This document shows, in pieces, positions 1 to 64,000 of a DNA stretch of 64,000 nucleotides. The stretch's first letter is position 1. The number at the start of each line of letters is the position of its first letter. The notes beneath the pieces are model-generated. The model was not told the DNA's origin and searched no databases. It saw only the letters and a list, made by a program, of their open reading frames with translations. The stretch covers positions 1-64,000 of the forward strand of contig JAKLKC010000035.1 of assembly GCA_023150875.1 (NCBI GenBank), read 5' to 3'. A program made the position numbers and the translations under genes. This DNA comes from Myxococcota bacterium (lineage in GTDB: Bacteria > Myxococcota_A > UBA796 > UBA9615 > JAKLKC01).

Positions 1-87
1 GGCCCCGGGCCGGCTGGCCGCGGGTCGGACGGTCCCAGGAGGGAGCACGGACCGGGCCAGCCGGTGCGATGCATCGTAAGTACTGGT

Positions 88-100
88 TTCACCTGGTGAA
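88..100. repeat. 13-bp perfect inverted repeat in an AT-richer patch
   Basis: TTCACC-T-GGTGAA is a perfect dyad. It sits in a short patch (about 66-105) that is clearly less G+C-rich than its surroundings and also holds the 10-bp palindrome CGATGCATCG (67-76). The position, 3' of the kinase gene, could be a regulatory or promoter region for a gene beyond the left edge, but no such gene is visible. Confidence 0.35.
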
Positions 101-132
101 TCCGTCCACGGGGCGCGCGGTGCCGGCCCCGC

Positions 133-186
133 TGTCCTCCCTGGAGGACAGGAGAGGGGGGGGCGAAGCGTCCTCCCGGGAGGACA
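133..186. repeat. pair of near-identical 18-bp palindromes, 36 bp apart
   Basis: TGTCCTCC-CT-GGAGGACA occupies 133-150 and GTCCTCCC-GGGAGGAC occupies 170-185 (flanked C...A, 169-186). The two share the half-site GTCCTCC/GGAGGAC and their centres are 36 bp apart. They lie immediately 3' of the kinase stop codon. Two copies of one dyad suggest paired binding sites or two small hairpins. No T-run follows either, so classical terminators are less likely. Confidence 0.5.
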
Positions 187-216
187 CCCGCGCCCCCCCC
201 CGGCGCGGCGCCGCCC

Positions 217-2598
217 TTACGGGCGGACCTCCAGCTCCGCGTCCCCACCCGCTCCGGAGAGCCGGAGCAGCACCGCTCCCCAGGGCTCCGCCGGATCCGG
301 AGTGGCGCCGGTGCCCGGATCCGCGGGGACCAGGCGCACCCGCACGGCCCCGAGGTCGCCGGGGACGACGTAGGTCGCCTCCGGGGGAGCCCGGGGCGGC
401 ACCCGGGGAGGGGGGCCGGGGACCATCAGGGCGTCCACCTCGGTGACGCCCAGGGAGCGGGCCGCCGCCAGCGCCGTCTCCACCACGCGGAAGGGGAGGC
501 TCCGGTCGGCGGCCAGCAGCAGGCCCGCGGCCCCCTCCGGCCTCTCCCCGGGACCGGCGAGCCTCGGGGCGAGGGCGCCCGCCAGCAGCCGGGGAGCCGG
601 CCCCCCGTCCACCTCCAGGGCGGCGACGGTGGCGATCCGCTCCCCGTCCACGAAGACCGCCTGCCTGCCGATCTGCACCGCTGGCGCCACGGCGGCGGGG
701 GGAGGGGCCCGGCCCGTGGGGGGATCCAGGTGGGACCAGGCGGCGAACTGGGGGGCGAGGGCGCTCCACAGGCGGGCCCTCTCCCCGGACAGACCGAGCA
801 CCAGCGCCCCCTCCGCCCCCGTCGCCAGGCACAAGGAGGCGGCGGCGATCCCCGCGGCGCGGCGGAGCCGGCGGGCCTCCCCGGGGCCTGCGCCCTCGAT
901 GGAGGCCCTCACCTTCCGGAAGACCCCCCAGGCCACGACCGCCAGGGCGAAGGCCGAGAGGGCCAGCACCGCCTCCCGGCGCCGGGCCAGCGCCACCACC
1001 GCCTCCGACCGCGCCGCCCGGTCCAGCCCCGCGATCCAGGCCCCCGCCGCCGCCGCGTCCTCCCTCGCCAGGGCGGCGGCGGCCGCCGCCCCCACCGCCG
1101 CCACCGCCGCCAGGCCCCGGGTCGCGGCGTCCCTCCCCGGAAGGAGCGCCGCGCCTGCGAGCCACGCCCCGGCCCCCACCGCCGCCACCAGCGCTCCGCC
1201 TCCTCCCCCCGCCCAGGCGCCGAAGGCGGCGGCGGCCAGCACCCCCGCGACTCCCCTCCACCGGCTCCGCGCCCCCGCCTTCCGCCGCTCCCCCGGCGCC
1301 ACCCCCAGCGAGAGGAGCAGCGCCGCCGTCGCCGCCCCGCCCAGGAAGCGGGCGGCGTGGGTCTCGCTGGAGCCCGCCTGGAAGACCAGGAAGCGGGCCG
1401 CGGGATCCAGCTCCGCGGAGTGGGCGCGGATCGCCGCCCACCCCGTGAAGGCCCCCAGCAGCCCCAGGGTCCAGGGGATCCCCGCCGCCGCCACGCCCGC
1501 CGCCCCCGGTCCGCCCCGCTCCCGCCCCGCCCGCGCCGCCGAGGCCGCGGCGATGACCGCGAAGGCGGCCATCACCGCCCACGCGCCCCATCCCCCCAGC
1601 CGCGCGATCTCCGCGGGCGCGTGCTCGCCGCGGTAGCCGATCCCGAGCACCAGGCCCGCCATGGCCGCCCAGATCCCCGCCCGTCCGGCCGAAGCGCGCC
1701 ATCGAGGCGGAGCGGGGCGGGGCGGCGCCCTCCCGCCGGGCAGAGCGGCCAGCACCTCCTCCATCGAGGCGGGGCGCCCCGACGGGTCCTTGGCCAGCAT
1801 CCGGGCCACCAGGGACTCCACCTCGCCCGCCACCGCCACGCCCCGGTCCGAGAGGCGCGGCGCCGGCCGGGAGAGGTGGGCCTGGAGCAGGTCCACGTAG
1901 CCCTCGGCGACGAAGGGAGGGGCCCCGGCGAGGAGCTCGAACCACATCGCCCCCAGGGCGTACACGTCGGCCCGCCGGTCGACGCCCCGGCCCCACCACT
2001 GCTCCGGCGGCATGTACGAAGGCGTACCGACCGGCGCCCCGGTGATGGTGACGGGCCCCGCCTCGGGTCCGTCCGCCCGGGCCACCCCGAAGTCCAGCAC
2101 CCGCACCGAGATCCGCCCGCCGTCCGCCCCCTCTTCCAGGAACACGTTCCGGGGCTTGAGGTCCCGGTGGACGACGCCCGCCCGGTGGACCGCGGCCAGC
2201 ACCTCGGCCACCGCGCGGACGATCCCCGTCGCCTCCTCCGGTGGGAGGCGTCCCCGCTCCGCCAGCGCCCGGCCGAGGTCGCGCCCCCGGAGCAGGTCCA
2301 TGACCCCGAAGGGGTGGCCCCCGCGGGTGGCACCGAAGGCGCGGATCGGCACCACTCCGGGGTGGCCCACGTCCCGGGCGACCCGGGACTCCCGCTCGAA
2401 CCTCAGGGCCCCCGCGGGGTCCTCGGCGGCGGTGCGGGACAGCACCTTCAGCGCCACCCTCGCCCCCGTGGCCTCCTCGATCCCCTCGTACACGAAGCCC
2501 GCGCCACCGCTCCCGAGGACCCCCAGGATCCGGTAGCCCGGGACCTCGTCCCCCGGCCCCAGCGGCCCCGCCGCCGCGGCCTCCGCCCCCTCGCTCAA
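217..2598 (-). CDS. Ser/Thr protein kinase with multi-TM segment and ExbD/TolR-like C-terminal domain
   Basis: 793 aa. The start is taken as TTG at 2598, which overlaps the stop of the upstream regulator in a TTGA. Residues about 22-290 form a Hanks-type kinase: glycine loop GSGGAGFVYEG, catalytic Lys in VALKVL, catalytic loop HRDLKPRN (about 143), metal-binding LDFGVA (about 168), and MPPEQ where APE is usual. About six to eight hydrophobic helices fill residues 300-615. The tail, about 636-724, resembles the periplasmic ExbD/TolR fold: a VFVDGERI strand, then LLLAADRSLPFRVVETALAA followed by a GVTEVDAL strand. Inferred role: a membrane-anchored kinase that phosphorylates cytoplasmic targets on sensing an envelope signal. 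Coupling to the AAA+ regulator suggests a shared pathway. The kinase is certain from its motifs; the ExbD assignment is by eye. Confidence 0.93.
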   Translation of the reverse strand: MSEGAEAAAAGPLGPGDEVPGYRILGVLGSGGAGFVYEGIEEATGARVALKVLSRTAAEDPAGALRFERESRVARDVGHPGVVPIRAFGATRGGHPFGVMDLLRGRDLGRALAERGRLPPEEATGIVRAVAEVLAAVHRAGVVHRDLKPRNVFLEEGADGGRISVRVLDFGVARADGPEAGPVTITGAPVGTPSYMPPEQWWGRGVDRRADVYALGAMWFELLAGAPPFVAEGYVDLLQAHLSRPAPRLSDRGVAVAGEVESLVARMLAKDPSGRPASMEEVLAALPGGRAPPRPAPPRWRASAGRAGIWAAMAGLVLGIGYRGEHAPAEIARLGGWGAWAVMAAFAVIAAASAARAGRERGGPGAAGVAAAGIPWTLGLLGAFTGWAAIRAHSAELDPAARFLVFQAGSSETHAARFLGGAATAALLLSLGVAPGERRKAGARSRWRGVAGVLAAAAFGAWAGGGGGALVAAVGAGAWLAGAALLPGRDAATRGLAAVAAVGAAAAAALAREDAAAAGAWIAGLDRAARSEAVVALARRREAVLALSAFALAVVAWGVFRKVRASIEGAGPGEARRLRRAAGIAAASLCLATGAEGALVLGLSGERARLWSALAPQFAAWSHLDPPTGRAPPPAAVAPAVQIGRQAVFVDGERIATVAALEVDGGPAPRLLAGALAPRLAGPGERPEGAAGLLLAADRSLPFRVVETALAAARSLGVTEVDALMVPGPPPRVPPRAPPEATYVVPGDLGAVRVRLVPADPGTGATPDPAEPWGAVLLRLSGAGGDAELEVRP

Positions 2599-4121
2599 GG
2601 CCCGCCCCGCCTCAGCCCGAACGCCCGGATCAGGTCGTTCAGGTGGGAGCGGGCGACGTCCAGCCGCCGAGCCGCCTCGGAGACGTTCCCGCCGGACGCC
2701 TCCAGGGCCTCCGCCACCAGCCGGGCCTGGAAGCGTCGGGTGGCCTCCTGGAAGGTCGCGGCCCCCGCCTCCTCGGGATCGGGGCGGTCGGGGAAGACGT
2801 GCCGGGCCGACACCGTCCCCGCCCCCTCCCCCGCGGCGCGGATCCCCGCCGCCTCCACGGCGTGGCAGAGCTGGCGGACGTTCCCCGGCCACTCCGCGGC
2901 CGCCGCCGCCGCCAGCGCCCCCGGGCCCAGCTCCAGCCGGGGCAGCCGGTGGCGCCGGCACGCCTCGTCCAGGGCGTGGCGGGCCAGGAGGGGGACGTCC
3001 CCGGCCCGCTCCCCGAGGGAGGGCACGCGGATGGGCAGGACCAGCAGGCGGTAGTACAGGTCCTCGCGGAACCGACCCTCCTCCTTCGCCCGGGCCAGGT
3101 CGGCCCGGGTGGCGGCGATCACCCGCACGTCCGCCACCTCCGGACGGGTGCTCCCCAGGCGGTAGTACTTCCGGGACTGGAGGAGCTGGAGCAGCTTGGC
3201 CTGAGCGGGCGGCGGGAGCTCGGCCACCTCGTCCAGGAGCAGGGTCCCCCCCTCCGCGGCGGCCACCTTCCCGTCCACCCTGCGGGAGGCGGTGGAGTGG
3301 GCCCCCGGCATGGCGCCGAACAGCTCGCTCTCCACCAGGTTCTCGGGCAGGGTGGCGCAGTTCAGCTCCACGAAGGGCCGGCGGGCGCGGGGGCCGGCGT
3401 CGTGGATGGCCCGGGCGATCTCGGTCTTGCCCGTCCCCGTAGGGCCGGTGAGCAGGACCCCCACGTCCAGGGGGGCCACCAGGGCGACCTGCCGGAGGAG
3501 GTCCGCGAAGGCGGGGCTCCGGCCGACCATGCCCTTCAGCCCCAGGCGCTCCCGGTAGGGGAGGGTCGGGTCCCGCTCCTCGCGCTCCCGCTCCCGCGCC
3601 AGCAGCCGCGTCGCCAGGGGCCCCAGGTGGGTCGCGAACGCCTCGGCCCGGAGGCGATCCCCCTCGTCGAAGGGCCCCGGGGCGGCCCGGCCCTGGAGGT
3701 AGAGCACCCCCACGGCCCGCGCTCCCCCGACGGGGGCGCACAGCACCGCCCGGATCCGGTTCGCCGCGACGCTCGCCTGGCCCTGGAAGCGGGGATCGTC
3801 CACCGCCGACGCGGTGCTGACCGTCCTCCCCGTGGACAGGGCCTCGGCGACGATCCCCCGGGAGATCTCCGCGCGGATGGACGCGACGTCCCCGTCGGAG
3901 CACGCCCGGGCGGTCCACCACCGGGGCGACCCGGCGCCGTCGCCGCCCTCGTGGAGGGCCAGGTAGCCCCGCGTCGCCCCCGTGACCCCCACGATCAGCC
4001 CCAGGGCCTCCCGCAGGAAGTGGGGCAGGTCCTCCGCCTCCCCCAGCTCCAGCAGCGCGAGGTACAAGTCCCTCTCGACGCGGAGCCAGGCGAGCTCGCG
4101 GTCCCGAGGATCGTCGGACAC
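2595..4121 (-). CDS. GAF-AAA+-Fis transcriptional regulator (enhancer-binding-protein type, altered GAFTGA loop)
   Basis: 508 aa, ATG start with GGAGGC upstream. Residues about 20-180 are GAF-like. An AAA+ domain follows (about 200-430) with Walker A GPTGTGKTEIA, Walker B GGTLLLDEVAEL and the sensor region RFREDLYYRLLVLPI. A Fis-type helix-turn-helix ends the protein (GGNVSEAARRLDVARSHLND). Architecture and length match sigma54-dependent activators. However, the loop that should read GAFTGA and contact sigma54 reads GAHSTA after ELFGAMP. That suggests loss of sigma54 contact, so it may regulate another polymerase form or act as a repressor. No phosphoacceptor receiver is present, so input is probably through the GAF domain and/or the kinase encoded just downstream. 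Confidence 0.95.
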   Translation of the reverse strand: MSDDPRDRELAWLRVERDLYLALLELGEAEDLPHFLREALGLIVGVTGATRGYLALHEGGDGAGSPRWWTARACSDGDVASIRAEISRGIVAEALSTGRTVSTASAVDDPRFQGQASVAANRIRAVLCAPVGGARAVGVLYLQGRAAPGPFDEGDRLRAEAFATHLGPLATRLLAREREREERDPTLPYRERLGLKGMVGRSPAFADLLRQVALVAPLDVGVLLTGPTGTGKTEIARAIHDAGPRARRPFVELNCATLPENLVESELFGAMPGAHSTASRRVDGKVAAAEGGTLLLDEVAELPPPAQAKLLQLLQSRKYYRLGSTRPEVADVRVIAATRADLARAKEEGRFREDLYYRLLVLPIRVPSLGERAGDVPLLARHALDEACRRHRLPRLELGPGALAAAAAAEWPGNVRQLCHAVEAAGIRAAGEGAGTVSARHVFPDRPDPEEAGAATFQEATRRFQARLVAEALEASGGNVSEAARRLDVARSHLNDLIRAFGLRRGGP

Positions 4122-4142
4122 GGGGAGCCTCCGCCCGGGATC

Positions 4143-5357
4143 CTAACCCGGATCCCGGGGCCGGGGGGCCGCGGGCCGGGCGCGGCGGGGGGACCGCCCC
4201 CCCAGGGCCGCCCTCAGGTCGGCGATGAGGTCCCGGGCGTCCTCCAGGCCCACCGAGAGGCGCACGTAACCCGGCGCGATCCCCGCGTCCCGCAGCTCGG
4301 CCTCGGAGAGCTGCCGGTGGGTCGTCGAGGCCGGGTGGACCGCCAGGGAGCGCACGTCCCCCAGGGTGGGGGCCCGGGTGATGAGGCCCAGGCCGTCCAG
4401 GAAGCGCCTCCCCCCCTCGCGCCCCCCCTCCAGCTCCAGCCCCAGGATCCCGCTCGGGCCCGCCAGGAAGGGGGTCGGGCGAGGATGGCGCACGTCCCGG
4501 ACCTCGGGCCGGGTCCGGAGCCACGCCGCGATCCGGGTGGCGGTCCGGGCCTGGCGCTCCACCCGCAGGGGAAGGGTGGGCAGGCCCCGCCCCAGCAGCC
4601 AGGCGGTGAAGGGATCGGCGGCGCTCCCGAGGTCCGCGGCCACCGCCCGGGCCCGGGACACCCAGAGGGGCTCGCCCGCCACCACCCCCGCCAGGACGTC
4701 GCCGTGGCCCGAGAGGTACTTGGTGGCGCTGTGTACCACCAGCGACGCCCCGTGCTCCAGGGGGCGGCACAGCACCGGCGTCGCGAAGGTGTTGTCCACC
4801 ACGAGGGGGAGGCCCGCCCCCGCCGCCACCTCGGCCCAGCCCGGCAGGTCGGCGACCTCCAGCGTGGGGTTGGCGATGGTCTCGCAGTAGAGCAGGCGGG
4901 TCCGGGGGCGCAGCGCCGCCCGCGCCGCCGCCGGATCCCCCGGCGGGGCCGTGGACAGCTCGATCCCCAGGCGCGCCAGCAGGCCGGTCAGCAGGGAGCG
5001 GGTGTTCCCGTACAGCGTCGAGGCGGCGACGACGTGGTCCCCGGACCCCGCCGCGCCCAGGATCGCCGCGGAGATCGCCGCCATCCCCGACGAAGTCAGC
5101 GCCGCGTCGCCGGCTCCCTCCAGGTCCGCCAGCCGCCCCTCCACCTCGGCCCGCGTGGGGTTTCCCAAGCGGGAGTAGGACCATCCGGGGGACCGGCCCG
5201 CCAGGACCTCCGCCATGGCCTCGGCGTCGTCGAAGGCGAACGCCGACGTCAGGTAGATGGGGGGAGAGGTGGGGCGGGGCGGCGGCCCCGGGGCGTCACC
5301 GCCCGCTGGCCCGTGGACGCAGCGGGTGGCGAAGGACGCGGGCGGACGTCGGCTCAC
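4143..5357 (-). CDS. Cys/Met metabolism PLP-dependent enzyme (cystathionine/methionine gamma-lyase or O-acetylhomoserine sulfhydrylase family)
   Basis: 404 aa, the usual length for this fold-type I family. The GTG start at 5357 overlaps the stop of the upstream glycosyltransferase in a GTGA. Family landmarks are YSRLGNPT near the N-terminus, TSSGMAAISAAI, the PLP Asp in VVDNTFATP, the Schiff-base Lys in SATKYLSGHGD, and the C-terminal VRLSVGLED. It acts in the cytosol on sulfur amino acids, by gamma-elimination, gamma-replacement or sulfhydrylation. Sequence alone does not separate methionine gamma-lyase, cystathionine gamma-synthase and O-acetylhomoserine sulfhydrylase. The gap to the following regulator gene is 21 bp, so it probably belongs to the same operon. 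Confidence 0.95.
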   Translation of the reverse strand: MSRRPPASFATRCVHGPAGGDAPGPPPRPTSPPIYLTSAFAFDDAEAMAEVLAGRSPGWSYSRLGNPTRAEVEGRLADLEGAGDAALTSSGMAAISAAILGAAGSGDHVVAASTLYGNTRSLLTGLLARLGIELSTAPPGDPAAARAALRPRTRLLYCETIANPTLEVADLPGWAEVAAGAGLPLVVDNTFATPVLCRPLEHGASLVVHSATKYLSGHGDVLAGVVAGEPLWVSRARAVAADLGSAADPFTAWLLGRGLPTLPLRVERQARTATRIAAWLRTRPEVRDVRHPRPTPFLAGPSGILGLELEGGREGGRRFLDGLGLITRAPTLGDVRSLAVHPASTTHRQLSEAELRDAGIAPGYVRLSVGLEDARDLIADLRAALGGRSPRRARPAAPRPRDPG

Positions 5358-6922
5358 GGTTCCCTCCCTCCCATCGGACCGGTCACCCGCAGCAGGGTGC
5401 CCTCGGGCCAGTCGCGCCGGTCCCGCACCTCGTAGTCCCGGGCGATCTCGTTGGCCTCCACCCGGAACATGGGCGCCGCCGGCAGGTCGTAGAGCGCGAT
5501 CCAGACGTCCTCGCCGTGGCGCAGGTGGGCGTCCAGCAGGGGGCGCAGGCGCTCGCCGTCCACCTGGGTGAACGTGTACAGCGTCCGCCCGCCGGGGAGC
5601 GCGAACGGGTTGCCCCAGTAGGGGTCCACCGGGACGAACTCCGGGAGGCCCGGCGGGGTCCCGAAGCGGTGGGGCCGCCAGGGGGACAGGAAGGCGTAGG
5701 CGGGATCGACCCGGTCCTTCTCGTCGTCCCCGAAGGTGGGGGGGGCGATGAGGAAGGCCGCCTGGCGCTCTCCCCACGCGCCGGCCAGGGTGGCCACCGG
5801 CCGGTGGGTGGTCCCCGCCGCCCCCACGGCGGCCCGGGCCCGGGCGTGGGTCCCCACGAAGAACGCCACGTTCCCCGCCGCGACCGCGCCCACCGCCCCG
5901 AGCGCCGCCAACGCGGCCCCCGTCCGGCGGGAACGCGCCGCCCCGTCCACGGCCGCCCCCGCCAGAAGCAACACCGCGGGCAGGACCCCCAGGTAGTAGG
6001 GGAACTGCGCCGTCGAGGCGACCCCCGACGCCAGCAGGGCCAGGAGGATCCCGCCGTACACGCCGACGTGGACGAGGAGGTAGCGGCCGATCCCCTTTCG
6101 CTCCCGGGCGGCGACCGCGGCCCCCGCCAGCACCAGGGGCACCAGCGGCACCAGGACCCACGCGGGCCCGAAGCGGGTCACGAGGGCCGGCACCACGGCG
6201 CGGAGCACCGCGGGGACGGGGGTGGGCGCGTTGATGTAGCCCTCGCCACCGGCGCTGGTCAGGACGGTGGGCAGCATCGGCGAAGCCAGTGCGACGGCGG
6301 CGGCGGCGGCGGGGAGGAAGCGGCCCAGGCGGTCCCCGTGCAGGAGCAGCAGCGCGAGGCCCTGGGCGGCGACGACGGCCACGCCCAGGAAGTGGGTGTA
6401 GACGGTGGCGGTCGCCGCCAGCACCCAGGGCCACGAGGGCCTGCCGTCCCGCCACAGGAAGGAGCGGGCGAAGGCCCAGTGGCAGAGGGTGACGACCAAG
6501 GCGAACAGGGGGTAGTCGTTGACCTCCAAGGAGTAGAGCGCGTGGTAGGGCGACAGGGCCAGCAGCAGCGCCGCGGCGGCGGCTCCGCTTCGGCCGAGGA
6601 AGGTCCGGCCCAGGCCGTACACCGCGGGGACGGTGGCGACGGAGAAGGCCAGGGATGTGAGGATCCACGCCGCAGGCCGGGCGTCCAGGGCCTGAACGCC
6701 CGAGAAGACCAGCGAGTAGAGGGGCGGATGGACGCCGACGAAGAGGGTGAGGCAGGTCTTCCAGTCGCCGGCCTCGAAGGACCGGGAGTAGTCGGCGAAG
6801 TAGGTGGCGTAGGCGAGGGTGATCTGGTTCCACCGGAAGGGCCAGCGAGAGGCGCGCACCACCACCGCCAGGACCGCCAGGGGGACCAGCAGCGCGGGGC
6901 CGGCGAGCTTCGGGCGGATCAG
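5354..6922 (-). CDS. GT39/PMT-type integral membrane glycosyltransferase
   Basis: 522 aa with about ten hydrophobic helices, then a soluble C-terminal domain (about 380-520). The N-terminal loop holds an acidic stretch and VHPPLYSLV, the HPP-type motif of the dolichyl-phosphate-mannose/ArnT (PMT_2) superfamily. Such enzymes move a sugar from a polyprenyl-phosphate donor to a lipid or protein on the outer face of the inner membrane. The start is unusual: no ATG, GTG or TTG lies in frame before the first membrane helix. A CTG at 6922 overlaps the stop of the previous gene (CTGA) and sits just after GGGAGGAG. The first conventional alternative is a GTG about 19 codons later, inside TM1. The acceptor is unknown. 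Confidence 0.88.
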
Positions 6923-8634
6923 GGGCTCCTCCCGGGGGCAGGCGGGGCCGGGGCCGGGCGGCCGCTCCCCGCCCCGGACCTGCGCATCAGGTGGAGTTCG
7001 AAGGGGACGCGGGGGGAGGGAGAGCGCACGATCCCCGCGGGGGAGTACGCGGCCAGGGCGTCGCAGGCCCGGGCGGCCCCGGCGGGATCGGGGAAGAGGT
7101 CCCCGTGGGGGGTCAGGGGCAGCCCCCCCTCGCACCGGAACGGCGCGGTGGAGGCCACCACCTCCGGCCCCTCCCCCAGGGCCTCCAGGGCCCCGGCGGG
7201 ATCGGCCTCGGCGGTGGGGAGGATCCGCAGGTCCCGGCCGTGGACCCGGGCGAAATACTCCAGGTAATACGCATAGTTGAAGGCCGTCTGGTAGTCGCAG
7301 GGGATCGCCGGCTCCCGCAGGAACAGGACCCGCGTGCCCGCGCCCCGGCGGGGGGGCAGGGCAGCCAGGACCGCGGCGAACCCCAGGTCGTCCCGCACGG
7401 GCGGCCCGGTCCAGCTCTGGGGGCAGCGCTCGTCCAGGACGGGCAGGGGGGCGAGGGTGGCGGCGAAGGGCGCGGCGAGGGGGCCCGGGGCGCCGAGTGC
7501 GTTGACGCCGTAGGTGGCGAGAGCCGCCGCGGCGGTGAGGCCGGCATACCCGGCCCCGACGGGGGTGCGGGAGGCCCGCCGCAGGCCGTCGGCGGCGAGG
7601 AGGGCCAGGGCGGGGCCGACGGGGTAGAGCAGGCGCTCGTATTTCTTGGGGACCGCCAGCAGCACCAGCAGCGAGCCCAGGGCCCAGGCGGTGACCAGGG
7701 GCCACCCGTCCCCCCGGGGGGCGAAGCGGCGGGCGCGGGGGTGGAGGCCGACGGCGGCGACGGCGGCCAGGAGGATCCCCGTCAGGGCGGGCCCCAGCAG
7801 GAGCCCGGCGGTGGCGCCGGGGTACCAGAGCAGGTGGGCGGCGAGGGGGGCGGTGGGGTCGTTGGCGGCGGCGCTCTGGCGGCCGTACTCGGCGAGGGAG
7901 TGCCAGCGGGCGGCGTACCAGGGGAGGGCGAGGGCGGCGGGGGCCAGGGCGAGGGCGGCGATGCCCGCGAGCCCTCCCCCCGGTCCCCGCCGCGCCCGGG
8001 CCCACAGCGCGGCGGCGACGGGGCCCCAGGCATAGAAGGCGAAGGTCTGCTTGGAGAGGAGGCCGAGGGCGAGGGCGAGGCCGGCGAGGGCGGCGGGGCC
8101 GGGCCGGGCGAGGCCCCCCGAGCGGACCAGGGCGAGCACCAGGGCGGCGCCGAAGAAGGGGAGGGCGCCCTCGGTCATGACGTGCCGGGAGAGGCCGGCG
8201 GCGAGGGGGAAGGAGGCGTAGAGGAGCGCGGCGAGCAGGCCGGTCCATCCGGTGCCGAGGGCGGCGCCCAGGGCGTAGAGCAGGGCGAGGGTCCCCAGGT
8301 GGAAGAGGGTGGGGGCGGCCTCGACGGCGAGGGACTCGGGGGAGGTGGCCCCGGCGGCCCGGGCGATCCCCGCCACCGCCAGCGAGTAGAGGGGAGGGTA
8401 GGTCCCCCAGTCCTCGAGGGCGGCCCGCTCCACGGTCCGCAGCGCCCCCTCCTCCTTCAGGGAACCCAGGAAGAGCTCGACGGTGCCCACGACCCCCTGC
8501 TCGTCCCCGTCGCGGATCCGCGTGTCCCGATCCACCCACCACAGGTTGGTGGCGGCGACCCCGGCGAGCAGGACGCCGAGCAGCAGGCGGGGGAGGGCGC
8601 GTCTCCAGGGGGGCGGCCCGGCATCGGACGTCAT
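6919..8634 (-). CDS. GT39/PMT-type integral membrane glycosyltransferase
   Basis: 571 aa. It starts MTSDAGPP, followed by one TM helix and a first loop with the DGDEQG acidic motif typical of PMT_2/ArnT-like enzymes. A long series of Ala/Leu-rich helices reaches about residue 400, then a soluble periplasmic tail. It is the paralogue and upstream partner of the following glycosyltransferase, with a 4-nt overlap. Together they may glycosylate an envelope lipid or protein. No Shine-Dalgarno sequence precedes the ATG. A TAGAAT hexamer lies 6 nt before it, suggesting a leaderless transcript that starts the five-gene run down to the kinase. Confidence 0.92.
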
Positions 8635-8640
8635 GGGCGC

Positions 8641-8646
8641 ATTCTA
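8641..8646 (-). promoter_or_regulatory. -10 hexamer TAGAAT, 6 nt before the start codon
   Basis: TAGAAT on the minus strand is separated from the ATG at 8634 by six bases, so transcription would begin at or next to the start codon. There is no convincing -35 hexamer at the expected distance. The same spacing is seen upstream of 13355, 17028 and 39930. Confidence 0.4.
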
Positions 8647-8791
8647 CCCGCCCGCCGCCCCACCGCGGCCGGGGAGCCTCCAGGATGGGGTATGGGAGCG
8701 GAAATGGGGCGGAGTTGCGGATATGATGGCGGGCGCCCGCGGCGATGGAGACGACGGCGCGGCGGTGGAGGAAGGGCAGGTGGCAGGCCCG

Positions 8792-10210
8792 ATGGAAGGC
8801 GGATGGCGGGGAGTGGCCCGGGCCCTGGGGCTGGCGGCCGTCCTCGGCGCGGGGGGCGCGGCCTGCTCGGAGCCGGTGGGCGGCACGCCGGGGCAGCCCG
8901 AGGACCCGCCCTACGAGCGGTCCGTCGCCGTGTCGGCCCTGGCGATCTCCCCCGGGGAGGTGGCGGTGGCCCCGGCGGGGGAGGTGGAGCTCTCGGTGAG
9001 CGCCACTTACGAGGACGGCCTGTCCGTCCAGGTCCCCACCGACGCCGTGGTCTTCTGGATGGAGCCCGAGAGCCTGGCCGAGGTGGACGCGGCCCGGGGC
9101 TCCATCGTGGGCGTGAGCGAGGGGGAGGGGCGCCTCTTCGCGGGGTGGAGGGGGGCGACGGCGTCGGCGCCGGTCTCCGTCCGCCTCGCCTTCGACGTCG
9201 CCGTCAGCCCCGCCTCCGCCCGACCCGGGGACCTCGTGGGGATCACCCTCTCCTTCGACCCCCCAATCCTGACCTCGGGGACCGACGTGGAGGTGGAGAT
9301 CCCCTCCCTGACCCCGTGGGGGAGGGACACGGAGTGGCAGGCCCTGGACGCCGCGCGCTACCGGGCGTGGTTCCTGGTGGGGCCCGGCGTCGGCCCGGGG
9401 GTCCGTCCGGTGGAGGTCCGTGCCGGCGGCGTCACCCCCACCGGCGGGGCGCCGGACTTCGAGGTCCTCTCGTCCCCGGGCTTCGCGTCCCAGGTGAGCT
9501 GCAGCCAGCTCGAAGACCTGGAGGGGCAGGGGTGGCCGGACCCCGAGGTCCAGGCCTACACGGTGACCCTGACCTCGGGGCTCCGGGCACTGCGCCTCTC
9601 CATCGAGGAGGGGGCGACGGGGCCGGTGGCGCTGTGGTGGTTCACCCCCGACGGCGCCCTGTGGTCCTCCGCCTCTCCTCCGCCGGCGTCGATCCTCCCC
9701 GTGGAGTTGGACGTCGTCTCCGGCGTCCAGGGCACGGGACCCTTCGGGTTCCTGATCACCACCGCCCCCGACGGTCAGTCGGGCTCCTCCACGGACTGGT
9801 CCATGGCCTGCGCCCTCGACTCCTCCATCGCCCCCACGGTCTCGGCGGGCGTCGCCGGCGATCCCCGCCCGGTGTCGGGGGGAGAGCTCCAGGTGGAGGC
9901 GGTGGTCGAGGACGGCGCGCGCCGGGTGTCCCAGGCGTGGGCCTACGTGGACCTGGAGTCGGACTTCCCCGAGCCGGTCCAGGCGACGCTGACCTCCCCC
10001 TCGGGCACCGAGGTCCTCCTCCGGGGCGAGGGGGACTCCAACCTGCGCCACGTCCAGCTCTACGGGAGCGCCGTCCACCCCGCGGCCGGGGACCTCGCCG
10101 TCCTGGCCGGCGAGCCCGCCTCCGGCTCCTGGACCCTGACCGTCACCGATCCCACCGCCGGCCCCACCACCCTCCACGGCTACCAGGTCCACCTCTCCAC
10201 CGAGGACTGA
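8792..10210 (+). CDS. predicted lipoprotein with Ig-like and proprotein-convertase P-like domains
   Basis: 472 aa from the ATG at 8792. The signal peptide ends in a lipobox-like GGAACSEP (Cys about residue 27). Residues about 45-140 ([18 protein letters not shown], then ATYEDG and [10 protein letters not shown]) resemble bacterial Ig-like group 2 repeats. Residues about 350-470 resemble the P domain of proprotein convertases ([35 protein letters not shown]). Together these predict a surface or periplasmic adhesion or structural lipoprotein. No catalytic motif is visible. An upstream in-frame ATG at 8724 would place charged residues before the signal peptide and is less likely. Confidence 0.85.
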
Positions 10211-10401
10211 CCCCGCCGCGGCTGCCATCCCCGCGCCGTGCAGGCGGGCGATCCTTCCGGGTCCCGTCCCCACCGGCGCGGTGCGATCCCCTGGCACTCC
10301 GCGTCCTTGTCCGGGCCGTCCGGTTGCACAGGTTGGGTCCGAGCGGCCTGGGGGACCGACGAGGCGACCCGGGACGCCGCACCACCCAAGGGGAGGACTC
10401 C

Positions 10402-11409
10402 ATGAGCTCGATCCTTCGCGCCCGCCGCGCCCTCCGGCGCGTGGCGGCTCCGGCCCTGCTGGGCCTGGGGGCCGCGTCCGCGTTCCTCGCCCTCTGCGGA
10501 ACGAGCCCCACCTGGGCCGCCTGGGGACGCATGGGGAGCGATCCCGCCCCCCACTGCGGGAACGGCCTCCTGGAGCCGTGGCTCGACGAGACCTGCGACG
10601 ACGGCAACCGGATCGGGGGCGACGGCTGCAACGCCCTGTGCCACCTGGAACACTGCGGCAACGGCGTCCTGGAGCCGGAGCTGGGCGAGGAGTGTGACGA
10701 CGGCAACCAGGTGGACGGGGACGGCTGCTCCATGACCTGCGAGCTGGAGGCGGTGAACCGCCCCCCCGTCGCCCGGTGCCGGGACGTGGAGGTGGAGTGC
10801 GCGGTGCCGCCCGTCCGCGTCTCGGTGGACGCCGGCTCCTTCGACCCCGACGGCGATCCCATCACCCTGGTCCAGTCGCCGCCGGGGCCCTACGGCGCGG
10901 GGACGACCCGGGTGACCCTGAAGGTGACCGACATCCACGGCCTCTCGGACACCTGCACCGCCGACGTCACCGTGAGGCCCGACGCGCCCCCCGTGGTGGA
11001 GGTGGCCGACCCCATCGAGCTTTGGCCGCCCAACCACGCCTACGAGGAGATCTCCCTCTCCGAGTGCATCGACTCCATCCGCGACGAGTGCGACGGCGAC
11101 CTCGATCCCGCCCGGGCCGCGCGGATCCTGTCCATCTACAGCGACGAGCCCGAGGACGCGACCGGGCGCGGCGACGGCGCCACGCTGGACGACATCGTCA
11201 TCCTCGACGACCAGACGTTCAAGGTGAGGGCCGAGCGCCAGGGGGCCGGCAACGGCAGGGTGTACGGCGTCGAGTTCAAGGTCGCCGACCCCTCGGGCGG
11301 GGTCGCCTTCGGCACCTGCTTCGTCACCGTCCCCCACGACCAGTCCGGCGCCCCCGCCGTCGACGACGGGCCGGACGCCGGCTACGTGGTGGTGGCAGGC
11401 CCGGGCTGA
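10402..11409 (+). CDS. exported Cys-rich protein with DUF4215 (myxococcus-type) repeats and PKD/HYR-like region
   Basis: 335 aa, ATG with GGGGAGGACTCC upstream. A signal peptide of about 40 residues ends near TWAAWG. Two DUF4215-type repeats follow, each reading CGNGxLEPxLxExCDDGN then GDGCNxxC (about residues 52-110). This cysteine pattern is common in myxobacterial secreted proteins. Next is an Ig/HYR-like segment ([22 protein letters not shown]) and a C-terminal part starting ELWPPNH that recurs in myxobacterial surface proteins. Probably secreted or cell-surface and disulfide-rich. Its role is unknown. A strong hairpin lies immediately downstream. Confidence 0.88.
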
Positions 11410-11411
11410 GG

Positions 11412-11432
11412 GGGCGAGGGATCCCCTCGCCC
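11412..11432. terminator. 9-bp perfect stem-loop after the DUF4215 gene
   Basis: GGGCGAGGG-ATC-CCCTCGCCC is a perfect 9-bp stem with a 3-nt loop, 3 nt after the stop codon at 11409. There is no T-tract, so it may be an imperfect intrinsic terminator or an mRNA 3'-end stabiliser. Confidence 0.45.
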
Positions 11433-11519
11433 GGTCCGCGCTCGCGGCACCGGCCCGCGGCGTGCAAAGCCCTCCGCGCCGACGATGGCCTGGTCCCCGA
11501 AGACGGGGAAGGAGGTCCC

Positions 11520-13211
11520 ATGGAAGGGATCCGGTCCCGCGGCTCCGCACTCGCACGAGCCGCCGCTCTCGCCCTCCCCCTGTGCCTTCCCGCGCCCCGG
11601 GCGGGCGCCGAGGCTGCCGGGGAGCCCCTGGCGGGCTTCGCGGCCCCCGGAGCGGGGCTGCCGCTCCTGGGCACCCTCGGGGACCACACCCGCCCGATCA
11701 CCACCGCCTCCCGCTCTGCCCAGCGGTACTTCGACCAGGGCCTCCGCTTCCTCTACGCCTTCGACCAGGAGGCCGCCTACCGGTCCTTCGCCCGGGCGAT
11801 GGAGTCGGACCCCGGCTGCGCCATGTGCGCCTGGGGCATGGCCGCGGCCCTGGGGCCCAACGTCAACGTGCCCGTGACCCCGGGGCGCATCGAGGCCGGC
11901 GACGCCGCGGCGCGGCAGGCCCTCGCCCTGTCGGAGGGGGCGACCGCGGCGGAGCAGGCCCTCGTCGAGGCCATGGCGGAGCGCTACGCCCGCCCCGCGC
12001 CGGCCGATCCCGAGGGGAGGCGGGCGCTGGACGCGGCCTACGCCCAGGCGATGGGCGAGGTCGCCGAGGCGTTCCCCGACGACGCCGACGTCCAGACCCT
12101 CGCCGCCGAGGCGTGGATGCTGCTCAGCCCTTGGAACTACTGGACCCCCGAGGGCCAGCCCCGCGAGCACACCCCGCGGATCCTCGCGGTGTTGGAGAGG
12201 GCGATCGCCATCGACCCCGGACATCCCGGGGCCCTCCACCTGACGGTCCACGCGCTGGAGGCGGGGCCCCACGCCGACGCCGCCGTCCCCGCCGCCGAGG
12301 CCCTCGACGGGGCGGTGCCCGGCGCGGGCCACCTCGCCCACATGCCGTCCCACATCTACGCCCGGGTCGGGCGCTACGGGGACGCGGCCGACGCCAACGA
12401 GCGCGCCATCGCGGCGGACCGGGCCTACCGGGAGGTCATGGAGGAGGGGCCGATCTTCCTCTTCTACTCCGCGCACAACTACCACTTCCTGGCCTTCGCG
12501 GCGGCGATGGAGGGGCGGTACGACCTGGCGCTGGAGGGCGCGCGGGCGCTGCTCCGGGAGATCCCCCTGGACACCTTCCGCCACATGGAGGAGATGGACG
12601 GGATGGTGGCGATGCCGGTCCTGGTCCAGGTCCGCTTCGGCCGTTGGGAGGCCCTCCTGGGGGAGCCGCCGCCCCCGGGCGACATGGCCTACCCCACCGC
12701 CCTCTGGCACATGGGGCGGGGCCTGGCCTTCGCCCACACCGGCCGCCCGGACCGGGCCGAGGAGGAGCTGGGGGAGGTGGAGCGGGCCCTTCGGGCGACG
12801 CCGGCGGGGGAGCGCAAGGGCCTGGGCACGACCGCGGACCTGTTGGGGATCGCCTCCAACGTGCTCGCCGCGGCGGTGGCGGAGGCGAGGGGAGAGACCG
12901 AGGACGCGATCCACCTGCTGCGCCGCGCCGTCACGGCCGAGGACCGGCTGACCTACATGGAGCCCCCCGACTGGTGGCCCCCCGTCCGCCACACCCTGGG
13001 CGCCGTGCTCCTGGACGCCGGGCGCCCCGAGGAGGCCGAGGCGGTCTACCGCGAGGACCTGGAGCGGAACCGCGAGAACGGCTGGGCCCTCGTGGGCCTG
13101 GCCCAGGCCCTCCGCGCCCAGGGCCGCGACGCCGAGGCCGAGCCCATCGAGCAGCGCGCCCGCGAAGCGTTCCAGCGGGCGAACGAGGTCCCCTCGTCGT
13201 CGCGGTGGTGA
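11520..13211 (+). CDS. exported tetratricopeptide-repeat protein
   Basis: 563 aa; the ATG at 11520 follows GGAGGTCCC. A signal peptide runs to about residue 28 (AGAEAAG). The N-terminal unit RYFDQGLRFLYAFDQEAAYRSF, with a CAMCAWG Cys pair, is the conserved opening of a family of large TPR proteins of unknown function. Further TPR-like helices run through the protein (GHPGALHLTVHALE, GRYGDAADANERAI, ending GRPEEAEAVYREDLERN). Predicted to be periplasmic and to bind a protein partner or act as a scaffold. No enzyme motif is seen. It is separated from the upstream gene by a hairpin, so it may have its own promoter. Confidence 0.93.
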   Translation: MEGIRSRGSALARAAALALPLCLPAPRAGAEAAGEPLAGFAAPGAGLPLLGTLGDHTRPITTASRSAQRYFDQGLRFLYAFDQEAAYRSFARAMESDPGCAMCAWGMAAALGPNVNVPVTPGRIEAGDAAARQALALSEGATAAEQALVEAMAERYARPAPADPEGRRALDAAYAQAMGEVAEAFPDDADVQTLAAEAWMLLSPWNYWTPEGQPREHTPRILAVLERAIAIDPGHPGALHLTVHALEAGPHADAAVPAAEALDGAVPGAGHLAHMPSHIYARVGRYGDAADANERAIAADRAYREVMEEGPIFLFYSAHNYHFLAFAAAMEGRYDLALEGARALLREIPLDTFRHMEEMDGMVAMPVLVQVRFGRWEALLGEPPPPGDMAYPTALWHMGRGLAFAHTGRPDRAEEELGEVERALRATPAGERKGLGTTADLLGIASNVLAAAVAEARGETEDAIHLLRRAVTAEDRLTYMEPPDWWPPVRHTLGAVLLDAGRPEEAEAVYREDLERNRENGWALVGLAQALRAQGRDAEAEPIEQRAREAFQRANEVPSSSRW

Positions 13212-13319
13212 GGGCGCGGACGGCGTGGGGCGCCTTTCGGCAAGGCACGTGGGCTCCGACCGACGCTGGCCCGGGCCCGCGAGCCCGCGGCGTCCCGCCG
13301 GGGCATGCCGTCGAGCGGC

Positions 13320-13348
13320 TTGACGCCGCCATGATGCCGCCGCATGAT
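13320..13348 (+). promoter_or_regulatory. sigma70-like promoter of vapBC
   Basis: TTGACG (13320-13325), a 17-bp spacer, then CATGAT (13343-13348). The ATG of the antitoxin follows the -10 hexamer by 6 nt, placing the transcription start at the start codon. The -10 overlaps the dyad at 13340-13360, as expected for an autoregulated toxin-antitoxin promoter. Confidence 0.6.
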
Positions 13349-13360
13349 GACACCATGCGG
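13340..13360. promoter_or_regulatory. candidate VapB operator dyad
   Basis: CCGCATG and CATGCGG form a perfect 7-bp inverted repeat with a 7-nt spacer, spanning the -10 hexamer and the antitoxin start codon. Ribbon-helix-helix antitoxins commonly bind such dyads to repress their own operon. This assignment is by position only. Confidence 0.45.
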
Positions 13361-13585
13361 ACCATCATCGATCTTCCCGAGGGCCAGCTTCGAGCCCTCG
13401 ACGCGTGGCGACGAGCACGGGGGATCAGTCGGGCAGAGGCAGTGCGCCGGGCGCTGGACCACCTGCTCGAGGACGAGGCGCGGGCCCGCGCCGCCGTGGA
13501 CACTGCCTTCGGCATCTGGAAGGACCGGGCCTTGGACGGCCTCGCCCAGCAGGAGCGGCTCCGTGGGGAGTGGGACGACCGATGA
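13355..13585 (+). CDS. VapB-type ribbon-helix-helix antitoxin
   Basis: 76 aa. MRTIIDLPEGQLRALDAWRR followed by ISRAEAVRRALDHLLEDE is the classic MetJ/Arc ribbon-helix-helix pattern: a beta strand, then two helices. The C-terminal part (about 45-76, TAFGIWKDRALDG) would wrap the toxin. The stop overlaps the toxin start in ATGA, so the two are translationally coupled. The alternative ATG at 13331 would add eight residues. The one at 13355 is preferred because it starts directly at the RHH strand and at the predicted transcription start. Confidence 0.85.
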   Translation: MRTIIDLPEGQLRALDAWRRARGISRAEAVRRALDHLLEDEARARAAVDTAFGIWKDRALDGLAQQERLRGEWDDR

Positions 13586-13947
13586 GCACGCTCCTGGACT
13601 CGTGCATCCTCATCGACTTCCTCGCCGGCCGGGAAGCCGCGCGCGAGTACCTCACCGGTGCGGGCGGTGCGGCCATCAGCCTCGTGACCTGGATGGAGGT
13701 CATCGCCGGGGCGGCGACCCCCGACGAGGAAGCGGTGATCCGAGGCTTCCTGTCGGCCTTCGAAGTCCTGCCGGTCGACGGTCCCGTTGCCGAAGAAGCC
13801 GTGCTCCTGCGCCGGGCCCGCCGACTGAAGCTGCCCGACGCCATCATCTTCGCGACCGCGCGGGTGCATGGTCGCTCGCTGGTGACGAGGAACACGAAGG
13901 ACTTCCAGGAAGGCGAGCCCGGAATCAGGGTCCCCTACCTACTCTGA
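13582..13947 (+). CDS. VapC-type PIN-domain ribonuclease toxin
   Basis: 121 aa, a normal PIN toxin length. The acidic residues expected for the metal site are present: Asp in STLLDSCILIDFL, Glu in VTWMEVIAG, Asp in RRLKLPDAIIFATA, and Asp in VTRNTKDFQ. Family knowledge: PIN toxins are Mg-dependent RNases that often cleave tRNA or rRNA and are neutralised by the upstream antitoxin. The gene is intact and overlaps vapB by 4 nt. No mobile element is next to it. Confidence 0.9.
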   Translation: MSTLLDSCILIDFLAGREAAREYLTGAGGAAISLVTWMEVIAGAATPDEEAVIRGFLSAFEVLPVDGPVAEEAVLLRRARRLKLPDAIIFATARVHGRSLVTRNTKDFQEGEPGIRVPYLL

Positions 13948-13997
13948 CGCTGGGGCTGTTCCCGTCCGAGGGGGTCATCGCCGCGCGGTCGATGCCC

Positions 13998-14150
13998 TCA
14001 CGGCCCGTCGGACGGCAGCACGCCCTCCACCGTGATCCTGAGGGCGTTGATCCACGCCCTCGCGGGCGCACCATTCTCCGCCAGGTCGCCGGCGGCGAGG
14101 TGTACCCTGGCCCACTCGCGGCCCGGGGCCGGGTTGGAGTCGAGCCGCAT
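13998..14150 (-). pseudogene. possible 3' remnant of a decayed or displaced gene
   Basis: A 50-codon open frame from an ATG at 14150 to a TGA at 13998. The reading frame stays open upstream into the end of the neighbouring gene. Its codons have the G/C third positions of real genes here, and the peptide looks like the end of a beta-rich domain (MRLDSNPAPGREWARVHLAA, then NALRITVEGVLPSDG). I do not recognise the family. It could be a short gene, but a truncated leftover fits better. The rest of 13948-14220 holds nothing else I can name. Confidence 0.3.
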
Positions 14151-14220
14151 GTTCAGGACGGCGCGGCCCGAGGGGGCGCGGAGGTTGGCGTGGACCTGGC
14201 CGTGGCCGGGCGGCCCGGGC

Positions 14221-14994
14221 CTACAGCTCCTCGATCCACCACGTGTAGTGGAACAGGGGGGCCGCCGCCAGGCCGCCCTCGGGGGTCGGATCGGTGGTGG
14301 CGAAGTCCTCGGTCCAGGCGCCTGGGGCGGCGTAGACGATCCCCCAGGGGACGTGCTCGTCCCGGTCGCCGTCCCGGTCGAAGTCCAGGCGGTCCGGGGC
14401 GTAGACGCCGTGGGTGGCCTCGAAGCCGGCCTGCTCCACCTGGATCAGGAGCGGGCCCAGGGTCACGAAGGCGGGGTCGTCGGGCAGGGTGTGGCGGATG
14501 TCGTAGACGAGGGTGGGGGCGATCTCGGGGGAGGCGAGGCGCTCCGCGCTCAGGGGGTCCACCGAGGGATCGAACACGCAGTCGCTCTCCTCGGGGATGG
14601 GGGTGAACGCCTCCAGGGAGAGGACGCCGACGCAGTCCGAGCAGCCGGCCCCGCCATCGTCCCGCGTGAATTCCCCGGTCCAGGCGAAGCGCTCGGCGCA
14701 GAGCTTGTCGACCCGTGCCACCCCGAAGTCGGCGTTCAGGTACTCGACGGTCAGGCGGCCGGCGTAGCCCACCACCTGCCCGAGCCCGTCGTGCTCGGGC
14801 CAGGCGCTCCACGTCGTACGGAAGGCGACGGGGGTGTGGGGGGTGAGGGGATCCGAGGGGTCGTAGGGGTCGAAGCCCCGGGGATCGGTGAGGAAGCGCG
14901 GGGCGGTCTCCTCCGCGCCGGCGCAGCCCGTGGCCAGGGCGAGGCCCAGCGTCGCGGCGAGGTGGCCGAGGGCGAGGAGCGGAGGTCGAGACAT
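14221..14994 (-). CDS. lipoprotein of unknown function
   Basis: 257 aa. The signal peptide MSRPPLLALGHLAATLGLALATGC ends in a lipobox (LATGC, Cys about 24). The mature part begins with an Asp/Pro-rich stretch (RGFDPYDPSDPLTP). A Cys pair occurs in GCSDCVGV. The C-terminal half has DFDRDGDRDEH, an Asp-rich loop that might bind calcium. I cannot assign a family. Start chosen because it begins the lipoprotein signal. It follows the Bax-inhibitor gene on the same strand (17 bp gap). Confidence 0.8.
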   Translation of the reverse strand: MSRPPLLALGHLAATLGLALATGCAGAEETAPRFLTDPRGFDPYDPSDPLTPHTPVAFRTTWSAWPEHDGLGQVVGYAGRLTVEYLNADFGVARVDKLCAERFAWTGEFTRDDGGAGCSDCVGVLSLEAFTPIPEESDCVFDPSVDPLSAERLASPEIAPTLVYDIRHTLPDDPAFVTLGPLLIQVEQAGFEATHGVYAPDRLDFDRDGDRDEHVPWGIVYAAPGAWTEDFATTDPTPEGGLAAAPLFHYTWWIEEL

Positions 14995-15011
14995 GGCAGG
15001 GAGGCGGGGGC

Positions 15012-15707
15012 TCAGCGGCGCAGCCGGTTCAGCAGCGTGAGCAGGTTCCAGAAGAGGACCACGATGGCGATTGTGATCTCGAAGCCCCCCTCCATCTCCA
15101 TGGAGGTGTCCATGGTGTGGACCACCTGGTTGAGGGAGTAGAGCAGGGCACCCGCGGAGACCAGCACGAAGACCGCCGAGACGAGCAGCCCCAGGGCGCC
15201 GCCCAGGGGGAAGACGAGCTGGAGGGCCATCAGCGCCAGCATCGGCAGGAACAGCACCGAGAGGCCGGCGCGGAGCATCGAGAACTCGCTGCGGGTGGTC
15301 CACACGTACATGAGCATGCCCAGGGCGGTCGCCGTGGTGAGGGCCATGCACTGGACGATCACCCCGAGTCCGTCGGCGACGCCGCCCATGGCCACGGTCA
15401 CCAGCAGCAGGAAGCCGAGGGCGAGCCCCTGGGCCACCGTTCCCAGGACGAAGCCGGCGACCTTGGAGTCCCCGTACACCATCCTGCGGGCGATCGTCTG
15501 GGAGAAGAAGAAGCTCCCGTACACCAGCACCAGCACCGCGATGGTGCCCATGCGGAAGACCGCGGGGGCGACGAGGAGGGCCGAGGCCACCCCCGTCACG
15601 CCGGTGATCGCCAGGCCCCCGAAGGTCCAGGTGGCCACCTTGCGGAGGTAGTCCGCCCGCTCCGCGGCGGGCGCGTTCAGTACCGTAGAGGTCGCGTGCG
15701 CGTACAT
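15012..15707 (-). CDS. Bax inhibitor-1 / YbhL (TMBIM) family membrane protein
   Basis: 231 aa with seven hydrophobic helices and almost no loops. The N-terminus (MYAHATSTVLNAPAAERADY then LRKVATWTFGGLAITGV) and the paired helices MGTIAVLVLVYGSFFFSQ and GLALGFLLLVTVAMGG fit the BI-1/YccA fold. Such bacterial proteins are inner-membrane pH-gated Ca2+ leak channels or FtsH modulators. The ATG at 15707 is preceded by GGAGAAACGGC. A longer frame to 15782 lacks a ribosome binding site. Confidence 0.87.
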   Translation of the reverse strand: MYAHATSTVLNAPAAERADYLRKVATWTFGGLAITGVTGVASALLVAPAVFRMGTIAVLVLVYGSFFFSQTIARRMVYGDSKVAGFVLGTVAQGLALGFLLLVTVAMGGVADGLGVIVQCMALTTATALGMLMYVWTTRSEFSMLRAGLSVLFLPMLALMALQLVFPLGGALGLLVSAVFVLVSAGALLYSLNQVVHTMDTSMEMEGGFEITIAIVVLFWNLLTLLNRLRR

Positions 15708-15834
15708 GCCGTTTCTCCTCCCCAGGGGCGCGGCGTCCCGGGACCCCTCCCGCGCCCGCCCCACCGTCACGTTGGCCCGCATCCTCGCACGAACGGCGGC
15801 CCCGCGTAAGTGGGAGCGGTCCCCGGCCCGCGCG

Positions 15835-17028
15835 TCACCCCTCCGAGCCCCAGGCCTCCTCCAGCCTCCGTCCAGGCGTCAGGGCGATCAGTGCCTCCTC
15901 CACCGGCAGGCACCACACCCCCGCGATCCGCTCCCGCCGGGGACCGCGGTGCAGGAGGATTCGGACGGCCTCGGGATAGTCCTCGCCGAAGGCCCTGAGC
16001 CCCCGCAAGTCCTCCGGCCGGACCCGATCGGCGTTCTTGACCTCCACCGCCGCGAAGGTCGACTCGCCGTACAGGACGAAGTCCACCTCCAGCCCGTGGC
16101 GGGTCCGCCAGAAGTGGAGGGTGTCGCCTCGACCTCGGTAATCGCACCACGAACGCAGGTGCTGGAACACCAGGCCCTCCAGGGCGGCGCCCTCGATCTC
16201 CTGGGGGCGGTCCAGCGGGCCCCGGGGGCGCAGCGCCCGGAACACGCCGGCGTCGAACAGGAAGAAGCGGGAGTGCGCCACCAGATCCCGTTTCGCCCGC
16301 CTCGCGAACACCGGGACCCGGACGGATAGGAGCAGGTCCTCCAGCAGCTCCACGTACCGCTCGACGGTCTTCCGTTCCACCTCGCACTCCCGCGCCACGG
16401 CGGACATGTTCAGCAGACCCGAGTGGGAGAAGGAGACCGCCTCCAGGAACCGCGCGAAGGCGCCCACGTCCCGGACCAGCCCCTCCATCTGGACCTCCTC
16501 CCGGACGTAGAGGTCGATGTAGGCCGATAGGGTGTCGGCGGTGTCGGCCGCGGACCAGACGAGGGGGACCAGGCCCGTGGTCAGCGCCGCCGCGAGGTCG
16601 AAACGCGCTCCCAGCTCCGCCGCCATGAACGGGTGGAGGCGCCTCACCACCGCCCGCCCTGCGAGGAGGTCCACTCCGGCGGCGCGCAGCTTCCGGGCGC
16701 TGGAGCCCGTCAGGATGAACCGGGGGCCGGGGGAACTCTCCATCAGGTGGTGCACCACCGAGAGCAGCGCCGGGACCCTCTGCACCTCGTCGATGACGAC
16801 GTCCCGCACACCGGCCTGCCCGGCCAGCACGTCCGCCAGGGACTCGGGCCGCGCCGCGAGGCGCCGGGCCTCTCCCGGCAGCAGGAGGTTCAGGACCAGC
16901 GCGTCGCGGTAGCGCGCCGAGAGCCACGACGACTTCCCCGTCCCCCGGGGGCCGAACAGGAAGAAGTGACCGGGCGGGGCCTCGAAGAACCGCCGCACCG
17001 CGTCCGATCCGGGGCGCAAAATGGACAT
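15835..17028 (-). CDS. AAA_14 ATPase with DUF4143
   Basis: 397 aa. Walker A FGPRGTGKSSWL (about 24-35), Walker B VVIDEVQRVP (about 76), sensor ILTGSSARKL (about 103). Then a winged-helix part (LNMSAVARECEVERKTVERY, about 210) and a C-terminal DUF4143 nuclease-like fold with LEVDFVLYG and AAVEVKNADR, the E/D...D...ExK pattern of PD-(D/E)XK enzymes. Members are widespread stand-alone ATPases of unknown role, often patchily distributed. The gene is preceded by TTGACG-N16-TATGAT ending 6 nt before the ATG, with no Shine-Dalgarno sequence, so its mRNA is probably leaderless. It does not belong to the leuS transcript, because leuS reads the same way but begins 106 bp upstream of this promoter's 5' end. 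Confidence 0.93.
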   Translation of the reverse strand: MSILRPGSDAVRRFFEAPPGHFFLFGPRGTGKSSWLSARYRDALVLNLLLPGEARRLAARPESLADVLAGQAGVRDVVIDEVQRVPALLSVVHHLMESSPGPRFILTGSSARKLRAAGVDLLAGRAVVRRLHPFMAAELGARFDLAAALTTGLVPLVWSAADTADTLSAYIDLYVREEVQMEGLVRDVGAFARFLEAVSFSHSGLLNMSAVARECEVERKTVERYVELLEDLLLSVRVPVFARRAKRDLVAHSRFFLFDAGVFRALRPRGPLDRPQEIEGAALEGLVFQHLRSWCDYRGRGDTLHFWRTRHGLEVDFVLYGESTFAAVEVKNADRVRPEDLRGLRAFGEDYPEAVRILLHRGPRRERIAGVWCLPVEEALIALTPGRRLEEAWGSEG

Positions 17029-17034
17029 GACGGC

Positions 17035-17062
17035 ATCATAGAGCCGGCGCTGGTCCCGTCAA
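17035..17062 (-). promoter_or_regulatory. strong sigma70-like promoter, leaderless
   Basis: TTGACG (17062-17057), a 16-bp spacer and TATGAT (17040-17035) on the minus strand. Both hexamers match the sigma70 consensus at five of six bases. Six bases separate the -10 from the ATG at 17028, so transcription should start at the start codon. Confidence 0.7.
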
Positions 17063-17134
17063 CGGGGAGTCGACCGCGGCCGTTCGGGCCCCGGGGATGC
17101 CGCCACGCCGGGTGGGGCCTTGGCGGGCCACCGC

Positions 17135-19672
<2,538 letters not shown>

Positions 19673-19741
19673 GGCGGGACGGGCCTCGCGGGAGGGAAGG
19701 CCCGGGACGTGTGCGCCCCGGCGCCAGGAACGGCGGGGCGA

Positions 19742-19770
19742 AATGTAGCGATCCCGGCCGCCGAAGTCAC
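19742..19770 (-). promoter_or_regulatory. sigma70-like promoter of leuS
   Basis: GTGACT (19770-19765), 17-bp spacer, TACATT (19747-19742) on the minus strand. It would give a leader of about 60 nt before leuS. The rest of the 238-bp divergent region 19673-19910 shows no other clear element. A GTAACC...GTCC pair near 19855-19882 could be an ECF-type promoter but is too weak to call. Confidence 0.5.
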
Positions 19771-19910
19771 CCGGCCGCCGCCGTCCCCCGCGGAGTGGGC
19801 CGCGAAGAGGAGTAGGATCGCCCCCGCCACCGGCCGCCGCCCGTGGGGCCGGCGTAACCTCCCACCGGGTTGGCGGGTCCGAAGAGGCGGGTTCGGGATC
19901 AGACGGGCGG

Positions 19911-20471
19911 ATGGAAGAGGAGCGCGACCTCATCGCCCGGGCGACGGCAGGCGACGCCGGGGCCTACGCGGAGCTGGTGAAGCGACACCAGAGGCCGGTC
20001 TACGCCCTGGCGATGAGGATGCTGCGGGACCACGACGACGCCGACGACGTCGCCCAGAGGGCCTTCCTCCGGGCGTGGCAGAACCTCGCCGGCTTCGAGG
20101 GCCGGTGCGGCTTTCGGAGCTGGGTGTTCCGGATCTGCGTGAACCTGTGCCGCAACCACCACCGCGACCGCCGCCGATTCGTCGACGGGGCGCCCGCCTC
20201 GCGGGAGCCGAGCCAGGAGGCGGTGGGGTCGGATCGGCTGGAGCGAGAGGAGAGGATGGCGAGGATCCGGGCCGCGGTGGCGTCGCTGCCCGAGAAGCAG
20301 CGGATCACCGTCGAGCTGAGGGTGTACCAGTCCTTGCCGTTCCGCGAGATCGCGCTGGCGATGGAGACGACGGAGAACGCCGCGAAGGTGAACTTCCACT
20401 ACGCCGTGAAGAACCTCAGGGCTCGGGTGGGCCCGGCGACCGAACTGGAGCCGGTCGCGGGCCGGGGATGA
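19911..20471 (+). CDS. ECF RNA polymerase sigma factor
   Basis: 186 aa, standard ECF size. Region 2 covers about 10-80 ([37 protein letters not shown], and -10-recognition [16 protein letters not shown]). Region 4 covers about 125-180 ([20 protein letters not shown], then [15 protein letters not shown]). It directs RNA polymerase to stress or envelope promoters. Its stop overlaps the anti-sigma start in ATGA, so the two are coupled. The Spy/CpxP-like gene follows in the same unit, pointing to an envelope-stress or metal-stress response. Confidence 0.97.
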
Positions 20472-21298
20472 CACGAATGGACCCAGGATGCGCGAAGACG
20501 CGGGAGGGCCTCATGGACCTCCTCTGCGGCGGGGGAGAGGAGGACGCGGCCCGGGAGGCCCGGCGACACCTCGCCACCTGCGGCGCCTGCCGGGCCGAGG
20601 CGGACGAGCTGGCCGACGTCCTGGCCCAGCTCGAAGGGGACGCGGAAGACGGCCCGCTGGGCGGCGGAGTCGCCGATCCCGGCCCGGAGTACTGGGAGGG
20701 GTTCGCCGCCCGGGTCGTCGCCCGGGGTGAGGGACTCGGCCTCGCCCGGCCCGCCGCCGAGCTTCCCGCCCGTCCGGCCCGGGATGGGGCCGCCGTGATC
20801 GCCCTGCGGTGGCCTCGGGATCCCCTCGGGTGGGCCCTCGCCGGGGGGGTGGCGGCGGCGGCGGCCTCCCTCTGGTTCGCCCTCCCGGGGGGAGGCGACG
20901 CCGGAGGGGTGGGGGATCCCGTCCCCGTGGCGGTGGAGGCCCCGGCCCGGCCGCCGCCGGAGCCGCCGGTGGGCGGGGAGGCCGCCGGCGAGCTCGATGA
21001 GTCCGATGGCCTGACCGACGAGGACCTCGTCCGCATCGAGCGGCGCGTCGCGGAGGTCATCCCCCCCGGGGAGCCCTTGCTCCCGCCGCCTCCCGCGCCC
21101 GATCCGGCCGACGCGGCGCCGTCCCCGGGCCCGGCGCCGGGCCGGGCCGCGGAGGGAGCCGCCGGACGCGGCCCGAAGGTCCGATCACCCTTCGTCGTCG
21201 AGGAGATCGCGGGAGGGGACGTGTACGACGCCCTGCAGGACCTCACCGAGGAGGAGATCGAACGGCTCCTCCACCGCCTCGAGGCGGAGCCGGGCTGA
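20468..21298 (+). CDS. membrane-anchored zinc-finger anti-sigma factor
   Basis: 276 aa. The N-terminal anti-sigma domain carries HLATCGACRAEAD (His-x3-Cys-x2-Cys, about residues 35-47), the ZAS zinc motif. One TM helix follows (LAGGVAAAAASLWFAL, about 121-140). The periplasmic part is Pro/Ala-rich and ends with a helical segment (ALQDLTEEEIERLLHRLEA). Family role: holds the cognate sigma inactive until an envelope signal triggers release or proteolysis. Start ATG at 20468 overlaps the sigma stop. Confidence 0.92.
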   Translation: MTRMDPGCAKTREGLMDLLCGGGEEDAAREARRHLATCGACRAEADELADVLAQLEGDAEDGPLGGGVADPGPEYWEGFAARVVARGEGLGLARPAAELPARPARDGAAVIALRWPRDPLGWALAGGVAAAAASLWFALPGGGDAGGVGDPVPVAVEAPARPPPEPPVGGEAAGELDESDGLTDEDLVRIERRVAEVIPPGEPLLPPPPAPDPADAAPSPGPAPGRAAEGAAGRGPKVRSPFVVEEIAGGDVYDALQDLTEEEIERLLHRLEAEPG

Positions 21299-21349
21299 GC
21301 GAGAACGCCGTGCCGAGGCCGGTACCCCCGGGCCTCGTCCGAGGAAGAC

Positions 21350-21982
21350 ATGAGGACTTCGATCCTGACCCCCTTCGCGGCCGCGGCCCTCGCCCTCGCC
21401 CTCGCCGCCCGCCCCGCGCCGCTGGCCGCCGGGACCCCCGAGTCCGGCGAGGCGTCCGCGGCCCCCGCCGGGAAGTACCCCCGGGAGCGCCTGCTGGAGC
21501 GGGTGGAGGTGGTGCGCACCCAGGCCATCCTCCGCGCCCTGGACCTGGAGGCCCCCCAGGCGGAGGGCCTCTTCCCGGTGCTCAACGCCTTCTCGGAGCG
21601 GCGGAAGGTGCTGACCGAGGAGCGCTGGGTCCTCAACCGCGAGGTGGCGGCCGCCCTGCGGGGGGAGCCGCCCGATCCCGCGCGGCTGGCGGGGATCATG
21701 GACCGGGTGGTCGCCAACAAGAGGGCGACCCTGGACGTCGAGATCGGGGAGTACGACGCCCTGAAGCGCCAGCTCGATCCCGTCCGCCTCGCCCGGTACT
21801 ACGACGCGAGCGTGCGGTTCGAGAAGCACATGCGGAAGCTCATCGGCGAGGTGAAGGTCAAGGGCGGCAAGCCGGGTGGAGGCGATGGCGCGGGGCGCCC
21901 CGGGAGGCCCCGGCCGGCGGGGGCAGGGCGGCAGGAGGCGGCCCCGGGGAGCGGCGGGCCCGCGCCGACCCCGGGGGAGTAG
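21350..21982 (+). CDS. Spy/CpxP-like periplasmic protein (heavy-metal-sensor type)
   Basis: 210 aa with a clear signal peptide (to about residue 27). The helical core, about 42-160, contains ERVEVVRTQAILRALDLEAP, NAFSERRKVLTEERWVLNR and LAGIMDRVVANKRATLDVEI. This all-alpha, charged periplasmic pattern resembles Spy/CpxP/ZraP proteins that follow sigma/anti-sigma pairs. The C-terminal 40 residues are Gly/Pro-rich and disordered. Likely a periplasmic chaperone or sensor feeding the anti-sigma factor. The LTxxQ motif of true CpxP is not obvious, so the family call is tentative. It is 51 bp downstream of the anti-sigma gene. Confidence 0.82.
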   Translation: MRTSILTPFAAAALALALAARPAPLAAGTPESGEASAAPAGKYPRERLLERVEVVRTQAILRALDLEAPQAEGLFPVLNAFSERRKVLTEERWVLNREVAAALRGEPPDPARLAGIMDRVVANKRATLDVEIGEYDALKRQLDPVRLARYYDASVRFEKHMRKLIGEVKVKGGKPGGGDGAGRPGRPRPAGAGRQEAAPGSGGPAPTPGE

Positions 21983-22003
21983 ACCCCCGGCCCCGCCGGG
22001 GTC
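21982..22003. terminator. hairpin between convergent genes
   Basis: GACCCC-C-GGC and GCC-GGGGTC pair around a CCC loop, with one bulged C. The stem sits exactly between the stop codons of the plus-strand Spy-like gene and the minus-strand transporter gene, so it could end transcription from both sides. There is no T-tract. Confidence 0.45.
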
Positions 22004-23888
22004 AGTGTCCGCCGCCCCCGCCCCGGTTGGGCGCGGCGTTCCAGATCCTCAGGCAGAGCACCGTGCCGACCACCGCGAAGGGGATGAGGAAGAGGGGCCA
22101 CCAGGTCCAGCTCTCGGTGGTGAGCTTGCCCAGCGCGTAGGCCTGGAGGCCGGAGCCCAGGTACACGAAGCCGTCGATGATGCCCACCGCCGTCGCCGCC
22201 GCCCGCCGGCCGCCGAAGTCCATGGTGGCGGTGCCCGACAGAAGGCCGTGGGTGCCGATCACGCACAGGCTCATCAGGAACGCCAGCAGGCCCAGCGCGA
22301 CGGGGGTGAGGGTGAGCTTCGGGCCGGCGGGGAGGGTCCGCGTGTCGCCGGCGGTCATCACCGGCCGGGGATCCTCGATCCGGAGCGCCAGCTCCTGCCC
22401 GTCCCTCACGACCCGGGCCTCGATGACCCCCGTGGAGACCGGCAGGTCGCTCCCGTCCACCTTCGGCCCGGTGCTGCACGTGCACGCCTCGGCGTCCCAC
22501 CGCGGCGCCGCGGCGCGGCCCTCGAAGCGCTTCGCCACCGCGCAGCGGGCGGGGATGCAGGCCACGGCGCGGGAGACCTCGGACCAGTCCCCCGGCGTCG
22601 GCACCCCGGCGATGGACACGATCCGATCCCCCACCTTCAGGGCCCCGTCCTCGCCCTTGACCCACCCCACCTCGGCGCGGGTGCCCCCGAGGGAGAAGGC
22701 CATCAGCACCGTGCACACCGCCAGGAGGGCGTAGAGGCCCCCCGCCGCCGGGGCGCGCCGGGACTGGAAGAAGATGTCGCTGACGTAGCCGGCGACGTTG
22801 CCGCCGATGACCCCGGCCACGAAGAGCAGGCCCCCCCAGCCCCCTTGCAGGAAGGGGCCGAGGGCGCACAGCGCGCCGGAGATGGCGTAGACCGCCCGGC
22901 GCCGCCCCACCGCCCGGGAGGCGAGCCAGAAGAAGCCGGTGGCCACCGCGAACGCGGCCGCCACCGCCCAGGGCCAGGTCCACTCGCCCCGGACCAGCGG
23001 GTGGGACGAGGGCAGGACCCACACCTCCTTCACGTAGATGGGGACCCACTGCATGATCCCCTGGCGGAGGACGCCGGTGCAGAACTCGATGAGGGCGATG
23101 GTGAGGATCACGGGGTGGGTGAAGATCCGCTTCATCACCTCGAAGGTCCCCGCCGGGGCGCCCGAGCGCCCGGAGTCGGCGTCGCCGGTGTCGAAGTCCT
23201 GGTGTCCGGCCTCGCTCGGGCGGTCCCGGAGCACGAAGAACTCGATGACACCGATGATCCCCAGGAGCAGCGCGGGGGCGTAGAAGACGACCCAGGTCGG
23301 CTGCTCCCCCGAGCCTCCCCGCTTCGCCCAGTCCAGGATCCAGGCGTTGCCGGTGTAGGCGAAGAAGATCCCCGACGAGATCATCGTGCCGAAGATCCCC
23401 GAGAAGCCGCCCCTCTCGCGCACGTGGAACCACGAGGCGTTGACCTTCACGATGGCGACGGCCGCGAACGACTGGAAGTACATGTTCACGCCGTACAGCA
23501 CGCTCATCCAAAGGCGCACGTCCACCGCGCCGGGATCGGCGCTGCGCAGCATGTCCTGGATGAACACGCCCATCGCCAGGTTGGCGAGGGTGGACCCGAC
23601 CAGGCTGATCAGCATCGCCTTGCGGCCGCCGATCCGGTCGGTCACGGGGCCGTTGAGCAGGAACGAACAACCGTAGACCCACGTCCCCACGGCGAAGATC
23701 AGCCCGAAGTCCTCCTTGGTCATCAGGTCGCCCAGGGAGGTCTTGGCGACGGTCAGGTTGTACCTGCCCATGTACAGGAAGGCGTAGGCGAGCCCCAGCG
23801 GGAACCAGTTGAGGAACCTCCGGGTGCGGAACGCGGCGGCGTGGCGCGGCGGCGAGGAGGGGTGGGCGGCGGGGGTCGCGGTGCTCAT
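22002..23888 (-). CDS. MFS organophosphate:phosphate antiporter-family transporter with PDZ-like periplasmic insertion
   Basis: 628 aa, about 180 longer than GlpT/UhpT. TM1 FLNWFPLGLAYAFLYMGRYN and TM2 followed by VTDRIGGRKAML match the OPA branch of MFS. The second half has GGNVAGYVSDIFFQSRR, then helix AAGGLYALLAVCTVLMAFSL. Residues about 400-520 are a hydrophilic insertion opening GWVKGEDGALKVGDRIVSIA, the PDZ signature (LKVGDRIVSIAG). It contains four Cys (two in CIPARC, two in CTC). The protein then returns to membrane helices (LLAFLMSLCVIGTHGLLSG, ending in WWPLFLIPFAVVGTVLCL). By helix count the insertion lies between canonical TM9 and TM10, on the periplasmic side. Two extra helices appear between TM7 and TM8. 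The substrate is unknown; OPA members exchange phosphorylated metabolites for phosphate. Confidence 0.93.
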   Translation of the reverse strand: MSTATPAAHPSSPPRHAAAFRTRRFLNWFPLGLAYAFLYMGRYNLTVAKTSLGDLMTKEDFGLIFAVGTWVYGCSFLLNGPVTDRIGGRKAMLISLVGSTLANLAMGVFIQDMLRSADPGAVDVRLWMSVLYGVNMYFQSFAAVAIVKVNASWFHVRERGGFSGIFGTMISSGIFFAYTGNAWILDWAKRGGSGEQPTWVVFYAPALLLGIIGVIEFFVLRDRPSEAGHQDFDTGDADSGRSGAPAGTFEVMKRIFTHPVILTIALIEFCTGVLRQGIMQWVPIYVKEVWVLPSSHPLVRGEWTWPWAVAAAFAVATGFFWLASRAVGRRRAVYAISGALCALGPFLQGGWGGLLFVAGVIGGNVAGYVSDIFFQSRRAPAAGGLYALLAVCTVLMAFSLGGTRAEVGWVKGEDGALKVGDRIVSIAGVPTPGDWSEVSRAVACIPARCAVAKRFEGRAAAPRWDAEACTCSTGPKVDGSDLPVSTGVIEARVVRDGQELALRIEDPRPVMTAGDTRTLPAGPKLTLTPVALGLLAFLMSLCVIGTHGLLSGTATMDFGGRRAAATAVGIIDGFVYLGSGLQAYALGKLTTESWTWWPLFLIPFAVVGTVLCLRIWNAAPNRGGGGGH

Positions 23889-23948
23889 CGGGGTCCCGAG
23901 TGGAGGGTTCCGGCCCGGGGGGGCCGCCCCGGGGCCCCGGGGGCGCCG

Positions 23949-23976
23949 ATTGTACCGCGCCGGCGCGGCCTTTCCA
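23949..23976 (-). promoter_or_regulatory. sigma70-like promoter of the PDZ-MFS transporter
   Basis: TGGAAA (23976-23971), 16-bp spacer, TACAAT (23954-23949) on the minus strand. The -10 matches the consensus at five of six bases. Leader of about 55 nt to the ATG at 23888. Confidence 0.55.
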
Positions 23977-24147
23977 GGACGCTCGCGCTGGGGATCCCCG
24001 ATCCGAGGCCCGGACAGCCTCGGTCCACCCCACGGACGCGGAGACGCCGCGGACCCGTCCGGGGACCGTCACCCGCGCGTCACGAATGGCCTCTCGCCGC
24101 TCCGATGCCGGCCCCCCCGGGGCCGTTCGCGGCGGGGGGGCGGGGTG

Positions 24148-24156
24148 TGATACAAC
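24148..24156 (+). promoter_or_regulatory. extended -10 promoter of the discoidin-like gene
   Basis: TGATACAAC is a TGn-extended -10 (TACAAC). A TTCGCG at 24126-24131 lies 19 bp upstream as a poor -35. The leader to the ATG at 24219 would be about 55 nt. Confidence 0.4.
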
Positions 24157-24218
24157 CGCGATCCCCTCGCGCGCGTTCCCTCCTCGGGGCCGCGCCCTTC
24201 CCGGCTGGTGGAGGCCCG

Positions 24219-25196
24219 ATGTCCCCGAAGTTCACCCTGGCCTGCGCGTCCGCCCTGCTCGTCGCCCTCGCGGTGCCCTCGGGCGATGCCGGCGCGGCGG
24301 TGGAGGCGAAGTCCTACTACAGGGACCCCCTGAAGGAGGAGTACACGTTCGCCCCCTCCAGGGCGGCGGACGGCGACCCCGAGACCGGGTGGATCGAGGG
24401 CCAGGAGGGCGACGGCGCCGGGGAGTGGCTGCAGCTCGACGTCCCCAAGGGGGAGATCGTCAAGCTCCAGGTCCAGACCGGCATCGGCAAGGACGCGGCC
24501 ACGGCCGCGAGGTACGGGCGGGTGAAGGACGCCACCATCGAGCTCTTCTCGATGGACGACGACCAGAAGCTGGTGCCCATCAAGCAGATCCCCTTCACCT
24601 TCCAGGACGTCCCCGGCCTCCAGGAGATCCCCATCGGCGGTCCGGTGAAGGTCGGCTCGGACCTGTGGGGCGGGAAGATCAGGCTGACCATCCGCAGCAG
24701 CTACAAGGGGACCGACTTCGACAGCAACGTCGCGGTGGGGGACGTCCTGGCGACGTTCAAGGAGGACACCGCGCCGACCATGGTGCTCGACGCCAGCGGC
24801 GACGGCCCCGGCGGCTCCCGGGACGCCCTGGTGGACGAGGACGAGAAGACCGCGTGGATCGCCGACGGCGGGGTCGGCCAGTGGATCGAGGTCGAGGCGG
24901 CGGACTGGGCGATCAGCGGCGTCGGGCTGGTGCCGGGCAACAACAAGAGCCCCGCGACCTGGAAGGCGAACGCCCGGGTCAAGGACGTGGAGATCACCGT
25001 CAACGGCGTCGGCCAGCTCCACACCTTCGCGGACAAGCCGGTGATGCAGTGGGTGGCCTTCCCCCCCAAGGGGGGCACCAACGGCGGCCACTACGGCGGA
25101 GTGAAGATCGAGATCAAGTCGGTCTACCCGGGCACCGAGAACCAGAGCGCGGCGATCTCCGAGGTGCAGATCCGGGCGATCTCGTTCGGAGGCTGA
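24219..25196 (+). CDS. exported protein with two discoidin-like (F5/8 C / NADase-type glycan-binding) domains
   Basis: 325 aa; the ATG follows GGAGGCCCG. Signal peptide MSPKFTLACASALLVALAVP to about residue 25. Two repeats share a pattern: (a) SRAADGDPETGWIEG then GEWLQLDVPKGEIVKLQVQT (about 45-90); (b) DALVDEDEKTAWIADG then GQWIEVEAADWAISGVGLV (about 205-245). The D-x-DxxTxWIxG signature with the following WI/LEL strand is the discoidin-like, NADase-type glycan-binding fold. Predicted to bind sugars at the cell surface or in the periplasm. It has no catalytic domain and stands alone, divergent from the transporter. Confidence 0.88.
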   Translation: MSPKFTLACASALLVALAVPSGDAGAAVEAKSYYRDPLKEEYTFAPSRAADGDPETGWIEGQEGDGAGEWLQLDVPKGEIVKLQVQTGIGKDAATAARYGRVKDATIELFSMDDDQKLVPIKQIPFTFQDVPGLQEIPIGGPVKVGSDLWGGKIRLTIRSSYKGTDFDSNVAVGDVLATFKEDTAPTMVLDASGDGPGGSRDALVDEDEKTAWIADGGVGQWIEVEAADWAISGVGLVPGNNKSPATWKANARVKDVEITVNGVGQLHTFADKPVMQWVAFPPKGGTNGGHYGGVKIEIKSVYPGTENQSAAISEVQIRAISFGG

Positions 25197-25214
25197 CGGG
25201 CCTGGTGGAGCGGC

Positions 25215-25240
25215 GGGGCGGGAGCGCCCCGGGGGCCCCC
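25215..25240. terminator. GC hairpin between convergent genes
   Basis: GGGGCG-GGAG-CGCCCC (25215-25230) is followed at once by the palindrome GGGGGCCCCC (25231-25240), in the 58-bp gap between the discoidin-like gene and the convergent beta-barrel gene. Confidence 0.35.
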
Positions 25241-25254
25241 CCCCGCCCGCGCCG

Positions 25255-26025
25255 TCACAGGTAGAAGTGCAGCATGCCGGTGGCGGTCAGCCCCACCGGG
25301 GCCAGGCCGCCCTCGCCCCAGCCGGTGGGGGTGAGGTAGCCCACCACCCGGGCGTCCACGTCCAGCTCCACCCGGGGGCCAAGGCTGACGCGGACACCGA
25401 GGCCGGCGTGGGGTCCGACGGCGACGCCCCGGAGCTCCGCGCCCCCGATCCCCGTCAGGTCCGCCTGGAAGACGTCCGCCGTGACCCCGACCGCCGCCAC
25501 GAGGCCGACCGGGATGAAGGCGGGGGTGTGGAAGGTGAGGGAGCCCTGGATGGGCACCTGCACGCGCTGGGTCATGGGGTCCATGTCGCCGTGGAAGCCC
25601 ACCCGGAGCTCGGTGCCGACGTACTCCACGAAGCGGTAGCGCAGGTCGAGGAGCAGCCCGGGATCGGCGAAGCCCTCCCCGTGGCCGGCCAGGCCCATCA
25701 GGGCCCCGCCCCCCACGCCCAGGCTGGCGCGGCGGGCGCGCACCCTGGACTTCGGGACCTCGACCTCCAGGTCGCGGCCGTGGTCGTCGCGGCTCACGTA
25801 GTAGTAGGTCCCGCCGCGGACGTAGATCCGGGGGAAGAGCACGACCCCGCGCCGCACCACCCGGGGGCGCGACTTCGCCCGCCGGTGGGCCTCTTGGCGC
25901 ACCTCCGGCCCCTCCCGGAGCTCGGGGTGGGGAGAGACCGCCTCGGCGGCGCGGGCCGGCGCGGAGGTGACGAGACCGGCGGCGACCAGGGCGGCGGTGG
26001 CGAGGCTGCGGGCGAAGCGGACCAT
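25255..26025 (-). CDS. outer-membrane beta-barrel-like protein
   Basis: 256 aa. ATG preceded by GGAGGATGTGCC. Signal peptide to about residue 26 (ARAAEAV). A basic segment (RRAKSRPRVVRRGVV) precedes GGTYYYVS. The C-terminal two-thirds show alternating hydrophobic strands (GALMGLAGHGEGFADPGLLL, GTELRVGFHG, GPHAGLGVRVSLGPRVELDV) and the protein ends in LHFYL, a terminal aromatic as in barrel proteins. Probably an 8-10-strand outer-membrane protein of unknown role. Confidence 0.8.
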   Translation of the reverse strand: MVRFARSLATAALVAAGLVTSAPARAAEAVSPHPELREGPEVRQEAHRRAKSRPRVVRRGVVLFPRIYVRGGTYYYVSRDDHGRDLEVEVPKSRVRARRASLGVGGGALMGLAGHGEGFADPGLLLDLRYRFVEYVGTELRVGFHGDMDPMTQRVQVPIQGSLTFHTPAFIPVGLVAAVGVTADVFQADLTGIGGAELRGVAVGPHAGLGVRVSLGPRVELDVDARVVGYLTPTGWGEGGLAPVGLTATGMLHFYL

Positions 26026-26117
26026 GGCACATCCTCCTTCGGGGCGGGTCGGGATCGGGATGCCGGCCCCCCGGGATCGTGATCGTCGTCGATGTCCGCC
26101 CAGCGGCGGACCCGGCC

Positions 26118-26123
26118 AGTATA
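26118..26123 (-). promoter_or_regulatory. -10 hexamer TATACT of the beta-barrel gene
   Basis: TATACT on the minus strand, five of six to consensus, about 92 nt upstream of the ATG at 26025. The -35 is weak (TGAATC with an 18-bp spacer). The 234-bp divergent gap 26026-26259 holds nothing else clear. Confidence 0.4.
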
Positions 26124-26259
26124 CGGACGCGCATCGAAAGGGATTCACCGCCGGGGCCGGCGCTGGCCGCCGCGCCCCCCTGGCGCCGGCACGGCCCCGT
26201 GGTGTACCGTCTCGCCGCACGTGACGCCGGGCGCGAGAGCTCAGGGGGAGCCCACTGCG

Positions 26260-26820
26260 ATGCCGTGCGCGCGGTCCGGAACCCGCTTCCATCCCGTCTT
26301 CGTCCCGCTCGTGGCGATCTGGGCCTGCGGCGAAGCTGGGGATCCGCCCGAGAACGTGGGCGGGACCGGCCTCGACGGCGACCTTCCGCCGCTGGTGGTC
26401 AACGAGTTCATGGCCTCCAACGAGTCCACCGTCCTCGACGAGGCGGGCGACTCCGCGGACTGGATCGAGGTCCACAACCTCGGCGGGAGCGAGGTGGACC
26501 TTTCGGGCTTCCACCTGAGCGACGACCTCGACGAGCCGACGAAGTGGGCGTTCCCGGATGGCACGGTCCTGGCGCCCGGCGGCTTCCTGCTCGTGTGGGC
26601 CGACGACGACACCGGGGACGGTCCCCTGCACGCCCCGTACAAGCTCGACGCCGACGGAGAGGAGATCGGGCTGTTCGGGCGGGCCGAGGACGGCGCGCCG
26701 GCCATCGACACCCTGGTCTTCGAGCCCCAGGCGACGGACGTGTCCATGGCGCGAATGCCGGACGGGTCCGGGACGTGGGTGGCCGACACCAGCCCCACCC
26801 CCGGGGCGAGCAACGGGTGA
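26260..26820 (+). CDS. lipoprotein with lamin-tail domain
   Basis: 186 aa. Lipoprotein signal ends in VAIWACG (Cys about 23). The lamin-tail (LTD) fold occupies about 45-175: LVVNEFMASNEST, DWIEVHNLGGSEVDLSGFHL, KWAFPDGTVLAPGGFLLVWAD, SMARMPDGSGTWV. LTD is an Ig-like domain found in secreted bacterial proteins, often with nucleases or CotH. The stop overlaps the next gene (GTGA), so it is coupled to the CotH protein and probably works with it at the surface. Confidence 0.9.
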   Translation: MPCARSGTRFHPVFVPLVAIWACGEAGDPPENVGGTGLDGDLPPLVVNEFMASNESTVLDEAGDSADWIEVHNLGGSEVDLSGFHLSDDLDEPTKWAFPDGTVLAPGGFLLVWADDDTGDGPLHAPYKLDADGEEIGLFGRAEDGAPAIDTLVFEPQATDVSMARMPDGSGTWVADTSPTPGASNG

Positions 26821-28055
26821 GGGCGGGCTCCCGCCGGATCGGCCCGGCGCTCCGGGTGGTCCTGGCCCTGGGGGTGTCCGCGGGGCTTGGGTGTGGCGTG
26901 TCCCTCGGCGGCGTCGATGGCGGCGATCCCCCCGGACTGCCCGCCCCGGAGGACGTGGGGGGGAGCGCGGGTGTCGATCCCACCGCGGACCTCCTGGAGG
27001 CGGGGGAGCTCCTCCGCATCGACATCCACCTCCCCGAGATCAGCCTGCTCTCCCTGGAGGATGACCCCTTCGAGTGGGTGCCGGGGGCCGTCGGCTTCCG
27101 GGGGGAGTACGTCCGGGACGTCGCCGTCCGCCTCAAGGGCAACACCTCGTTCCGGACCCTGGACCAGAAGGCCGCCTTCCGCTTGAGCTTCGACCACTAC
27201 GCCCAGGATCGGGGCTTCCACGGCCTGGAGGGGCTCGCCCTCAACAACCTCGCCTCGGACCCGACCTTCCTCCGCGAAGCGGTCGTCGCGCCCCTCTACC
27301 GGGCGGCGGGCGTTCCGGCCTCCCGGACCTCCTTCGCCGAGGTCTATGTCAACAACGAGCTGTACGGCCTGTACGTCGTCGTCGAGCCCCTGGACGATCC
27401 CTTCATCCGGCGGTGGTTCGCCGATGACGGCGGGAACCTCTACGAGCCCATGCGGGGGGTCGACCTGTGGTCGTTTGCCGCGGGGCTCTTCGAGCTCCAG
27501 GAGGCGGGGGAGCCCGAGGACCGCGCGGACCTCTATCGGCTGATCGAGGTGATCGAGACGGTCCCGGACCCGGTGTTCCACGGCGCCGTGGCGGAGGTCC
27601 TGGACCTCGGCGCGTTCGTGTCCCTGGCCGCGGTGGAGGCGTGGGCGGGCCAGTGGGACGGCTACGCCTTCAACGCCAACAACTACGCGCTGTACTCCGG
27701 GCCGGAGTCGGGTCGCTTCACGGTGCTGCCGTGGAGCCCCGACGCCGCCTTTAGCCGCGACGTCGATCCCTTCGCCCCCCGGGGGGTGCTGGGAGTCCGG
27801 TGCGTCGCCAGCCCGGAGTGCCTGGAGGAGTACCGGGACCGCCTGGGCGAGGTGGGCGCGCTGTGGGCGGACCTTGACCTGCCCTCCCGGGTGGAGGCGG
27901 CCTACGCCCTCGTCCGGGACGCGGTCGCCCGGGATCCCCGGCGGGAGTGGGATCTGGAGGAGTTCGAGGCCGCCGTGGCCGACCTCCGGGCCTTCGTCGC
28001 GGGCCGCCCTGCCGCGATGGAGGCCGCCCTGGGGGCCCGGCGGACAGACCGCTGA
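26817..28055 (+). CDS. CotH-family (spore-coat-type kinase-like) lipoprotein
   Basis: 412 aa. The GTG start overlaps the LTD gene stop. The signal ends in SAGLGCG (lipobox). The CotH domain spans about 60-390: RIDIHLPE, VRDVAVRLKGNTSFR, AAFRLSFDHYAQ, LNNLASDPTFLREAVV, FAEVYVNNELYGLYVVVE, GNLYEP, AFNANNYALYSGPESGRFTV. CotH proteins are atypical protein kinases in Bacillus and surface or invasin proteins elsewhere. In Gram-negatives their role is not settled. The gene ends 7 bp before the convergent MopE-type gene. Confidence 0.9.
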   Translation: MRAGSRRIGPALRVVLALGVSAGLGCGVSLGGVDGGDPPGLPAPEDVGGSAGVDPTADLLEAGELLRIDIHLPEISLLSLEDDPFEWVPGAVGFRGEYVRDVAVRLKGNTSFRTLDQKAAFRLSFDHYAQDRGFHGLEGLALNNLASDPTFLREAVVAPLYRAAGVPASRTSFAEVYVNNELYGLYVVVEPLDDPFIRRWFADDGGNLYEPMRGVDLWSFAAGLFELQEAGEPEDRADLYRLIEVIETVPDPVFHGAVAEVLDLGAFVSLAAVEAWAGQWDGYAFNANNYALYSGPESGRFTVLPWSPDAAFSRDVDPFAPRGVLGVRCVASPECLEEYRDRLGEVGALWADLDLPSRVEAAYALVRDAVARDPRREWDLEEFEAAVADLRAFVAGRPAAMEAALGARRTDR

Positions 28056-28062
28056 CCCACCC

Positions 28063-29313
<1,251 letters not shown>

Positions 29314-29351
29314 CGGTCCCCCTCCCAGGACGCCCGTGCCCGGGCCTCGTT

Positions 29352-30320
29352 CTACCGCGAACGGAGGCGGGCCGCGAGGGAGATCGCCAGGCGGAGGGCC
29401 GCCTCCATGGGGGCGCCCCGGGCGATCCCGCGGCCGGCGATGTCCCGGGCGCTGCCGTGGTCGGGGCTGGTGCGGACCACCGGCAGCCCCAGGGTGACGT
29501 TGGTGGCGCCGCCGGGGTCCAGGGTCTTGATCGCCACCAGCCCCTGGTCGTGGTAGCAGGCGACCACGCCGTCGAACTCCCCCGAGACCGCCCGGGCGAA
29601 GACGGTGTCGGCGGGGAGGGGGCCGTGGGCGTCCACCCCCCGGGCCCGGGCCTCCCGCACCGCGGGCGCCAGGACCTCGCCGTCCTCGGTGCCCAGGTGC
29701 CCCCCCTCCCCGGCGTGGGGGTTGAGGCCGCACAGGGCGATCCGCGGCGAGGGGACGCCGAAGCCCTCCCGGAGCGCCGACCCCAGGGTCGCCAGGACCC
29801 CCGCCGGGTCCGGATGGCGCCGGACCGCTTCCGGCACCCGGGAGAGGGGGAGGTGGGTCGTCAGCAGGCACACCCGCAGGCGACCACCGACGAAGGCCAT
29901 CACCTCCCGGCCGGGCTGGCCGCACAGGGCGGCGAGGTACTCGGTGTGGCCGGGATGGGGGAAGCCCGCGGCGAGGAGGGGGGCCTTGGTGATGGGGGCG
30001 GTCACCAACGCCCCGTAGGCGCCCCCGAGGGTGCCCCGGACCGCCGCCGCGACGGCCGCCACCTCCGGCAGGGACTCGAAGGGAGCGTCCCCGGCAGGGG
30101 GCGGCGTCACCCGCTCCACCTCGTCCTCCCAGCGCCCCCAGCCCAGGAGATCCGCCGCCCGGGCGAAGGGCTCCGGGGGGCCGAGCAGGACCGGCACCGC
30201 CTCCCCGTCGGGCCTCTCCAGGTACGCCCGCACCGCGCGGAGCGCCACCTCGGGGCCGATCCCCAGGGGATCTCCGAGGGTCACGGCGATCCGGGGCGGG
30301 CCGGCGGCGAGGGGGCTCAT
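29352..30320 (-). CDS. pdxA: 4-hydroxythreonine-4-phosphate dehydrogenase
   Basis: 322 aa. RIAVTLGDPLGIGPEVALRA at the start, ALVTAPITKAPL (about 118), metal-binding His in GFPHPGHTEYLA and LLTTHLPLS, and C-terminal RTSPDHGSARDIAGRG match PdxA. It is NAD- and metal-dependent and oxidises 4-phosphohydroxy-L-threonine in pyridoxal phosphate synthesis. The ATG overlaps the surA stop (ATGA). The surA-pdxA order is common in proteobacteria. Confidence 0.97.
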   Translation of the reverse strand: MSPLAAGPPRIAVTLGDPLGIGPEVALRAVRAYLERPDGEAVPVLLGPPEPFARAADLLGWGRWEDEVERVTPPPAGDAPFESLPEVAAVAAAVRGTLGGAYGALVTAPITKAPLLAAGFPHPGHTEYLAALCGQPGREVMAFVGGRLRVCLLTTHLPLSRVPEAVRRHPDPAGVLATLGSALREGFGVPSPRIALCGLNPHAGEGGHLGTEDGEVLAPAVREARARGVDAHGPLPADTVFARAVSGEFDGVVACYHDQGLVAIKTLDPGGATNVTLGLPVVRTSPDHGSARDIAGRGIARGAPMEAALRLAISLAARLRSR

Positions 30321-31348
30321 TCGGGCGCGGGGGCGGGGATCTCGGGTCCGGGGTCCACGGGGACGGGCTCGGGAGTCGCCGGCGCCGGGCTGGCGGCGGC
30401 CATGCGGGGCAGGAGCACCTCGACGTGGGACTCGCGCCGACGCTGCTCCACCCACCTCTCGATGGCGCGCTCCTCCCGCTCCTGGGCCAGCTCCCGCCAG
30501 AGCTGCTGGCGCATCTCCTCGAAGGGGGGGACGCCCGCCTCGCGCCTCTCGGAGACGGCGAGCAGCCACACGCCCTGGGAGGTCACCACCGGCTCGGCGA
30601 CGCCCCCCTCCGGAGGGAGTCCCTCCAGCACCTGGCGGAACTCGCTGTTGAGGTCCTCCAGGCGGACGAAGCCGCTGTCCCCTCCCTGGGCGGCGTTGGG
30701 GAGGGCCGACTCCGCCGCGGCGACCTCGGCGAAGGACCGGCCGGCCCGGATGGCGTCCGCGAGGTCCCTGGCCTTCGCCATCGTCGCCTCCCGGCTCGCG
30801 TCATCCCCTTCGGCGTGGCGGATCAGCGCCATCCACAGGTGGACCCTCGGGTCCTTGGGGGCCGCGGCGGCGCGCTGGTTGTAGGCGCTCCGCAGGTCCG
30901 CCTCCTCGATCTGCATCCGCTGGCGGATCTCCATCTGGAGGAACTTGTCGTAGCGGATCTCCTGCCGCTTGTCCGCCAGGAACTCCTCCCACGTCGCTCC
31001 GTTGCGCTCGACCTCCGCGCGGAGCTGCTCCTCGGACAGGCCGTACTGCTTCTCGATCATCCCCAGGTACCGCTGCAGCTCCGGCTCGTCCACCTTGAGG
31101 CCCGCCACGTCCATGGCCTGCTCCATCAGCTTGCGGCCGACGAGCTGATCCACGACCTGGTCCCTCAGGTCCGGTACCTCGGGCGCCCCGCCGAGCTGGC
31201 GGAACTGAGCCTCCGCCTCGGCGACCTCGGAGAGGAGGATGACCTCGTCGTTGACCACGGCGGCCACCCGGTCCACCACCTCGGCGGAGGCGGCGCCGGG
31301 GGCGAGGAGCGCTCCGGCGAGGAGGGCGGGCCACGCGGATCGTCGCAT
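30317..31348 (-). CDS. surA: SurA-like periplasmic peptidyl-prolyl isomerase chaperone
   Basis: 343 aa from the ATG at 31348, which begins the signal peptide MRRSAWPALLAGALLAPGAA. The SurA N-domain (EVVDRVAAVVNDEVILLSEV) is followed by helices LRDQVVDQLVGRKLMEQA. A single parvulin domain covers about 185-285 (HLWMALIRH, AKARDLADAIRAGRSFAEVA, GGDSGFVRLEDLN, VTSQGVWLLAVSER). E. coli SurA has two parvulin domains; one is usual in deltaproteobacteria. It chaperones outer-membrane proteins. A -10 TACGAT at 31393-31398 precedes it. Confidence 0.93.
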   Translation of the reverse strand: MRRSAWPALLAGALLAPGAASAEVVDRVAAVVNDEVILLSEVAEAEAQFRQLGGAPEVPDLRDQVVDQLVGRKLMEQAMDVAGLKVDEPELQRYLGMIEKQYGLSEEQLRAEVERNGATWEEFLADKRQEIRYDKFLQMEIRQRMQIEEADLRSAYNQRAAAAPKDPRVHLWMALIRHAEGDDASREATMAKARDLADAIRAGRSFAEVAAAESALPNAAQGGDSGFVRLEDLNSEFRQVLEGLPPEGGVAEPVVTSQGVWLLAVSERREAGVPPFEEMRQQLWRELAQEREERAIERWVEQRRRESHVEVLLPRMAAASPAPATPEPVPVDPGPEIPAPAPE

Positions 31349-31392
31349 CGGGATCTCCACGTCCCCCGGGATCTCCCCATGAGGACGGTCAC

Positions 31393-31421
31393 ATCGTAGG
31401 TCCGACGGCACCGGGCGTGCC
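31393..31421 (-). promoter_or_regulatory. putative surA promoter with overlapping dyad
   Basis: TACGAT (31398-31393) is a fair -10. Just upstream, GGCAC-N5-GTGCC (31407-31421) is a perfect 5-bp dyad. On the minus strand it also has the GG-N10-GC spacing of sigma54 -24/-12 sites (TGGCACG...GTGCC, with GTGCC in place of TTGCW). Which reading is right cannot be told here. The rest of 31349-31592 is G-rich with no feature. Confidence 0.3.
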
Positions 31422-31592
31422 ACGTCGGGGCCGGTGGCGTGGCGGGATGGAAAGGGAGGGGGAGCCGGGGGGCGGGCCCTGCGGGCGGGAGGCGTGGAGG
31501 GAGGGGGAGGGCTCCCCCGGGCACGGCGCCGGGTCCGGGGCCGCCGCCGGAGGAGATCCCCGCGGCGGCGGCCGCCGGTGGTCGGCCGTCCC

Positions 31593-32657
31593 TCAGTGGG
31601 CGTCGCCGCCCTCCTCGGCGCCGGCCGGGAGGGCGCCGCCGGCCGTGGGGCCGCCGGGGCGGATGGTCAGGCCGCCGGGCATCCCGCCGGGGGCGTCCTC
31701 GCCGCCGAGCTGGAGGCCGCCGGGGCCGCCGGGGGCGGGGCCCGCCTTGCGCTCGATCTTGTGGTCGGCCAGCTTCTTCTCGTCGACCTCGACCTTGGCG
31801 TTCTTCTTGATGCCGGCGACGTAGGCGTCGTACTTCTCCTTGTACCTCTCGCTCTTGACCTTGCGCAGGACGCTCGACTTCATCTGGTCGAAGGTGCGCT
31901 CGACCTGCTCGCGCTTGTTGGCGACCGTGATGATGTGGAACCCGTCGTCGGCCTTGATGACGCCCGAGATCTGGTCCTTCTCCATCTTGAAGGCCTCGTC
32001 GACGATCTTCTGATCGACGCCGGGCTTGCCCTTGGTGGACACGAAGCCGAGGTCGCCGCCGCGGCGGGCGTACGGGCCCTGGGAGTACTTGATGGCCAGC
32101 TCCTTGAACTGGTCGGGCTTGGCCTTGACCTCGCCCAGGATGCGCTCGGCCTCCTTCTTGGCGTCGTCCTCGGTCTTGCCGGCCTCGACCTTGATCAGGA
32201 TGTCCTTGATCTGGACCTTGGCGGGGACGATGAACTCGTCCTTGTGCTCGTCGAAGTACTTCTTGAGCTCGTCGTCGGTGATGTCGTTGTTCTTGATGGT
32301 CCCGTAGACCTCCTTCTTGAGGAGGGTGTTGACCATCATCTTCTGGATCTTGGGATCCCGGTCGATCTTCTGCCGGACCGCCTCCTGGTAGAGGAGCTTC
32401 TCCTCCACCAGCTTGTCCAGGACCTCCTTGCGGGCGGCGGCGTCGAGGTCCGTCTCGCCGGGGCCGCGCCGTGAGGCCGCCTGGTCGAACTCGACGGTGC
32501 CGACGGGCATGCCGTTGACGTGGGCGATGGGCTCGCCGATCTCCTCGGTGGCACCCCCGCTGAAATCGGGGGCGCCGCCTCCCGAACCGCCGCCGCAGCC
32601 CACCGCCAGGGCCGAGCCCGCCAGAGCCAAGGCCACCACGCTGTACCTGAACTTCAT
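31593..32657 (-). CDS. parvulin-type peptidyl-prolyl isomerase lipoprotein (PrsA-like)
   Basis: 354 aa. Signal MKFRYSVVALALAGSALAVG with lipobox LAVGC (Cys 21). An N-terminal SurA_N-like part (GTVEFDQAASRRGPGETDLD, LVEEKLLYQEAVRQKID) and a parvulin domain at about 140-235 (AKVQIKDILIKVEAGKT, PYARRGGDLGFVSTKGKPGV, GVIKADDGFHIITVANKREQ). The last 45 residues are Gly/Pro-rich. Predicted to be membrane-tethered in the periplasm and to help fold exported proteins together with SurA downstream. Lys-rich composition sets it apart from its neighbours. Confidence 0.94.
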   Translation of the reverse strand: MKFRYSVVALALAGSALAVGCGGGSGGGAPDFSGGATEEIGEPIAHVNGMPVGTVEFDQAASRRGPGETDLDAAARKEVLDKLVEEKLLYQEAVRQKIDRDPKIQKMMVNTLLKKEVYGTIKNNDITDDELKKYFDEHKDEFIVPAKVQIKDILIKVEAGKTEDDAKKEAERILGEVKAKPDQFKELAIKYSQGPYARRGGDLGFVSTKGKPGVDQKIVDEAFKMEKDQISGVIKADDGFHIITVANKREQVERTFDQMKSSVLRKVKSERYKEKYDAYVAGIKKNAKVEVDEKKLADHKIERKAGPAPGGPGGLQLGGEDAPGGMPGGLTIRPGGPTAGGALPAGAEEGGDAH

Positions 32658-32670
32658 CGAATCCCTCCGA

Positions 32671-32689
32671 GGACCCGCTCGGCGGGTCC
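32671..32689. promoter_or_regulatory. 5'-leader hairpin abutting the RBS of the parvulin lipoprotein gene
   Basis: GGACCCGC-TCG-GCGGGTCC (plus strand) is a perfect 8-bp stem with a 3-nt loop, directly upstream of the TCGGAGGG ribosome-binding site. It could tune translation, act as a terminator/attenuator after mfd, or stabilise the downstream message. Confidence 0.4.
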
Positions 32690-32777
32690 GGAACCAGATC
32701 GGGAGTGTCGGGGATCGGGCATCGCCCCGCGGCGGCCCGCCGGGGGCCCCGCGGAAAGAGGCGGCAGTGCTAGCACA

Positions 32778-35700
32778 CTACCCCAGGCGCTGCAAGACCT
32801 TCTTCAGCAGCGGCAGGGGTGCGCGCCGCTCCTCCTTCGTCATTCGGATGGTCAGCGTGCCGCCTGGGGAGAGGGCGAGGCGCTGGGAGTTCTCCTGCAG
32901 GAGACGCGCGAGTCGATCGGGGTGGACCGGCGTGCTCGGGTCGAAGTGCAGCTCAACACCCGAGGCCCCGCGTTTCATCCGCGCCACCCGCAGCTTCCTG
33001 GCCAGCACCTTGAGCCGGATCAGCTCCACCAGCCGCTCCACGGGCTCGGGGACCCTGCCGTAGAGGTCCTCCAGCTCCTCGGTCACCCCCAGGGCCTCCC
33101 CCTCGCTGCCCGCGGTGGACAGGCGCTTGTAGTAGAGGAGGCGGTCCCGCTGGTCGGGGACGTAGTCGGCGGGGATGTAGGCCTCGCAGGCGATGTCGAT
33201 CTCCGGCTCGAAGGATCCGCCGGCGGTGGCGTCGCCCCGGGCCGCGCGCACGGCCTCCTCCAGCATCTCCATGTAGACCTCGAAGCCCACGGCGGCGATG
33301 TGGCCGTGCTGAGTCTTGCCCAGCAGGTCCCCCGCCCCCCGCAGCTCCAGGTCGTGGGCGGCGATCTTGAAGCCCGCCCCGAGGCCGCTGTGGTCCTGCA
33401 GGACCTTCAGCCGCTGGAGGGCCTCGGGGCGCAGGGCGCGGCCCGGCGGCACGATCAGCCAGGCGTGCCCGCGGCTGCGGCCCCGGCCGACCCGGCCGCG
33501 GATCTGGTAGAGCTGGGCGAGGCCGAAGGTGTCGGCGCGGTGGACGATGACCGTGTTGGCGTTGGGGATGTCGATGCCGCTCTCGATGATGGTGGTGCTC
33601 ACCAGCACGTCGAAGCGCCGCTGGACGAACTCGACCATGATCCCTTCGAGCTCCTTGGGCGCCATCTGGCCGTGGGCGACCCGCAGCCGCACCCCGGGGA
33701 CCGCCCTCTCGACGAAGCGCGCCATGGCGTGGATGGAGCGGACGCGGTTGTGGACGAAGAAGACCTGCCCGCCCCGGCGGACCTCGGCCTCGATGGCCTC
33801 CCGGACCCGCTGCACGCTGAACTTCGCGACGTAGGTGCGCACCTCCTGGCGTCCCTCGGGCGGGGTGGTGATCAGCGACAGGTCCCGCAGCCCGCTCATG
33901 GCCATGTTCAGGGTGCGGGGGATGGGTGTGGCGGTCATGGTGAGGACGTCCACGTCCTTGCGCAGCGCCTTGATCCGCTCCTTGTGCTTCACCCCGAAGC
34001 GGTGCTCCTCGTCGATGACCAGCAGGCCCAGGTCCCGGAAGCGCACGTCCTCGCTGAGGAGGCGGTGGGTGGCCACCAGGACGTCGATCTTCCCGTCCCG
34101 GACGTCCCGGACGACATCCCTCTCGTCGCCCCCGGTGACGAAGCGGCTGAGCATCGCCACCCGGACGGGGAAGCCCTCCATGCGCTCGCGGAAGCTCTGG
34201 TAGTGCTGGAGGGCGAGGATGGTGGTGGGGACCAGCACCGCCACCTGGCGGCCCGAGGCGACGACGTGGAAGGCGGCGCGCATGGCGACCTCGGTCTTGC
34301 CGAAGCCCACGTCGCCGCAGATCAGCCGGTCCATGGGTCGGTCGCCCGCGAGGTCCTTGCGGATGGCGGCGATGGCCTCGAGCTGGTCCTCGGTCTCCTC
34401 GAAGGGGAAGGTGGCGTCGAACTCCCGGCACATGACGTCGGGAGGGGGGTACTCGGGGCGCGTGGAGACGGTGCGGGCGGCGTACAGGTCCAGCAGCTCC
34501 CGGGCGAGCTTCTGCACCGCCTCCTCGGCCTTGCGCCTCCGGGTCTTCCAGGTCGTCCCCCCGAGCTTGTCCAGGGAGGGGCGGGCGCCCTCGGGGCCGG
34601 TCCAGCGGGAGAGCCGGTCGAGCTGGTGGACGGGGACGTAGAGCCTGTCGCCGTCCTGGTACTCCAGGAGCAGGTAGTCGTTCTCGCTCCTGGCGACGGC
34701 CAGCTTGACCAGCCCGCGGAACAGGCCGATCCCGTGGCGGGCGTGGACGATGGCGTCCCCCTCCTTCAGTTGGCTGAAGGAGCTGAAGGCCGCCTTCACG
34801 TCCCGGGCGCCCGAGCGGGCCCGGAGTCTCTTCCCGAAGACCTCGTGCTCGGCCACCACGGCCAGGCCGGCGACGTCGGAGACGAAGCCCCGGGCGGGGG
34901 TGGCGGGGAGGGCGGTGGGGGCGCCCGTGGCGGAGCGCAGAGGCGAGGCCGGGTCCAGCAGCTCGGCCGGGGAGGGGCGCTCGGCGCGGACCTCGACCTC
35001 CACGTCGTAGGCCGAGAGGAGCTCGTGGACCTGCTGGGCCTGCACCCGGGAGCGGCAGGCCAGCAGGACCTTCAGCCGGTCCCCGCGCCAGGCGCCCAGC
35101 CTCCGGACCAGGGGCGCCAGCATCCCCTCGTCGCCGTCCCGCGAGGACAGGATCTCGCCGCGCAGCGCGGACAGGTCGTGGGCGCGCAGCTCCAGGGTGG
35201 GGAGGTCCGCCTCGGGGAGGGCGAGGGGGAAGGAGAGGCGGCGGTGGCGGGCGATCTCCGCCCGCAGCACGTCGGCGCCGAGGAAGAGGGTCTCGGGGGG
35301 CGGGACCAGCGCCTCCTGGGCCACGTCGTCGTCGTAGGCGGCCCGGATCCGGCCGTCGGCCCGGAGCAGCACGTCCTCGATGGCGTCGGGATGCTCGGTG
35401 ACCACCAGGGCCTCGGCGCCGAGGTACTCGAAGAAGGGGGACAGGCGGTCGTGGAAGAGGGGGAGGTAGTTCTCGATCCCGGCGAAGCAGACGCCCCGCT
35501 CCACCTGCTCCTGCAGGGCGATCCGGTGGCGGGGGGCCAGGTCCCGCTCGCGGCAGAGGCGGGAGAGGGCGGCGACGGCCCGGGAGGTGGCCTCGGGGGT
35601 GAAGACCTCCTCGCGCACGGGGAGGATCACCGCCTCCTTGAGGTCCGCCCCTACGGAGCGCTGGCTGGTGGGGTCGAAGCGGCGGATGGCGTCGACGGTG

Positions 35701-36311
35701 TCGCCCCAGGTCTCGATGCGGAGGGGGGCGCCGTAGAGGGGGGCGTAGACGTCGAGGATGTGGCCGCGGACCGAGAAGCACCCCCGGTCCTCGGTGCGGT
35801 CGGTGGAGAGGTAGCCCCCTTCGACCAGCTTGCGGACGAAGGGGTCGCGGGGCAGCTCCTCGTCCTTGATCACCAGGTCGGTCGCGGCGCCCAGGGCTTC
35901 CCGGGGGATGACCCTCTTGAGGAGGGCGGCGGCGGGGGCGACCACCACCAGGGGCTGGGCCTCCAGGAGGGCGTGGAGGATCTCGATGCGCCGGCGGGAG
36001 ATCTCGGCGTGGGGGGAGACCCCGGCGTAGGGCGAGACGTCCCAGTCGGGGTAGAGGGCGACCCGCCGGCCCCGGGCCGGGGCCTCGGCCATGGAGGTGT
36101 GGCTGCCGGGGTCCGAGAACCAGAAACGCAGGTCCCGGTAAGCCTGCTCGGCGGCCTCCTCGGTCGCGGCGATCCACAGGATCGGCCCCGGGACCGACGC
36201 CCCCAGCGCGGCGACGAGCCAGGCCGGGGCGGAGCCCGACGCGCCGGTCACCTGGACGGCGCCGGAGCTCGCCAGAAGCGGGCGGACGCGATCGGGGAAG
36301 GAGAGGGTCAT
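32778..36311 (-). CDS. mfd: transcription-repair coupling factor
   Basis: 1177 aa, the full Mfd length. The UvrB-homology region is N-terminal (AAALLKRVIPREALGAATDL). The RNA polymerase-interaction domain begins LKEGDAIVHARHGIGLFRGL (about 520). The RecG-like translocase has Walker A GDVGFGKTEVAMRAAF (about 665), DEEHRFGVKHKERIKAL (about 770), TATPIPRTLNMAM, and GRGRSRGHAWL. A TRCF C-terminal domain follows. It removes RNA polymerase stalled at DNA damage and recruits UvrA. Promoter at 36339-36367. It heads the mfd-parvulin-surA-pdxA group. Confidence 0.99.
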   Translation of the reverse strand: MTLSFPDRVRPLLASSGAVQVTGASGSAPAWLVAALGASVPGPILWIAATEEAAEQAYRDLRFWFSDPGSHTSMAEAPARGRRVALYPDWDVSPYAGVSPHAEISRRRIEILHALLEAQPLVVVAPAAALLKRVIPREALGAATDLVIKDEELPRDPFVRKLVEGGYLSTDRTEDRGCFSVRGHILDVYAPLYGAPLRIETWGDTVDAIRRFDPTSQRSVGADLKEAVILPVREEVFTPEATSRAVAALSRLCRERDLAPRHRIALQEQVERGVCFAGIENYLPLFHDRLSPFFEYLGAEALVVTEHPDAIEDVLLRADGRIRAAYDDDVAQEALVPPPETLFLGADVLRAEIARHRRLSFPLALPEADLPTLELRAHDLSALRGEILSSRDGDEGMLAPLVRRLGAWRGDRLKVLLACRSRVQAQQVHELLSAYDVEVEVRAERPSPAELLDPASPLRSATGAPTALPATPARGFVSDVAGLAVVAEHEVFGKRLRARSGARDVKAAFSSFSQLKEGDAIVHARHGIGLFRGLVKLAVARSENDYLLLEYQDGDRLYVPVHQLDRLSRWTGPEGARPSLDKLGGTTWKTRRRKAEEAVQKLARELLDLYAARTVSTRPEYPPPDVMCREFDATFPFEETEDQLEAIAAIRKDLAGDRPMDRLICGDVGFGKTEVAMRAAFHVVASGRQVAVLVPTTILALQHYQSFRERMEGFPVRVAMLSRFVTGGDERDVVRDVRDGKIDVLVATHRLLSEDVRFRDLGLLVIDEEHRFGVKHKERIKALRKDVDVLTMTATPIPRTLNMAMSGLRDLSLITTPPEGRQEVRTYVAKFSVQRVREAIEAEVRRGGQVFFVHNRVRSIHAMARFVERAVPGVRLRVAHGQMAPKELEGIMVEFVQRRFDVLVSTTIIESGIDIPNANTVIVHRADTFGLAQLYQIRGRVGRGRSRGHAWLIVPPGRALRPEALQRLKVLQDHSGLGAGFKIAAHDLELRGAGDLLGKTQHGHIAAVGFEVYMEMLEEAVRAARGDATAGGSFEPEIDIACEAYIPADYVPDQRDRLLYYKRLSTAGSEGEALGVTEELEDLYGRVPEPVERLVELIRLKVLARKLRVARMKRGASGVELHFDPSTPVHPDRLARLLQENSQRLALSPGGTLTIRMTKEERRAPLPLLKKVLQRLG

Positions 36312-36338
36312 CCGGGCCGGCGGCAGGGGGGCCGGCGC

Positions 36339-36367
36339 AAGTTAGACACGGCGGGCGGTCGTGTAAA
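36339..36367 (-). promoter_or_regulatory. sigma70-like promoter of mfd
   Basis: TTTACA (36367-36362), 17-bp spacer, TAACTT (36344-36339) on the minus strand. It lies in the 86-bp gap between mfd and the HDOD gene, about 28 nt from the mfd ATG. Confidence 0.6.
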
Positions 36368-36397
36368 GGACGAGTCACGCGCGAGGGGCATGCCCGT

Positions 36398-37747
36398 TCA
36401 GGCGGCTTGGCTCCGGCGGTCGTCGGTGGCCGCCGGCGCGGGGGCTTCCCCGGCGGGCGGAGCGGCCAGGGGCCACGTCCAGCGGTCGGACCGGATCGCC
36501 GCCCACGCGGCGGCGACGCGGGCGGAGAGCCCGTCGAGCGCGTCGTCCCCCAGGTCCAGGGAGGCGAAGAGGGGGCGGCCCTCCGGGGTCGGCCGGCCGT
36601 CCCGGTCGGCGGTCCGCGCCGAGGTGGCCGCCAGCGCACGGCCCGCCGCCCGCGCCGCACCGTGCAGGGACGCGCCCCTGGACACCCCCGCGAGGGCCGC
36701 CACCTGGAGCGCGCCGGGCGCATCGGTGAGGCGCGGGATCAGCCGGACCGCCACGGCAGGGCCGTGCACGTCCAGGAACTCCGAAGCCTGGCCGCGCCGC
36801 ATCCGGGCGAAGAGCGGGTCCCGCTCGCTGCCCACCTGGAGCGCCCGGACCAGGAGCACGCGGGCCAGGCTCGTGAACAGCGCCAGCAGGAAGGCGTCCG
36901 TGGGGCTCGTCTCCCCTTCGTCCTCCGCCAGCCAACCTGCAAGGAGGGCCGCCGCGCGGGCGCGGACGACCTCGCCCTGGGCGAGGGGCCGCCAGGGCGC
37001 GTCCGGTCCTGGCTCGGACTCGGCCAGCGCCATGCCCGCCACCAGTCGCGCGAGGCTGTCGCCGTCGAGGAGGCGGATCGCCTTGCCCGGATCGGGCACC
37101 TCCGCGGGCTCCACCCCGGCGACCCGGGCCGCCACCCCCGGGAGGCGGGCGGCGATCCTCGGCCACCTCTTCAGAGCCCGCTCCAGGAGGTCCTCGTCCC
37201 TGCCCTCGGAACGCGAGAGGGCGCGGGCCTCCAGGGCGACCTCCCACTCCAGGGGGATCCGCGCGCCGACCCGGGCGGCGAGGGCTCCGAGGCGGGTGGG
37301 GAAGGTGGGATCGAGGCGCCCCGCGAGGTCTTCGCCCTCGGGAGCGTCGTGTGCCCGGCGGGACTCGATGGGGGGCGGGACCGCCGGGGAGGCCTCCGCC
37401 CCGGCGGCGGGATCCGCGGCGTGGGACCGGGACGGGGCGGACGGGTCCCGCCTCTCCCCCAGGACCAGCACCGTCGCCGCGGAGCCCCGAGCCCGCAGGG
37501 CGCGGGTCAGCGCGTCGGCGGTCGTCCCCGGGGACCCGGGCAGCACCGCCAGCGCGTAGCGTGCCAGGGCCGCGGTGCGGAGGGCGGCCGGGACGGAGTC
37601 GGCGCGGTCCACCTGGAAGCCCATGCTCTCCAGGGCGCGGGCGCCGCGGCGGGCGCGGCGGGGATCGGCCTCGATCAACAACGCCCTGCGCCGCCCCGAG
37701 GGGGGCTCTCCTCTCTCGCTCTCGGACATGACCTCGGCCCAGTCCAT
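36398..37747 (-). CDS. HDOD-domain signalling protein with degenerate receiver
   Basis: 449 aa from the ATG at 37747; an ATG at 37729 (MSESERGEPP) is equally possible. Residues about 20-100 fold like a receiver (RALLIEADPRRARRGARALE, YALAVLPGSPG) but lack the phosphorylated Asp. Residues about 170-420 resemble HDOD: LPGVAARVAGVEPAEVPDPG, AIRLLDGDSLARLVAGMALA, DAFLLALFTSLARVLLVRAL. The HD metal pair is absent, as is usual for HDOD. In other bacteria HDOD proteins act as signalling scaffolds (for example in motility or cell-cycle control). No partner gene is adjacent. Confidence 0.82.
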   Translation of the reverse strand: MDWAEVMSESERGEPPSGRRRALLIEADPRRARRGARALESMGFQVDRADSVPAALRTAALARYALAVLPGSPGTTADALTRALRARGSAATVLVLGERRDPSAPSRSHAADPAAGAEASPAVPPPIESRRAHDAPEGEDLAGRLDPTFPTRLGALAARVGARIPLEWEVALEARALSRSEGRDEDLLERALKRWPRIAARLPGVAARVAGVEPAEVPDPGKAIRLLDGDSLARLVAGMALAESEPGPDAPWRPLAQGEVVRARAAALLAGWLAEDEGETSPTDAFLLALFTSLARVLLVRALQVGSERDPLFARMRRGQASEFLDVHGPAVAVRLIPRLTDAPGALQVAALAGVSRGASLHGAARAAGRALAATSARTADRDGRPTPEGRPLFASLDLGDDALDGLSARVAAAWAAIRSDRWTWPLAAPPAGEAPAPAATDDRRSQAA

Positions 37748-37849
37748 GGGCCCCCCGATCCCTCGGCGCCGTCCTGCTTCTCGGCCGGCGGGCCGGCGGG
37801 CTTAGCCGGAAGGGCCCGGCGGTGGCGGTGGGGACGCGCCGCCGCCTCC

Positions 37850-39037
37850 CTACTCCACCGTGACGCCGTCGTACACGCCTCCCGCCACCCCCGGCCCCGT
37901 GCCCCTCAGGTGCTCGTCGAGGAAGGCGGTGGTGTAGTGGCGGACGATGGGGAAGGACTCGGCCAGGGGGCGGTAGGACTCGGGGCAGTCCTCGAAGCCC
38001 GGCGGGGGAGCGGCGCCGTCGCAGCCGTCGGTGGCCAGGGCCAGGAGCTGGTCGACCAGCAGTGGGTTCACGTCGTCCCGGGGCAGGAGCCAGGTCTCCG
38101 CCAGGACGTCCAGCTCCAGGGCGCAGTAGTCGCTGAAGGCCAGGTGGCCCGCGCCGTGGACGAGGACCAGGTCGGGTTCGGGGATCTCCGCGGCGGCGCT
38201 CGCCAGGGTCTCGGGGGTGGCGAACGGGTCGCAGGTCCCCCCGAGCAGCATCGCCGGCACCGTCTCGGTCACCGCCGGGGCGGTGGCCATGCCCAGGTAG
38301 GCGGCGAAGGGGCTCTCCCCGTGCTGGCCGTACCACTCGATCACGCCTCCCCCCGCGGAGTGGCCCGAGAGGGCGAGACGCTCCGGGTCGATGGCGCCGG
38401 CGAGGAAGCCCTCGCTGGCGGCGGCGCGGATCCAGTCGACCACGAGGGGGACGTCGTCCACCGCGGGATCCTCGCCCAGCATCCCCGAGAGGTCGCAGCC
38501 GGGGAGCGCCGGCACGAACAGGCAGGGCAGCAGGTCGGTCATGGAGCGGCCCCGGTGGTCGGTGGCGACGACGACGTAGCCCCGGGAGGCGAGGTGGGCG
38601 GCGTAGTCCAGGGACTGGATGCGGACTCCCCCGAAGCCGTGGGAGAAGACCACCACGGGGTACTCCTCCCCCGGGACGGGCACCCTGAGGGGGGCGTCCC
38701 GCACCGCCCGGCTGTCCACCGGGGGGAGGCTCAGGTCCGGGATCAGCTCCAGGACCTCGGCGGGGATGAAGGGATTGAAGTCGGCGGGCCAGGGGGCGGC
38801 GGAGGCGGCGGCGTCCGGCGCCGGGTACCAGATCTCCAGGTCCAGCCCCTCCCAGGTCTCGGTGGTCACCCCCACGGGCACTCCCCCTTCGCCGGGGTCC
38901 TCCGGCAGGTCCAGGGGCTCGGGCTCCGGGGGCGCGGAGTCGTCGTCGGCGGGGGCGGAGTCGTCGTCCCCGGCGCCGCCCGCCGTGCAGGAGGCCAGCA
39001 GGGAGAGGCACGCGAGGGCGAGGGGCGTGGCGCGCAT
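37850..39037 (-). CDS. alpha/beta-hydrolase lipoprotein (PAF-acetylhydrolase/chlorophyllase-like)
   Basis: 395 aa. Lipobox LLASC (Cys about 17), then an Asp/Ser/Pro linker (GDDDSAPADDDSAPPEPEPL) of the kind common in myxobacterial lipoproteins. The hydrolase fold has the oxyanion strand YPVVVFSHGFGG (about 127), nucleophile elbow LALSGHSAGGG (about 215), and a catalytic His candidate in VHGAGHLAFSD (about 290). Substrate unknown; esters of lipids or polymers are likely. It follows the RDD gene on the same strand by 20 bp. Confidence 0.92.
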   Translation of the reverse strand: MRATPLALACLSLLASCTAGGAGDDDSAPADDDSAPPEPEPLDLPEDPGEGGVPVGVTTETWEGLDLEIWYPAPDAAASAAPWPADFNPFIPAEVLELIPDLSLPPVDSRAVRDAPLRVPVPGEEYPVVVFSHGFGGVRIQSLDYAAHLASRGYVVVATDHRGRSMTDLLPCLFVPALPGCDLSGMLGEDPAVDDVPLVVDWIRAAASEGFLAGAIDPERLALSGHSAGGGVIEWYGQHGESPFAAYLGMATAPAVTETVPAMLLGGTCDPFATPETLASAAAEIPEPDLVLVHGAGHLAFSDYCALELDVLAETWLLPRDDVNPLLVDQLLALATDGCDGAAPPPGFEDCPESYRPLAESFPIVRHYTTAFLDEHLRGTGPGVAGGVYDGVTVE

Positions 39038-39057
39038 CGGGTCTCCTCCGGATCGGT

Positions 39058-39930
39058 TCAGGCCTCGATCTCCAGGCGCTCCCGCAGGGCGAGGAGCAGC
39101 TCCCGCAGCAGGGCGTCCCTCTCGCCGTCGTCGACCGGCCAGCGGTCCGCGGGAAGGGTCCGGCGGGCGAAGGCGTCGGCGAGGCGGGCGCGGAGCCGGT
39201 CCGCGGCGGCGGGGGGCAGGGAGGGCGCGCGGCGGTACCAGGAGCGGAGCACCTGGAGGTGCTCGGGGCCGAGGGAGGAGAGGGCGGCCCGGTTGAAGGC
39301 GAACCGGCGCTCGGAGAGGGCGGAGTGGCGCTGGCCCTCGAAGGGCTCGAAGGCGGCGTCCTCCCGGGACTCCCGCACCACCACCGTGCCCGCCAGCACG
39401 TCCCCCAGCCTCTTCTCGTCCCGGTTGAAGAACATCGCCACCAGGGCCACCAGGCCCGTGCCCGGCAGCAGGTCGGCGATCCGGCCGAGGTTCCGCAGGA
39501 CCGAGGACGTGAACGTGATGGGGTAGCCGCCGTCGCGGATCACCCGCAGGCCCAGCAGGCGCTTCCCGGGGGACGCCCCGTTCCAGACCATCTCGGCGAA
39601 CACGAAGTAGCCCCACTGCACCAGGAAGACCAACACCTGGTAGGCCGCCAGGATCGTGAGGAACGCCTGGGCGCCCTCCCCGTCGGGGCGGAACAGGTCC
39701 GCGAGGGAGGTCCGCGCCGCCGCCGAGTACGAGACGGACACGAACACGAGGGCCACCAGCAGGAGGATGGAGACCAGGGCGGTGACGAGGTAGTCGAGGG
39801 CAGCCGCCACGATGCGGTTGCCGAGCCCGGCCAGGGGGAAGCCGACGGCCACGTCCTCGGGGGTACCGAACTCGACCCGGCCCTCGCCGAGGGCGAGGGG
39901 GGATTGGGGAGCGGGTCTGGGGGTCTCCAC
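39058..39930 (-). CDS. RDD-family membrane protein
   Basis: 290 aa from the GTG at 39930. The RDD domain begins at FPLAGLGNRIVAAALDYLVT (about 37) with three TM helices (LVSILLLVALVFVSVSYS, FLTILAAYQVLVFLVQWGYF) and the typical GASPGKRLLGLRVIRDGGYP, LGRIADLLPG and RLGDVLAGTVVVRES. The C-terminal 90 residues are soluble and Arg-rich. RDD proteins often pair with SpoIIM-like proteins, and here the SpoIIM gene is divergent. A TACAGT hexamer lies 6 nt before the GTG, so the mRNA is probably leaderless. The longer frame (to 40053) would run into the divergent gene and is rejected. Confidence 0.88.
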   Translation of the reverse strand: METPRPAPQSPLALGEGRVEFGTPEDVAVGFPLAGLGNRIVAAALDYLVTALVSILLLVALVFVSVSYSAAARTSLADLFRPDGEGAQAFLTILAAYQVLVFLVQWGYFVFAEMVWNGASPGKRLLGLRVIRDGGYPITFTSSVLRNLGRIADLLPGTGLVALVAMFFNRDEKRLGDVLAGTVVVRESREDAAFEPFEGQRHSALSERRFAFNRAALSSLGPEHLQVLRSWYRRAPSLPPAAADRLRARLADAFARRTLPADRWPVDDGERDALLRELLLALRERLEIEA

Positions 39931-39936
39931 GGGCCG

Positions 39937-39965
39937 ACTGTAGGACACCCGCCGCGGGAGCGAAA
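39937..39965 (-). promoter_or_regulatory. promoter of the RDD gene, leaderless spacing
   Basis: TTTCGC (39965-39960), 17-bp spacer, TACAGT (39942-39937), then exactly 6 nt to the GTG start. On the other strand TATGAT (39985-39990) lies 10 nt before the ATG at 40001 and may be the -10 of the SpoIIM gene. Confidence 0.45.
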
Positions 39966-39985
39966 GCCCGATCCGGAGTCGGAGT

Positions 39986-42364
39986 ATGATGGGCGCGACC
40001 ATGCGCGCCTCCCGCCAGGACGTCCTGCACCAGGAGCTCGACCGACTCGTCACCCGGATCCACCGGGGCGGCGCGGCGTCGCTGACCTTCGAGGAGATCG
40101 AGAGGCTCTCCGCCCTCTATCGCCTCGCCACGTGCCACCTCGCGCAGCTCCGGGCCTCGGGGTGGGACCCCCAGCGGGCCGCCCGGATCGAGGCGCTGGT
40201 GGCCCGGGCCCACGCGGCGGTGTACCAGCCCACCCGCTCCGACGAGACGCTGCTGGACTTCTACACGCGGGGGTTCCCCCGGGCGTTCCGGGAGACCGCG
40301 GGGGTCCAGGCCCTGGCGGCCGCCATCACCGTGGCGGCGGGCCTGCTGGCGTTCCTGGCGGTGCTGGGGGACCCGGAGCGGGTGTACTCCTTGGTGGGCG
40401 CCTTCTACTCACGCGAGGCGCTGCACGCCCTCGTCACCTCCGGCGAGGCCCGGGAGGCCCTGACCACGGTCGGGCGGGGCGCGGGGTTCGGCGAGAAGGC
40501 GGCGTTCGCCACGATGCTGCTCACCCACAACGCCCAGGTGGGGTTCATGGCCTTCGCCACCGGCGCCCTCGCCGGGATCCCCACCGTCCTCCTGGACGCC
40601 TACAACGGCGCCCTGCTGGGGGCGCTGGCGGGGATCTTCCACCGGGGCGGGCTCTCGGCCCCGCTCTGGGCGTGGATCCTCCCCCACGGGGTCACCGAGC
40701 TGTGGGCGGTGTTCATCTGCAGCGCCGCCGGTCTCCACCTGGGTGGGGCGGTGCTGGACCCCGGCCGCCGCACCCGGCGTCGGGCCCTGCGGGAGCGCGC
40801 ACCGACGGCGGTGCGCCTCGTCCTCGGCACCCTGCCGATGTTCGTGTTCGCCGGCCTCGTGGAGAGCTACGTGAGGCAGTCGCACCTCGGGATGGCCCCC
40901 CGCTACGCCTTCGCGGGCGCCACGTTCGCCTTCTGGATCGGGTACTTCGGCTGGTGCGGCGCCGACCGGCCCCCGCGTCCCCGGCTGCGCCGTCCTCCCC
41001 CGGCCGCCGGCCTGGCCGCGGCCGCCGCCGTGATCTGCCTCCTCGCCACTCCGGCCGTCGCCCGGGCCGCCAGCCCGGTGGGCACCGCGGTCTGCGGGGA
41101 CCTCCACCTCGCCACCCAGTCCGAAGCGTCCGCCCTGCCGGGGATCGCCGCGCCGTTCCTGGGGGCGGCGCGGCTCCTGGATGTCCTGGGAGTGTCACCG
41201 GAGGCCCGGGGGGGGCCCTGGCACGTCGTGGTCGCCCGGACCGGGGGAGGACTGGAGGCCTTGCCCCACCCCTACGCCCGCCCGGGCCGGCGCGGCGCGG
41301 TCACCCCGGGGCCGACGGGCATCTTCGCCCTGCTCCTGGCACGGGGAGGGGGTGGCGGCCTCCGGGATCAGGCTCGGGAGGCGGCCGCGGAGACCGTGAG
41401 GCTGGCCCTCGACCGGGCCTACGGGCCGCTTCCCCCCTGGCTGGAGACGGGCCTCGGCTCCGTCGCCGCCAGTCTGCCCCCGGAGCCGGGCGTGGCGGTC
41501 CTTCCGCCTCCACCGTTCCCGCGCCTGGCGGAGGCGGGCTCCCGGCTGCGTCCCGCGGCCTCCCTGGGAGAGACTCCGTGGGAGCCCCAGCGGGATCCCC
41601 ACCGGTGGTTCACCGCCTGGGTGCTCTCCGACTGGCTGGTGCGGGACGCCGAGGCCGGGCGGCCGGCCCTCCTGGCGTGGCTCCGGGATGGAGGCGCGAG
41701 GGAGCCCCTGCTCCAGCGCCTCGCCCGGGAGCGGCCCGATCTGGACATCCGCCTGGGCGCCCATGCTCGGGAGCCGGCGCCGGCCCTGCCCCTGGGGGCG
41801 CCGCCTCCCTGCGTGGGCTCGACCCCGTCCGACGCCCGGAGGGAGGCCCGGGAGGCCCTGGCGGCCCTGTCACTGTTGAAACTGAAGCGGGACGGGAGCC
41901 TGGGGGCGAGGGAGAGGAGGCGGGTGGAGTCGGCGGCCCGGGCGGACGATGCCGGGGACGCCGCAGCCTGGGCGCTGGCTTGGACCGAGGTGCGGTCGGG
42001 GCTCTGGGAGGCCGCGGAGGCGCGGCTGCGCCCCCTGGCCGAGGGGGGGGTGCCGGAGGCGCAGTGGCTGCTGGCCCTCGCCCTTCAAGGGGGCCGGGGG
42101 GCAGCGGAGCTGGCGGCGGAGCCGACGCGGGCCGCGGAGGCGGCCCGGCACGCGCAGGCGGCGGCCGAGGCCCTCCCCTGGGCCCCCTCGGTGGTCCGGG
42201 AGGCGGCGGCGCTGTGCGCGGTGGTCTCCGCGGACGCGGGAGCCGCCCGGGCCTGCGCGGTGGTGGCGACGGCGCCGCCGAGGGCCCCGCGGTCGGAGCC
42301 GGTGGGCGCGCCCCCGGGGCTGGCGGATCGGGACCGGGCGTGGCTCGAGGCGCGCGCGCGGTGA
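39986..42364 (+). CDS. SpoIIM-like (DUF95) membrane protein fused to a large extracytoplasmic region
   Basis: 792 aa from 39986 (ATGATG); the ATG at 40001 (MRASRQDVLHQ) may be the true start given a TATGAT just upstream. Residues about 1-335 are SpoIIM/DUF95: FEEIERLSALYRLATCHLAQ, then helices with ETAGVQALAAAITVAAGLLA, LLTHNAQVGFMAFATGALAG, ILPHGVTELWAVFICSAAGL. A segment like a signal peptide follows (AAAAAVICLLATPAVARAAS, about 340-360). After it is an exported part whose AYGPLPPWLETGLGSVA resembles the gluzincin peptidase_MA region without the zinc HExxH. The last 170 residues are helical repeats of Sel1/TPR type (GVPEAQWLLALALQGG). The fusion is unusual. Stop is followed by a strong hairpin. 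Confidence 0.88.
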   Translation: MMGATMRASRQDVLHQELDRLVTRIHRGGAASLTFEEIERLSALYRLATCHLAQLRASGWDPQRAARIEALVARAHAAVYQPTRSDETLLDFYTRGFPRAFRETAGVQALAAAITVAAGLLAFLAVLGDPERVYSLVGAFYSREALHALVTSGEAREALTTVGRGAGFGEKAAFATMLLTHNAQVGFMAFATGALAGIPTVLLDAYNGALLGALAGIFHRGGLSAPLWAWILPHGVTELWAVFICSAAGLHLGGAVLDPGRRTRRRALRERAPTAVRLVLGTLPMFVFAGLVESYVRQSHLGMAPRYAFAGATFAFWIGYFGWCGADRPPRPRLRRPPPAAGLAAAAAVICLLATPAVARAASPVGTAVCGDLHLATQSEASALPGIAAPFLGAARLLDVLGVSPEARGGPWHVVVARTGGGLEALPHPYARPGRRGAVTPGPTGIFALLLARGGGGGLRDQAREAAAETVRLALDRAYGPLPPWLETGLGSVAASLPPEPGVAVLPPPPFPRLAEAGSRLRPAASLGETPWEPQRDPHRWFTAWVLSDWLVRDAEAGRPALLAWLRDGGAREPLLQRLARERPDLDIRLGAHAREPAPALPLGAPPPCVGSTPSDARREAREALAALSLLKLKRDGSLGARERRRVESAARADDAGDAAAWALAWTEVRSGLWEAAEARLRPLAEGGVPEAQWLLALALQGGRGAAELAAEPTRAAEAARHAQAAAEALPWAPSVVREAAALCAVVSADAGAARACAVVATAPPRAPRSEPVGAPPGLADRDRAWLEARAR

Positions 42365-42370
42365 GCCAGG

Positions 42371-42396
42371 CGCCCGCCGCCCGGAGGCGGGGGGCG
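42371..42396. terminator. hairpin between convergent genes
   Basis: An 11-bp stem with one G-G mismatch (CGCCCGCCGCC / GGCGGGGGGCG) and a CGGA loop, 6 nt after the SpoIIM-fusion stop and before the convergent response-regulator stop at 42413. Good candidate for a bidirectional terminator. Confidence 0.5.
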
Positions 42397-42412
42397 ACGT
42401 TCCCTGGGGCTC

Positions 42413-43591
42413 CTAGCGTCTTGCCGGAGGCAGCCCCATCCAGAAGGTGGCGGCGTGGCCTCCGGGCCGGCCCTGGAACCACACGCTCCCCCGCATCAGC
42501 TCCACGGCCCAGGCGGCGAAGGAGAGTCCGAAGCCGGCGAGGGGGAGGCGGGGATCCCCGGCGAGCAGGCGGGCGATGGCCTCCTGACGCTCCCGGGAGA
42601 GCTCGGCGCGGTTGGTGATGGCGATGGCCGCTCCGCCCCGCCGGAGGTGCAGCTCCACCGCCGTCGGCGGCTCCGCGCCCCGGGGGGCGGTCCTGTCGGC
42701 CGGGCCCAGGACGCACAGCTCCACCGGGGATCCGGCGGGAGAGTGGGACAGCGCGTTGTCCACCAGCTCCTGCAACGCCAGGCGGGCGGCGATGGGCTGG
42801 ACGAAGGCGACGGGGCGCCCGCCGGCCTCCACCCGCTCGATCCGGGAGACGTCCCGGCCCGTGGCTCCCACCGCGTCCATCGTCCGGGACACCAGGTTAC
42901 CCAGGGGCATGTACTCCCAGTCGTGGGCCACCGCCCCGGCGTCCTCCACCGAGAGGCGCGCGAGCAGGGTCAGGCCCACCACCTCCCGCCGGGCTCGGCG
43001 CAGCTCGATGGCCTGGGGCGCCTCGGTGTCGCCCAGGAGCAGCGTGCCCAGGGAGGACTCGACGGGACCGAGCGCCCTCTCGACGAGCTGCGACGTGCGG
43101 GCGAGGGCGGCCCTGAGCCGCGCCTTCAGGCGGGAGTTCTCGCGCCGCAGGGTCCACTGGTCCAGGTGACCCCGCAGGGTCCGCACCAGGGCGTCCGTCT
43201 TGAACGGCTTCTCCAGGTAGTCGTCGATCCCCAGGCGGACCGACTGGATGGCGCTGTGGAGACCGGCCTGGCCGGTGAGGATCACCCGCGCCGCGTCAGG
43301 GTAGATGCCGGCGGTGGCCTCCAGCAGGTCCGTCCCGCTCATGCCCGGCATCACCTCGTCGGACAGGACCAGGGCGAGCTCCCGGCTCTCCTCCCTCATG
43401 CGAAGGATGGCCTCCAGGGCGTCGCCGCCACGGGCGCACGCCACCACGTCGTAGCCGGCGAAGCCCGTGCGCAATGCGGTCTCCAGCACTTCCAGCACCA
43501 GGAGCTCGTCGTCCACGCACAGCAGGACCGGGGGGGCGAGGGAAGCGGCGGCGGGTGCCGCGAGGGAGGTCGCGCGATCTCTGGGTTCCAA
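42413..43591 (-). CDS. response regulator with GHKL-type ATPase output (REC-HATPase)
   Basis: 392 aa. TTG start at 43591 behind AGGAGGATTGAA. Receiver at about 20-140: VLLCVDDELLVLEVLE, phosphoacceptor in LALVLSDEVMPGMSG, LTGQAG, and Lys in DDYLEKPFKTD. The middle (about 145-250) is helical with no HisKA phosphoacceptor. The C-terminus (about 255-390) resembles a histidine-kinase ATPase: N box LQELVDNALSHSP, then AIAITNRAEL in place of DxGxG, and LAGFGLSFAAWAVELMRG as G2 box. A receiver joined to an ATPase without a His box is unusual; it may switch a partner kinase or bind ATP as a sensor. It is the last gene of the operon starting at 49680. Confidence 0.9.
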   Translation of the reverse strand: MEPRDRATSLAAPAAASLAPPVLLCVDDELLVLEVLETALRTGFAGYDVVACARGGDALEAILRMREESRELALVLSDEVMPGMSGTDLLEATAGIYPDAARVILTGQAGLHSAIQSVRLGIDDYLEKPFKTDALVRTLRGHLDQWTLRRENSRLKARLRAALARTSQLVERALGPVESSLGTLLLGDTEAPQAIELRRARREVVGLTLLARLSVEDAGAVAHDWEYMPLGNLVSRTMDAVGATGRDVSRIERVEAGGRPVAFVQPIAARLALQELVDNALSHSPAGSPVELCVLGPADRTAPRGAEPPTAVELHLRRGGAAIAITNRAELSRERQEAIARLLAGDPRLPLAGFGLSFAAWAVELMRGSVWFQGRPGGHAATFWMGLPPARR

Positions 43592-43592
43592 T

Positions 43593-45044
43593 TCAATCCT
43601 CCTGCGCCGGGATCACGACGGTCCAGAGCGCCGCGTCCCCCGAACGCTCCGAGCGCAACTGCCCGCCCCAGCGGGCGAGCAGGTCCACACACACCCGATG
43701 GGTCAGGCGCCGGGTCACGTCCTCGGCGTCGGATCCCGCCCCGCCTCCCGCGGGTCGCAGGATCACGTCCACCCTCGCCGCCGCCTTCCCTCCGATGGCG
43801 TCCCGTCGGGTGCGGACCTCGAGGATCGCGTGTCCCGCGGCGCAGGAGCACGCCTCCTGGATCAGGTTCGTCCACACCGCGTTCAGCTCCGCCGGGTTGG
43901 CCCGCACCCTCGGGATCGCCGACTGGAAGGCGCGCCGGACGGACAGGTGGGGCGCGAGGTCGTAGGCCATCAGCGAGAGGGTCAGCTCCAGCCCCTCGTG
44001 GATGTCGAGGCCCGGCACGGGCCCCACCCCCAACGAGAAGCTGCGGAGCTGCTCGACGGCGACGCGCATCGCGTCGACGACCTCGGCGAGGCGCTCCCCC
44101 GCCGCCCGGGCGGAGGCCCCCAGCAGGAGCAACGTCAGGCTGTCCCGTCCGGCGGCCCGGTAGGTGGCCACGCGGTCCCGCAGCGCGTCGTCGATGCGCG
44201 CCGCCGCCAGCTCCCGCGCCAGGGCCACGTCGTCGTCCCCTTCCGCCCCCTCGCCCTCGAGCCGGTGGCTTGACCAGGCGGCGAGCCAGCGCCTCGCCTC
44301 GGCGCCGCGGCGACCCGCCTCCTCGGGCCGGTAGGGGGCGACCTCGGCTTCCAGGACCTCGGCGAGCAATCGCACGTAGTCCTCGACGCGCCCGCGCCCC
44401 AGCTCCGCCACGGTCCCTTCGACCAACGGTCCGAGGCGCCGAAGCTGCGCGGTGAGGGAGGCCGAAGACGCGGCCACCACGCTCACCCGCCCACGGAGTT
44501 CGTGGCTCATGCGGTCGGACAGCCGGGCGAGGGAGGCGATCTCCCGCAGCGCCAGCAGCTCGGTCTCCGCCGTCTCCAGGGCCCGCTCGTTGGCCTCCAG
44601 GCGGAGCGAGTGCTCCCTCGTCATCTCCCCGATCCGGCTCTCGGTCTCGCGGGCGGTGAGCAGGTTCCGGATCCGTGTCCGGAGCAGGACGGGGGGATCG
44701 TCGTCCCAGACGACATCGTCGACCAGGGCCTCCAACAGGTCGACGCAGGTCTTCGGCTCGGCGCGCCGGGCCACCCCGATCACCGCCATCCACCGGAGCC
44801 ACGGCTCGCGGCGCAGAGAGCGGGCGACGGCCGCGCCGTCCGCGCCGTCGGGTCCCTGCCAGACCACCGCCGCGGCGTGCCGCGAGGCGTCCAGCCTGGC
44901 CAGCCCATCGCCCTCCAGGGCGTCCACAAGGCCCTCCTCCCCCAGGGCCTCCGCCAGCCACGGAATGGCCTCGGGAGGCGCCCCCACGGTGGCGATCCGC
45001 GGCAGGGCGGGGGGTTCCCAGGGATCCTCGATCGAAGGCAGCAC
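43593..45044 (-). CDS. histidine kinase-like protein with pseudo-receiver
   Basis: 483 aa, GTG start behind GGAGGATGAGGC. The N-terminal 130 residues resemble a receiver without an acceptor Asp (AAVVWQGPDGADG at the expected site). A coiled coil (about 140-190, ETESRIGEMTREHSLRLEAN) leads to an H box, LARLSDRMSHELRGRVSVVA (His about 194). A long insertion (about 215-340) separates it from the ATPase part, which keeps an N-box-like LNAVWTNLIQEACS but lacks clear DxGxG and GLGL motifs (RPAGGGAGSD instead). It may be a kinase with altered nucleotide binding, or a pseudokinase. It lies 1 bp upstream of the REC-ATPase gene, its probable partner. Confidence 0.88.
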   Translation of the reverse strand: MLPSIEDPWEPPALPRIATVGAPPEAIPWLAEALGEEGLVDALEGDGLARLDASRHAAAVVWQGPDGADGAAVARSLRREPWLRWMAVIGVARRAEPKTCVDLLEALVDDVVWDDDPPVLLRTRIRNLLTARETESRIGEMTREHSLRLEANERALETAETELLALREIASLARLSDRMSHELRGRVSVVAASSASLTAQLRRLGPLVEGTVAELGRGRVEDYVRLLAEVLEAEVAPYRPEEAGRRGAEARRWLAAWSSHRLEGEGAEGDDDVALARELAAARIDDALRDRVATYRAAGRDSLTLLLLGASARAAGERLAEVVDAMRVAVEQLRSFSLGVGPVPGLDIHEGLELTLSLMAYDLAPHLSVRRAFQSAIPRVRANPAELNAVWTNLIQEACSCAAGHAILEVRTRRDAIGGKAAARVDVILRPAGGGAGSDAEDVTRRLTHRVCVDLLARWGGQLRSERSGDAALWTVVIPAQED

Positions 45045-45076
45045 GCCTCATCCTCCCGGAACGGGGCCGGGCCGCG

Positions 45077-45955
45077 TCAGGCCCGTTGGCCGTCCACTCG
45101 GCCGGAATACAGGTTGAGGCGGGTGGGCGACAGGAACCCCACCAGCGTCATGCGCGCCTCGCGGGCGAGGTCCACCGCGAGGGACGAGGGCGCCGACAGC
45201 GCGGCCACCGCCCCGATCCCCGCCACCCACGCCTTCTGGACGACCTCGAAGCTCGCCCTCCCGCTCACCAGCAGCAGGGCGTCCCGGAGGTCGAACCCCC
45301 CGGCGGTCCCTGCTTCCACCCCCCGCGTCCCCCGGCCCGGGGGGCCGAGGGAGGCGCCGACCACTTTGTCGCAGGCGTTGTGGCGACCGATGTCCTCCCG
45401 AAGGAGAACGGGGCTCGCGCCGCCTTTTAAAAAGATTCCTGCGGCGTGGAGGCCGCCGGTGCGGTGGAAGTGCCTCTGCTCCGACAGGAGGGCGCCGGGC
45501 AGCGTGCGGAGCCAGGCCGAGGCGAGATCGGGGGGAGAGGCGAAGGGCTCGGCCACGAGGTGTACCGCCGCCAGGGTGGTCTTGCCGCAGAGCCCGCAGG
45601 ACGACGAGGCGAGGATCGCCCGTCGGGCCCGCTCCAGGGCCTCGAGGCCCCCCGGCTCGGCCTGGACGTCGATGTCGTTGGGATCGGTGGAGCCGTCCTC
45701 CCGGCGGCGGTGCAGGACCGCCCGGATCGCCCCCGCCTCGCGGACGAGCTGCTCGGTGACCGCGAAGCCGGTGGCGAGGTCGGCGTCGTCGCCTGGGGTG
45801 CGCATGAGCACCGCTACGGGCTCGCCGTTGAGCCGGATCTGGAGGGGCTCCTCTGCGGCGACGTGGTCCTCGCGCCCCTGGGCGCCCGCGTCGGCGAACC
45901 GCAGCACCCGTCGGGCGGCGACTCCCACGTCGTCGTCTCTCACCCGGGGGCTCAT
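45077..45955 (-). CDS. fdhD: FdhD formate dehydrogenase sulfurtransferase
   Basis: 292 aa. Core FdhD motifs: EEPLQIRLNGEPVAVLMRTP, ATGFAVTEQLV, the active-site Cys pair in ASSSCGLCGKTTL (about 120), HRTGGLHAAGIFL, VLLREDIGRHNACDKVVGA, and LVSGRASFEVVQKAWVAGI. FdhD takes sulfur from IscS and passes it to the molybdenum cofactor of formate dehydrogenase. It is essential for that enzyme. Here it sits between two histidine-kinase genes: its ATG overlaps the hybrid kinase stop (ATGA) and the next kinase is 32 bp downstream. No formate dehydrogenase or Moco gene is in the window. Confidence 0.97.
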   Translation of the reverse strand: MSPRVRDDDVGVAARRVLRFADAGAQGREDHVAAEEPLQIRLNGEPVAVLMRTPGDDADLATGFAVTEQLVREAGAIRAVLHRRREDGSTDPNDIDVQAEPGGLEALERARRAILASSSCGLCGKTTLAAVHLVAEPFASPPDLASAWLRTLPGALLSEQRHFHRTGGLHAAGIFLKGGASPVLLREDIGRHNACDKVVGASLGPPGRGTRGVEAGTAGGFDLRDALLLVSGRASFEVVQKAWVAGIGAVAALSAPSSLAVDLAREARMTLVGFLSPTRLNLYSGRVDGQRA

Positions 45956-48423
45956 CGGGGACCGTCCTCCTCCTCCTCGCCCGTCTCCACGAGGGCGTGG
46001 ACCACCCGGAGCAGCGCTCCGTCTCCTGAGGCGTCCTTGGGGAGCAGCGCGGCCACCCTGCGCTCCAGGCCGCGGCGCTCCAACATGTTCAGCCGATCGA
46101 GATCCGCCAGGGCCACCGCGGGGGGCCGCTGGCCGGGGGGCAGGGAGCCCAGGGCGTCCAGGACCGCGAAGCCCTCGGATCCCAGGGAGTCCACGTCCAC
46201 GACCACCAGCACGAACTTCCGTCTCCGGAGCCGATGCACGGCCGCCTTGCCGGTCTCCGCGGAGACGACGCTCATGCCGTCTGCCCGCAGGCGGTCCGCC
46301 ACCCGCGACGCGTCCTCGCCCCGGGCCGCGGCCCACAGCAGGCGCCGAAGGGGCCGGCCGGCCCGGTCCGTCACCACCGCCGCCACCTCCTCCGCCCCCG
46401 CGGGACGCCGCAGGCAGGCGTCGGGGGCCCCCGGGCCCTCCCGGGGGGCCTCCCCCGGCGGGAGGAGGGCCACGACGGGCACGTGGGCCGTCAGCGGATC
46501 GGCCCGCAGGCTGGCCACCAGTTCGGCGGCGGGCAGGTCGTCCGCCCCCAGCGCCGCCAGCACCACGGCGGTGGGCAGCCGCTCCCGTGCCCTCGCCAGG
46601 GCCTCTCGCCCCGTACCGGCGCGTTCGGAGGCGAAGCCCTCATCCGCCAGGGCCGCCGCCAGCGCGGAGCGCTCGGCGGGATCGGGGGAGATCACCAGCA
46701 CCGTGGGGGGGCGGCCCGGGGAGGCGGCGGGGGGGGCCGGATCCGCCTCCCCCGGATCCGGCGCTCCGCCGACGGGCAGGCGGAGGGTGAAGCGGCTGCC
46801 CTCACCGACGCGGCTCGCGGCGGTCAGTTCGCCCCCCATGCGCTCGGCGAGCTGGCGGGCGATGGCGAGCCCGAGGCCCGCGCCCCCCGTCCGTCGGGTC
46901 GACGACCCGTCCACCTGGTAGAAGGGGTCGAAGATCGACGACAGCTCGCCCGCCGGGATCCCGGTGCCGGTGTCGCTCACGACCGTCGAGAACCGGCCGT
47001 CGGCGCCGGTGTGGAAGGCGATCTCCACCCCGCCGCGCTCGACGTGGCGGACGGCGTTGGAGATGAGGTTGAGCAGGATCTGCCGGTAGCGGCCCCGGTC
47101 GCCCCGGACCGGGCCCGGACCTCCCCCCGGGGCGACCTCCACCCGCACCGCCGCCCGACCGGCCACCAGGATGCGGCCCGTCGCCGCCACCTCCTCGGCG
47201 ATGGCGGCGGGGTCGAAGCCCTCCTCCTCCAGCGCCATCCTGCCCGCCTCCATGCGCGACAGGTCCAGCAGGTCGTTGATGAGCCGGAGCAGGTCCCCGC
47301 CGCGGCCCACGATGCCGTCGACGGCCTGGGCCTGGGCGGACTCCAGTTGACCGTAGATCCCTCCCCGGAGCAGCTCGGCGAAGCCGATCACGGCGTGGAG
47401 GGGGGTGCGGAGCTCGTGGCTGACGGTGGCCACGAACTCCGATTTCAGCCGGTGGAGCCGATGGGCCTCGTCGCTGCGGGCCTCCAGCAGGGCGTTCTTC
47501 TCGGCCAGGGACTGCAACGCGCGGCGCAGGAGCTCCTGCTGGGCCTTCAGCGCGGTGACGTCCACCGCCTGGACGCGCGCCGCGCCGCGCCGGCCCCTGG
47601 CCTCGGGCTCCGGGGCGGCGGGGGCGGCGTCGAGGATGGCCTGGAGCGGGCGGCCCGACGCCCCCCTCAGGCACACCTCGAGCCCCACCACGGGACGCCC
47701 GGCGGCGAGGGTCTCCGCCGCCTCCTCCAAGGCCTGTCGGGACTCCGGGGCCGCCAGGTCGGCGAAGGGGCGCCCGGTCCAACTCCCCCGGGCGAGCCCC
47801 AGGGCCAGGGCGGCGGCCTGGTTGCACCCCACGATCCGCCCCGCCCCGTCCAGGGTCAGGTAGATGTGGGGCGCGTTGTCGTAGAGGTCCTGGAAGGCGG
47901 CCTTCGCCCGCTGGAGCTCGGCGTTCCGCTCCAGCAGCTCGGCGGTCCGGGCGGAGATGGCGAGGCCGACGTCGGAGACCATGTTGCGGTGGCGGCGGTC
48001 GAGCTGTTCGACCTGGGTGCGGTCCTCGCCGTGGACCCACCACTCGCCGCCCCCCGCGGGCACGGCGCACACCCGGAGCTGCACCACGTCCCCGAGGGGC
48101 CGGCGCAGCGAGACGGTACCCTCCCACGGCCGGCCCGCGGCGGCGGCGGCGGCGGCGTCCTGGACCAGGGCGGCGTTCACGTCCAGGGAGTCCGCGGTCT
48201 CGCGGTCCAGGCGGCCCGGGGCGGGCTCGGGCTGGAACACCCGGCGGAACGCGTCGTTGGCGGCGATCACGGCGCCGTCCCGGCGGACCACGACGATGGG
48301 GCCGGAGGCCGCCAGGGCCGCCTGGCGGGACCTCTTCAGCCTCGCCCGGCTCCAGGCCAGCGCCCCGCCCGCCACCGCGGCGAGGCACCAGCCCACCCCG
48401 CCGATCCATGGCAGCGCGTCCAT
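45952..48423 (-). CDS. membrane-anchored hybrid histidine kinase (PAS-PAS-HisKA-HATPase-REC-REC)
   Basis: 823 aa. An N-terminal TM (WIGGVGWCLAAVAGGALAW). PAS at about 38-140 and a second PAS at about 170-290 (DLYDNAPHIYLTLDGAGRIV). HisKA H box FVATVSHELRTPLHAVIGF (about 335). HATPase with N box QILLNLISNAVRH, G1 VVSDTGTGIP, G2 GAGLGLAIARQLAE (about 440-555). A first receiver-like domain (about 575-690) lacks the acceptor Asp (AVVLAALGADDLPA). The second (about 700-815) has Asp in LVVVDVDSLGSEG. A complete, probably active kinase that passes phosphate within itself or to the neighbouring receivers. ATG follows the REC-PATAN stop by 54 bp. Confidence 0.96.
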   Translation of the reverse strand: MDALPWIGGVGWCLAAVAGGALAWSRARLKRSRQAALAASGPIVVVRRDGAVIAANDAFRRVFQPEPAPGRLDRETADSLDVNAALVQDAAAAAAAGRPWEGTVSLRRPLGDVVQLRVCAVPAGGGEWWVHGEDRTQVEQLDRRHRNMVSDVGLAISARTAELLERNAELQRAKAAFQDLYDNAPHIYLTLDGAGRIVGCNQAAALALGLARGSWTGRPFADLAAPESRQALEEAAETLAAGRPVVGLEVCLRGASGRPLQAILDAAPAAPEPEARGRRGAARVQAVDVTALKAQQELLRRALQSLAEKNALLEARSDEAHRLHRLKSEFVATVSHELRTPLHAVIGFAELLRGGIYGQLESAQAQAVDGIVGRGGDLLRLINDLLDLSRMEAGRMALEEEGFDPAAIAEEVAATGRILVAGRAAVRVEVAPGGGPGPVRGDRGRYRQILLNLISNAVRHVERGGVEIAFHTGADGRFSTVVSDTGTGIPAGELSSIFDPFYQVDGSSTRRTGGAGLGLAIARQLAERMGGELTAASRVGEGSRFTLRLPVGGAPDPGEADPAPPAASPGRPPTVLVISPDPAERSALAAALADEGFASERAGTGREALARARERLPTAVVLAALGADDLPAAELVASLRADPLTAHVPVVALLPPGEAPREGPGAPDACLRRPAGAEEVAAVVTDRAGRPLRRLLWAAARGEDASRVADRLRADGMSVVSAETGKAAVHRLRRRKFVLVVVDVDSLGSEGFAVLDALGSLPPGQRPPAVALADLDRLNMLERRGLERRVAALLPKDASGDGALLRVVHALVETGEEEEDGPR

Positions 48424-48477
48424 CGGCCGCTCACTCCCTCCCGCCGGCCCCGGGATCCGAGGCCGGCGCTGGCGGGC

Positions 48478-49680
48478 TCAGCGTCGGGCGTACTCCAAGA
48501 GGCCCACCCGCTCCAGGGTCCAGATGAGGCGCACCAGGTCGGGGCTCCGCTCCCCCATGGCGTTGTACAGGGACTCGACGGTGCGGCGGTCCCGCATCAG
48601 CCGCGGCAGCCCGTCGAGGGGGGGCGTCAGCCGGAGGCGCGCCACCATCGACTCGAACTGGGGCCTCCCCACCGGCACCCACCCGACCCACCGGGAGACG
48701 TCGTCGGCGACGGCGTTGAAGTCGAAGGCCCGCGTGCCGGCCTCGTAGAGGGCCCGCAGCAGGTCGGCCTCGCGGGCATCGGCGGCGCTGGCGGCGACGG
48801 GCGACGGGAGGAAGACCACCCGGGACCGGGACCCGCCCAGCAGCCCGCCCAGGATGCGCTCCACCGCCACTTCCCTCTCGAAGGCGGGCAGGACCCGCAG
48901 GCGCTCCCAGGTCAGGTGCGGCTCCTCGGTCCAGGCCCGCGCCACGGCGCCCTCCCTCAGCGACAGGTGGACGACGTCGTCCCTGCCGGGCTCGACGGTC
49001 GCCTGCCCGGAGCACCCGCCCACCGCGAGCCCGCCCAGCAGCCGCAGGGTGTCCGTCCGGTCCACCTCCAGGTCGATCTCCCCCCCCGCGGCCAGGGCAT
49101 CGGCCACCGGGTCCTCCCCGACCTCGTCCGTCGGCCCCGGACCGGGCGGCGCCAGGCCGGAGTAGGAGACGGGCTCGACCGCGGAGTCGTCGGCGGGATC
49201 GGCCTTGGCCGGGGGCGGCGGGGACGGCCCCCGGTCCAGGAAGGAATCCAGGCGATCGGCCAGGACGAAGAGGCTGAAGGGCTTGGCGAGGAAGTCCCGC
49301 ACGCCCAGCCGCTGAAGCTCCCGCTCGAAGACGCGGGCGTCCTGGTAGACCGCGCTGATCGCCACGACAGGGATCCCCGCTCCACCGGGCAGCCGCCGGA
49401 TCCGCTCCAGCACCTGGACCCCGTTCATGTAGGGCAGCATCAGGTCGAGAACGATGGCCTGGGGCCGCGTCTGGAGGAAGAGCTGCACCGCCTCCGGGCC
49501 CTGGTAGGCGGGGCGGGGATCGAGGCCGCGGTACCGCAGGAGGTCGCAGAGCTGGGCGGAGATCTCCACGTCGTCCTCCACCACGAGGACGACGGGAAGG
49601 TCGGCGCCCGCGGCGAGGCCGCCTCCGGCTCCGGGCCGGCGCGGGCGGGAACGCGAGGACCCGTCGGATGCGAGGCGCAT
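48478..49680 (-). CDS. REC-PATAN (DUF4388) response regulator
   Basis: 400 aa. Receiver at about 28-145: VVLVVEDDVEISAQLCDLLR, acceptor in AIVLDLMLPYMNGVQ, Lys in DFLAKPFSLF. A Pro/Asp linker, then a PATAN/DUF4388-like domain (about 190-300: DTLRLLGGLAVGGCSGQATV, VVHLSLREGAVARAW) and a helical tail. PATAN proteins are response regulators in phototaxis, gliding and development in cyanobacteria and myxobacteria, with protein-protein outputs rather than DNA binding. First gene of the signalling operon; a promoter lies at 49768-49797. Confidence 0.92.
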   Translation of the reverse strand: MRLASDGSSRSRPRRPGAGGGLAAGADLPVVLVVEDDVEISAQLCDLLRYRGLDPRPAYQGPEAVQLFLQTRPQAIVLDLMLPYMNGVQVLERIRRLPGGAGIPVVAISAVYQDARVFERELQRLGVRDFLAKPFSLFVLADRLDSFLDRGPSPPPPAKADPADDSAVEPVSYSGLAPPGPGPTDEVGEDPVADALAAGGEIDLEVDRTDTLRLLGGLAVGGCSGQATVEPGRDDVVHLSLREGAVARAWTEEPHLTWERLRVLPAFEREVAVERILGGLLGGSRSRVVFLPSPVAASAADAREADLLRALYEAGTRAFDFNAVADDVSRWVGWVPVGRPQFESMVARLRLTPPLDGLPRLMRDRRTVESLYNAMGERSPDLVRLIWTLERVGLLEYARR

Positions 49681-49767
49681 GACCAGGGCGCACCACCCTT
49701 CGCGCCCGGGGGGATCCCCGCGCTCCGTCTGGGACGGACCGGGGCTCGGGGCGGGCCGCTCGGTAGG

Positions 49768-49797
49768 ATTGTAGAGGCGGATCGCCCTCTTTCACAA
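49768..49797 (-). promoter_or_regulatory. sigma70-like promoter of the five-gene signalling operon
   Basis: TTGTGA (49797-49792), 18-bp spacer, TACAAT (49773-49768) on the minus strand, in an AT-richer patch. About 88 nt upstream of the REC-PATAN ATG. Strong match at -10 (five of six). Confidence 0.65.
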
Positions 49798-49856
49798 CCC
49801 GTCTCGCTCCGAGGCGCCCTCCTCCGTGGCCCGAGAGCCACGGGGATGCAGATCGC

Positions 49857-50753
49857 TCAGGGCCGCGGGCGACCCGCACCGGCGAGGGGGAGCGGGGCGC
49901 CTTCCCGGACCACCGCGCCCCGCCGCCGCGCCTCGCGCATCAGGGCGAGGTTCCAGGCGTGGCCCGAGCGCGACGCCACCAGGCGCCCCCGGAGCCGTCC
50001 CCCCAGGAGGGCCAGGTCGCCCAGGGCGTCCAGGGTCTTGTGGCGGGCCGGCTCGTCGGGCCAGCGGAGCCCCTCGGGGTTGACCACCCCCTCGTCCCCG
50101 AAGACCACGGCGTTCCTGAGCGAACCCCCCAGGGCGAGGCCCCGGGCGCGCATCGCCTCCACCTCCCGGAGCAGGCCGAAGGTGCGGGCACCGGCGAGGG
50201 CCCCCAGGAAGTCGGTGTCCCCCTCGACGAAGCGGTACCGTCCCGAGGCCAGGGCGGGGTGGTCGAAGGCGATCTCGCACTCCACCGAGAAGCCGGGATC
50301 GGGCAGGAGGGAGGCCCGGCGGCCGGTCCTGGCGTCGTGGAGCGAGACCTCCGAGAGCACCACCACCCGCCTCCGCCGCACGCCCTGGCGGGCGATCCCG
50401 CCCCCCAGGAGCCCGGCGGCGAACTCCGCCGCCGACCCGTCCAGCACCGGCAGCTCCCCACCGTCGACGTGGACCTCGGCGTTGTCGATGCCCAGGCCCA
50501 CGCAGGCGGCGATGAGGTGCTCGACGGTGGCCACCTCCGGCCCTCCCGGCCGGCCGAGGGTGGTGGCGAGGTCGGTGGCCACCACGGCGTCGAGGTCCGC
50601 GGGGATGGGCTCGCTGCCGGGGAGGTCGGCGCGGTGGAACCACAGCCCGTGGTCCGGCGGCGCGGGGCGGACCTCGGCCCGGGTCTGGCGCCCGCTGTGG
50701 AGGCCGACACCTCCGAACGCGACCGTGCGCGCCACGGTGTGCTGTTCGCCCAT
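49857..50753 (-). CDS. lpxC: UDP-3-O-acyl-N-acetylglucosamine deacetylase
   Basis: 298 aa, the family length. Zn ligands are His in ATVEHLIAACVGLGIDNAEV (about 74), and His and Asp in ARHKTLDALGDLALLG (about 230); a catalytic His follows in VASRSGHAWNLAL. It performs the committed step of lipid A synthesis in the cytosol. Its presence shows an LPS-type outer membrane. The ATG at 50753 begins MGEQHTVARTVAFGGVGLHS, as in other LpxC proteins. Promoter at 50806-50834. Confidence 0.98.
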   Translation of the reverse strand: MGEQHTVARTVAFGGVGLHSGRQTRAEVRPAPPDHGLWFHRADLPGSEPIPADLDAVVATDLATTLGRPGGPEVATVEHLIAACVGLGIDNAEVHVDGGELPVLDGSAAEFAAGLLGGGIARQGVRRRRVVVLSEVSLHDARTGRRASLLPDPGFSVECEIAFDHPALASGRYRFVEGDTDFLGALAGARTFGLLREVEAMRARGLALGGSLRNAVVFGDEGVVNPEGLRWPDEPARHKTLDALGDLALLGGRLRGRLVASRSGHAWNLALMREARRRGAVVREGAPLPLAGAGRPRP

Positions 50754-50805
50754 GGATCCCCAGGCCGCCGGCGACGCCGCCCGGATCCCGCTCCGCCGAC
50801 GCCGA

Positions 50806-50834
50806 AGGATAGCCGAGGGGCGGGCCGGCGCCAA
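50806..50834 (-). promoter_or_regulatory. sigma70-like promoter of lpxC
   Basis: TTGGCG (50834-50829), 17-bp spacer, TATCCT (50811-50806) on the minus strand; leader of about 50 nt. Confidence 0.5.
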
Positions 50835-50926
50835 CGTCCGCGGCGGTGGAGGGGGCGCCGGAGGGGCTGCGGCTCCCCCCCGCCCCACCCGTCCCCCGCC
50901 TCGGTCCACGTTCCTCGGGACCGCCC

Positions 50927-50956
50927 TTGACCGCCGCGGCGGGGGGTGTCAAGACT
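50927..50956 (+). promoter_or_regulatory. possible promoter of the aldehyde dehydrogenase gene
   Basis: TTGACC (50927-50932) is a good -35. The best -10 is AAGACT (50951-50956) after 18 bp, a weak match. Confidence 0.35.
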
Positions 50957-51021
50957 CACAGTCCCGCCGTGGGCCGCCGGCCGTGCCGGCCCGCGTCCGA
51001 GCCCCCGCCCCGGAGCCGTCC

Positions 51022-52731
51022 ATGCCCTCGCCGAGCTTCCCCCAGCCCCCGCCGTCGGTCCCGCCCACGTCCCTCGCGGAGTGCGACGCCGCCATCGACC
51101 GCCTGGACGCCGCCAAGGGGCGCTGGGTCGCCACGGGGATCCCGGAGCGGATCGCCCTGCTCCGCCGCGCCATCGAGGACCTGAAGGCGTCGGCGGACGG
51201 ATGGGTCGCCGACGCGGCCCGCGCCAAGGGCCACGCCCCCGGCTCCGCCGGAGCGGGTGAGGAGTGGCTGGGCGGGCCCATGACGACCATGCGGAACCTG
51301 CGGATGCTCATCGAGACCCTGGAGGCGGGGGGGCAGCCCAGGATCCCCGAGCTGATCCGGCGGCCCGACGGGCAGTGGGTGGCGCGGGTCTTCCCGGCCA
51401 GCCTCATCGACAAGCTCCTCTTCACCGGCTTCACCGCCGAGGTGTGGATCGAGCCGGGGAAGGAGCCGACCCAGGGGCGGCTCTACCGCGACAAGGCCGC
51501 GGGACGTCTCGGTCCCGGCGGGGTGGCGTGCGTGCTGGGGGCGGGCAACCAGGCGTCCATCGGCCCCATGGACCTGCTCTACAAGCTCTTCGTGGACGAC
51601 GAGGTGGTGGTCCTCAAGATGAACCCGGTCAACGAGTGGCTGGGCCCCCACGTGGAGCGAGCCTTCCGGGCGTTCGTGGAGAAGGACTGGCTCCGGGTGG
51701 TCTACGGCGGCGCCGAGGTGGGGGCGTACCTGTGCGCCCACCCGAAGGTGACGTCGATCCACGTCACCGGCTCCGAGCGCACCCACGACGCCATCGTGTG
51801 GGGGGCGGACCCCGAGGAGCAGGCGCGCCGCAAGGCCACCGGCGAGCGCAAGATCGACAAGCCCATCACCAGCGAGCTGGGGGCGGTCACGCCGCTGCTG
51901 GTGGTGCCCGGTCCCTGGACCGACGCCGAGATCGACTTCCAGGCCCGCCACACCGCCGGCATGGTGGCCCACAACGCCAGCTTCAACTGCAACGCCGCGA
52001 AGGTGCTGGTCCTCCCCCGGGGCTGGGACCGGCGCGACGCCTTCCTGTCGCGGGTCCGGGAGGCGCTGCGGGCGGCGCCCCCCCGCAAGGCGTACTACCC
52101 CGGCGCCCAGCAGCGGTACGACGGCTTCCTGTCGCGCTACCCCAAGGCGGAGCCCCTTGGCGAGCGCTCCGCCGACGTGATCCCGTGGACGCTGATCCCG
52201 GGCGTCTCCACCGACCAGGGGGAGTACGCCCTGACCCACGAGGCGTTCTGCGGCGTCCTGGCCGTGGTGGACGTCGATGGCGCCGACGCCGAGACCTACC
52301 TCTCGGGCGCCGTCCCCTTCGCCAACGACCGGTGCTGGGGCACCCTCTCGTGCATGATGCTGGTCCACCCCCAGACCGAGCGGGAGCACCGCTCCGCCGT
52401 GGACGCGGCCATCGCCGGCCTCCGCTACGGGGGGATCGGCGTGAACGTGTGGGCGGGGGTGGTGTACGGCCTGGTGGCGACGACGTGGGGGGCCTTCCCC
52501 GGCCACCCCCTGGAGGACATCCAGTCCGGCCGGGGGGTGGTCCACAACACCTACCTGCTGGACCATCCCCAGAAGTCGGTGGTGCGGGCGCCCTTCGTCA
52601 TCAAGCCGACGCCGGTGTGGTTCCCCGACCACCGCAACCTCCCCGAGCTGGGCCGCCGCCTGACGATGTTCGAGGCGGCGCCCTCCCTCTGGCGCCTCCC
52701 GCCGGTGGCCGTCGCCGGGCTGAAGGGCTGA
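51022..52731 (+). CDS. aldehyde dehydrogenase family protein
   Basis: 569 aa, about 80 longer than most ALDHs. The cofactor region has ACVLGAGNQASIGPMDLLYK and VVLKMNPVNEWLGP. HVTGSERTHDAIV matches the G-S-x3 NAD-binding loop. The catalytic Glu is in ITSELGAVTPLLV, and the nucleophile Cys candidate in HNASFNCNAAKVLVL. C-terminal landmark ALTHEAFCGVLAVVDVDG resembles the E-x-F-G/C motif. It oxidises an aldehyde with NAD(P)+. Substrate unknown; the length and divergent catalytic loop suggest a distinct subgroup. The SDR gene follows 7 bp downstream, so the pair may act on one alcohol/aldehyde pathway. Confidence 0.95.
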   Translation: MPSPSFPQPPPSVPPTSLAECDAAIDRLDAAKGRWVATGIPERIALLRRAIEDLKASADGWVADAARAKGHAPGSAGAGEEWLGGPMTTMRNLRMLIETLEAGGQPRIPELIRRPDGQWVARVFPASLIDKLLFTGFTAEVWIEPGKEPTQGRLYRDKAAGRLGPGGVACVLGAGNQASIGPMDLLYKLFVDDEVVVLKMNPVNEWLGPHVERAFRAFVEKDWLRVVYGGAEVGAYLCAHPKVTSIHVTGSERTHDAIVWGADPEEQARRKATGERKIDKPITSELGAVTPLLVVPGPWTDAEIDFQARHTAGMVAHNASFNCNAAKVLVLPRGWDRRDAFLSRVREALRAAPPRKAYYPGAQQRYDGFLSRYPKAEPLGERSADVIPWTLIPGVSTDQGEYALTHEAFCGVLAVVDVDGADAETYLSGAVPFANDRCWGTLSCMMLVHPQTEREHRSAVDAAIAGLRYGGIGVNVWAGVVYGLVATTWGAFPGHPLEDIQSGRGVVHNTYLLDHPQKSVVRAPFVIKPTPVWFPDHRNLPELGRRLTMFEAAPSLWRLPPVAVAGLKG

Positions 52732-52738
52732 GGCCGGC

Positions 52739-53518
52739 GTGGGCCGCTTCGACGGCAAGGTCGTCTGGATCACCGGGGCCACGGCGGGGATCGGCCGCGA
52801 GTGCGCCCTGGAGTTCGCCCGGGAGGGGGCGTCGGTGGCGGTGTCCGGCCGCCGCGCGGACCGGCTCCAGGAGGTGGTGGCCCGGATCGGGGACCTGGGG
52901 GGGCGCGGCCTCGCCGTGCCCTGCGACGTCACCCGGGAGGACGAGGTCCAGGGGGCGGTGCGGGCGGTGGTGGAGGCGTTCGACCGCCTGGACGTGGCCC
53001 TCGCCAACGCCGGCTTCGCGGTGTCGGGGCGGATCGAGGACCTGGGCTTCGAGGACTGGCGGCGGCAGTTCGACACCAACGTCTTCGGCCTCGCGGTGAC
53101 GGCCCGCCACGCCCTGCCGGAGCTCCGGAAGACCCGGGGGCGCCTGGCCCTGGTGGGCTCGGTGGCGGCCTTCGTCGCCGCCCCGAAGGTGGGGGCCTAC
53201 AACGCCTCCAAGGCGGCGGTGCGCTCCATCGGCTACACGCTGGCGACGGAGTTGAAGGGCTCGGGGGTGACCTGCACCGCCATCCACCCCGGCTTCGTCG
53301 CGAGCGAGATCGCCCAGGTGGACAACCAGGGCGTGTACCGGGCGGACTGGGAGGACCGCCGCCCCCACCGCCTGATGTGGCCCACCGACCGGGCGGCCCG
53401 GGTGATGGTCCGCGCCGTCCACGCCCGCAAGCGGGACTTCGTCTTCACCGGCCACGGCCACGTCGCCGCCTTCCTGGGCCAGCACTTCCCGGGGCTGGCG
53501 GCGAAGCTGGTGGGGTGA
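52739..53518 (+). CDS. short-chain dehydrogenase/reductase
   Basis: 259 aa, classical SDR. Cofactor loop VVWITGATAGIGRE (TGxxxGIG, about 8-21), RR after the second strand (GRRADR) suggesting NADP, NAG in VALANAGFAV, catalytic Ser in ALVGSVAAFV, and YNASKAA for YxxxK (about 155). GTG start at 52739. It oxidises or reduces an alcohol or ketone; coupling to the ALDH gene suggests stepwise oxidation of an alcohol or lipid. Confidence 0.96.
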   Translation: MGRFDGKVVWITGATAGIGRECALEFAREGASVAVSGRRADRLQEVVARIGDLGGRGLAVPCDVTREDEVQGAVRAVVEAFDRLDVALANAGFAVSGRIEDLGFEDWRRQFDTNVFGLAVTARHALPELRKTRGRLALVGSVAAFVAAPKVGAYNASKAAVRSIGYTLATELKGSGVTCTAIHPGFVASEIAQVDNQGVYRADWEDRRPHRLMWPTDRAARVMVRAVHARKRDFVFTGHGHVAAFLGQHFPGLAAKLVG

Positions 53519-53653
53519 GGGGGCGCGGCGCGCTGCAGCAGGGTAGACCGGGGTGCGTCGGGCCGGGTCCGAGACCTCCACCGGGAACGAATCGACCCCC
53601 GCCGCGCGCACGTCGCGTGCAAGGTCGGTCGCCCGCCGCCCGGGGGTGCACCC

Positions 53654-55159
53654 ATGCCCGACCTTCGCGGAATCCCCACTGCTCGCCCACTTCGATGGGC
53701 CTTTTCGCTCGTGCTGCTCCTCGGGGCCGCCTGCCATCGAGATCCGGACCCGCCCACACCTCTCGGCGACGTGGGAGGTGGCGACTCCAGCGACGCGCCC
53801 CTCGGGGGGGACGGGGTGACCGAGGGGTGGGCGGGCGCGGCGATGGACCCGGAAACCGGAGTCGTCTGGACGCTTCAGGTGGAGGATGCGGACGACTCCG
53901 AACACTTTGACGACGGCCTGAAGACGCTCCACGCCATCTCCCTCGGCGGCTCGGAGTCCACCTGGATCGCGTCGATGCTGGGCAGCGAGGACGAGGGGCT
54001 CCTCTTCCTGGGGGACCGCGTCGTCTTGCTCTCGGAGTACTGCGACGGCGAGACCCTGACTGCCTTCGACTCCCTGAGCATGGAGTTCCTGCGCTCCGTG
54101 GAACTTCCGTATCACTGGGACCGGGTCCTTCTCTCGCCGAGTGGGCGCTTCCTGGCGGCGGTGGACCAGGGGCCCCGCGACCGGGCGTGCGAGGACGATC
54201 CCGACTGGGACGACGAGGATGGCCCCTGGGAATACCCGCTGCAGGTGGTGGACCTCGAGACCTTCGAAACCCTGGAGGTGCCCTACTCCGGGGAGTACGT
54301 CGATGCGGTGTGGGCACACGGACGCGACGAGCTGATCACCGCTTCGGGTCCCGTGGACGGGCCGACGCCCTTCGTGTGGGTCAGGCGCCTCGAGGTGTCG
54401 CCCGGACGGGATGTCGGGGGGCCCTTCGAGGCCGCCGAGACTCGCGTCGTCCCCGTGGCGGGCTGGAGCCTGTGGGGCGCTGGCTTCGGCGCGGGGACCG
54501 GGCCGTCCTTCGCCGTCTCGCCCGACGATCGTTTCGCCATCGTAGCCCTGAAGGACCAGGCCGACCCCACCCGGTTCGAAGACACGCGGTTCGCCGTCCT
54601 GGACACCGCGTCGGGTCCCCTGTACCGAGTGGAACACCGACATGGACCCGTGCTCTTCGCCGAGGGGGGCAACACCCTGGTGGCGATCGCGGTCGACGGA
54701 GGTGGCTCCACGGTGCAGCTCATCGACTCCGCGACGGGCGCGCGGCGGGAGTTGCGCATCGAGGCCGCCCATCCCTCCGCTGTCCTTTTCGATGCCGGGA
54801 TCGTCGGTGACGGGGCTGCGGTGCTCGCCGGATGGCGGTTCGGTGGGGGCTACGTACTCGTGGACGTGGCGACTGGGGAACCGCGGATCGTCGACGGGGA
54901 CGTGGAGATCGATCCCAGGTCCGCCGTCGACGATCCCGGCACCGGCTTCACCTGGCTCCACGGCCCCGTGCGTCTGGACGTGGTGGCGGGTACCCTGGAG
55001 ACGTTCCCTGGAGCCCCCGTCGGCTCGGAACTGCTTGGCCGCTTCGACGCGCTCGGCGTGCCGGTGTACCGGAGCGTGTCCGGTTCGCAGCAAACGCTGC
55101 TCTATCTCGATCCGCTCACCGGCGACGTCGCATGGCAGGCCACCCTCCATGCGTGGTGA
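53654..55159 (+). CDS. lipoprotein with beta-propeller-like repeats, unknown function
   Basis: 501 aa. The signal peptide ends in LLLGAACHRD (lipobox, Cys about 27), then a Gly/Asp-rich linker. The mature protein shows repeated short strands in a WD40/YVTN-like rhythm: RVLLSPSGRFLAAVDQGP, SFAVSPDDRFAIVALKDQ, LLYLDPLTGDVAWQATL. Probably a surface beta-propeller. Codon use is less G/C-biased at the third position than in the neighbours (GACTTT, TTGCTC and similar), hinting at a younger or less selected gene. I do not recognise a family. Confidence 0.85.
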   Translation: MPDLRGIPTARPLRWAFSLVLLLGAACHRDPDPPTPLGDVGGGDSSDAPLGGDGVTEGWAGAAMDPETGVVWTLQVEDADDSEHFDDGLKTLHAISLGGSESTWIASMLGSEDEGLLFLGDRVVLLSEYCDGETLTAFDSLSMEFLRSVELPYHWDRVLLSPSGRFLAAVDQGPRDRACEDDPDWDDEDGPWEYPLQVVDLETFETLEVPYSGEYVDAVWAHGRDELITASGPVDGPTPFVWVRRLEVSPGRDVGGPFEAAETRVVPVAGWSLWGAGFGAGTGPSFAVSPDDRFAIVALKDQADPTRFEDTRFAVLDTASGPLYRVEHRHGPVLFAEGGNTLVAIAVDGGGSTVQLIDSATGARRELRIEAAHPSAVLFDAGIVGDGAAVLAGWRFGGGYVLVDVATGEPRIVDGDVEIDPRSAVDDPGTGFTWLHGPVRLDVVAGTLETFPGAPVGSELLGRFDALGVPVYRSVSGSQQTLLYLDPLTGDVAWQATLHAW

Positions 55160-55456
55160 AGCCAATCGCCGGCGGCAGCCTTTCGGACTCGGGTTTCGCA
55201 CTTCCAGGCCGTCGCGAGGTCCAGGACGGGCCGAGCCCCGGCAAGGAGCAGGGCCGGATTTCGCGGGAGGTGTGGTGGACCCACATCGACCAAGAAATCC
55301 GGCACCGCGACGCCGCCGCGGCCGGCCAGGACGGACCGCAGCAGGCCAGGAAGGCGAAACACGAGTCTGAGCTTCTCCGCCCCCCAACCGTCGATCTTCG
55401 GGGCGGCGCCGGGGAGCATGGCGGGCCGCTCAGCCCCGTCCCGAGGCGATCCTCCC
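55160..55456. other. 297-bp intergenic stretch with no gene called
   Basis: Both strands stay open. A minus-strand frame (about 55102-55420) reads like a protein (KLRLVFRLPGLLRSVLAG, GGVAVPDFLVDVGPP), but it overlaps the end of the previous gene and has weaker codon bias. I do not call it; it may be a decayed fragment. Confidence 0.3.
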
Positions 55457-56545
55457 ATGTCCCCAGGCCGATCCTCCTTCCGTCCCCGGTCCCTGTCCGT
55501 CGCCGGCCTGCTGGTGTGCGCCGGCTTGATCTGGGCGGCCGCGAGGCCCGGGGGGCTGCTGGGGTGGGGGGTCGTCACCGTCGCCTTCGTCGGGGACACG
55601 GCGCTCCACCTCACCGGCCCCAAGGAGCCCCCCAACCCGGTGGACCTGCGGGCCTCCTTCGAGCACCTGCGGCGGGAGACCGGGGGCGCCGACTTCCTGG
55701 TGGGGAACCTGGAGGGGCCCATCGTCGGGCCCGGCCGCGCGCCCGCGCGCAACCCCAACCTGCCCCACCAGCCCGAGGGGGCCGCCGCGGCCCTCGCCCA
55801 GGAGGGGTTCCATGCCCTCTCCCTGGCCAACAACCACGCCATGGACTATGGCCTCGAAGGCTTGCTGGAGACCCGGGAGCGCCTGGAGCGGGCGGGGATC
55901 CGCGCCTTCGGGGCCGGGAGGGACGCGGCCGAGGCGCGGGAGCCCCTGATCCTGGAGCGCAACGGCGTGCGGATCGGCGTCCTCGCCTACCGCGAGAAGA
56001 CCGACAAGGGGAGGGTCTACGCCGGCAAGGAAAGAGGGGGCGTCGCGGCCCTGACCGAGGGGGCCGTGGCCCGGGACGTGAGGGCCCTGAAGAGGCGGGT
56101 GGACTTCGTGGTGGTCTACCCCCACTGGGGAGGGACCAACCGCCCCAAGGTGACCCCCGAGCAGAGGGCCCTCGCCACGGCCATGGCCGAGGCCGGCGCC
56201 GACCTGGTGATCGGCCACCACCCCCACGTCTCCCAGGCGGTGGAGGCGATCGGCTCCACCCCCGTGCTCTACTCCATCGGCAACCACGTCTTCCACGGGG
56301 TGCGGGTGGGGGACCGCTTCGACCTCACCGAGTGGCAGCACGGGCTGGTGGCGACGGTGGAGTTCACCCGGGGGCGCCCGCCGCGGATCGCGCTGGCCTC
56401 GTACTTCAACAACAACCCCCTCACCGGCTACGTGCCCCGGCCCAGCGAGGCCGACGCGGCGGAGCGGCTGTTCGGCAGGATCCTCGCCCGCTGGCCGGGG
56501 GAGTGGACACGGGACGGGCACCGGGTGGTGCTGGAGGCGGGCTGA
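55457..56545 (+). CDS. CapA-like (PGA synthesis) metallophosphatase
   Basis: 362 aa from the ATG at 55457; a start at 55418 is possible. One N-terminal TM (SVAGLLVCAGLIWAAARPGG). Metallophosphatase signature: VTVAFVGDTALHLTG, FLVGNLEGPIVGP, LSLANNHAMDYGLEG, VYPHWGGTNRPKVTPEQ, LVIGHHPHVSQAVE, YSIGNHVF. CapA/PgsA-type proteins take part in poly-gamma-glutamate or capsule handling; many homologues are phosphatases of unknown substrate. Membrane-anchored with the catalytic part outside the cytoplasm. No capB/capC is nearby. Confidence 0.93.
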   Translation: MSPGRSSFRPRSLSVAGLLVCAGLIWAAARPGGLLGWGVVTVAFVGDTALHLTGPKEPPNPVDLRASFEHLRRETGGADFLVGNLEGPIVGPGRAPARNPNLPHQPEGAAAALAQEGFHALSLANNHAMDYGLEGLLETRERLERAGIRAFGAGRDAAEAREPLILERNGVRIGVLAYREKTDKGRVYAGKERGGVAALTEGAVARDVRALKRRVDFVVVYPHWGGTNRPKVTPEQRALATAMAEAGADLVIGHHPHVSQAVEAIGSTPVLYSIGNHVFHGVRVGDRFDLTEWQHGLVATVEFTRGRPPRIALASYFNNNPLTGYVPRPSEADAAERLFGRILARWPGEWTRDGHRVVLEAG

Positions 56546-56548
56546 GGC

Positions 56549-57040
56549 TCAGTCCCCCGTCGGCACCACCCCCGGAGGGAGCTCGAAGTCCACCGGGGTC
56601 CCCGGCCTCACCCCGTGCTCCGCCATCCACCCCCGGTTCGTCTCCAGCGCGTACATCGCCGGTGCCCCCGAGGGGTGGGAGTCGTCGGTCAGGGGGCGCA
56701 TGGAGTCCACCCCCACCACCCGCCGCCCGGCGTCCACGTAGGCGATGTCCAGGGGGATCAGGGTGTTGCGCATCCAGAAGGAGAGGGGGCGCTCCCCGGG
56801 GTAGACGAAGAGCATCCCCCCGTCCCGGGGCAGGTGGTCGCGGTACATCAGGCCCCGCGCCCGCTGGGCGGCGGTGGAGGCGACCTCGGCCCGGACGGTC
56901 CCCGTGCCGGCCCGCACCTCCACCACCGGCAGGCCCGAGGCCGCGCCGCCGCCCGCCGGCCCCGACGCCGCCCACGCCCCCAGGCCCGCGAGCCCGGCCG
57001 CCCCCAGCAGCGCCGCGGCGCGCCGCGCCCCGGCCCTCAC
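56549..57040 (-). CDS. DUF192 family exported protein
   Basis: 163 aa. The GTG start overlaps the ruvB stop (GTGA). Signal-like N-terminus ([20 protein letters not shown]). DUF192 core at about 50-160: [60 protein letters not shown]. Function unknown in the family; often exported. Last gene of the yebC-ruvCAB run, 4 bp from the convergent CapA-like stop. Confidence 0.94.
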
Positions 57041-58083
57041 TCGAACAGCTCCCCCTGGGGCCCGGCCGCCCCCGCCGCGCCCTCCGGCGGCGCCAGGCCC
57101 AGGTGGTGGTAGGCGAGGCCGCTGGCGACGCGACCGGTCCGAGTGCGCTGGAGGTAGCCCTGCTGGACCAGGTAGGGCTCGTACACCTCCTCCACCGTGT
57201 CCCTCTCCTCGCCGATGGCGGCGGAGATCGTCTCCACCCCCACGGGGCCGCCGCCGAACTTCTCGATGATCGTCGCCAGGATCCGGCGGTCCATCTTGTC
57301 CAGGCCCTTCTCGTCCACGTCCAGGGCCAGGAGGGAGCGGTCGGCGATGGCCCGGTCGATGGTGCCGTCCCCCTGGACCTGGGCGAAGTCCCGGACCCGC
57401 CGCAGCAGGCGGTTGGCGATCCGGGGCGTCCCCCGGCTCCGCACCGCCAGCTCCCTCGCCCCGTCGGTGGTGATGGGGATCTCCATGATCCGCGCCGACC
57501 GGTGGAGGATCTTCTCGAGCTCGTCCACGGTGTAGAAGTCCAGCACCAGGTGGATCCCGAACCGGGCCCGGAGGGGAGCCGTCAGCAGGCCCGAGCGGGT
57601 GGTCGCACCGATCAGGGTGAAGCGGGGCAGGCTGAACTTCACCGAGCGGGCGTTCGGCCCCTGGCCGAGCATGATGTCGATCTGGAAGTCCTCCATCGCC
57701 GAGTAGAGGACCTCCTCCACCGCCCGGTTGAGGCGGTGGATCTCGTCGATGAAGAGGACGTCCCCCTCCTCCAGGTTGGTCAGCAGGGCCGCCAGGTCGC
57801 CGCCCCGCTCGATGATGGGGCCCGAGGTCGACTTGATGCTGACCCCCATCTCCTGGGCGATCACGTAGGCCAGGGTCGTCTTGCCCAGGCCCGGGGGCCC
57901 TGAGAAGAGCACGTGGTCCAGGGGCTCCCGCCGCCCCACGGCGGCGGCGATGAACACCTTCAGGTTCGCCTTGGAGGACTCCTGGCCGGTGTACTCGTCG
58001 AGGGTCCGGGGGCGCACGCCGGCCTCGACGGGGGCGTCCTCGGTGGCGGCGAGGGGGCTGACGGAGCGGTCTTCGGGGTCCAT
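57037..58083 (-). CDS. ruvB: Holliday junction branch-migration ATPase RuvB
   Basis: 348 aa. [20 protein letters not shown], Walker [21 protein letters not shown] (about 63-82), Walker [13 protein letters not shown], sensor [20 protein letters not shown], and the C-terminal winged helix ([20 protein letters not shown]). Hexameric motor that pulls DNA through the RuvA-held junction. It follows ruvA by 26 bp. Confidence 0.99.
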
Positions 58084-58109
58084 GGGGGATCACTCGGGAC
58101 CGGGCGGGA

Positions 58110-58733
58110 TCACTTCGGCCCCAACTCCTTGAGCGCCCGGCGGAGCAGGCTCTCCACGGTGTCCTCGGGTGCGACGCGGATACCCCTCAGAATACGTTCG
58201 ATCTCCGCCTTCCGGTAGCCCAGGGACTGGAGGGCCAGCCCCAGATCCGCCAGGATCCCGCCCGGCGCCTCGCCTCCGTCCACGGGAGCGGCCCCCACCG
58301 GAACCGGCTCCGCCCCCACGGGCTCCAGGGCCCGGGGGAGCTTGTCCCTCAGCTCCAGGACCAGCCGCTCCGCGGTCTTCTTGCCGATCCCCGGCACCTG
58401 CGTCAGCCGGCGCACGTCCGCCCCCGCCAGGGCCTGGGAGAGGCCGCGGGGGGTGAAGGAGCCCAGGATCGCCAGGGCCAGGCGCGGCCCGACCCCGTTG
58501 ACCTCGATCAGGATCCGGAAGGCGACCCGCTCGTCGGCGTCGTGGAAGCCGAAGAGGGTGATGGCGTCCTCCCGGACCTGTGTGTGGACCCACAGGGTCG
58601 CCTCCTTCCCCGCCCCGGGGAGGGCCCCCAGGGTGGTCAGGGACACCCCCACCTCGTAGCCCACCCCGCCGACGTCCACCAGGACGCCGTCCTCGGTGCG
58701 GGCGCGCACGATCCCCCGGAGCCATCCGATCAC
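58110..58733 (-). CDS. ruvA: Holliday junction-binding protein RuvA
   Basis: 207 aa. The GTG start overlaps the ruvC stop (GTGA). N-terminal OB fold (VIGWLRGIVRARTEDGVLVD), two helix-hairpin-helix motifs (LIEVNGVGPRLALAILG and LTQVPGIGKKTAERLVLELR), an acidic/Pro linker, and the RuvB-binding C-terminal three-helix domain (DLGLALQSLGYRKAEIERIL). Tetramer that holds the four-way junction open for RuvB. Confidence 0.98.
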   Translation of the reverse strand: MIGWLRGIVRARTEDGVLVDVGGVGYEVGVSLTTLGALPGAGKEATLWVHTQVREDAITLFGFHDADERVAFRILIEVNGVGPRLALAILGSFTPRGLSQALAGADVRRLTQVPGIGKKTAERLVLELRDKLPRALEPVGAEPVPVGAAPVDGGEAPGGILADLGLALQSLGYRKAEIERILRGIRVAPEDTVESLLRRALKELGPK

Positions 58734-59269
58734 CGCGTCCTCCGGGGAGGGGCCGACGCCGCCTCGGCGATGGCCTGGCGGCGGCGGAAGGCCGCGGTGT
58801 TCAGGTGGCAGATCGCCAGGGCCAGGGCGTCGGTGGTGTCGAAGCGGCCCTCGAAGCGCAGGCCCAGCAGCGCCGCCACCATCTGCTGCACCTGGGCCTT
58901 CTCGGCCCCGCCGTGGCCGACCACCGCCTTCTTGACCTCGCTGGGCGCGTACTCGTGGACGGCGAGGCCGCCCCGGGCGGACGCCAGAAGGGCGACCCCC
59001 CGGGCCTGGCCCAGCTTGAGGGCCGACACCACGTTGCGGGAGTGGTAGAGGGTCTCGATGGCCGCCTCCCGGGGCTCGGCCCGGGCGATGACGAGGGAGA
59101 GCCCCTGGAAGATCTGGTCCAGGCGCTCGCCCATGGGCTTGCGGGTCTCGGTGCGGAGGACCCCGCTCTCCACGTGGACCAGCGCCGATCCGTGCATCGC
59201 CACCACCCCGTAGCCGGTGGCGACGCTGCCCGGATCGATGCCGAGCACGACGAGGGGGGGACGGCTCAC
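58730..59269 (-). CDS. ruvC: Holliday junction resolvase RuvC
   Basis: 179 aa. The GTG start overlaps the yebC stop (GTGA). Catalytic acids: Asp in LGIDPGSVATGYGV (about 10), Glu in AAIETLYHSRN (about 70), Asp pair in FDTTDALALAICH (about 145). VEYAPSEVKKAV-like region present (HEYAPSEVKKAVVGHGGAEK). It nicks the junction symmetrically after RuvAB positions it. Confidence 0.98.
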   Translation of the reverse strand: MSRPPLVVLGIDPGSVATGYGVVAMHGSALVHVESGVLRTETRKPMGERLDQIFQGLSLVIARAEPREAAIETLYHSRNVVSALKLGQARGVALLASARGGLAVHEYAPSEVKKAVVGHGGAEKAQVQQMVAALLGLRFEGRFDTTDALALAICHLNTAAFRRRQAIAEAASAPPRRTR

Positions 59270-60018
59270 TCGCCCGCGAGGCGCGCCATCTCCTCGTCCG
59301 AGAGCTCGAAGTTGGCGAAGACGTTCTGCACGTCGTCGTTGTCCTCCAGGGTCTCGATGAGGCGAAGCAGCGTCTGGGCGGTCTGGCCCTCGACGGGGAT
59401 CGTGGACTGGGGGATCCAGGTGGGGCCGTACTCCCGCACCGCGTAGCCGGCGCCCTCGATCCCCTCCCGCACCGCCTCCAGGTCCGCCACGCCGGCGAGG
59501 ACCTGGAACTCCCCGTCGTTGTCCACGACGTCCTCGGCCCCGGCGTCCAGGGCCGCCATCATCAGGGAGTCCTCGTCGACCCCGTCGGCCGCGATCAGGA
59601 TCTGGCCCTTGCGGGCGAACATGTGGGCGGCGCAGCCGGTGGCGCCCAGGTTTCCCCCCCGCTTGGTCATGACGCTGCGGACCTCGGGGGCGGTGCGGTT
59701 GCGGTTGTCCGTCGTCACCTCGATGAGCAGGGCGACGCCGCCGGGGCCGAAGCCCTCGTACAGGATCTCCTCGTAGGCCTCGCCCTCCAGCTCGCCCGTG
59801 CCCTTCTTGATCGCCCGGTCCACGGTGTCCTTGGGCAGGTTGTTGGCGCGGGCGTTGAGCAGGGCTGCCCGGAGGCGGGGGTTGCCGTTGGGATCCCCGC
59901 CCCCCATGCGGGCGGCGATGGTGATCTCCTTGATGACCTTGGTGAACACCTTCCCGCGCTTGGCGTCGGCGGCGCCCTTCTTGCGCTTGATGGTGGACCA
60001 TCGGGAATGGCCGGACAT
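59266..60018 (-). CDS. yebC: YebC/TACO1-family protein
   Basis: 250 aa, family length. MSGHSRWSTIKRKKGAADAK opens the protein as in all members. Further landmarks are NLPKDTVDRAIKKGTGE, YEGFGPGGVALLIEVTTDNR, VRSVMTKRGGNLGATGCAAH and ending NVFANFELSDEEMARL. Members were called transcriptional regulators of ruvC; later work supports a role in relieving ribosome stalling. Upstream of ruvC with a 4-nt overlap, the usual arrangement. Promoter at 60076-60104. Confidence 0.98.
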   Translation of the reverse strand: MSGHSRWSTIKRKKGAADAKRGKVFTKVIKEITIAARMGGGDPNGNPRLRAALLNARANNLPKDTVDRAIKKGTGELEGEAYEEILYEGFGPGGVALLIEVTTDNRNRTAPEVRSVMTKRGGNLGATGCAAHMFARKGQILIAADGVDEDSLMMAALDAGAEDVVDNDGEFQVLAGVADLEAVREGIEGAGYAVREYGPTWIPQSTIPVEGQTAQTLLRLIETLEDNDDVQNVFANFELSDEEMARLAGE

Positions 60019-60075
60019 CGGCGGGAACCTCCGGGATCGACGGGACCTGGGGGAGCGGGAGGGGAGGGACCGGTC

Positions 60076-60104
60076 AGGGTAAGAACGGGGCGTCCCCGGG
60101 GCAA
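60076..60104 (-). promoter_or_regulatory. sigma70-like promoter of yebC-ruvCAB
   Basis: TTGCCC (60104-60099), 17-bp spacer, TACCCT (60081-60076) on the minus strand; leader of about 50 nt to the yebC ATG. A good -35 and a TAnnnT -10. Confidence 0.5.
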
Positions 60105-60220
60105 AGCGGGCGGGGATTCTGGCACGAAGGGCGGGGGCGGGCAAGGCCGGCGCGGCCGTCCGGGGCGGCGGGCCCGCCGGACCTCCGGCGCTGCCGGGGG
60201 GGCTCAAGGGCGTGTCAGTC

Positions 60221-60229
60221 TGCTACGAT
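60221..60229 (+). promoter_or_regulatory. extended -10 promoter of the PilZ gene
   Basis: TGCTACGAT is a TGn-extended -10 (TACGAT, 60224-60229). No good -35. About 40 nt to the ATG at 60270. The region 60019-60220 holds nothing else besides the yebC promoter. Confidence 0.45.
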
Positions 60230-60269
60230 GAGCACGTGTCAGGCCCCACGGGCCGCGGCGGGAGAGACG

Positions 60270-60644
60270 ATGAGCGACGGTTCGCAGGACGGCGGGGGCC
60301 CCGAGGAGACCCGGCGGGCCTCCCGCCGGATCCCCCTCTTCGTCGAGGTCTCGGTGAGGGACCGGGGCGGCTCCTACTTCCACCGCGCCCGGAACATCAG
60401 CGCGGGCGGCATGTTCGTGGACAGCCCCGTTCCCCTGCCCGAGGGGACCCGGGTGCGCCTGTCGTTCCGCCTGCCCGGCGGCGGGCCCATCGAGCTGACG
60501 GGCGAGGTGCGGTGGACCACCCGGATCGCCGGCCAGCCCGTGCCCCACCCGGGCATGGGGGTGTCCTTCACCGACGTCACCCCCGAGCAGCGGGAGGCCA
60601 TCGTCCGCTACGTCGCCGAGACCGGCTTCTACCAGGGGGACTGA
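60270..60644 (+). CDS. PilZ-domain protein
   Basis: 124 aa from the ATG at 60270 behind GGGAGAGACG. PilZ signature: ETRRASRRIPLFVEVSV (RxxxR, about 15-20) and ARNISAGGMFVDSPVPLPEG (D/NxSxxG, about 45-52). It likely binds cyclic di-GMP and passes the signal to a partner, as in motility or exopolysaccharide control. The 3' end overlaps the convergent rhomboid gene by 16 bp. A longer start at 60228 would lie within or before the promoter. Confidence 0.94.
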   Translation: MSDGSQDGGGPEETRRASRRIPLFVEVSVRDRGGSYFHRARNISAGGMFVDSPVPLPEGTRVRLSFRLPGGGPIELTGEVRWTTRIAGQPVPHPGMGVSFTDVTPEQREAIVRYVAETGFYQGD

Positions 60645-61351
60645 CGCCCCCGCCCTCCGGCCCGCCGTGCCGGCCCTCGTCCCGCCCTCAGCGCCAGCCC
60701 CACCACGACGCCGTACACGAAGCCCCCGACGTGGGCCCAGAAGGCCACCCCCCCCTGGGAGACGTCGGCGTTGCTGGTCAGGGCGATGGAGCCGCTCAGG
60801 AGCTGGATGAGGAACCAGTAGCCCAGGAAGACGATGGCGGGCACGTCGATGATGCGGATGATGAAGAAGATCGGCACCAGGGTCCGCACCCGGGCGTGGG
60901 GGTGCAGCAGCAGGTAGGTGCCCAGCACCGCCGCCACGGCGCCGCTGGCCCCCACCATGGGGATCGGGCTGGCCGGGGCCAGGGCCACCTGGGCGATCCC
61001 CGCCGCCACGCCGCCGGCCAGGTAGAAGGCCAGGAAGCGCAGGTGTCCCAGGCGGTCCTCGACGTTGTCGCCGAAGACCCACAGGAAGAGCATGTTCCCG
61101 ATGACGTGGAACCACCCCCCGTGCAGGAACTGGGAGGTGACCAGCGTCACCCACTCCCCCGGATCGGGCCGCCCCTCCCGCACCGGCAGGGCGATCTCCC
61201 GGGGCACGACCCCCCACGTCTCCACGAACGCCTGGAGCCCCTGCTCCCCCAGGGAGAGCTCCAGCAGGAACACCAGCGCGTTGATGGCCACCAGGGCCCA
61301 CAGCACGAAGGGAGGGCGGCGGGTGGGGACGTTGTCGTAGAGGGGGATCAT
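60629..61351 (-). CDS. rhomboid-family intramembrane serine protease
   Basis: 240 aa with six TM helices. The first loop carries FLHGGWFHVIGNMLFLWVFG (the HGGWxHxxGNM pattern). Active Ser in MVGASGAVAAVLG (GxSG, about 137) and catalytic His in AFWAHVGGFVYGVV (about 210). It cleaves TM segments of membrane substrates. It is close to a gene with a MYXO-CTERM-like tail, but there is no evidence that it processes it. Promoter at 61366-61393. Confidence 0.95.
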   Translation of the reverse strand: MIPLYDNVPTRRPPFVLWALVAINALVFLLELSLGEQGLQAFVETWGVVPREIALPVREGRPDPGEWVTLVTSQFLHGGWFHVIGNMLFLWVFGDNVEDRLGHLRFLAFYLAGGVAAGIAQVALAPASPIPMVGASGAVAAVLGTYLLLHPHARVRTLVPIFFIIRIIDVPAIVFLGYWFLIQLLSGSIALTSNADVSQGGVAFWAHVGGFVYGVVVGLALRAGRGPARRAGGRGRQSPW

Positions 61352-61365
61352 CGGGGGCGATCCAC

Positions 61366-61393
61366 AGGGTAGGCACCCGGCCGGCCTCGGCAA
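61366..61393 (-). promoter_or_regulatory. sigma70-like promoter of the rhomboid gene
   Basis: TTGCCG (61393-61388), 16-bp spacer, TACCCT (61371-61366) on the minus strand. Leader of about 8 nt, so the transcript would have a very short leader. It is divergent from the promoter at 61418-61446. Confidence 0.5.
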
Positions 61394-61417
61394 GGTGGCG
61401 CCGTCACCGGCGCGCCC

Positions 61418-61446
61418 TTGTGCCGGCGGCCGGCTCGGCCTAGGAT
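61418..61446 (+). promoter_or_regulatory. sigma70-like promoter of the small anchored-protein gene
   Basis: TTGTGC (61418-61423), 17-bp spacer, TAGGAT (61441-61446); about 10 nt of leader before the ATG at 61463. Confidence 0.5.
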
Positions 61447-61462
61447 CCCCGCCGGAACCGAC

Positions 61463-62092
61463 ATGAGCCGCCTCGTACCCCTCGCCCTCGCACTCCTCCT
61501 GGTCGCCATCGGCGCCTACGCGTTGCTGGGAGGCGCCACGCCCCGGACGGAGCCGACCGAGGCCGGTCCCGGGAGCGCGCCGCCCGTCGCCAGTCTTCCG
61601 CCTCCTGCCGTGGCCCCGGGATCGGCGCCGGAGATCCCAACGGCGGTCCCCGCGCCCGCCTCCCCCGCCTCCCTGGAGGGTGTTGCCGCCCCGCCGGCGG
61701 CCGGCGCCTCGGTCAAGGTGGTGGGCGGCGGACCCGGGCCGACGGAGGTCTCCGGGGACGGATCCGGGCCCACCGGGAAGAAGCCGACCACCCGTTACGG
61801 CGAGTGGGACTTCGCCCGGGGCCTCCCCGACGGATGGACCGCCGCGGGGGAGGCCCAGCGCCTCTTCGCCCCCATGAAGGAGGCCCTGGACGCCAAGGGC
61901 AAGCCCCTGACCAGCCAGGCGTTCCGCGAGGTCCTGCGGGAGCACCGCGGCCAGGGGCTGGAGGCCCTGAAGGAGGCGGGCGCCCTGGCCAGCGCCGGCT
62001 ACCGGCACGAGGCCGACGGCCTCCTGGCCGCCTGGAACTCCCTCTACGGTTCCTACCAGCAGCAGGCCGCCCAGAGCGCCGCCGGGCGCTAG
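61463..62092 (+). CDS. small membrane-anchored or exported protein, unknown
   Basis: 209 aa. The N-terminal hydrophobic anchor MSRLVPLALALLLVAIGAYA has no lipobox. A long Pro/Ala/Gly linker follows (about 30-105). The C-terminal 90 residues are helical (AFREVLREHRGQGLEALKEA, HEADGLLAAWNSLYGSYQQQ). The layout is typical of a periplasmic domain on a flexible tether, such as an envelope linker. Family not recognised. A short hairpin lies 9 nt after the stop. Confidence 0.78.
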   Translation: MSRLVPLALALLLVAIGAYALLGGATPRTEPTEAGPGSAPPVASLPPPAVAPGSAPEIPTAVPAPASPASLEGVAAPPAAGASVKVVGGGPGPTEVSGDGSGPTGKKPTTRYGEWDFARGLPDGWTAAGEAQRLFAPMKEALDAKGKPLTSQAFREVLREHRGQGLEALKEAGALASAGYRHEADGLLAAWNSLYGSYQQQAAQSAAGR

Positions 62093-62101
62093 GCTCCGCG
62101 A

Positions 62102-62115
62102 CCCCGCTCGCGGGG
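62102..62115. terminator. short perfect hairpin
   Basis: CCCCGC-TC-GCGGGG, 6-bp stem, 9 nt after the stop at 62092. No T-tract. Confidence 0.3.
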
Positions 62116-62144
62116 GGATCGCCCCTCCCTCCCCGTCCATCGGA

Positions 62145-62150
62145 TATACT
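62145..62150 (+). promoter_or_regulatory. -10 hexamer TATACT of the MYXO-CTERM gene
   Basis: TATACT, five of six to consensus, with no clear -35. Predicted start near 62157; the ATG at 62191 then has a GGAG ribosome-binding site 8 nt upstream. Confidence 0.4.
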
Positions 62151-62190
62151 GCGTCGAGCCGGGTTGATGGGTCTCCATCGGAGCGCCTCG

Positions 62191-63435
62191 ATGCGTGTGT
62201 CCGCGCCGTCTTCCGCCCCTCGAAGCCCCCGCGTCCGTCGCGCCGCCGCCGGAACCCTGGCGCTCGCCGCCCTCGCGGCCCCGCCGGCCGGCGCCACGAC
62301 GGCCCAGCTCGTGTGGGAGTACGACTTCGCCGCCCACGTCGCCGAGAACTTCTCGGGCACCGACGGGTGGTCGGGGGGCTACGGGGCGGACCCGTGGACG
62401 ACGGCGTGGTTCGGCGAGGACCGGGAGCTGAACCCCAGGTCCGACGAGGGGGGCGGGAGCTGGGGAAGCGGCCAGGCCATCGACAACCACATGCTGGCCA
62501 CCACCCGGGGGCCGTGGCGGGAGCTCGCCTACGAGATCAGCCTCGTCCAGTACGACGACGACGCCGCGGGGATCGTGTTCGGCTACCAGAACTCCAGCAG
62601 CTTCTACCTGTTCTTCTACACCGAAGGGCAGATGCCCGGCACCGGCGCGGGGGCGGAGACGGAGGGGCGGGGCTACTTCCTGTACAAGGTCACCGGCGGC
62701 ACGGCGGTCCTGCTGGACGACAACTCCACGGCCCGCCTGGGTATCTCCACTCCGGGTGGGGCGGCCCGCTACAACCGCCTGCGGTGCGAGTTCGAGCGGG
62801 GGCACATCCGGTGCGCCGTCAACACCGCCAGCGAGACGGGGGGGTTCGACTCCTCCATGGTGGTGGTCGAGGCCGACGACGCCTCGTTCTTCCCCGCGGG
62901 CCGGATCGGCGTGTGGTCCTACCAGAGCGGATCGGGCCAGGGGCTGACCGGCTTCCGCGACCCGAAGGTGTGGCTGCTGGACACCGACGAGGACGGCGTC
63001 GTCAACGACGCCGACTGCGGCATCACCGATCCCACCGTCTACCCCGGCGCCGAGGACGTGGCGGACGGGGTGGACAACGACTGCGACGGGGAGACCGACG
63101 AGGACGCCACCGATCCCGGGGACGACGACACGGATCCCGGGGACGACGACACGGATCCCGGGGACGACGACACGGATCCCGGGGACGACGACACGGATCC
63201 CGGGGACGACGACACCGATCCGGGGGATGACGACGCGGCGGGGGATGATGATGATGCGGCGGATGACGACGCCGCCGACGACGACGCCGCCCCACCGGGG
63301 GGGGACGACGATGGGCTCGACCCCGACTTCGTCCCCGCCGCCTGCGGGTGCTCCCAGCCCGTCCCCGCGGGGGGTGGGGCCGGCGCCCTCGCCGCCCTGG
63401 CCCTGCTCGCCGTCGTCTGCCGCCGTACCCGCTGA
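62191..63435 (+). CDS. exported protein with DPGDDDT tandem repeats and MYXO-CTERM-like sorting tail
   Basis: 414 aa from the ATG at 62191 (SD GGAG); an ATG at 62167 adds eight residues. The signal peptide ends near PPAGATTAQ. The mature N-terminal domain (about 38-260; WEYDFAAHVAENF, TDGWSGGYGADPWTTAW, GIVFGYQNSSSFYLFFYT) resembles a concanavalin-like lectin/glucanase or thrombospondin-C domain. A MopE-like segment (DTDEDGVVNDADCG, VDNDCDGETDEDA) leads into six DPGDDD[TA] repeats and an Asp/Ala run. The end, ACGCSQPVPAGG then a hydrophobic helix and CRRTR, fits the MYXO-CTERM tail used for surface anchoring. Calcium binding by the acidic repeats is likely but not shown. Confidence 0.9.
   Translation: MRVSAPSSAPRSPRVRRAAAGTLALAALAAPPAGATTAQLVWEYDFAAHVAENFSGTDGWSGGYGADPWTTAWFGEDRELNPRSDEGGGSWGSGQAIDNHMLATTRGPWRELAYEISLVQYDDDAAGIVFGYQNSSSFYLFFYTEGQMPGTGAGAETEGRGYFLYKVTGGTAVLLDDNSTARLGISTPGGAARYNRLRCEFERGHIRCAVNTASETGGFDSSMVVVEADDASFFPAGRIGVWSYQSGSGQGLTGFRDPKVWLLDTDEDGVVNDADCGITDPTVYPGAEDVADGVDNDCDGETDEDATDPGDDDTDPGDDDTDPGDDDTDPGDDDTDPGDDDTDPGDDDAAGDDDDAADDDAADDDAAPPGGDDDGLDPDFVPAACGCSQPVPAGGGAGALAALALLAVVCRRTR
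63112..63237 (+). repeat. 21-bp tandem repeat encoding DPGDDDT
   Basis: Units begin at 63112, 63133, 63154, 63175, 63196 and 63217. The first five are nearly identical at DNA level (GATCCCGGGGACGACGACAC plus G or C); the sixth is diverged. Near-identity at synonymous positions points to recent expansion, so copy number may vary between strains. Confidence 0.9.
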
Positions 63436-63495
63436 TCCGGATCTCCCGCTTCGACGGGATCCCGCGCGCCCCCGCTCCCCAGGAGGGAACCCCCC

Positions 63496-64000
63496 GTGAT
63501 CCCAGCCCCCGAGAAGGAGGTCCGCGCCTTCCTGGACGACTACGAGTCCCGGGTCCGGCCCCTGCGGATCCGCTCCGCCGAGGCCCAGTGGAGCCTCGCC
63601 CGCACCGGCGACGAGGCGCTGCTTCCGGAGCTGGAGGCCGTCCAGAAGGAACTGGCCGACCTCCACGCCGACGCGTCCACCTGGCGCCGGATCGAGGGGT
63701 GGCTCGCCGATCCCGCCCTGGCGGACCCGTCGCTGCGCCGGCAGGCGGAGGTGCTCCGCTGCGCCTACCTGGAGAGGCAGGCGCCCGAGGCGCTGCGGAA
63801 CCGGATCATCGACCTGGAGATCCGGGTCGAGCAGGCGTTCACCACCCACCGGGCGGAGCTGGAGGGGGTGCCGGTCTCCGACAACGAGCTGGACCGGATC
63901 CTCAAGGAGGAGGCGGATCCCGAGCGGCGCCGGCGGGCGTGGGAGGCGACCCGGGACGTGGGCCGGGTGGTGGCCGACCGGGTGCGGGAGCTGGCGCGGC
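63496..64000 (+). CDS. M3/M2-like oligopeptidase, 5' part only
   Basis: 168 codons seen; the gene runs off the right edge. GTG start behind AGGAGGGAACC. The N-terminus (EVRAFLDDYESRVRPLRIRS, AQWSLARTGDEALLPELEAV) and the helical EGVPVSDNELDRILKEEADP, RRRAWEATRDVGRVVADRVR match the helical N-terminal half of metallopeptidases related to M3/M2 (oligopeptidase/ACE-like). The zinc HExxH lies beyond the window, so activity cannot be judged. Confidence 0.8.
   Translation, partial: MIPAPEKEVRAFLDDYESRVRPLRIRSAEAQWSLARTGDEALLPELEAVQKELADLHADASTWRRIEGWLADPALADPSLRRQAEVLRCAYLERQAPEALRNRIIDLEIRVEQAFTTHRAELEGVPVSDNELDRILKEEADPERRRRAWEATRDVGRVVADRVRELAR

Follow-up and report, generated by a model that had tools for sequence, protein, structure and literature searches.

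A Hanks-type receptor kinase of Myxococcota with membrane and periplasmic parts related to TolQ-TolR/ExbB-ExbD stators

The kinase gene and its locus

The window, i.e., the whole stretch of 64,000 nucleotides that was analysed, carries at the end of its contig a gene for a Ser/Thr receptor kinase preceded by a gene for a transcriptional regulator (Table 1). An earlier sequence-only reading had given the coordinates of the kinase gene exactly without stating the strand, which is minus. The TTG start of the gene overlaps the TGA stop of the upstream regulator gene. The kinase domain scored 133.6 bits with PF00069 (cut-off 31.7) and was also recovered, at the same positions, by a genome-wide kinase scan. 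The core Hanks motifs claimed by the sequence-only reading (VALK, HRDLKPRN and DFG) are all present in the translation. With the curated cut-off and the Lys, HRD and DFG motifs met, the gene product is a Hanks-type Ser/Thr protein kinase. Outside the kinase domain, no curated model of Pfam or NCBIfam was over its cut-off in this protein. Folding of the whole window protein without relatives resulted in a mean pLDDT of 39 and was not usable.

Table 1. Features of the kinase locus, with positions in the window and residues of the encoded proteins
Feature	Position	Strand	Details and basis
Ser/Thr receptor kinase gene	217..2598	(-)	793 aa; TTG start at 2598, stop 217-219; translation
Protein kinase domain	1753..2535	(-)	residues 22-282; VALK/HRDLKPRN/DFG intact; Pfam PF00069 E 1.1e-38
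Predicted helix TM1	1630..1680	(-)	residues 307-323, in to out; peak of hydropathy (nine members) at residue 315
TolQ/ExbB-like region, TM2-TM4	1264..1611	(-)	residues 330-445; ExbB-core match at residues 370-424
Predicted helices TM5-TM8	919..1251	(-)	residues 450-560; hydropathy peaks 455, 478, 503, 551
Predicted helix TM9	793..855	(-)	residues 582-602, in to out; hydropathy
ExbD/TolR-like periplasmic domain	379..729	(-)	residues 624-740; hhalign, AlphaFold core, structural match
C-terminal extension	220..378	(-)	residues 741-793; partly conserved in family alignment; low model confidence
Partner regulator, GAF - AAA+ (sigma54-activator type) - Fis-like HTH	2595..4121	(-)	508 aa; Pfam
GAHSTA replacing the GAFTGA loop of sigma54 activators	3288..3305	(-)	alignments
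End of contig	1..216		216 bases between the kinase gene and the contig end

A profile scan of the source genome revealed 61 kinase matches. For these, 59 regions were fetched, the window's own match and the second piece of a split match being omitted, and the regions yielded 55 kinase ORF entries, some of them duplicated across regions; ORFs extending past the fetched 4.2 kb escape detection. Among these 55 entries for the other kinases of the genome, none had a match to the ExbD profile, and the kinase domain was followed by at most two predicted helices.

A family of nine kinases with a partner regulator

In a phylum-wide search with the tail of the protein in 377 genomes, seven relatives with strong matches were located within long open frames (E 4e-18 to 8e-8), and one more relative was matched with E 0.002. 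Full-length kinase relatives were present in 8 of the 11 regions fetched (phmmer E 6e-94 to 1e-48), and the phmmer matches of these eight span the kinase, the membrane part and the tail. A profile of the non-kinase part of the resulting nine-member family, A4, located the family in 9 of the 377 sampled genomes of the phylum, the source genome included. No member besides the window's was found within the class (71 genomes), and none was revealed by an earlier relatives search (504-aa query, 93 genomes) or by the first contig scan. HRD and DFG are present in all nine kinases, as is the Lys motif, which was read by eye. Not counted as members were a protein of genome G116 (L204), which has a kinase but another architecture, a locus of G225 (L205) without kinase or tail match, and an ExbD-like frame standing alone in G189 (L206).

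The regulator gene is located directly upstream of the kinase gene in 9/9 family members, and the regulators of the other eight are 44-57% identical to that of the window. As suggested by the Pfam matches of the window's regulator (Sigma54_activat, E 1.4e-57, 194.5 bits; GAF_2; HTH_8), the partner shares its GAF, AAA+ and Fis-like HTH domains with the sigma54 activators (bacterial enhancer-binding proteins), and its AAA+ domain contains a Walker A motif, GPTGTGKT. It departs from them in the GAFTGA loop, which is replaced by GAHS(T/A)A in all nine partner regulators. The same replacement occurs in 5 of 12 further regulator homologues (L111, L112, L114, L115 and L117), and the string GAHSTA was not found in the literature searched. 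It is possible that this subgroup of GAF-AAA+ activators does not act through sigma54. As a separate observation, the regulator homologues L109 (G000:C152) and L116 (G000:C158) adjoin kinases without predicted membrane helices, the C-terminal part of which resembles, by eye, a formylglycine-generating-enzyme domain.

On the 3' side of the kinase, a gene for a membrane protein of 107-116 aa was present in 8/8 other genomes, starting 63-760 bases past the kinase stop. At E <1e-30 this third gene was detected in exactly those eight of the 377 genomes and in no other. No Pfam family could be assigned to its products. The first helix of this protein matched the ExbBs by hhalign (93%, E 3.3e-7, 29 columns), and its match to TM2-TM4 of the kinase extends over 107 columns (96%, E 1.7e-9). 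The third gene was not found in the genome of the window; since the contig stops 216 bases past the kinase gene, its absence there cannot be distinguished from a gap.

Homology to stator proteins and loss of ion-path residues

The tail had been described as ExbD/TolR-like in the sequence-only reading, and both strings quoted in support of this (VFVDGERI and GVTEVDAL) were found in the translation. Neither Pfam nor NCBIfam gave an ExbD/TolR match in the tail or elsewhere in the window protein. PF02472, when run over the whole source genome, detected 8 clear ExbD matches elsewhere and not the tail, so that membership of ExbD/TolR by the curated cut-off of this model is not met by the protein or by its tail. 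Searches with the tail as a single sequence against Pfam, NCBIfam and the sequences of solved structures returned nothing useful.

Comparison with relatives was more informative. Queried blind against the 71 genomes of the class, the tail retrieved, besides itself, 12 weak matches (E 1.5e-4 to 0.009), half of which (6/12) are ExbD/TolR proteins by sequence; ExbDs make up a handful among the thousands of genes in the genomes giving these matches. On an HMM built from the relatives' ExbDs, which had been gathered with another protein as query, the tail scored 20.7 bits, with none of 2000 shuffles exceeding 5.9, and it outscored each of six genuine ExbDs of the same genome held out of the model. 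By hhalign, the window tail alone matched the ExbDs with 94% (E 1.4e-7, score 50.2), versus 2% and a score of 19.75 for the best of 200 shuffled tails and no more than 0.2% for the remaining parts of the window protein. Removal of the 6 ExbD rows that had been chosen using the tail as query left a match of 77% (E 2e-5), and the tail of the nine-member family reached 96% (E 3.8e-9). Profile comparison with shuffle controls thus places the likeness of the tail to ExbD/TolR well beyond chance, and the earlier description of the tail held, though the curated models miss it.

The AlphaFold model of the tail, obtained with 25 ExbD rows in the alignment, had a core pLDDT above 90, and its best structural matches were ExbD and TolR (ExbD 8p9r: Z 9.6, 72 residues, rmsd 1.8), the top unrelated chain reaching Z 7.6. 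As evidence the model is partly circular, its alignment including ExbDs. Chains of MreB and NTPDase, which matched it with Z up to 7.6, were treated as sharing a common arrangement only. Apart from the family, the nearest separate relative of the tail that was seen is the stand-alone 177-aa ExbD-like frame of L206 (G189:C139), which matches it with E 2.8e-7.

Hydropathy averaged over the nine family members displays exactly nine peaks, the sequence-only reading having counted six to eight hydrophobic helices. Lys and Arg are enriched in the loops on the kinase side of the window sequence. By the charge rule, some seven-helix variants of this sequence outscore the nine-helix one; the three best variants are odd-numbered, and the best even variant scores below them. 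The helix count being odd (nine), the tail is predicted to lie in the periplasm. The predicted arrangement agrees with the known topology of TolQ and TolR in that TM3 runs in to out, TM4 out to in, and the tail follows the nine helices on the outside. Profiles, structural match and odd helix count together meet what was asked of a periplasmic alpha/beta domain homologous to ExbD/TolR. Neither of the two outcomes that the sequence-only reading had named as refuting it was observed: profile searches did reveal ExbD/TolR similarity, and the number of TM helices is not even.

The membrane part is related to the other stator half. TM3-TM4 matched the ExbB/TolQ core by hhalign with E 1.3e-4 (54 columns, score 38), while of 100 locally shuffled sequences the best scored 20.9 and none was better than E 0.055; a second hhalign comparison, of the TM2-TM4 region with the ExbB set, resulted in E 1.9e-4. 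PF01618 was not over its cut-off in the window protein, and Pfam scans of the eight other members gave just two weak matches of the expected families: PF01618 in L199 (14.0 bits vs the cut-off of 22.9, E 0.043), and PF02472 in L203 (E 0.17); L197 had none. TM5-TM8 are not known to have relatives and gave no Pfam match.

At E <1e-6, the search with A4 revealed 30 places in the sampled genomes, of which nine are the members. By eye, the other 21 comprise 14 ExbB/TolQ-like sequences, each lying on A4 positions 14-194, and 7 ExbD/TolR-like ones, each lying on positions 333-468. Pfam was run on 20 of them (L231 was omitted) and supported the family in 17/20, with PF01618 over the cut-off in 8 and below it in 2 and PF02472 over the cut-off in 6 and below it in 1; neither was detected in the remaining 3 (L216, L217 and L225). 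Searched against the sequences of solved structures, the profile of the family retrieved neither ExbB nor ExbD. By hhalign with controls and by these genome matches, the channel core (TM2-loop-TM3) is homologous to TolQ. Two further observations were made among the A4 matches. L216, L225, L230 and L232 are short TolQ/ExbB-like proteins that lack the large cytoplasmic loop and stand alone in other genomes, no kinase or ExbD having been found in their 1.5 kb flanks. L217 (G205:C83), truncated by a contig end, has no kinase and is similar to the family's first membrane half (E 1.9e-11).

The Asp of ExbD and the TM3 Thr of TolQ are known as ion-path residues of stators; the corresponding ion-path Asp of MotB is named in PMC9389320. 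The ExbD Asp motif was present in 25/25 ExbD rows versus 0/9 kinases, and the single N-terminal helix with a conserved Asp, by which ExbD/TolR proteins are defined, is not there. The TM3 Thr was present in 15/15 ExbB/TolQ sequences caught by a strict motif, which missed 23 of 38, versus 0/9 kinases, seven of which have Arg at this position; the kinases thus fail the criterion of a polar residue in TM3 that lines the ion path, a defining feature of MotA/TolQ/ExbB proteins. Only one of the eight small TolQ-like proteins has the Thr. The Glu neighbouring its position is kept in 9/9 kinases. Near the outer end of TM9, an acidic residue is found in 7/9 members, being Asp in six and Glu in the window (region of residues 576-616, about 751-873). 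An equivalence of this Glu, E594, with the ExbD Asp was considered but rejected, the two being located at opposite helix ends. The proton-pathway residues of stators are missing from all nine kinases. Because the defining residues and the curated cut-offs are not met, the protein counts as a Hanks kinase and not as ExbD/TolR or TolQ, with a sensor evidently derived from both.

A putative envelope sensor built from stator parts

We favour, with confidence evenly balanced, a transmembrane receptor kinase that employs a degenerate TolQ-TolR (ExbB-ExbD) stator as its sensor and reports the state of the cell envelope to the adjacent regulator. The anatomy, the gene order, the homology and the loss of ion-path residues are shown at the sequence level; the mechanism is inferred. 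In this view, a cytoplasmic kinase is joined to nine helices, the last of which leads into the periplasmic ExbD/TolR-type domain, and TM2-TM4 have descended from a TolQ/ExbB-type protein minus its large cytoplasmic loop. The small TolQ-like protein of the eight other genomes probably joins the same membrane complex, an inference in itself, and together with the TolQ-like helices it may form a ring around a TolR-like dimeric sensor. The TolR-like domains would pair and rearrange on binding peptidoglycan or another envelope partner, the ligand being inferred, and this rearrangement would bring together or turn the two kinase domains. The kinase may then phosphorylate the adjacent regulator, a step likewise inferred, and alter gene expression.

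Several properties of known proteins are of relevance to this scheme. The periplasmic domain of TolR forms a strand-swapped dimer and possesses a cryptic peptidoglycan-binding activity, shown when truncated (PMC4646322), and ExbB and ExbD assemble 5:2 (PMC9389320). In bacterial Ser/Thr receptor kinases, dimerisation is important for activation, and sensors of the PASTA type bind peptidoglycan (PMC6213207). The sequence-only reading had proposed that an ExbD-like sensor would link the kinase to proton-motive-force machinery or peptidoglycan, which is supported. The link to the machinery is stronger than was claimed, because the membrane part resembles ExbB/TolQ and a small TolQ-like gene is present in eight genomes. 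Direct sensing of the proton motive force is nevertheless inferred to be less likely than sensing of the envelope or peptidoglycan by a device made of stator parts; as the kinase lacks the residues that carry protons, the state of the envelope rather than proton flow is most likely what is sensed.

The protein shares with TolQ-TolR/ExbB-ExbD stators the order and topology of a three-helix TolQ-like core and a TolR/ExbD-like periplasmic domain, and the nearest separate relatives of its tail are ExbDs of the same phylum. It differs from them in that both halves are fused to a kinase in one chain, the TolQ-like part lacks the large cytoplasmic loop, and the ion-path residues are missing. The stators of the gliding motor (AglRQS) were counted among the comparison systems, their relationship being only presumed. 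With PASTA-type kinases (PknB, PrkC and Stk1) it has in common a cytoplasmic Hanks kinase and an extracytoplasmic domain of a kind capable of binding peptidoglycan (PMC6213207), whereas it contains nine helices instead of one and an ExbD/TolR-like domain instead of PASTA repeats. A published fusion of a kinase with ExbD or TolQ was not found in the literature searched, most subscription papers being outside its scope.

A bolder reading, which we consider less likely than not, is that these proteins represent an undescribed class of receptor kinases, each a Hanks kinase fused to the two halves of a rotary-type stator (TolQ/ExbB and TolR/ExbD) and served by a dedicated small TolQ-like subunit. 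A three-gene cassette of Myxococcota would then turn mechanical or proton-driven changes of an envelope motor complex into protein phosphorylation and the control of genes.

It remains possible that the stator-derived parts are merely an anchor and a scaffold for dimers, the signal being cytoplasmic and received, e.g., by the GAF domain of the partner, and that the kinase has other targets. In favour of this, the regulator carries its own GAF sensor domain, and some regulator homologues adjoin kinases lacking any predicted membrane helix (C152 and C158). Against it, the periplasmic domain is conserved in the nine members with invariant residues, among them Q348 and D404 (numbering of the first row of A4), that a mere anchor would not need.

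Less probable is a complex that still conducts ions, in which the small TolQ-like protein would form a ring around the kinase helices and ion flow or membrane potential would directly move the TolR-like part and switch the kinase, which would then be a true sensor of the proton motive force. The small gene adjoining the kinase in 8/8 other genomes and the acidic residue that 7/9 members have towards the outer end of TM9 speak for such a complex. However, the ExbD-type Asp motif is missing in 9/9 kinases, the TolQ-type TM3 Thr occurs in 0/9 kinases and 1/8 small TolQ-like proteins, and the positions of the TM9 residue and the ExbD Asp are at opposite helix ends. That an unrelated periplasmic domain resembles ExbD by chance or convergence, as the lack of matches in curated libraries might suggest, is very unlikely in view of the shuffle controls, the retrieval of ExbD and ExbB relatives with the profile of the family, and the presence of both stator halves in the correct order and topology.

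The known extracytoplasmic sensors of Hanks kinases are mostly PASTA repeats and propellers, and how bacteria perceive mechanical or energetic conditions in their envelope is poorly understood. On the favoured reading of a degenerate stator acting as sensor, stator parts have been reused without their ion path, which would add a new sensor type to the Hanks kinase family and perhaps an unrecognised route of envelope sensing. The stator-built kinase and its adjacent regulator would offer a compact, testable system for envelope sensing.

Follow-up and report, generated by a model that had tools for sequence, protein, structure and literature searches.

Why should a putative organophosphate transporter carry, within its second half, a domain that resembles those of site-2 proteases? 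The question is raised by a gene in a stretch of 64,000 nucleotides from a Myxococcota bacterium, referred to below as the window. An earlier note, made from the sequence alone, had described the product as an organophosphate-type MFS transporter with a Cys-containing PDZ-like domain in a periplasmic loop and two further helices, and had proposed that the PDZ could sense exposed C-termini and couple uptake to periplasmic proteolysis or protein-folding stress. The description has held up under profile searches, structure prediction and comparison with relatives; the proposed function is not supported. The features of the transporter framework are the following.

22002..23888, minus strand: coding sequence of a 628-aa OPA-like MFS transporter with PDZ-like insert (uninterrupted open frame starting with ATG; Pfam MFS_1 match above cut-off, E 2.8e-23; homologs sharing the architecture)
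23232..23837, minus strand: N-terminal MFS half, TM1-TM6 (residues 18-219; AlphaFold2 helices, GlpT alignment)
23763..23765, minus strand: R42 in TM1, aligned with GlpT R45 (GlpT alignment)
23064..23066, minus strand: R275 in TM7, aligned with GlpT R269 (GlpT alignment)
22839..23000, minus strand: extra TM hairpin between TM7 and TM8 (residues 297-350; helices of the model, absent from GlpT and from all non-PDZ relatives)

MFS proteins usually have two halves of six TM helices each, 12 in all, and in some families 14. Fourteen are predicted here, namely the 12 canonical ones and a hairpin between TM7 and TM8 instead of the TM6-TM7 place used by known 14-helix families. Its helices lie at residues 306-325 and 329-348 in a full AlphaFold2 model built from the window protein and 25 relatives (pLDDT 86.7, pTM 0.87). 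Because GlpT has nothing to align between TM7 and residue 351, residues 297-350 are extra. The two helices that the earlier note placed between TM7 and TM8 are therefore seen in the model and missing in GlpT.

To which MFS family does the core belong? Members of the OPA family (GlpT/UhpT/SLC37) exchange organophosphate for phosphate. Foldseek with the full model ranked SLC37A2 (E 3.7e-11), SLC37A4 (G6PT) and GlpT (1.7e-9) at the top, and the best 50 of the 303 matches to the PDB at E <= 0.001 are MFS-fold transporters, e.g., SLC37, GlpT, VGLUT and SV2A; identity in the structural alignments to GlpT and SLC37 is 15% or less. A family profile reaches GlpT in the PDB at E 1.9e-12. The NCBIfam matches are to the PgtP, GlpT, UhpC and UhpT models (phosphoglycerate, glycerol-3-phosphate, hexose-phosphate), all distant and far below cut-off, and the curated OPA family models are not reached (TIGR00881 scores highest, with 94.5 bits where 407.75 would be required). 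R42 and R275 stand at the places of GlpT R45 and R269, which we take to be the substrate-binding arginines; R42 is kept in all PDZ and non-PDZ homologs having a residue there, and R275 in 76/76. Together with the MFS_1 match and the GlpT/SLC37 fold matches, these arginines support the OPA-type call. Among 95 positions near-invariant in PDZ-less relatives, 83 are retained in the PDZ proteins, including R42, K148, H155 and R275, and by this measure the transport core is intact. A phosphate ester is the presumed substrate. Among plasmid relatives, only distant GlpT/UhpC-type genes were found.

The insert in the second half comprises the following elements.

22308..22688, minus strand: PDZ-like insert, putatively periplasmic, separating TM9 from TM10 (residues 401-527, ~125 aa; profile, fold, model)
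22560..22673, minus strand: PDZ core, with first strand, L-x2-GD strand and helix with invariant W435 (residues 406-443)
22473..22559, minus strand: Cys-rich insert in the PDZ fold, C444-x4-C449, W464-D465, C469-x-C471 (residues 444-472; gapped against RseP PDZs)
22374..22427, minus strand: C-terminal PDZ strands with invariant R495 (residues 488-505)
22338..22352, minus strand: membrane-proximal AGDxR motif (residues 513-517; A513, G514 and R517 in 50/50 homologs, D515 in 96%)

In the full model, the domain occupies about residues 406-523. Pfam PDZ_6 matches residues 415-443 under its curated cut-off (18 versus 27 bits), and because the single sequences tested score under the PDZ threshold of Pfam, such proteins will tend to be annotated automatically as plain MFS transporters. 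A profile of 15 homologous inserts, compared to the PDB, found site-2-protease PDZ domains (3wkl, E 2.8e-8), and hhalign gave 96% probability against the PDZs of RseP from the window's relatives, the match spanning the first strand, the L-x2-GD strand, the W-containing helix and the R-x-G hairpin. Modeled alone, the insert has a mean pLDDT of 90.6, and Foldseek ranks RseP, MucP and other site-2-protease PDZs first, with target-normalized TM-scores of 0.54-0.72 against individual PDZs of RseP or MucP, a moderate similarity with the large insert present. By profile, profile-profile and fold comparison, the domain is thus predicted to be a PDZ of the site-2-protease (RseP) type, as the structure prediction and profile search proposed in the earlier note both returned; a non-PDZ fold is not borne out. 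A chance PDZ match is rejected by the profile, hhalign and Foldseek results and by recurrence in the phylum. No other stand-alone or differently fused copy of the domain was seen in the phylum, where weak matches are to RseP-like proteins and to sigma-70 factors, the latter attributed to chance.

The predicted fold departs from RseP in several places. According to hhalign, the helix that follows the first strand is shorter, and a Cys-rich insert of ~30-40 aa between the PDZ helix and the hairpin is the transporter's own. In PDZ domains, the usual carboxylate-binding loop sits before the first groove strand. No conserved motif of this kind is recognizable by sequence where it would be expected, at the end of TM9; the first groove strand follows TM9 directly and is variable except for V407. 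Residues W435, W464, R495, A513, G514 and R517 are each invariant in 50/50 homologs. The cysteines singled out in the earlier note are conserved as well, with C444, C449, C469 and C471 all present in 50/50 homologs and D465 in 88%. The four invariant cysteines most likely brace the PDZ fold as two disulfides.

On which side of the membrane does the domain lie? The N-terminus of MFS proteins is usually inside, and since the two extra helices restore direction, the TM9-TM10 loop would come to lie outside. Net charge is positive in the predicted inside loops 2-3, 8-9 and, mostly, 10-11; the 7a-7b turn carries +3 to +5 in all 38 PDZ members, and the 7b-8 turn zero. From MFS topology and the charge rule, we infer that the PDZ-like domain is periplasmic. 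The position assigned to it by the earlier note is supported by this topological argument, and a cytoplasmic location is not borne out.

How widespread is this architecture? Among the 379 genomes sampled for Myxococcota, the phylum of the window, 35 carry it at E < 1e-8, with the domain order that had been claimed for the window. Because of this recurrence, chance and an error of gene fusion or assembly, an artefact that the earlier note had considered, are excluded. The named loci with the architecture belong to Myxococcota and 'Deltaproteobacteria', with one 'Oligoflexales' record (L010). A genome assigned to the window's phylum (G086) encodes exactly the protein found in this last record, so the record's label is probably wrong, and an occurrence in Bdellovibrionota is discounted as a probable mislabeling of the assembly. 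Beyond Myxococcota, coverage consists of one scan with peptide patterns taken from the window protein. Sister proteins that lack both hairpin and PDZ are present in the window's own class, LCP-89, Zixibacteria, Planctomycetota and Bdellovibrionota.

When the inserted columns are left out of the unrooted tree, the PDZ proteins all fall on one side of a single branch (support 100). Hairpin and PDZ occur together in 38/38 of these members and are both missing in 38/38 relatives: the TM7-TM8 loop measures at least 60 aa in all PDZ members versus at most 19 in all others, and the TM9-TM10 loop at least 117 versus at most 32. The tree needs a single change, and multiple origins of the insert were rejected; neither addition was ever lost within the sampled clade. 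Although the tree has no root, the wide occurrence of the PDZ-less form favors one gain. A myxobacterial ancestor would have acquired the hairpin and the site-2-protease-type PDZ in one step, as far as can be seen. In 25/26 PDZ genomes there is no second family member (E 1e-20), the exception (G093) holding a distant relative of 32-40% identity. Omega of the PDZ part is 0.10-0.31 in 13/14 close pairs versus 0.05-0.13 for the core; the exceptional pair, at 0.66 (L117 against L098), involves a fast-evolving insert, which in L117 is also ~30 aa longer than in the others. These ratios indicate that the PDZ-like domain is under purifying selection, less constrained than the core.

Did the core change when the additions were made? 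Eleven positions consistently distinguish PDZ from non-PDZ members, and eight of them lie in TM5 and TM8, helices that come together where the two MFS halves adjoin. TM5 holds five of the 11 (P 0.00094) and TM8 three (P 0.02), both values being uncorrected for 12 helices.

23346..23402, minus strand: TM5 stretch (residues 163-181) with five of the 11 clade-separating substitutions, including the loss of D179

At residue 179, an aspartate invariant in PDZ-less proteins is replaced by threonine in the PDZ clade. Across window positions 23346-23402, the TM5 motif is LISLGYFFAFDWG-like in PDZ-less and MISSGIFFAFTVN-like in PDZ-bearing proteins. The pattern suggests that the hairpin and PDZ additions are tied to the transporter's moving parts, or that the substrate changed; because all changes fall on one branch, the link between TM5/TM8 and the insert amounts to a correlation seen in one event only.

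Gene neighborhood offers little continuity. Across the clade, the PDZ transporter has no conserved gene neighbor, and this includes protease, stress and regulatory genes. In the window, positions 19911-21982 (plus strand) resemble an operon of the envelope-stress type convergent with the transporter gene: an ECF sigma factor (19911-20471, plus strand), a possible anti-sigma factor in the frame that follows it to 21298 (plus strand; H-x3-C-x2-C start, no Pfam match) and a small protein weakly like Metal_resist (21350-21982, plus strand). Divergent from the transporter gene, 24180-25196 (plus strand) encodes F5/8 type C (discoidin-type) and NADase_transloc matches. A long frame with a protein kinase domain lies far from the transporter at 220-5295 (minus strand), and at another locus (L125) a kinase frame 37% identical to it adjoins the transporter. 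At four loci of one genus only, an NmrA/NAD(P)-binding gene stands directly upstream of the PDZ transporter (L120, at 6294-7328, L121, L122 and L123). No RNA elements were found within the window.

What, then, could the domain do? In the explanation we prefer, the protein would be an inner-membrane organophosphate exchanger-like MFS protein, or a receptor derived from such a transporter, with the PDZ fold on the periplasmic side of its C-terminal half followed by the conserved membrane-proximal AGDxR segment. The domain would work sterically: it would either cover the substrate path like a lid or filter, or give a periplasmic partner a platform on which to dock, rather than read free C-termini. 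We hold this explanation tentatively, at a probability of about 45%. It is favored because homology to RseP PDZs and an intact core are combined with the lack of a recognizable peptide-carboxylate site, and the TM5/TM8 substitutions are consistent with additions mechanically coupled to the core. Several points speak against it. The PDZ part changes more rapidly than the core and could be no more than passive decoration; the TM5/TM8 changes may reflect a substrate switch; no gene neighbor is conserved; and the TM-scores against individual PDZs of RseP or MucP stay at 0.54-0.72, with a large insert.

Could the cysteines make the domain a switch? They might bind metal or form reversible disulfides, and the domain would open or close the transporter accordingly. 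The invariance of all four and of W464, the frequency of D465 and the arrangement in two close pairs (Cx4C and CxC) fit such a role. An even set of cysteines in the oxidizing periplasm is most simply read as structural disulfides; the region matches no metal-binding motif in the PDB or Pfam, and one homolog (L022) has a fifth cysteine. We regard a metal or redox switch as unlikely, albeit the best placed of the alternatives to a steric role.

More doubtful is that the insert is a neutral remnant of a PDZ, with no function beyond not disturbing the transporter. Its faster evolution and variable length would suit this, and the extracellular domains of PepT can be removed without loss of transport (PMC4597091). 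Against it stand the ten invariant residues (the four cysteines with W435, W464, R495, A513, G514 and R517), omega well below 1 in 13/14 pairs and the retention of the domain throughout the sampled clade. We consider equally improbable the more elaborate proposal that a protease-type PDZ was taken up, together with the hairpin and a remodeled TM5/TM8 interface, to serve as a gate under redox, metal or ligand control; if true, it would define a directly regulated 14-helix type of transporter, known so far only from myxobacteria.

The sensing role put forward in the earlier note fares worse. A sensor of misfolded periplasmic proteins would bind exposed C-termini in its groove and alter transport or recruit a protease. 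The RseP-type fold and the topologically predicted periplasmic position agree with this, and in this window only, the gene ends near the convergent cluster of ECF sigma factor, possible anti-sigma factor and Metal_resist-like protein. The carboxylate-binding loop is unrecognizable, the first groove strand is variable except for V407, the helix behind the first strand is cut short, the sigma cluster lies on the opposite strand and other genomes show no conserved neighbor, all of which makes sensing very unlikely. To a UhpC-like receptor that binds a phosphate ester and signals through the PDZ as output or partner-binding module we likewise give little credence: UhpC is among the NCBIfam matches and the conserved arginines would suit a receptor as well as a transporter, but those models are all distant and far below cut-off, and no regulatory gene is conserved beside the transporter.

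A steric lid or docking platform can be set beside several known systems. The window protein resembles GlpT, UhpT and SLC37 in fold and in the places of the TM1 and TM7 arginines, and differs from them in its 14 rather than 12 TM helices and in the PDZ-like insert. No description of an MFS-PDZ fusion was found in the open-access literature, most subscription journals lying outside this scope; both modules are known families, and it is their combination and the four-cysteine insert that seem undescribed.

In RseP, the PDZ domains act by size exclusion, filtering what reaches a site buried in the membrane (PMC7728848). Those of RseP and other site-2 proteases are like the present domain in profile, fold, profile-profile match and, as far as topology predicts, in a periplasmic place between TM helices, whereas here the domain sits on a transporter, carries the four-cysteine insert, is shortened after its first strand and has an unrecognizable carboxylate loop. 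In the 14-helix MFS proteins Rv1410 and MHAS2168, a functional periplasmic extension works with a partner lipoprotein (PMC10576003). Fourteen helices and a periplasmic extension are common to both systems; in the Rv1410/MHAS2168 (DHA2) proteins, however, the extra helices lie between TM6 and TM7, rather than between TM7 and TM8, and the extension is one of TM11/TM12, not a folded domain.

To our knowledge, the MFS fold rarely harbors a large folded domain. The extracellular domain of mammalian PepT1 and PepT2 (MFS, POT family) is inserted between TM9 and TM10. It is likewise a folded domain within the MFS fold and exposed outside, but it is made of two immunoglobulin-like domains, unrelated to the PDZ, and belongs to another transporter family. 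It binds trypsin, is dispensable for transport and has been proposed to be a docking platform (PMC4597091). The PepT precedent indicates that such domains can bring a partner to a transporter, and the joint rise of hairpin and PDZ, inseparable in our sample, offers a natural experiment on how accessory domains modify MFS transport.
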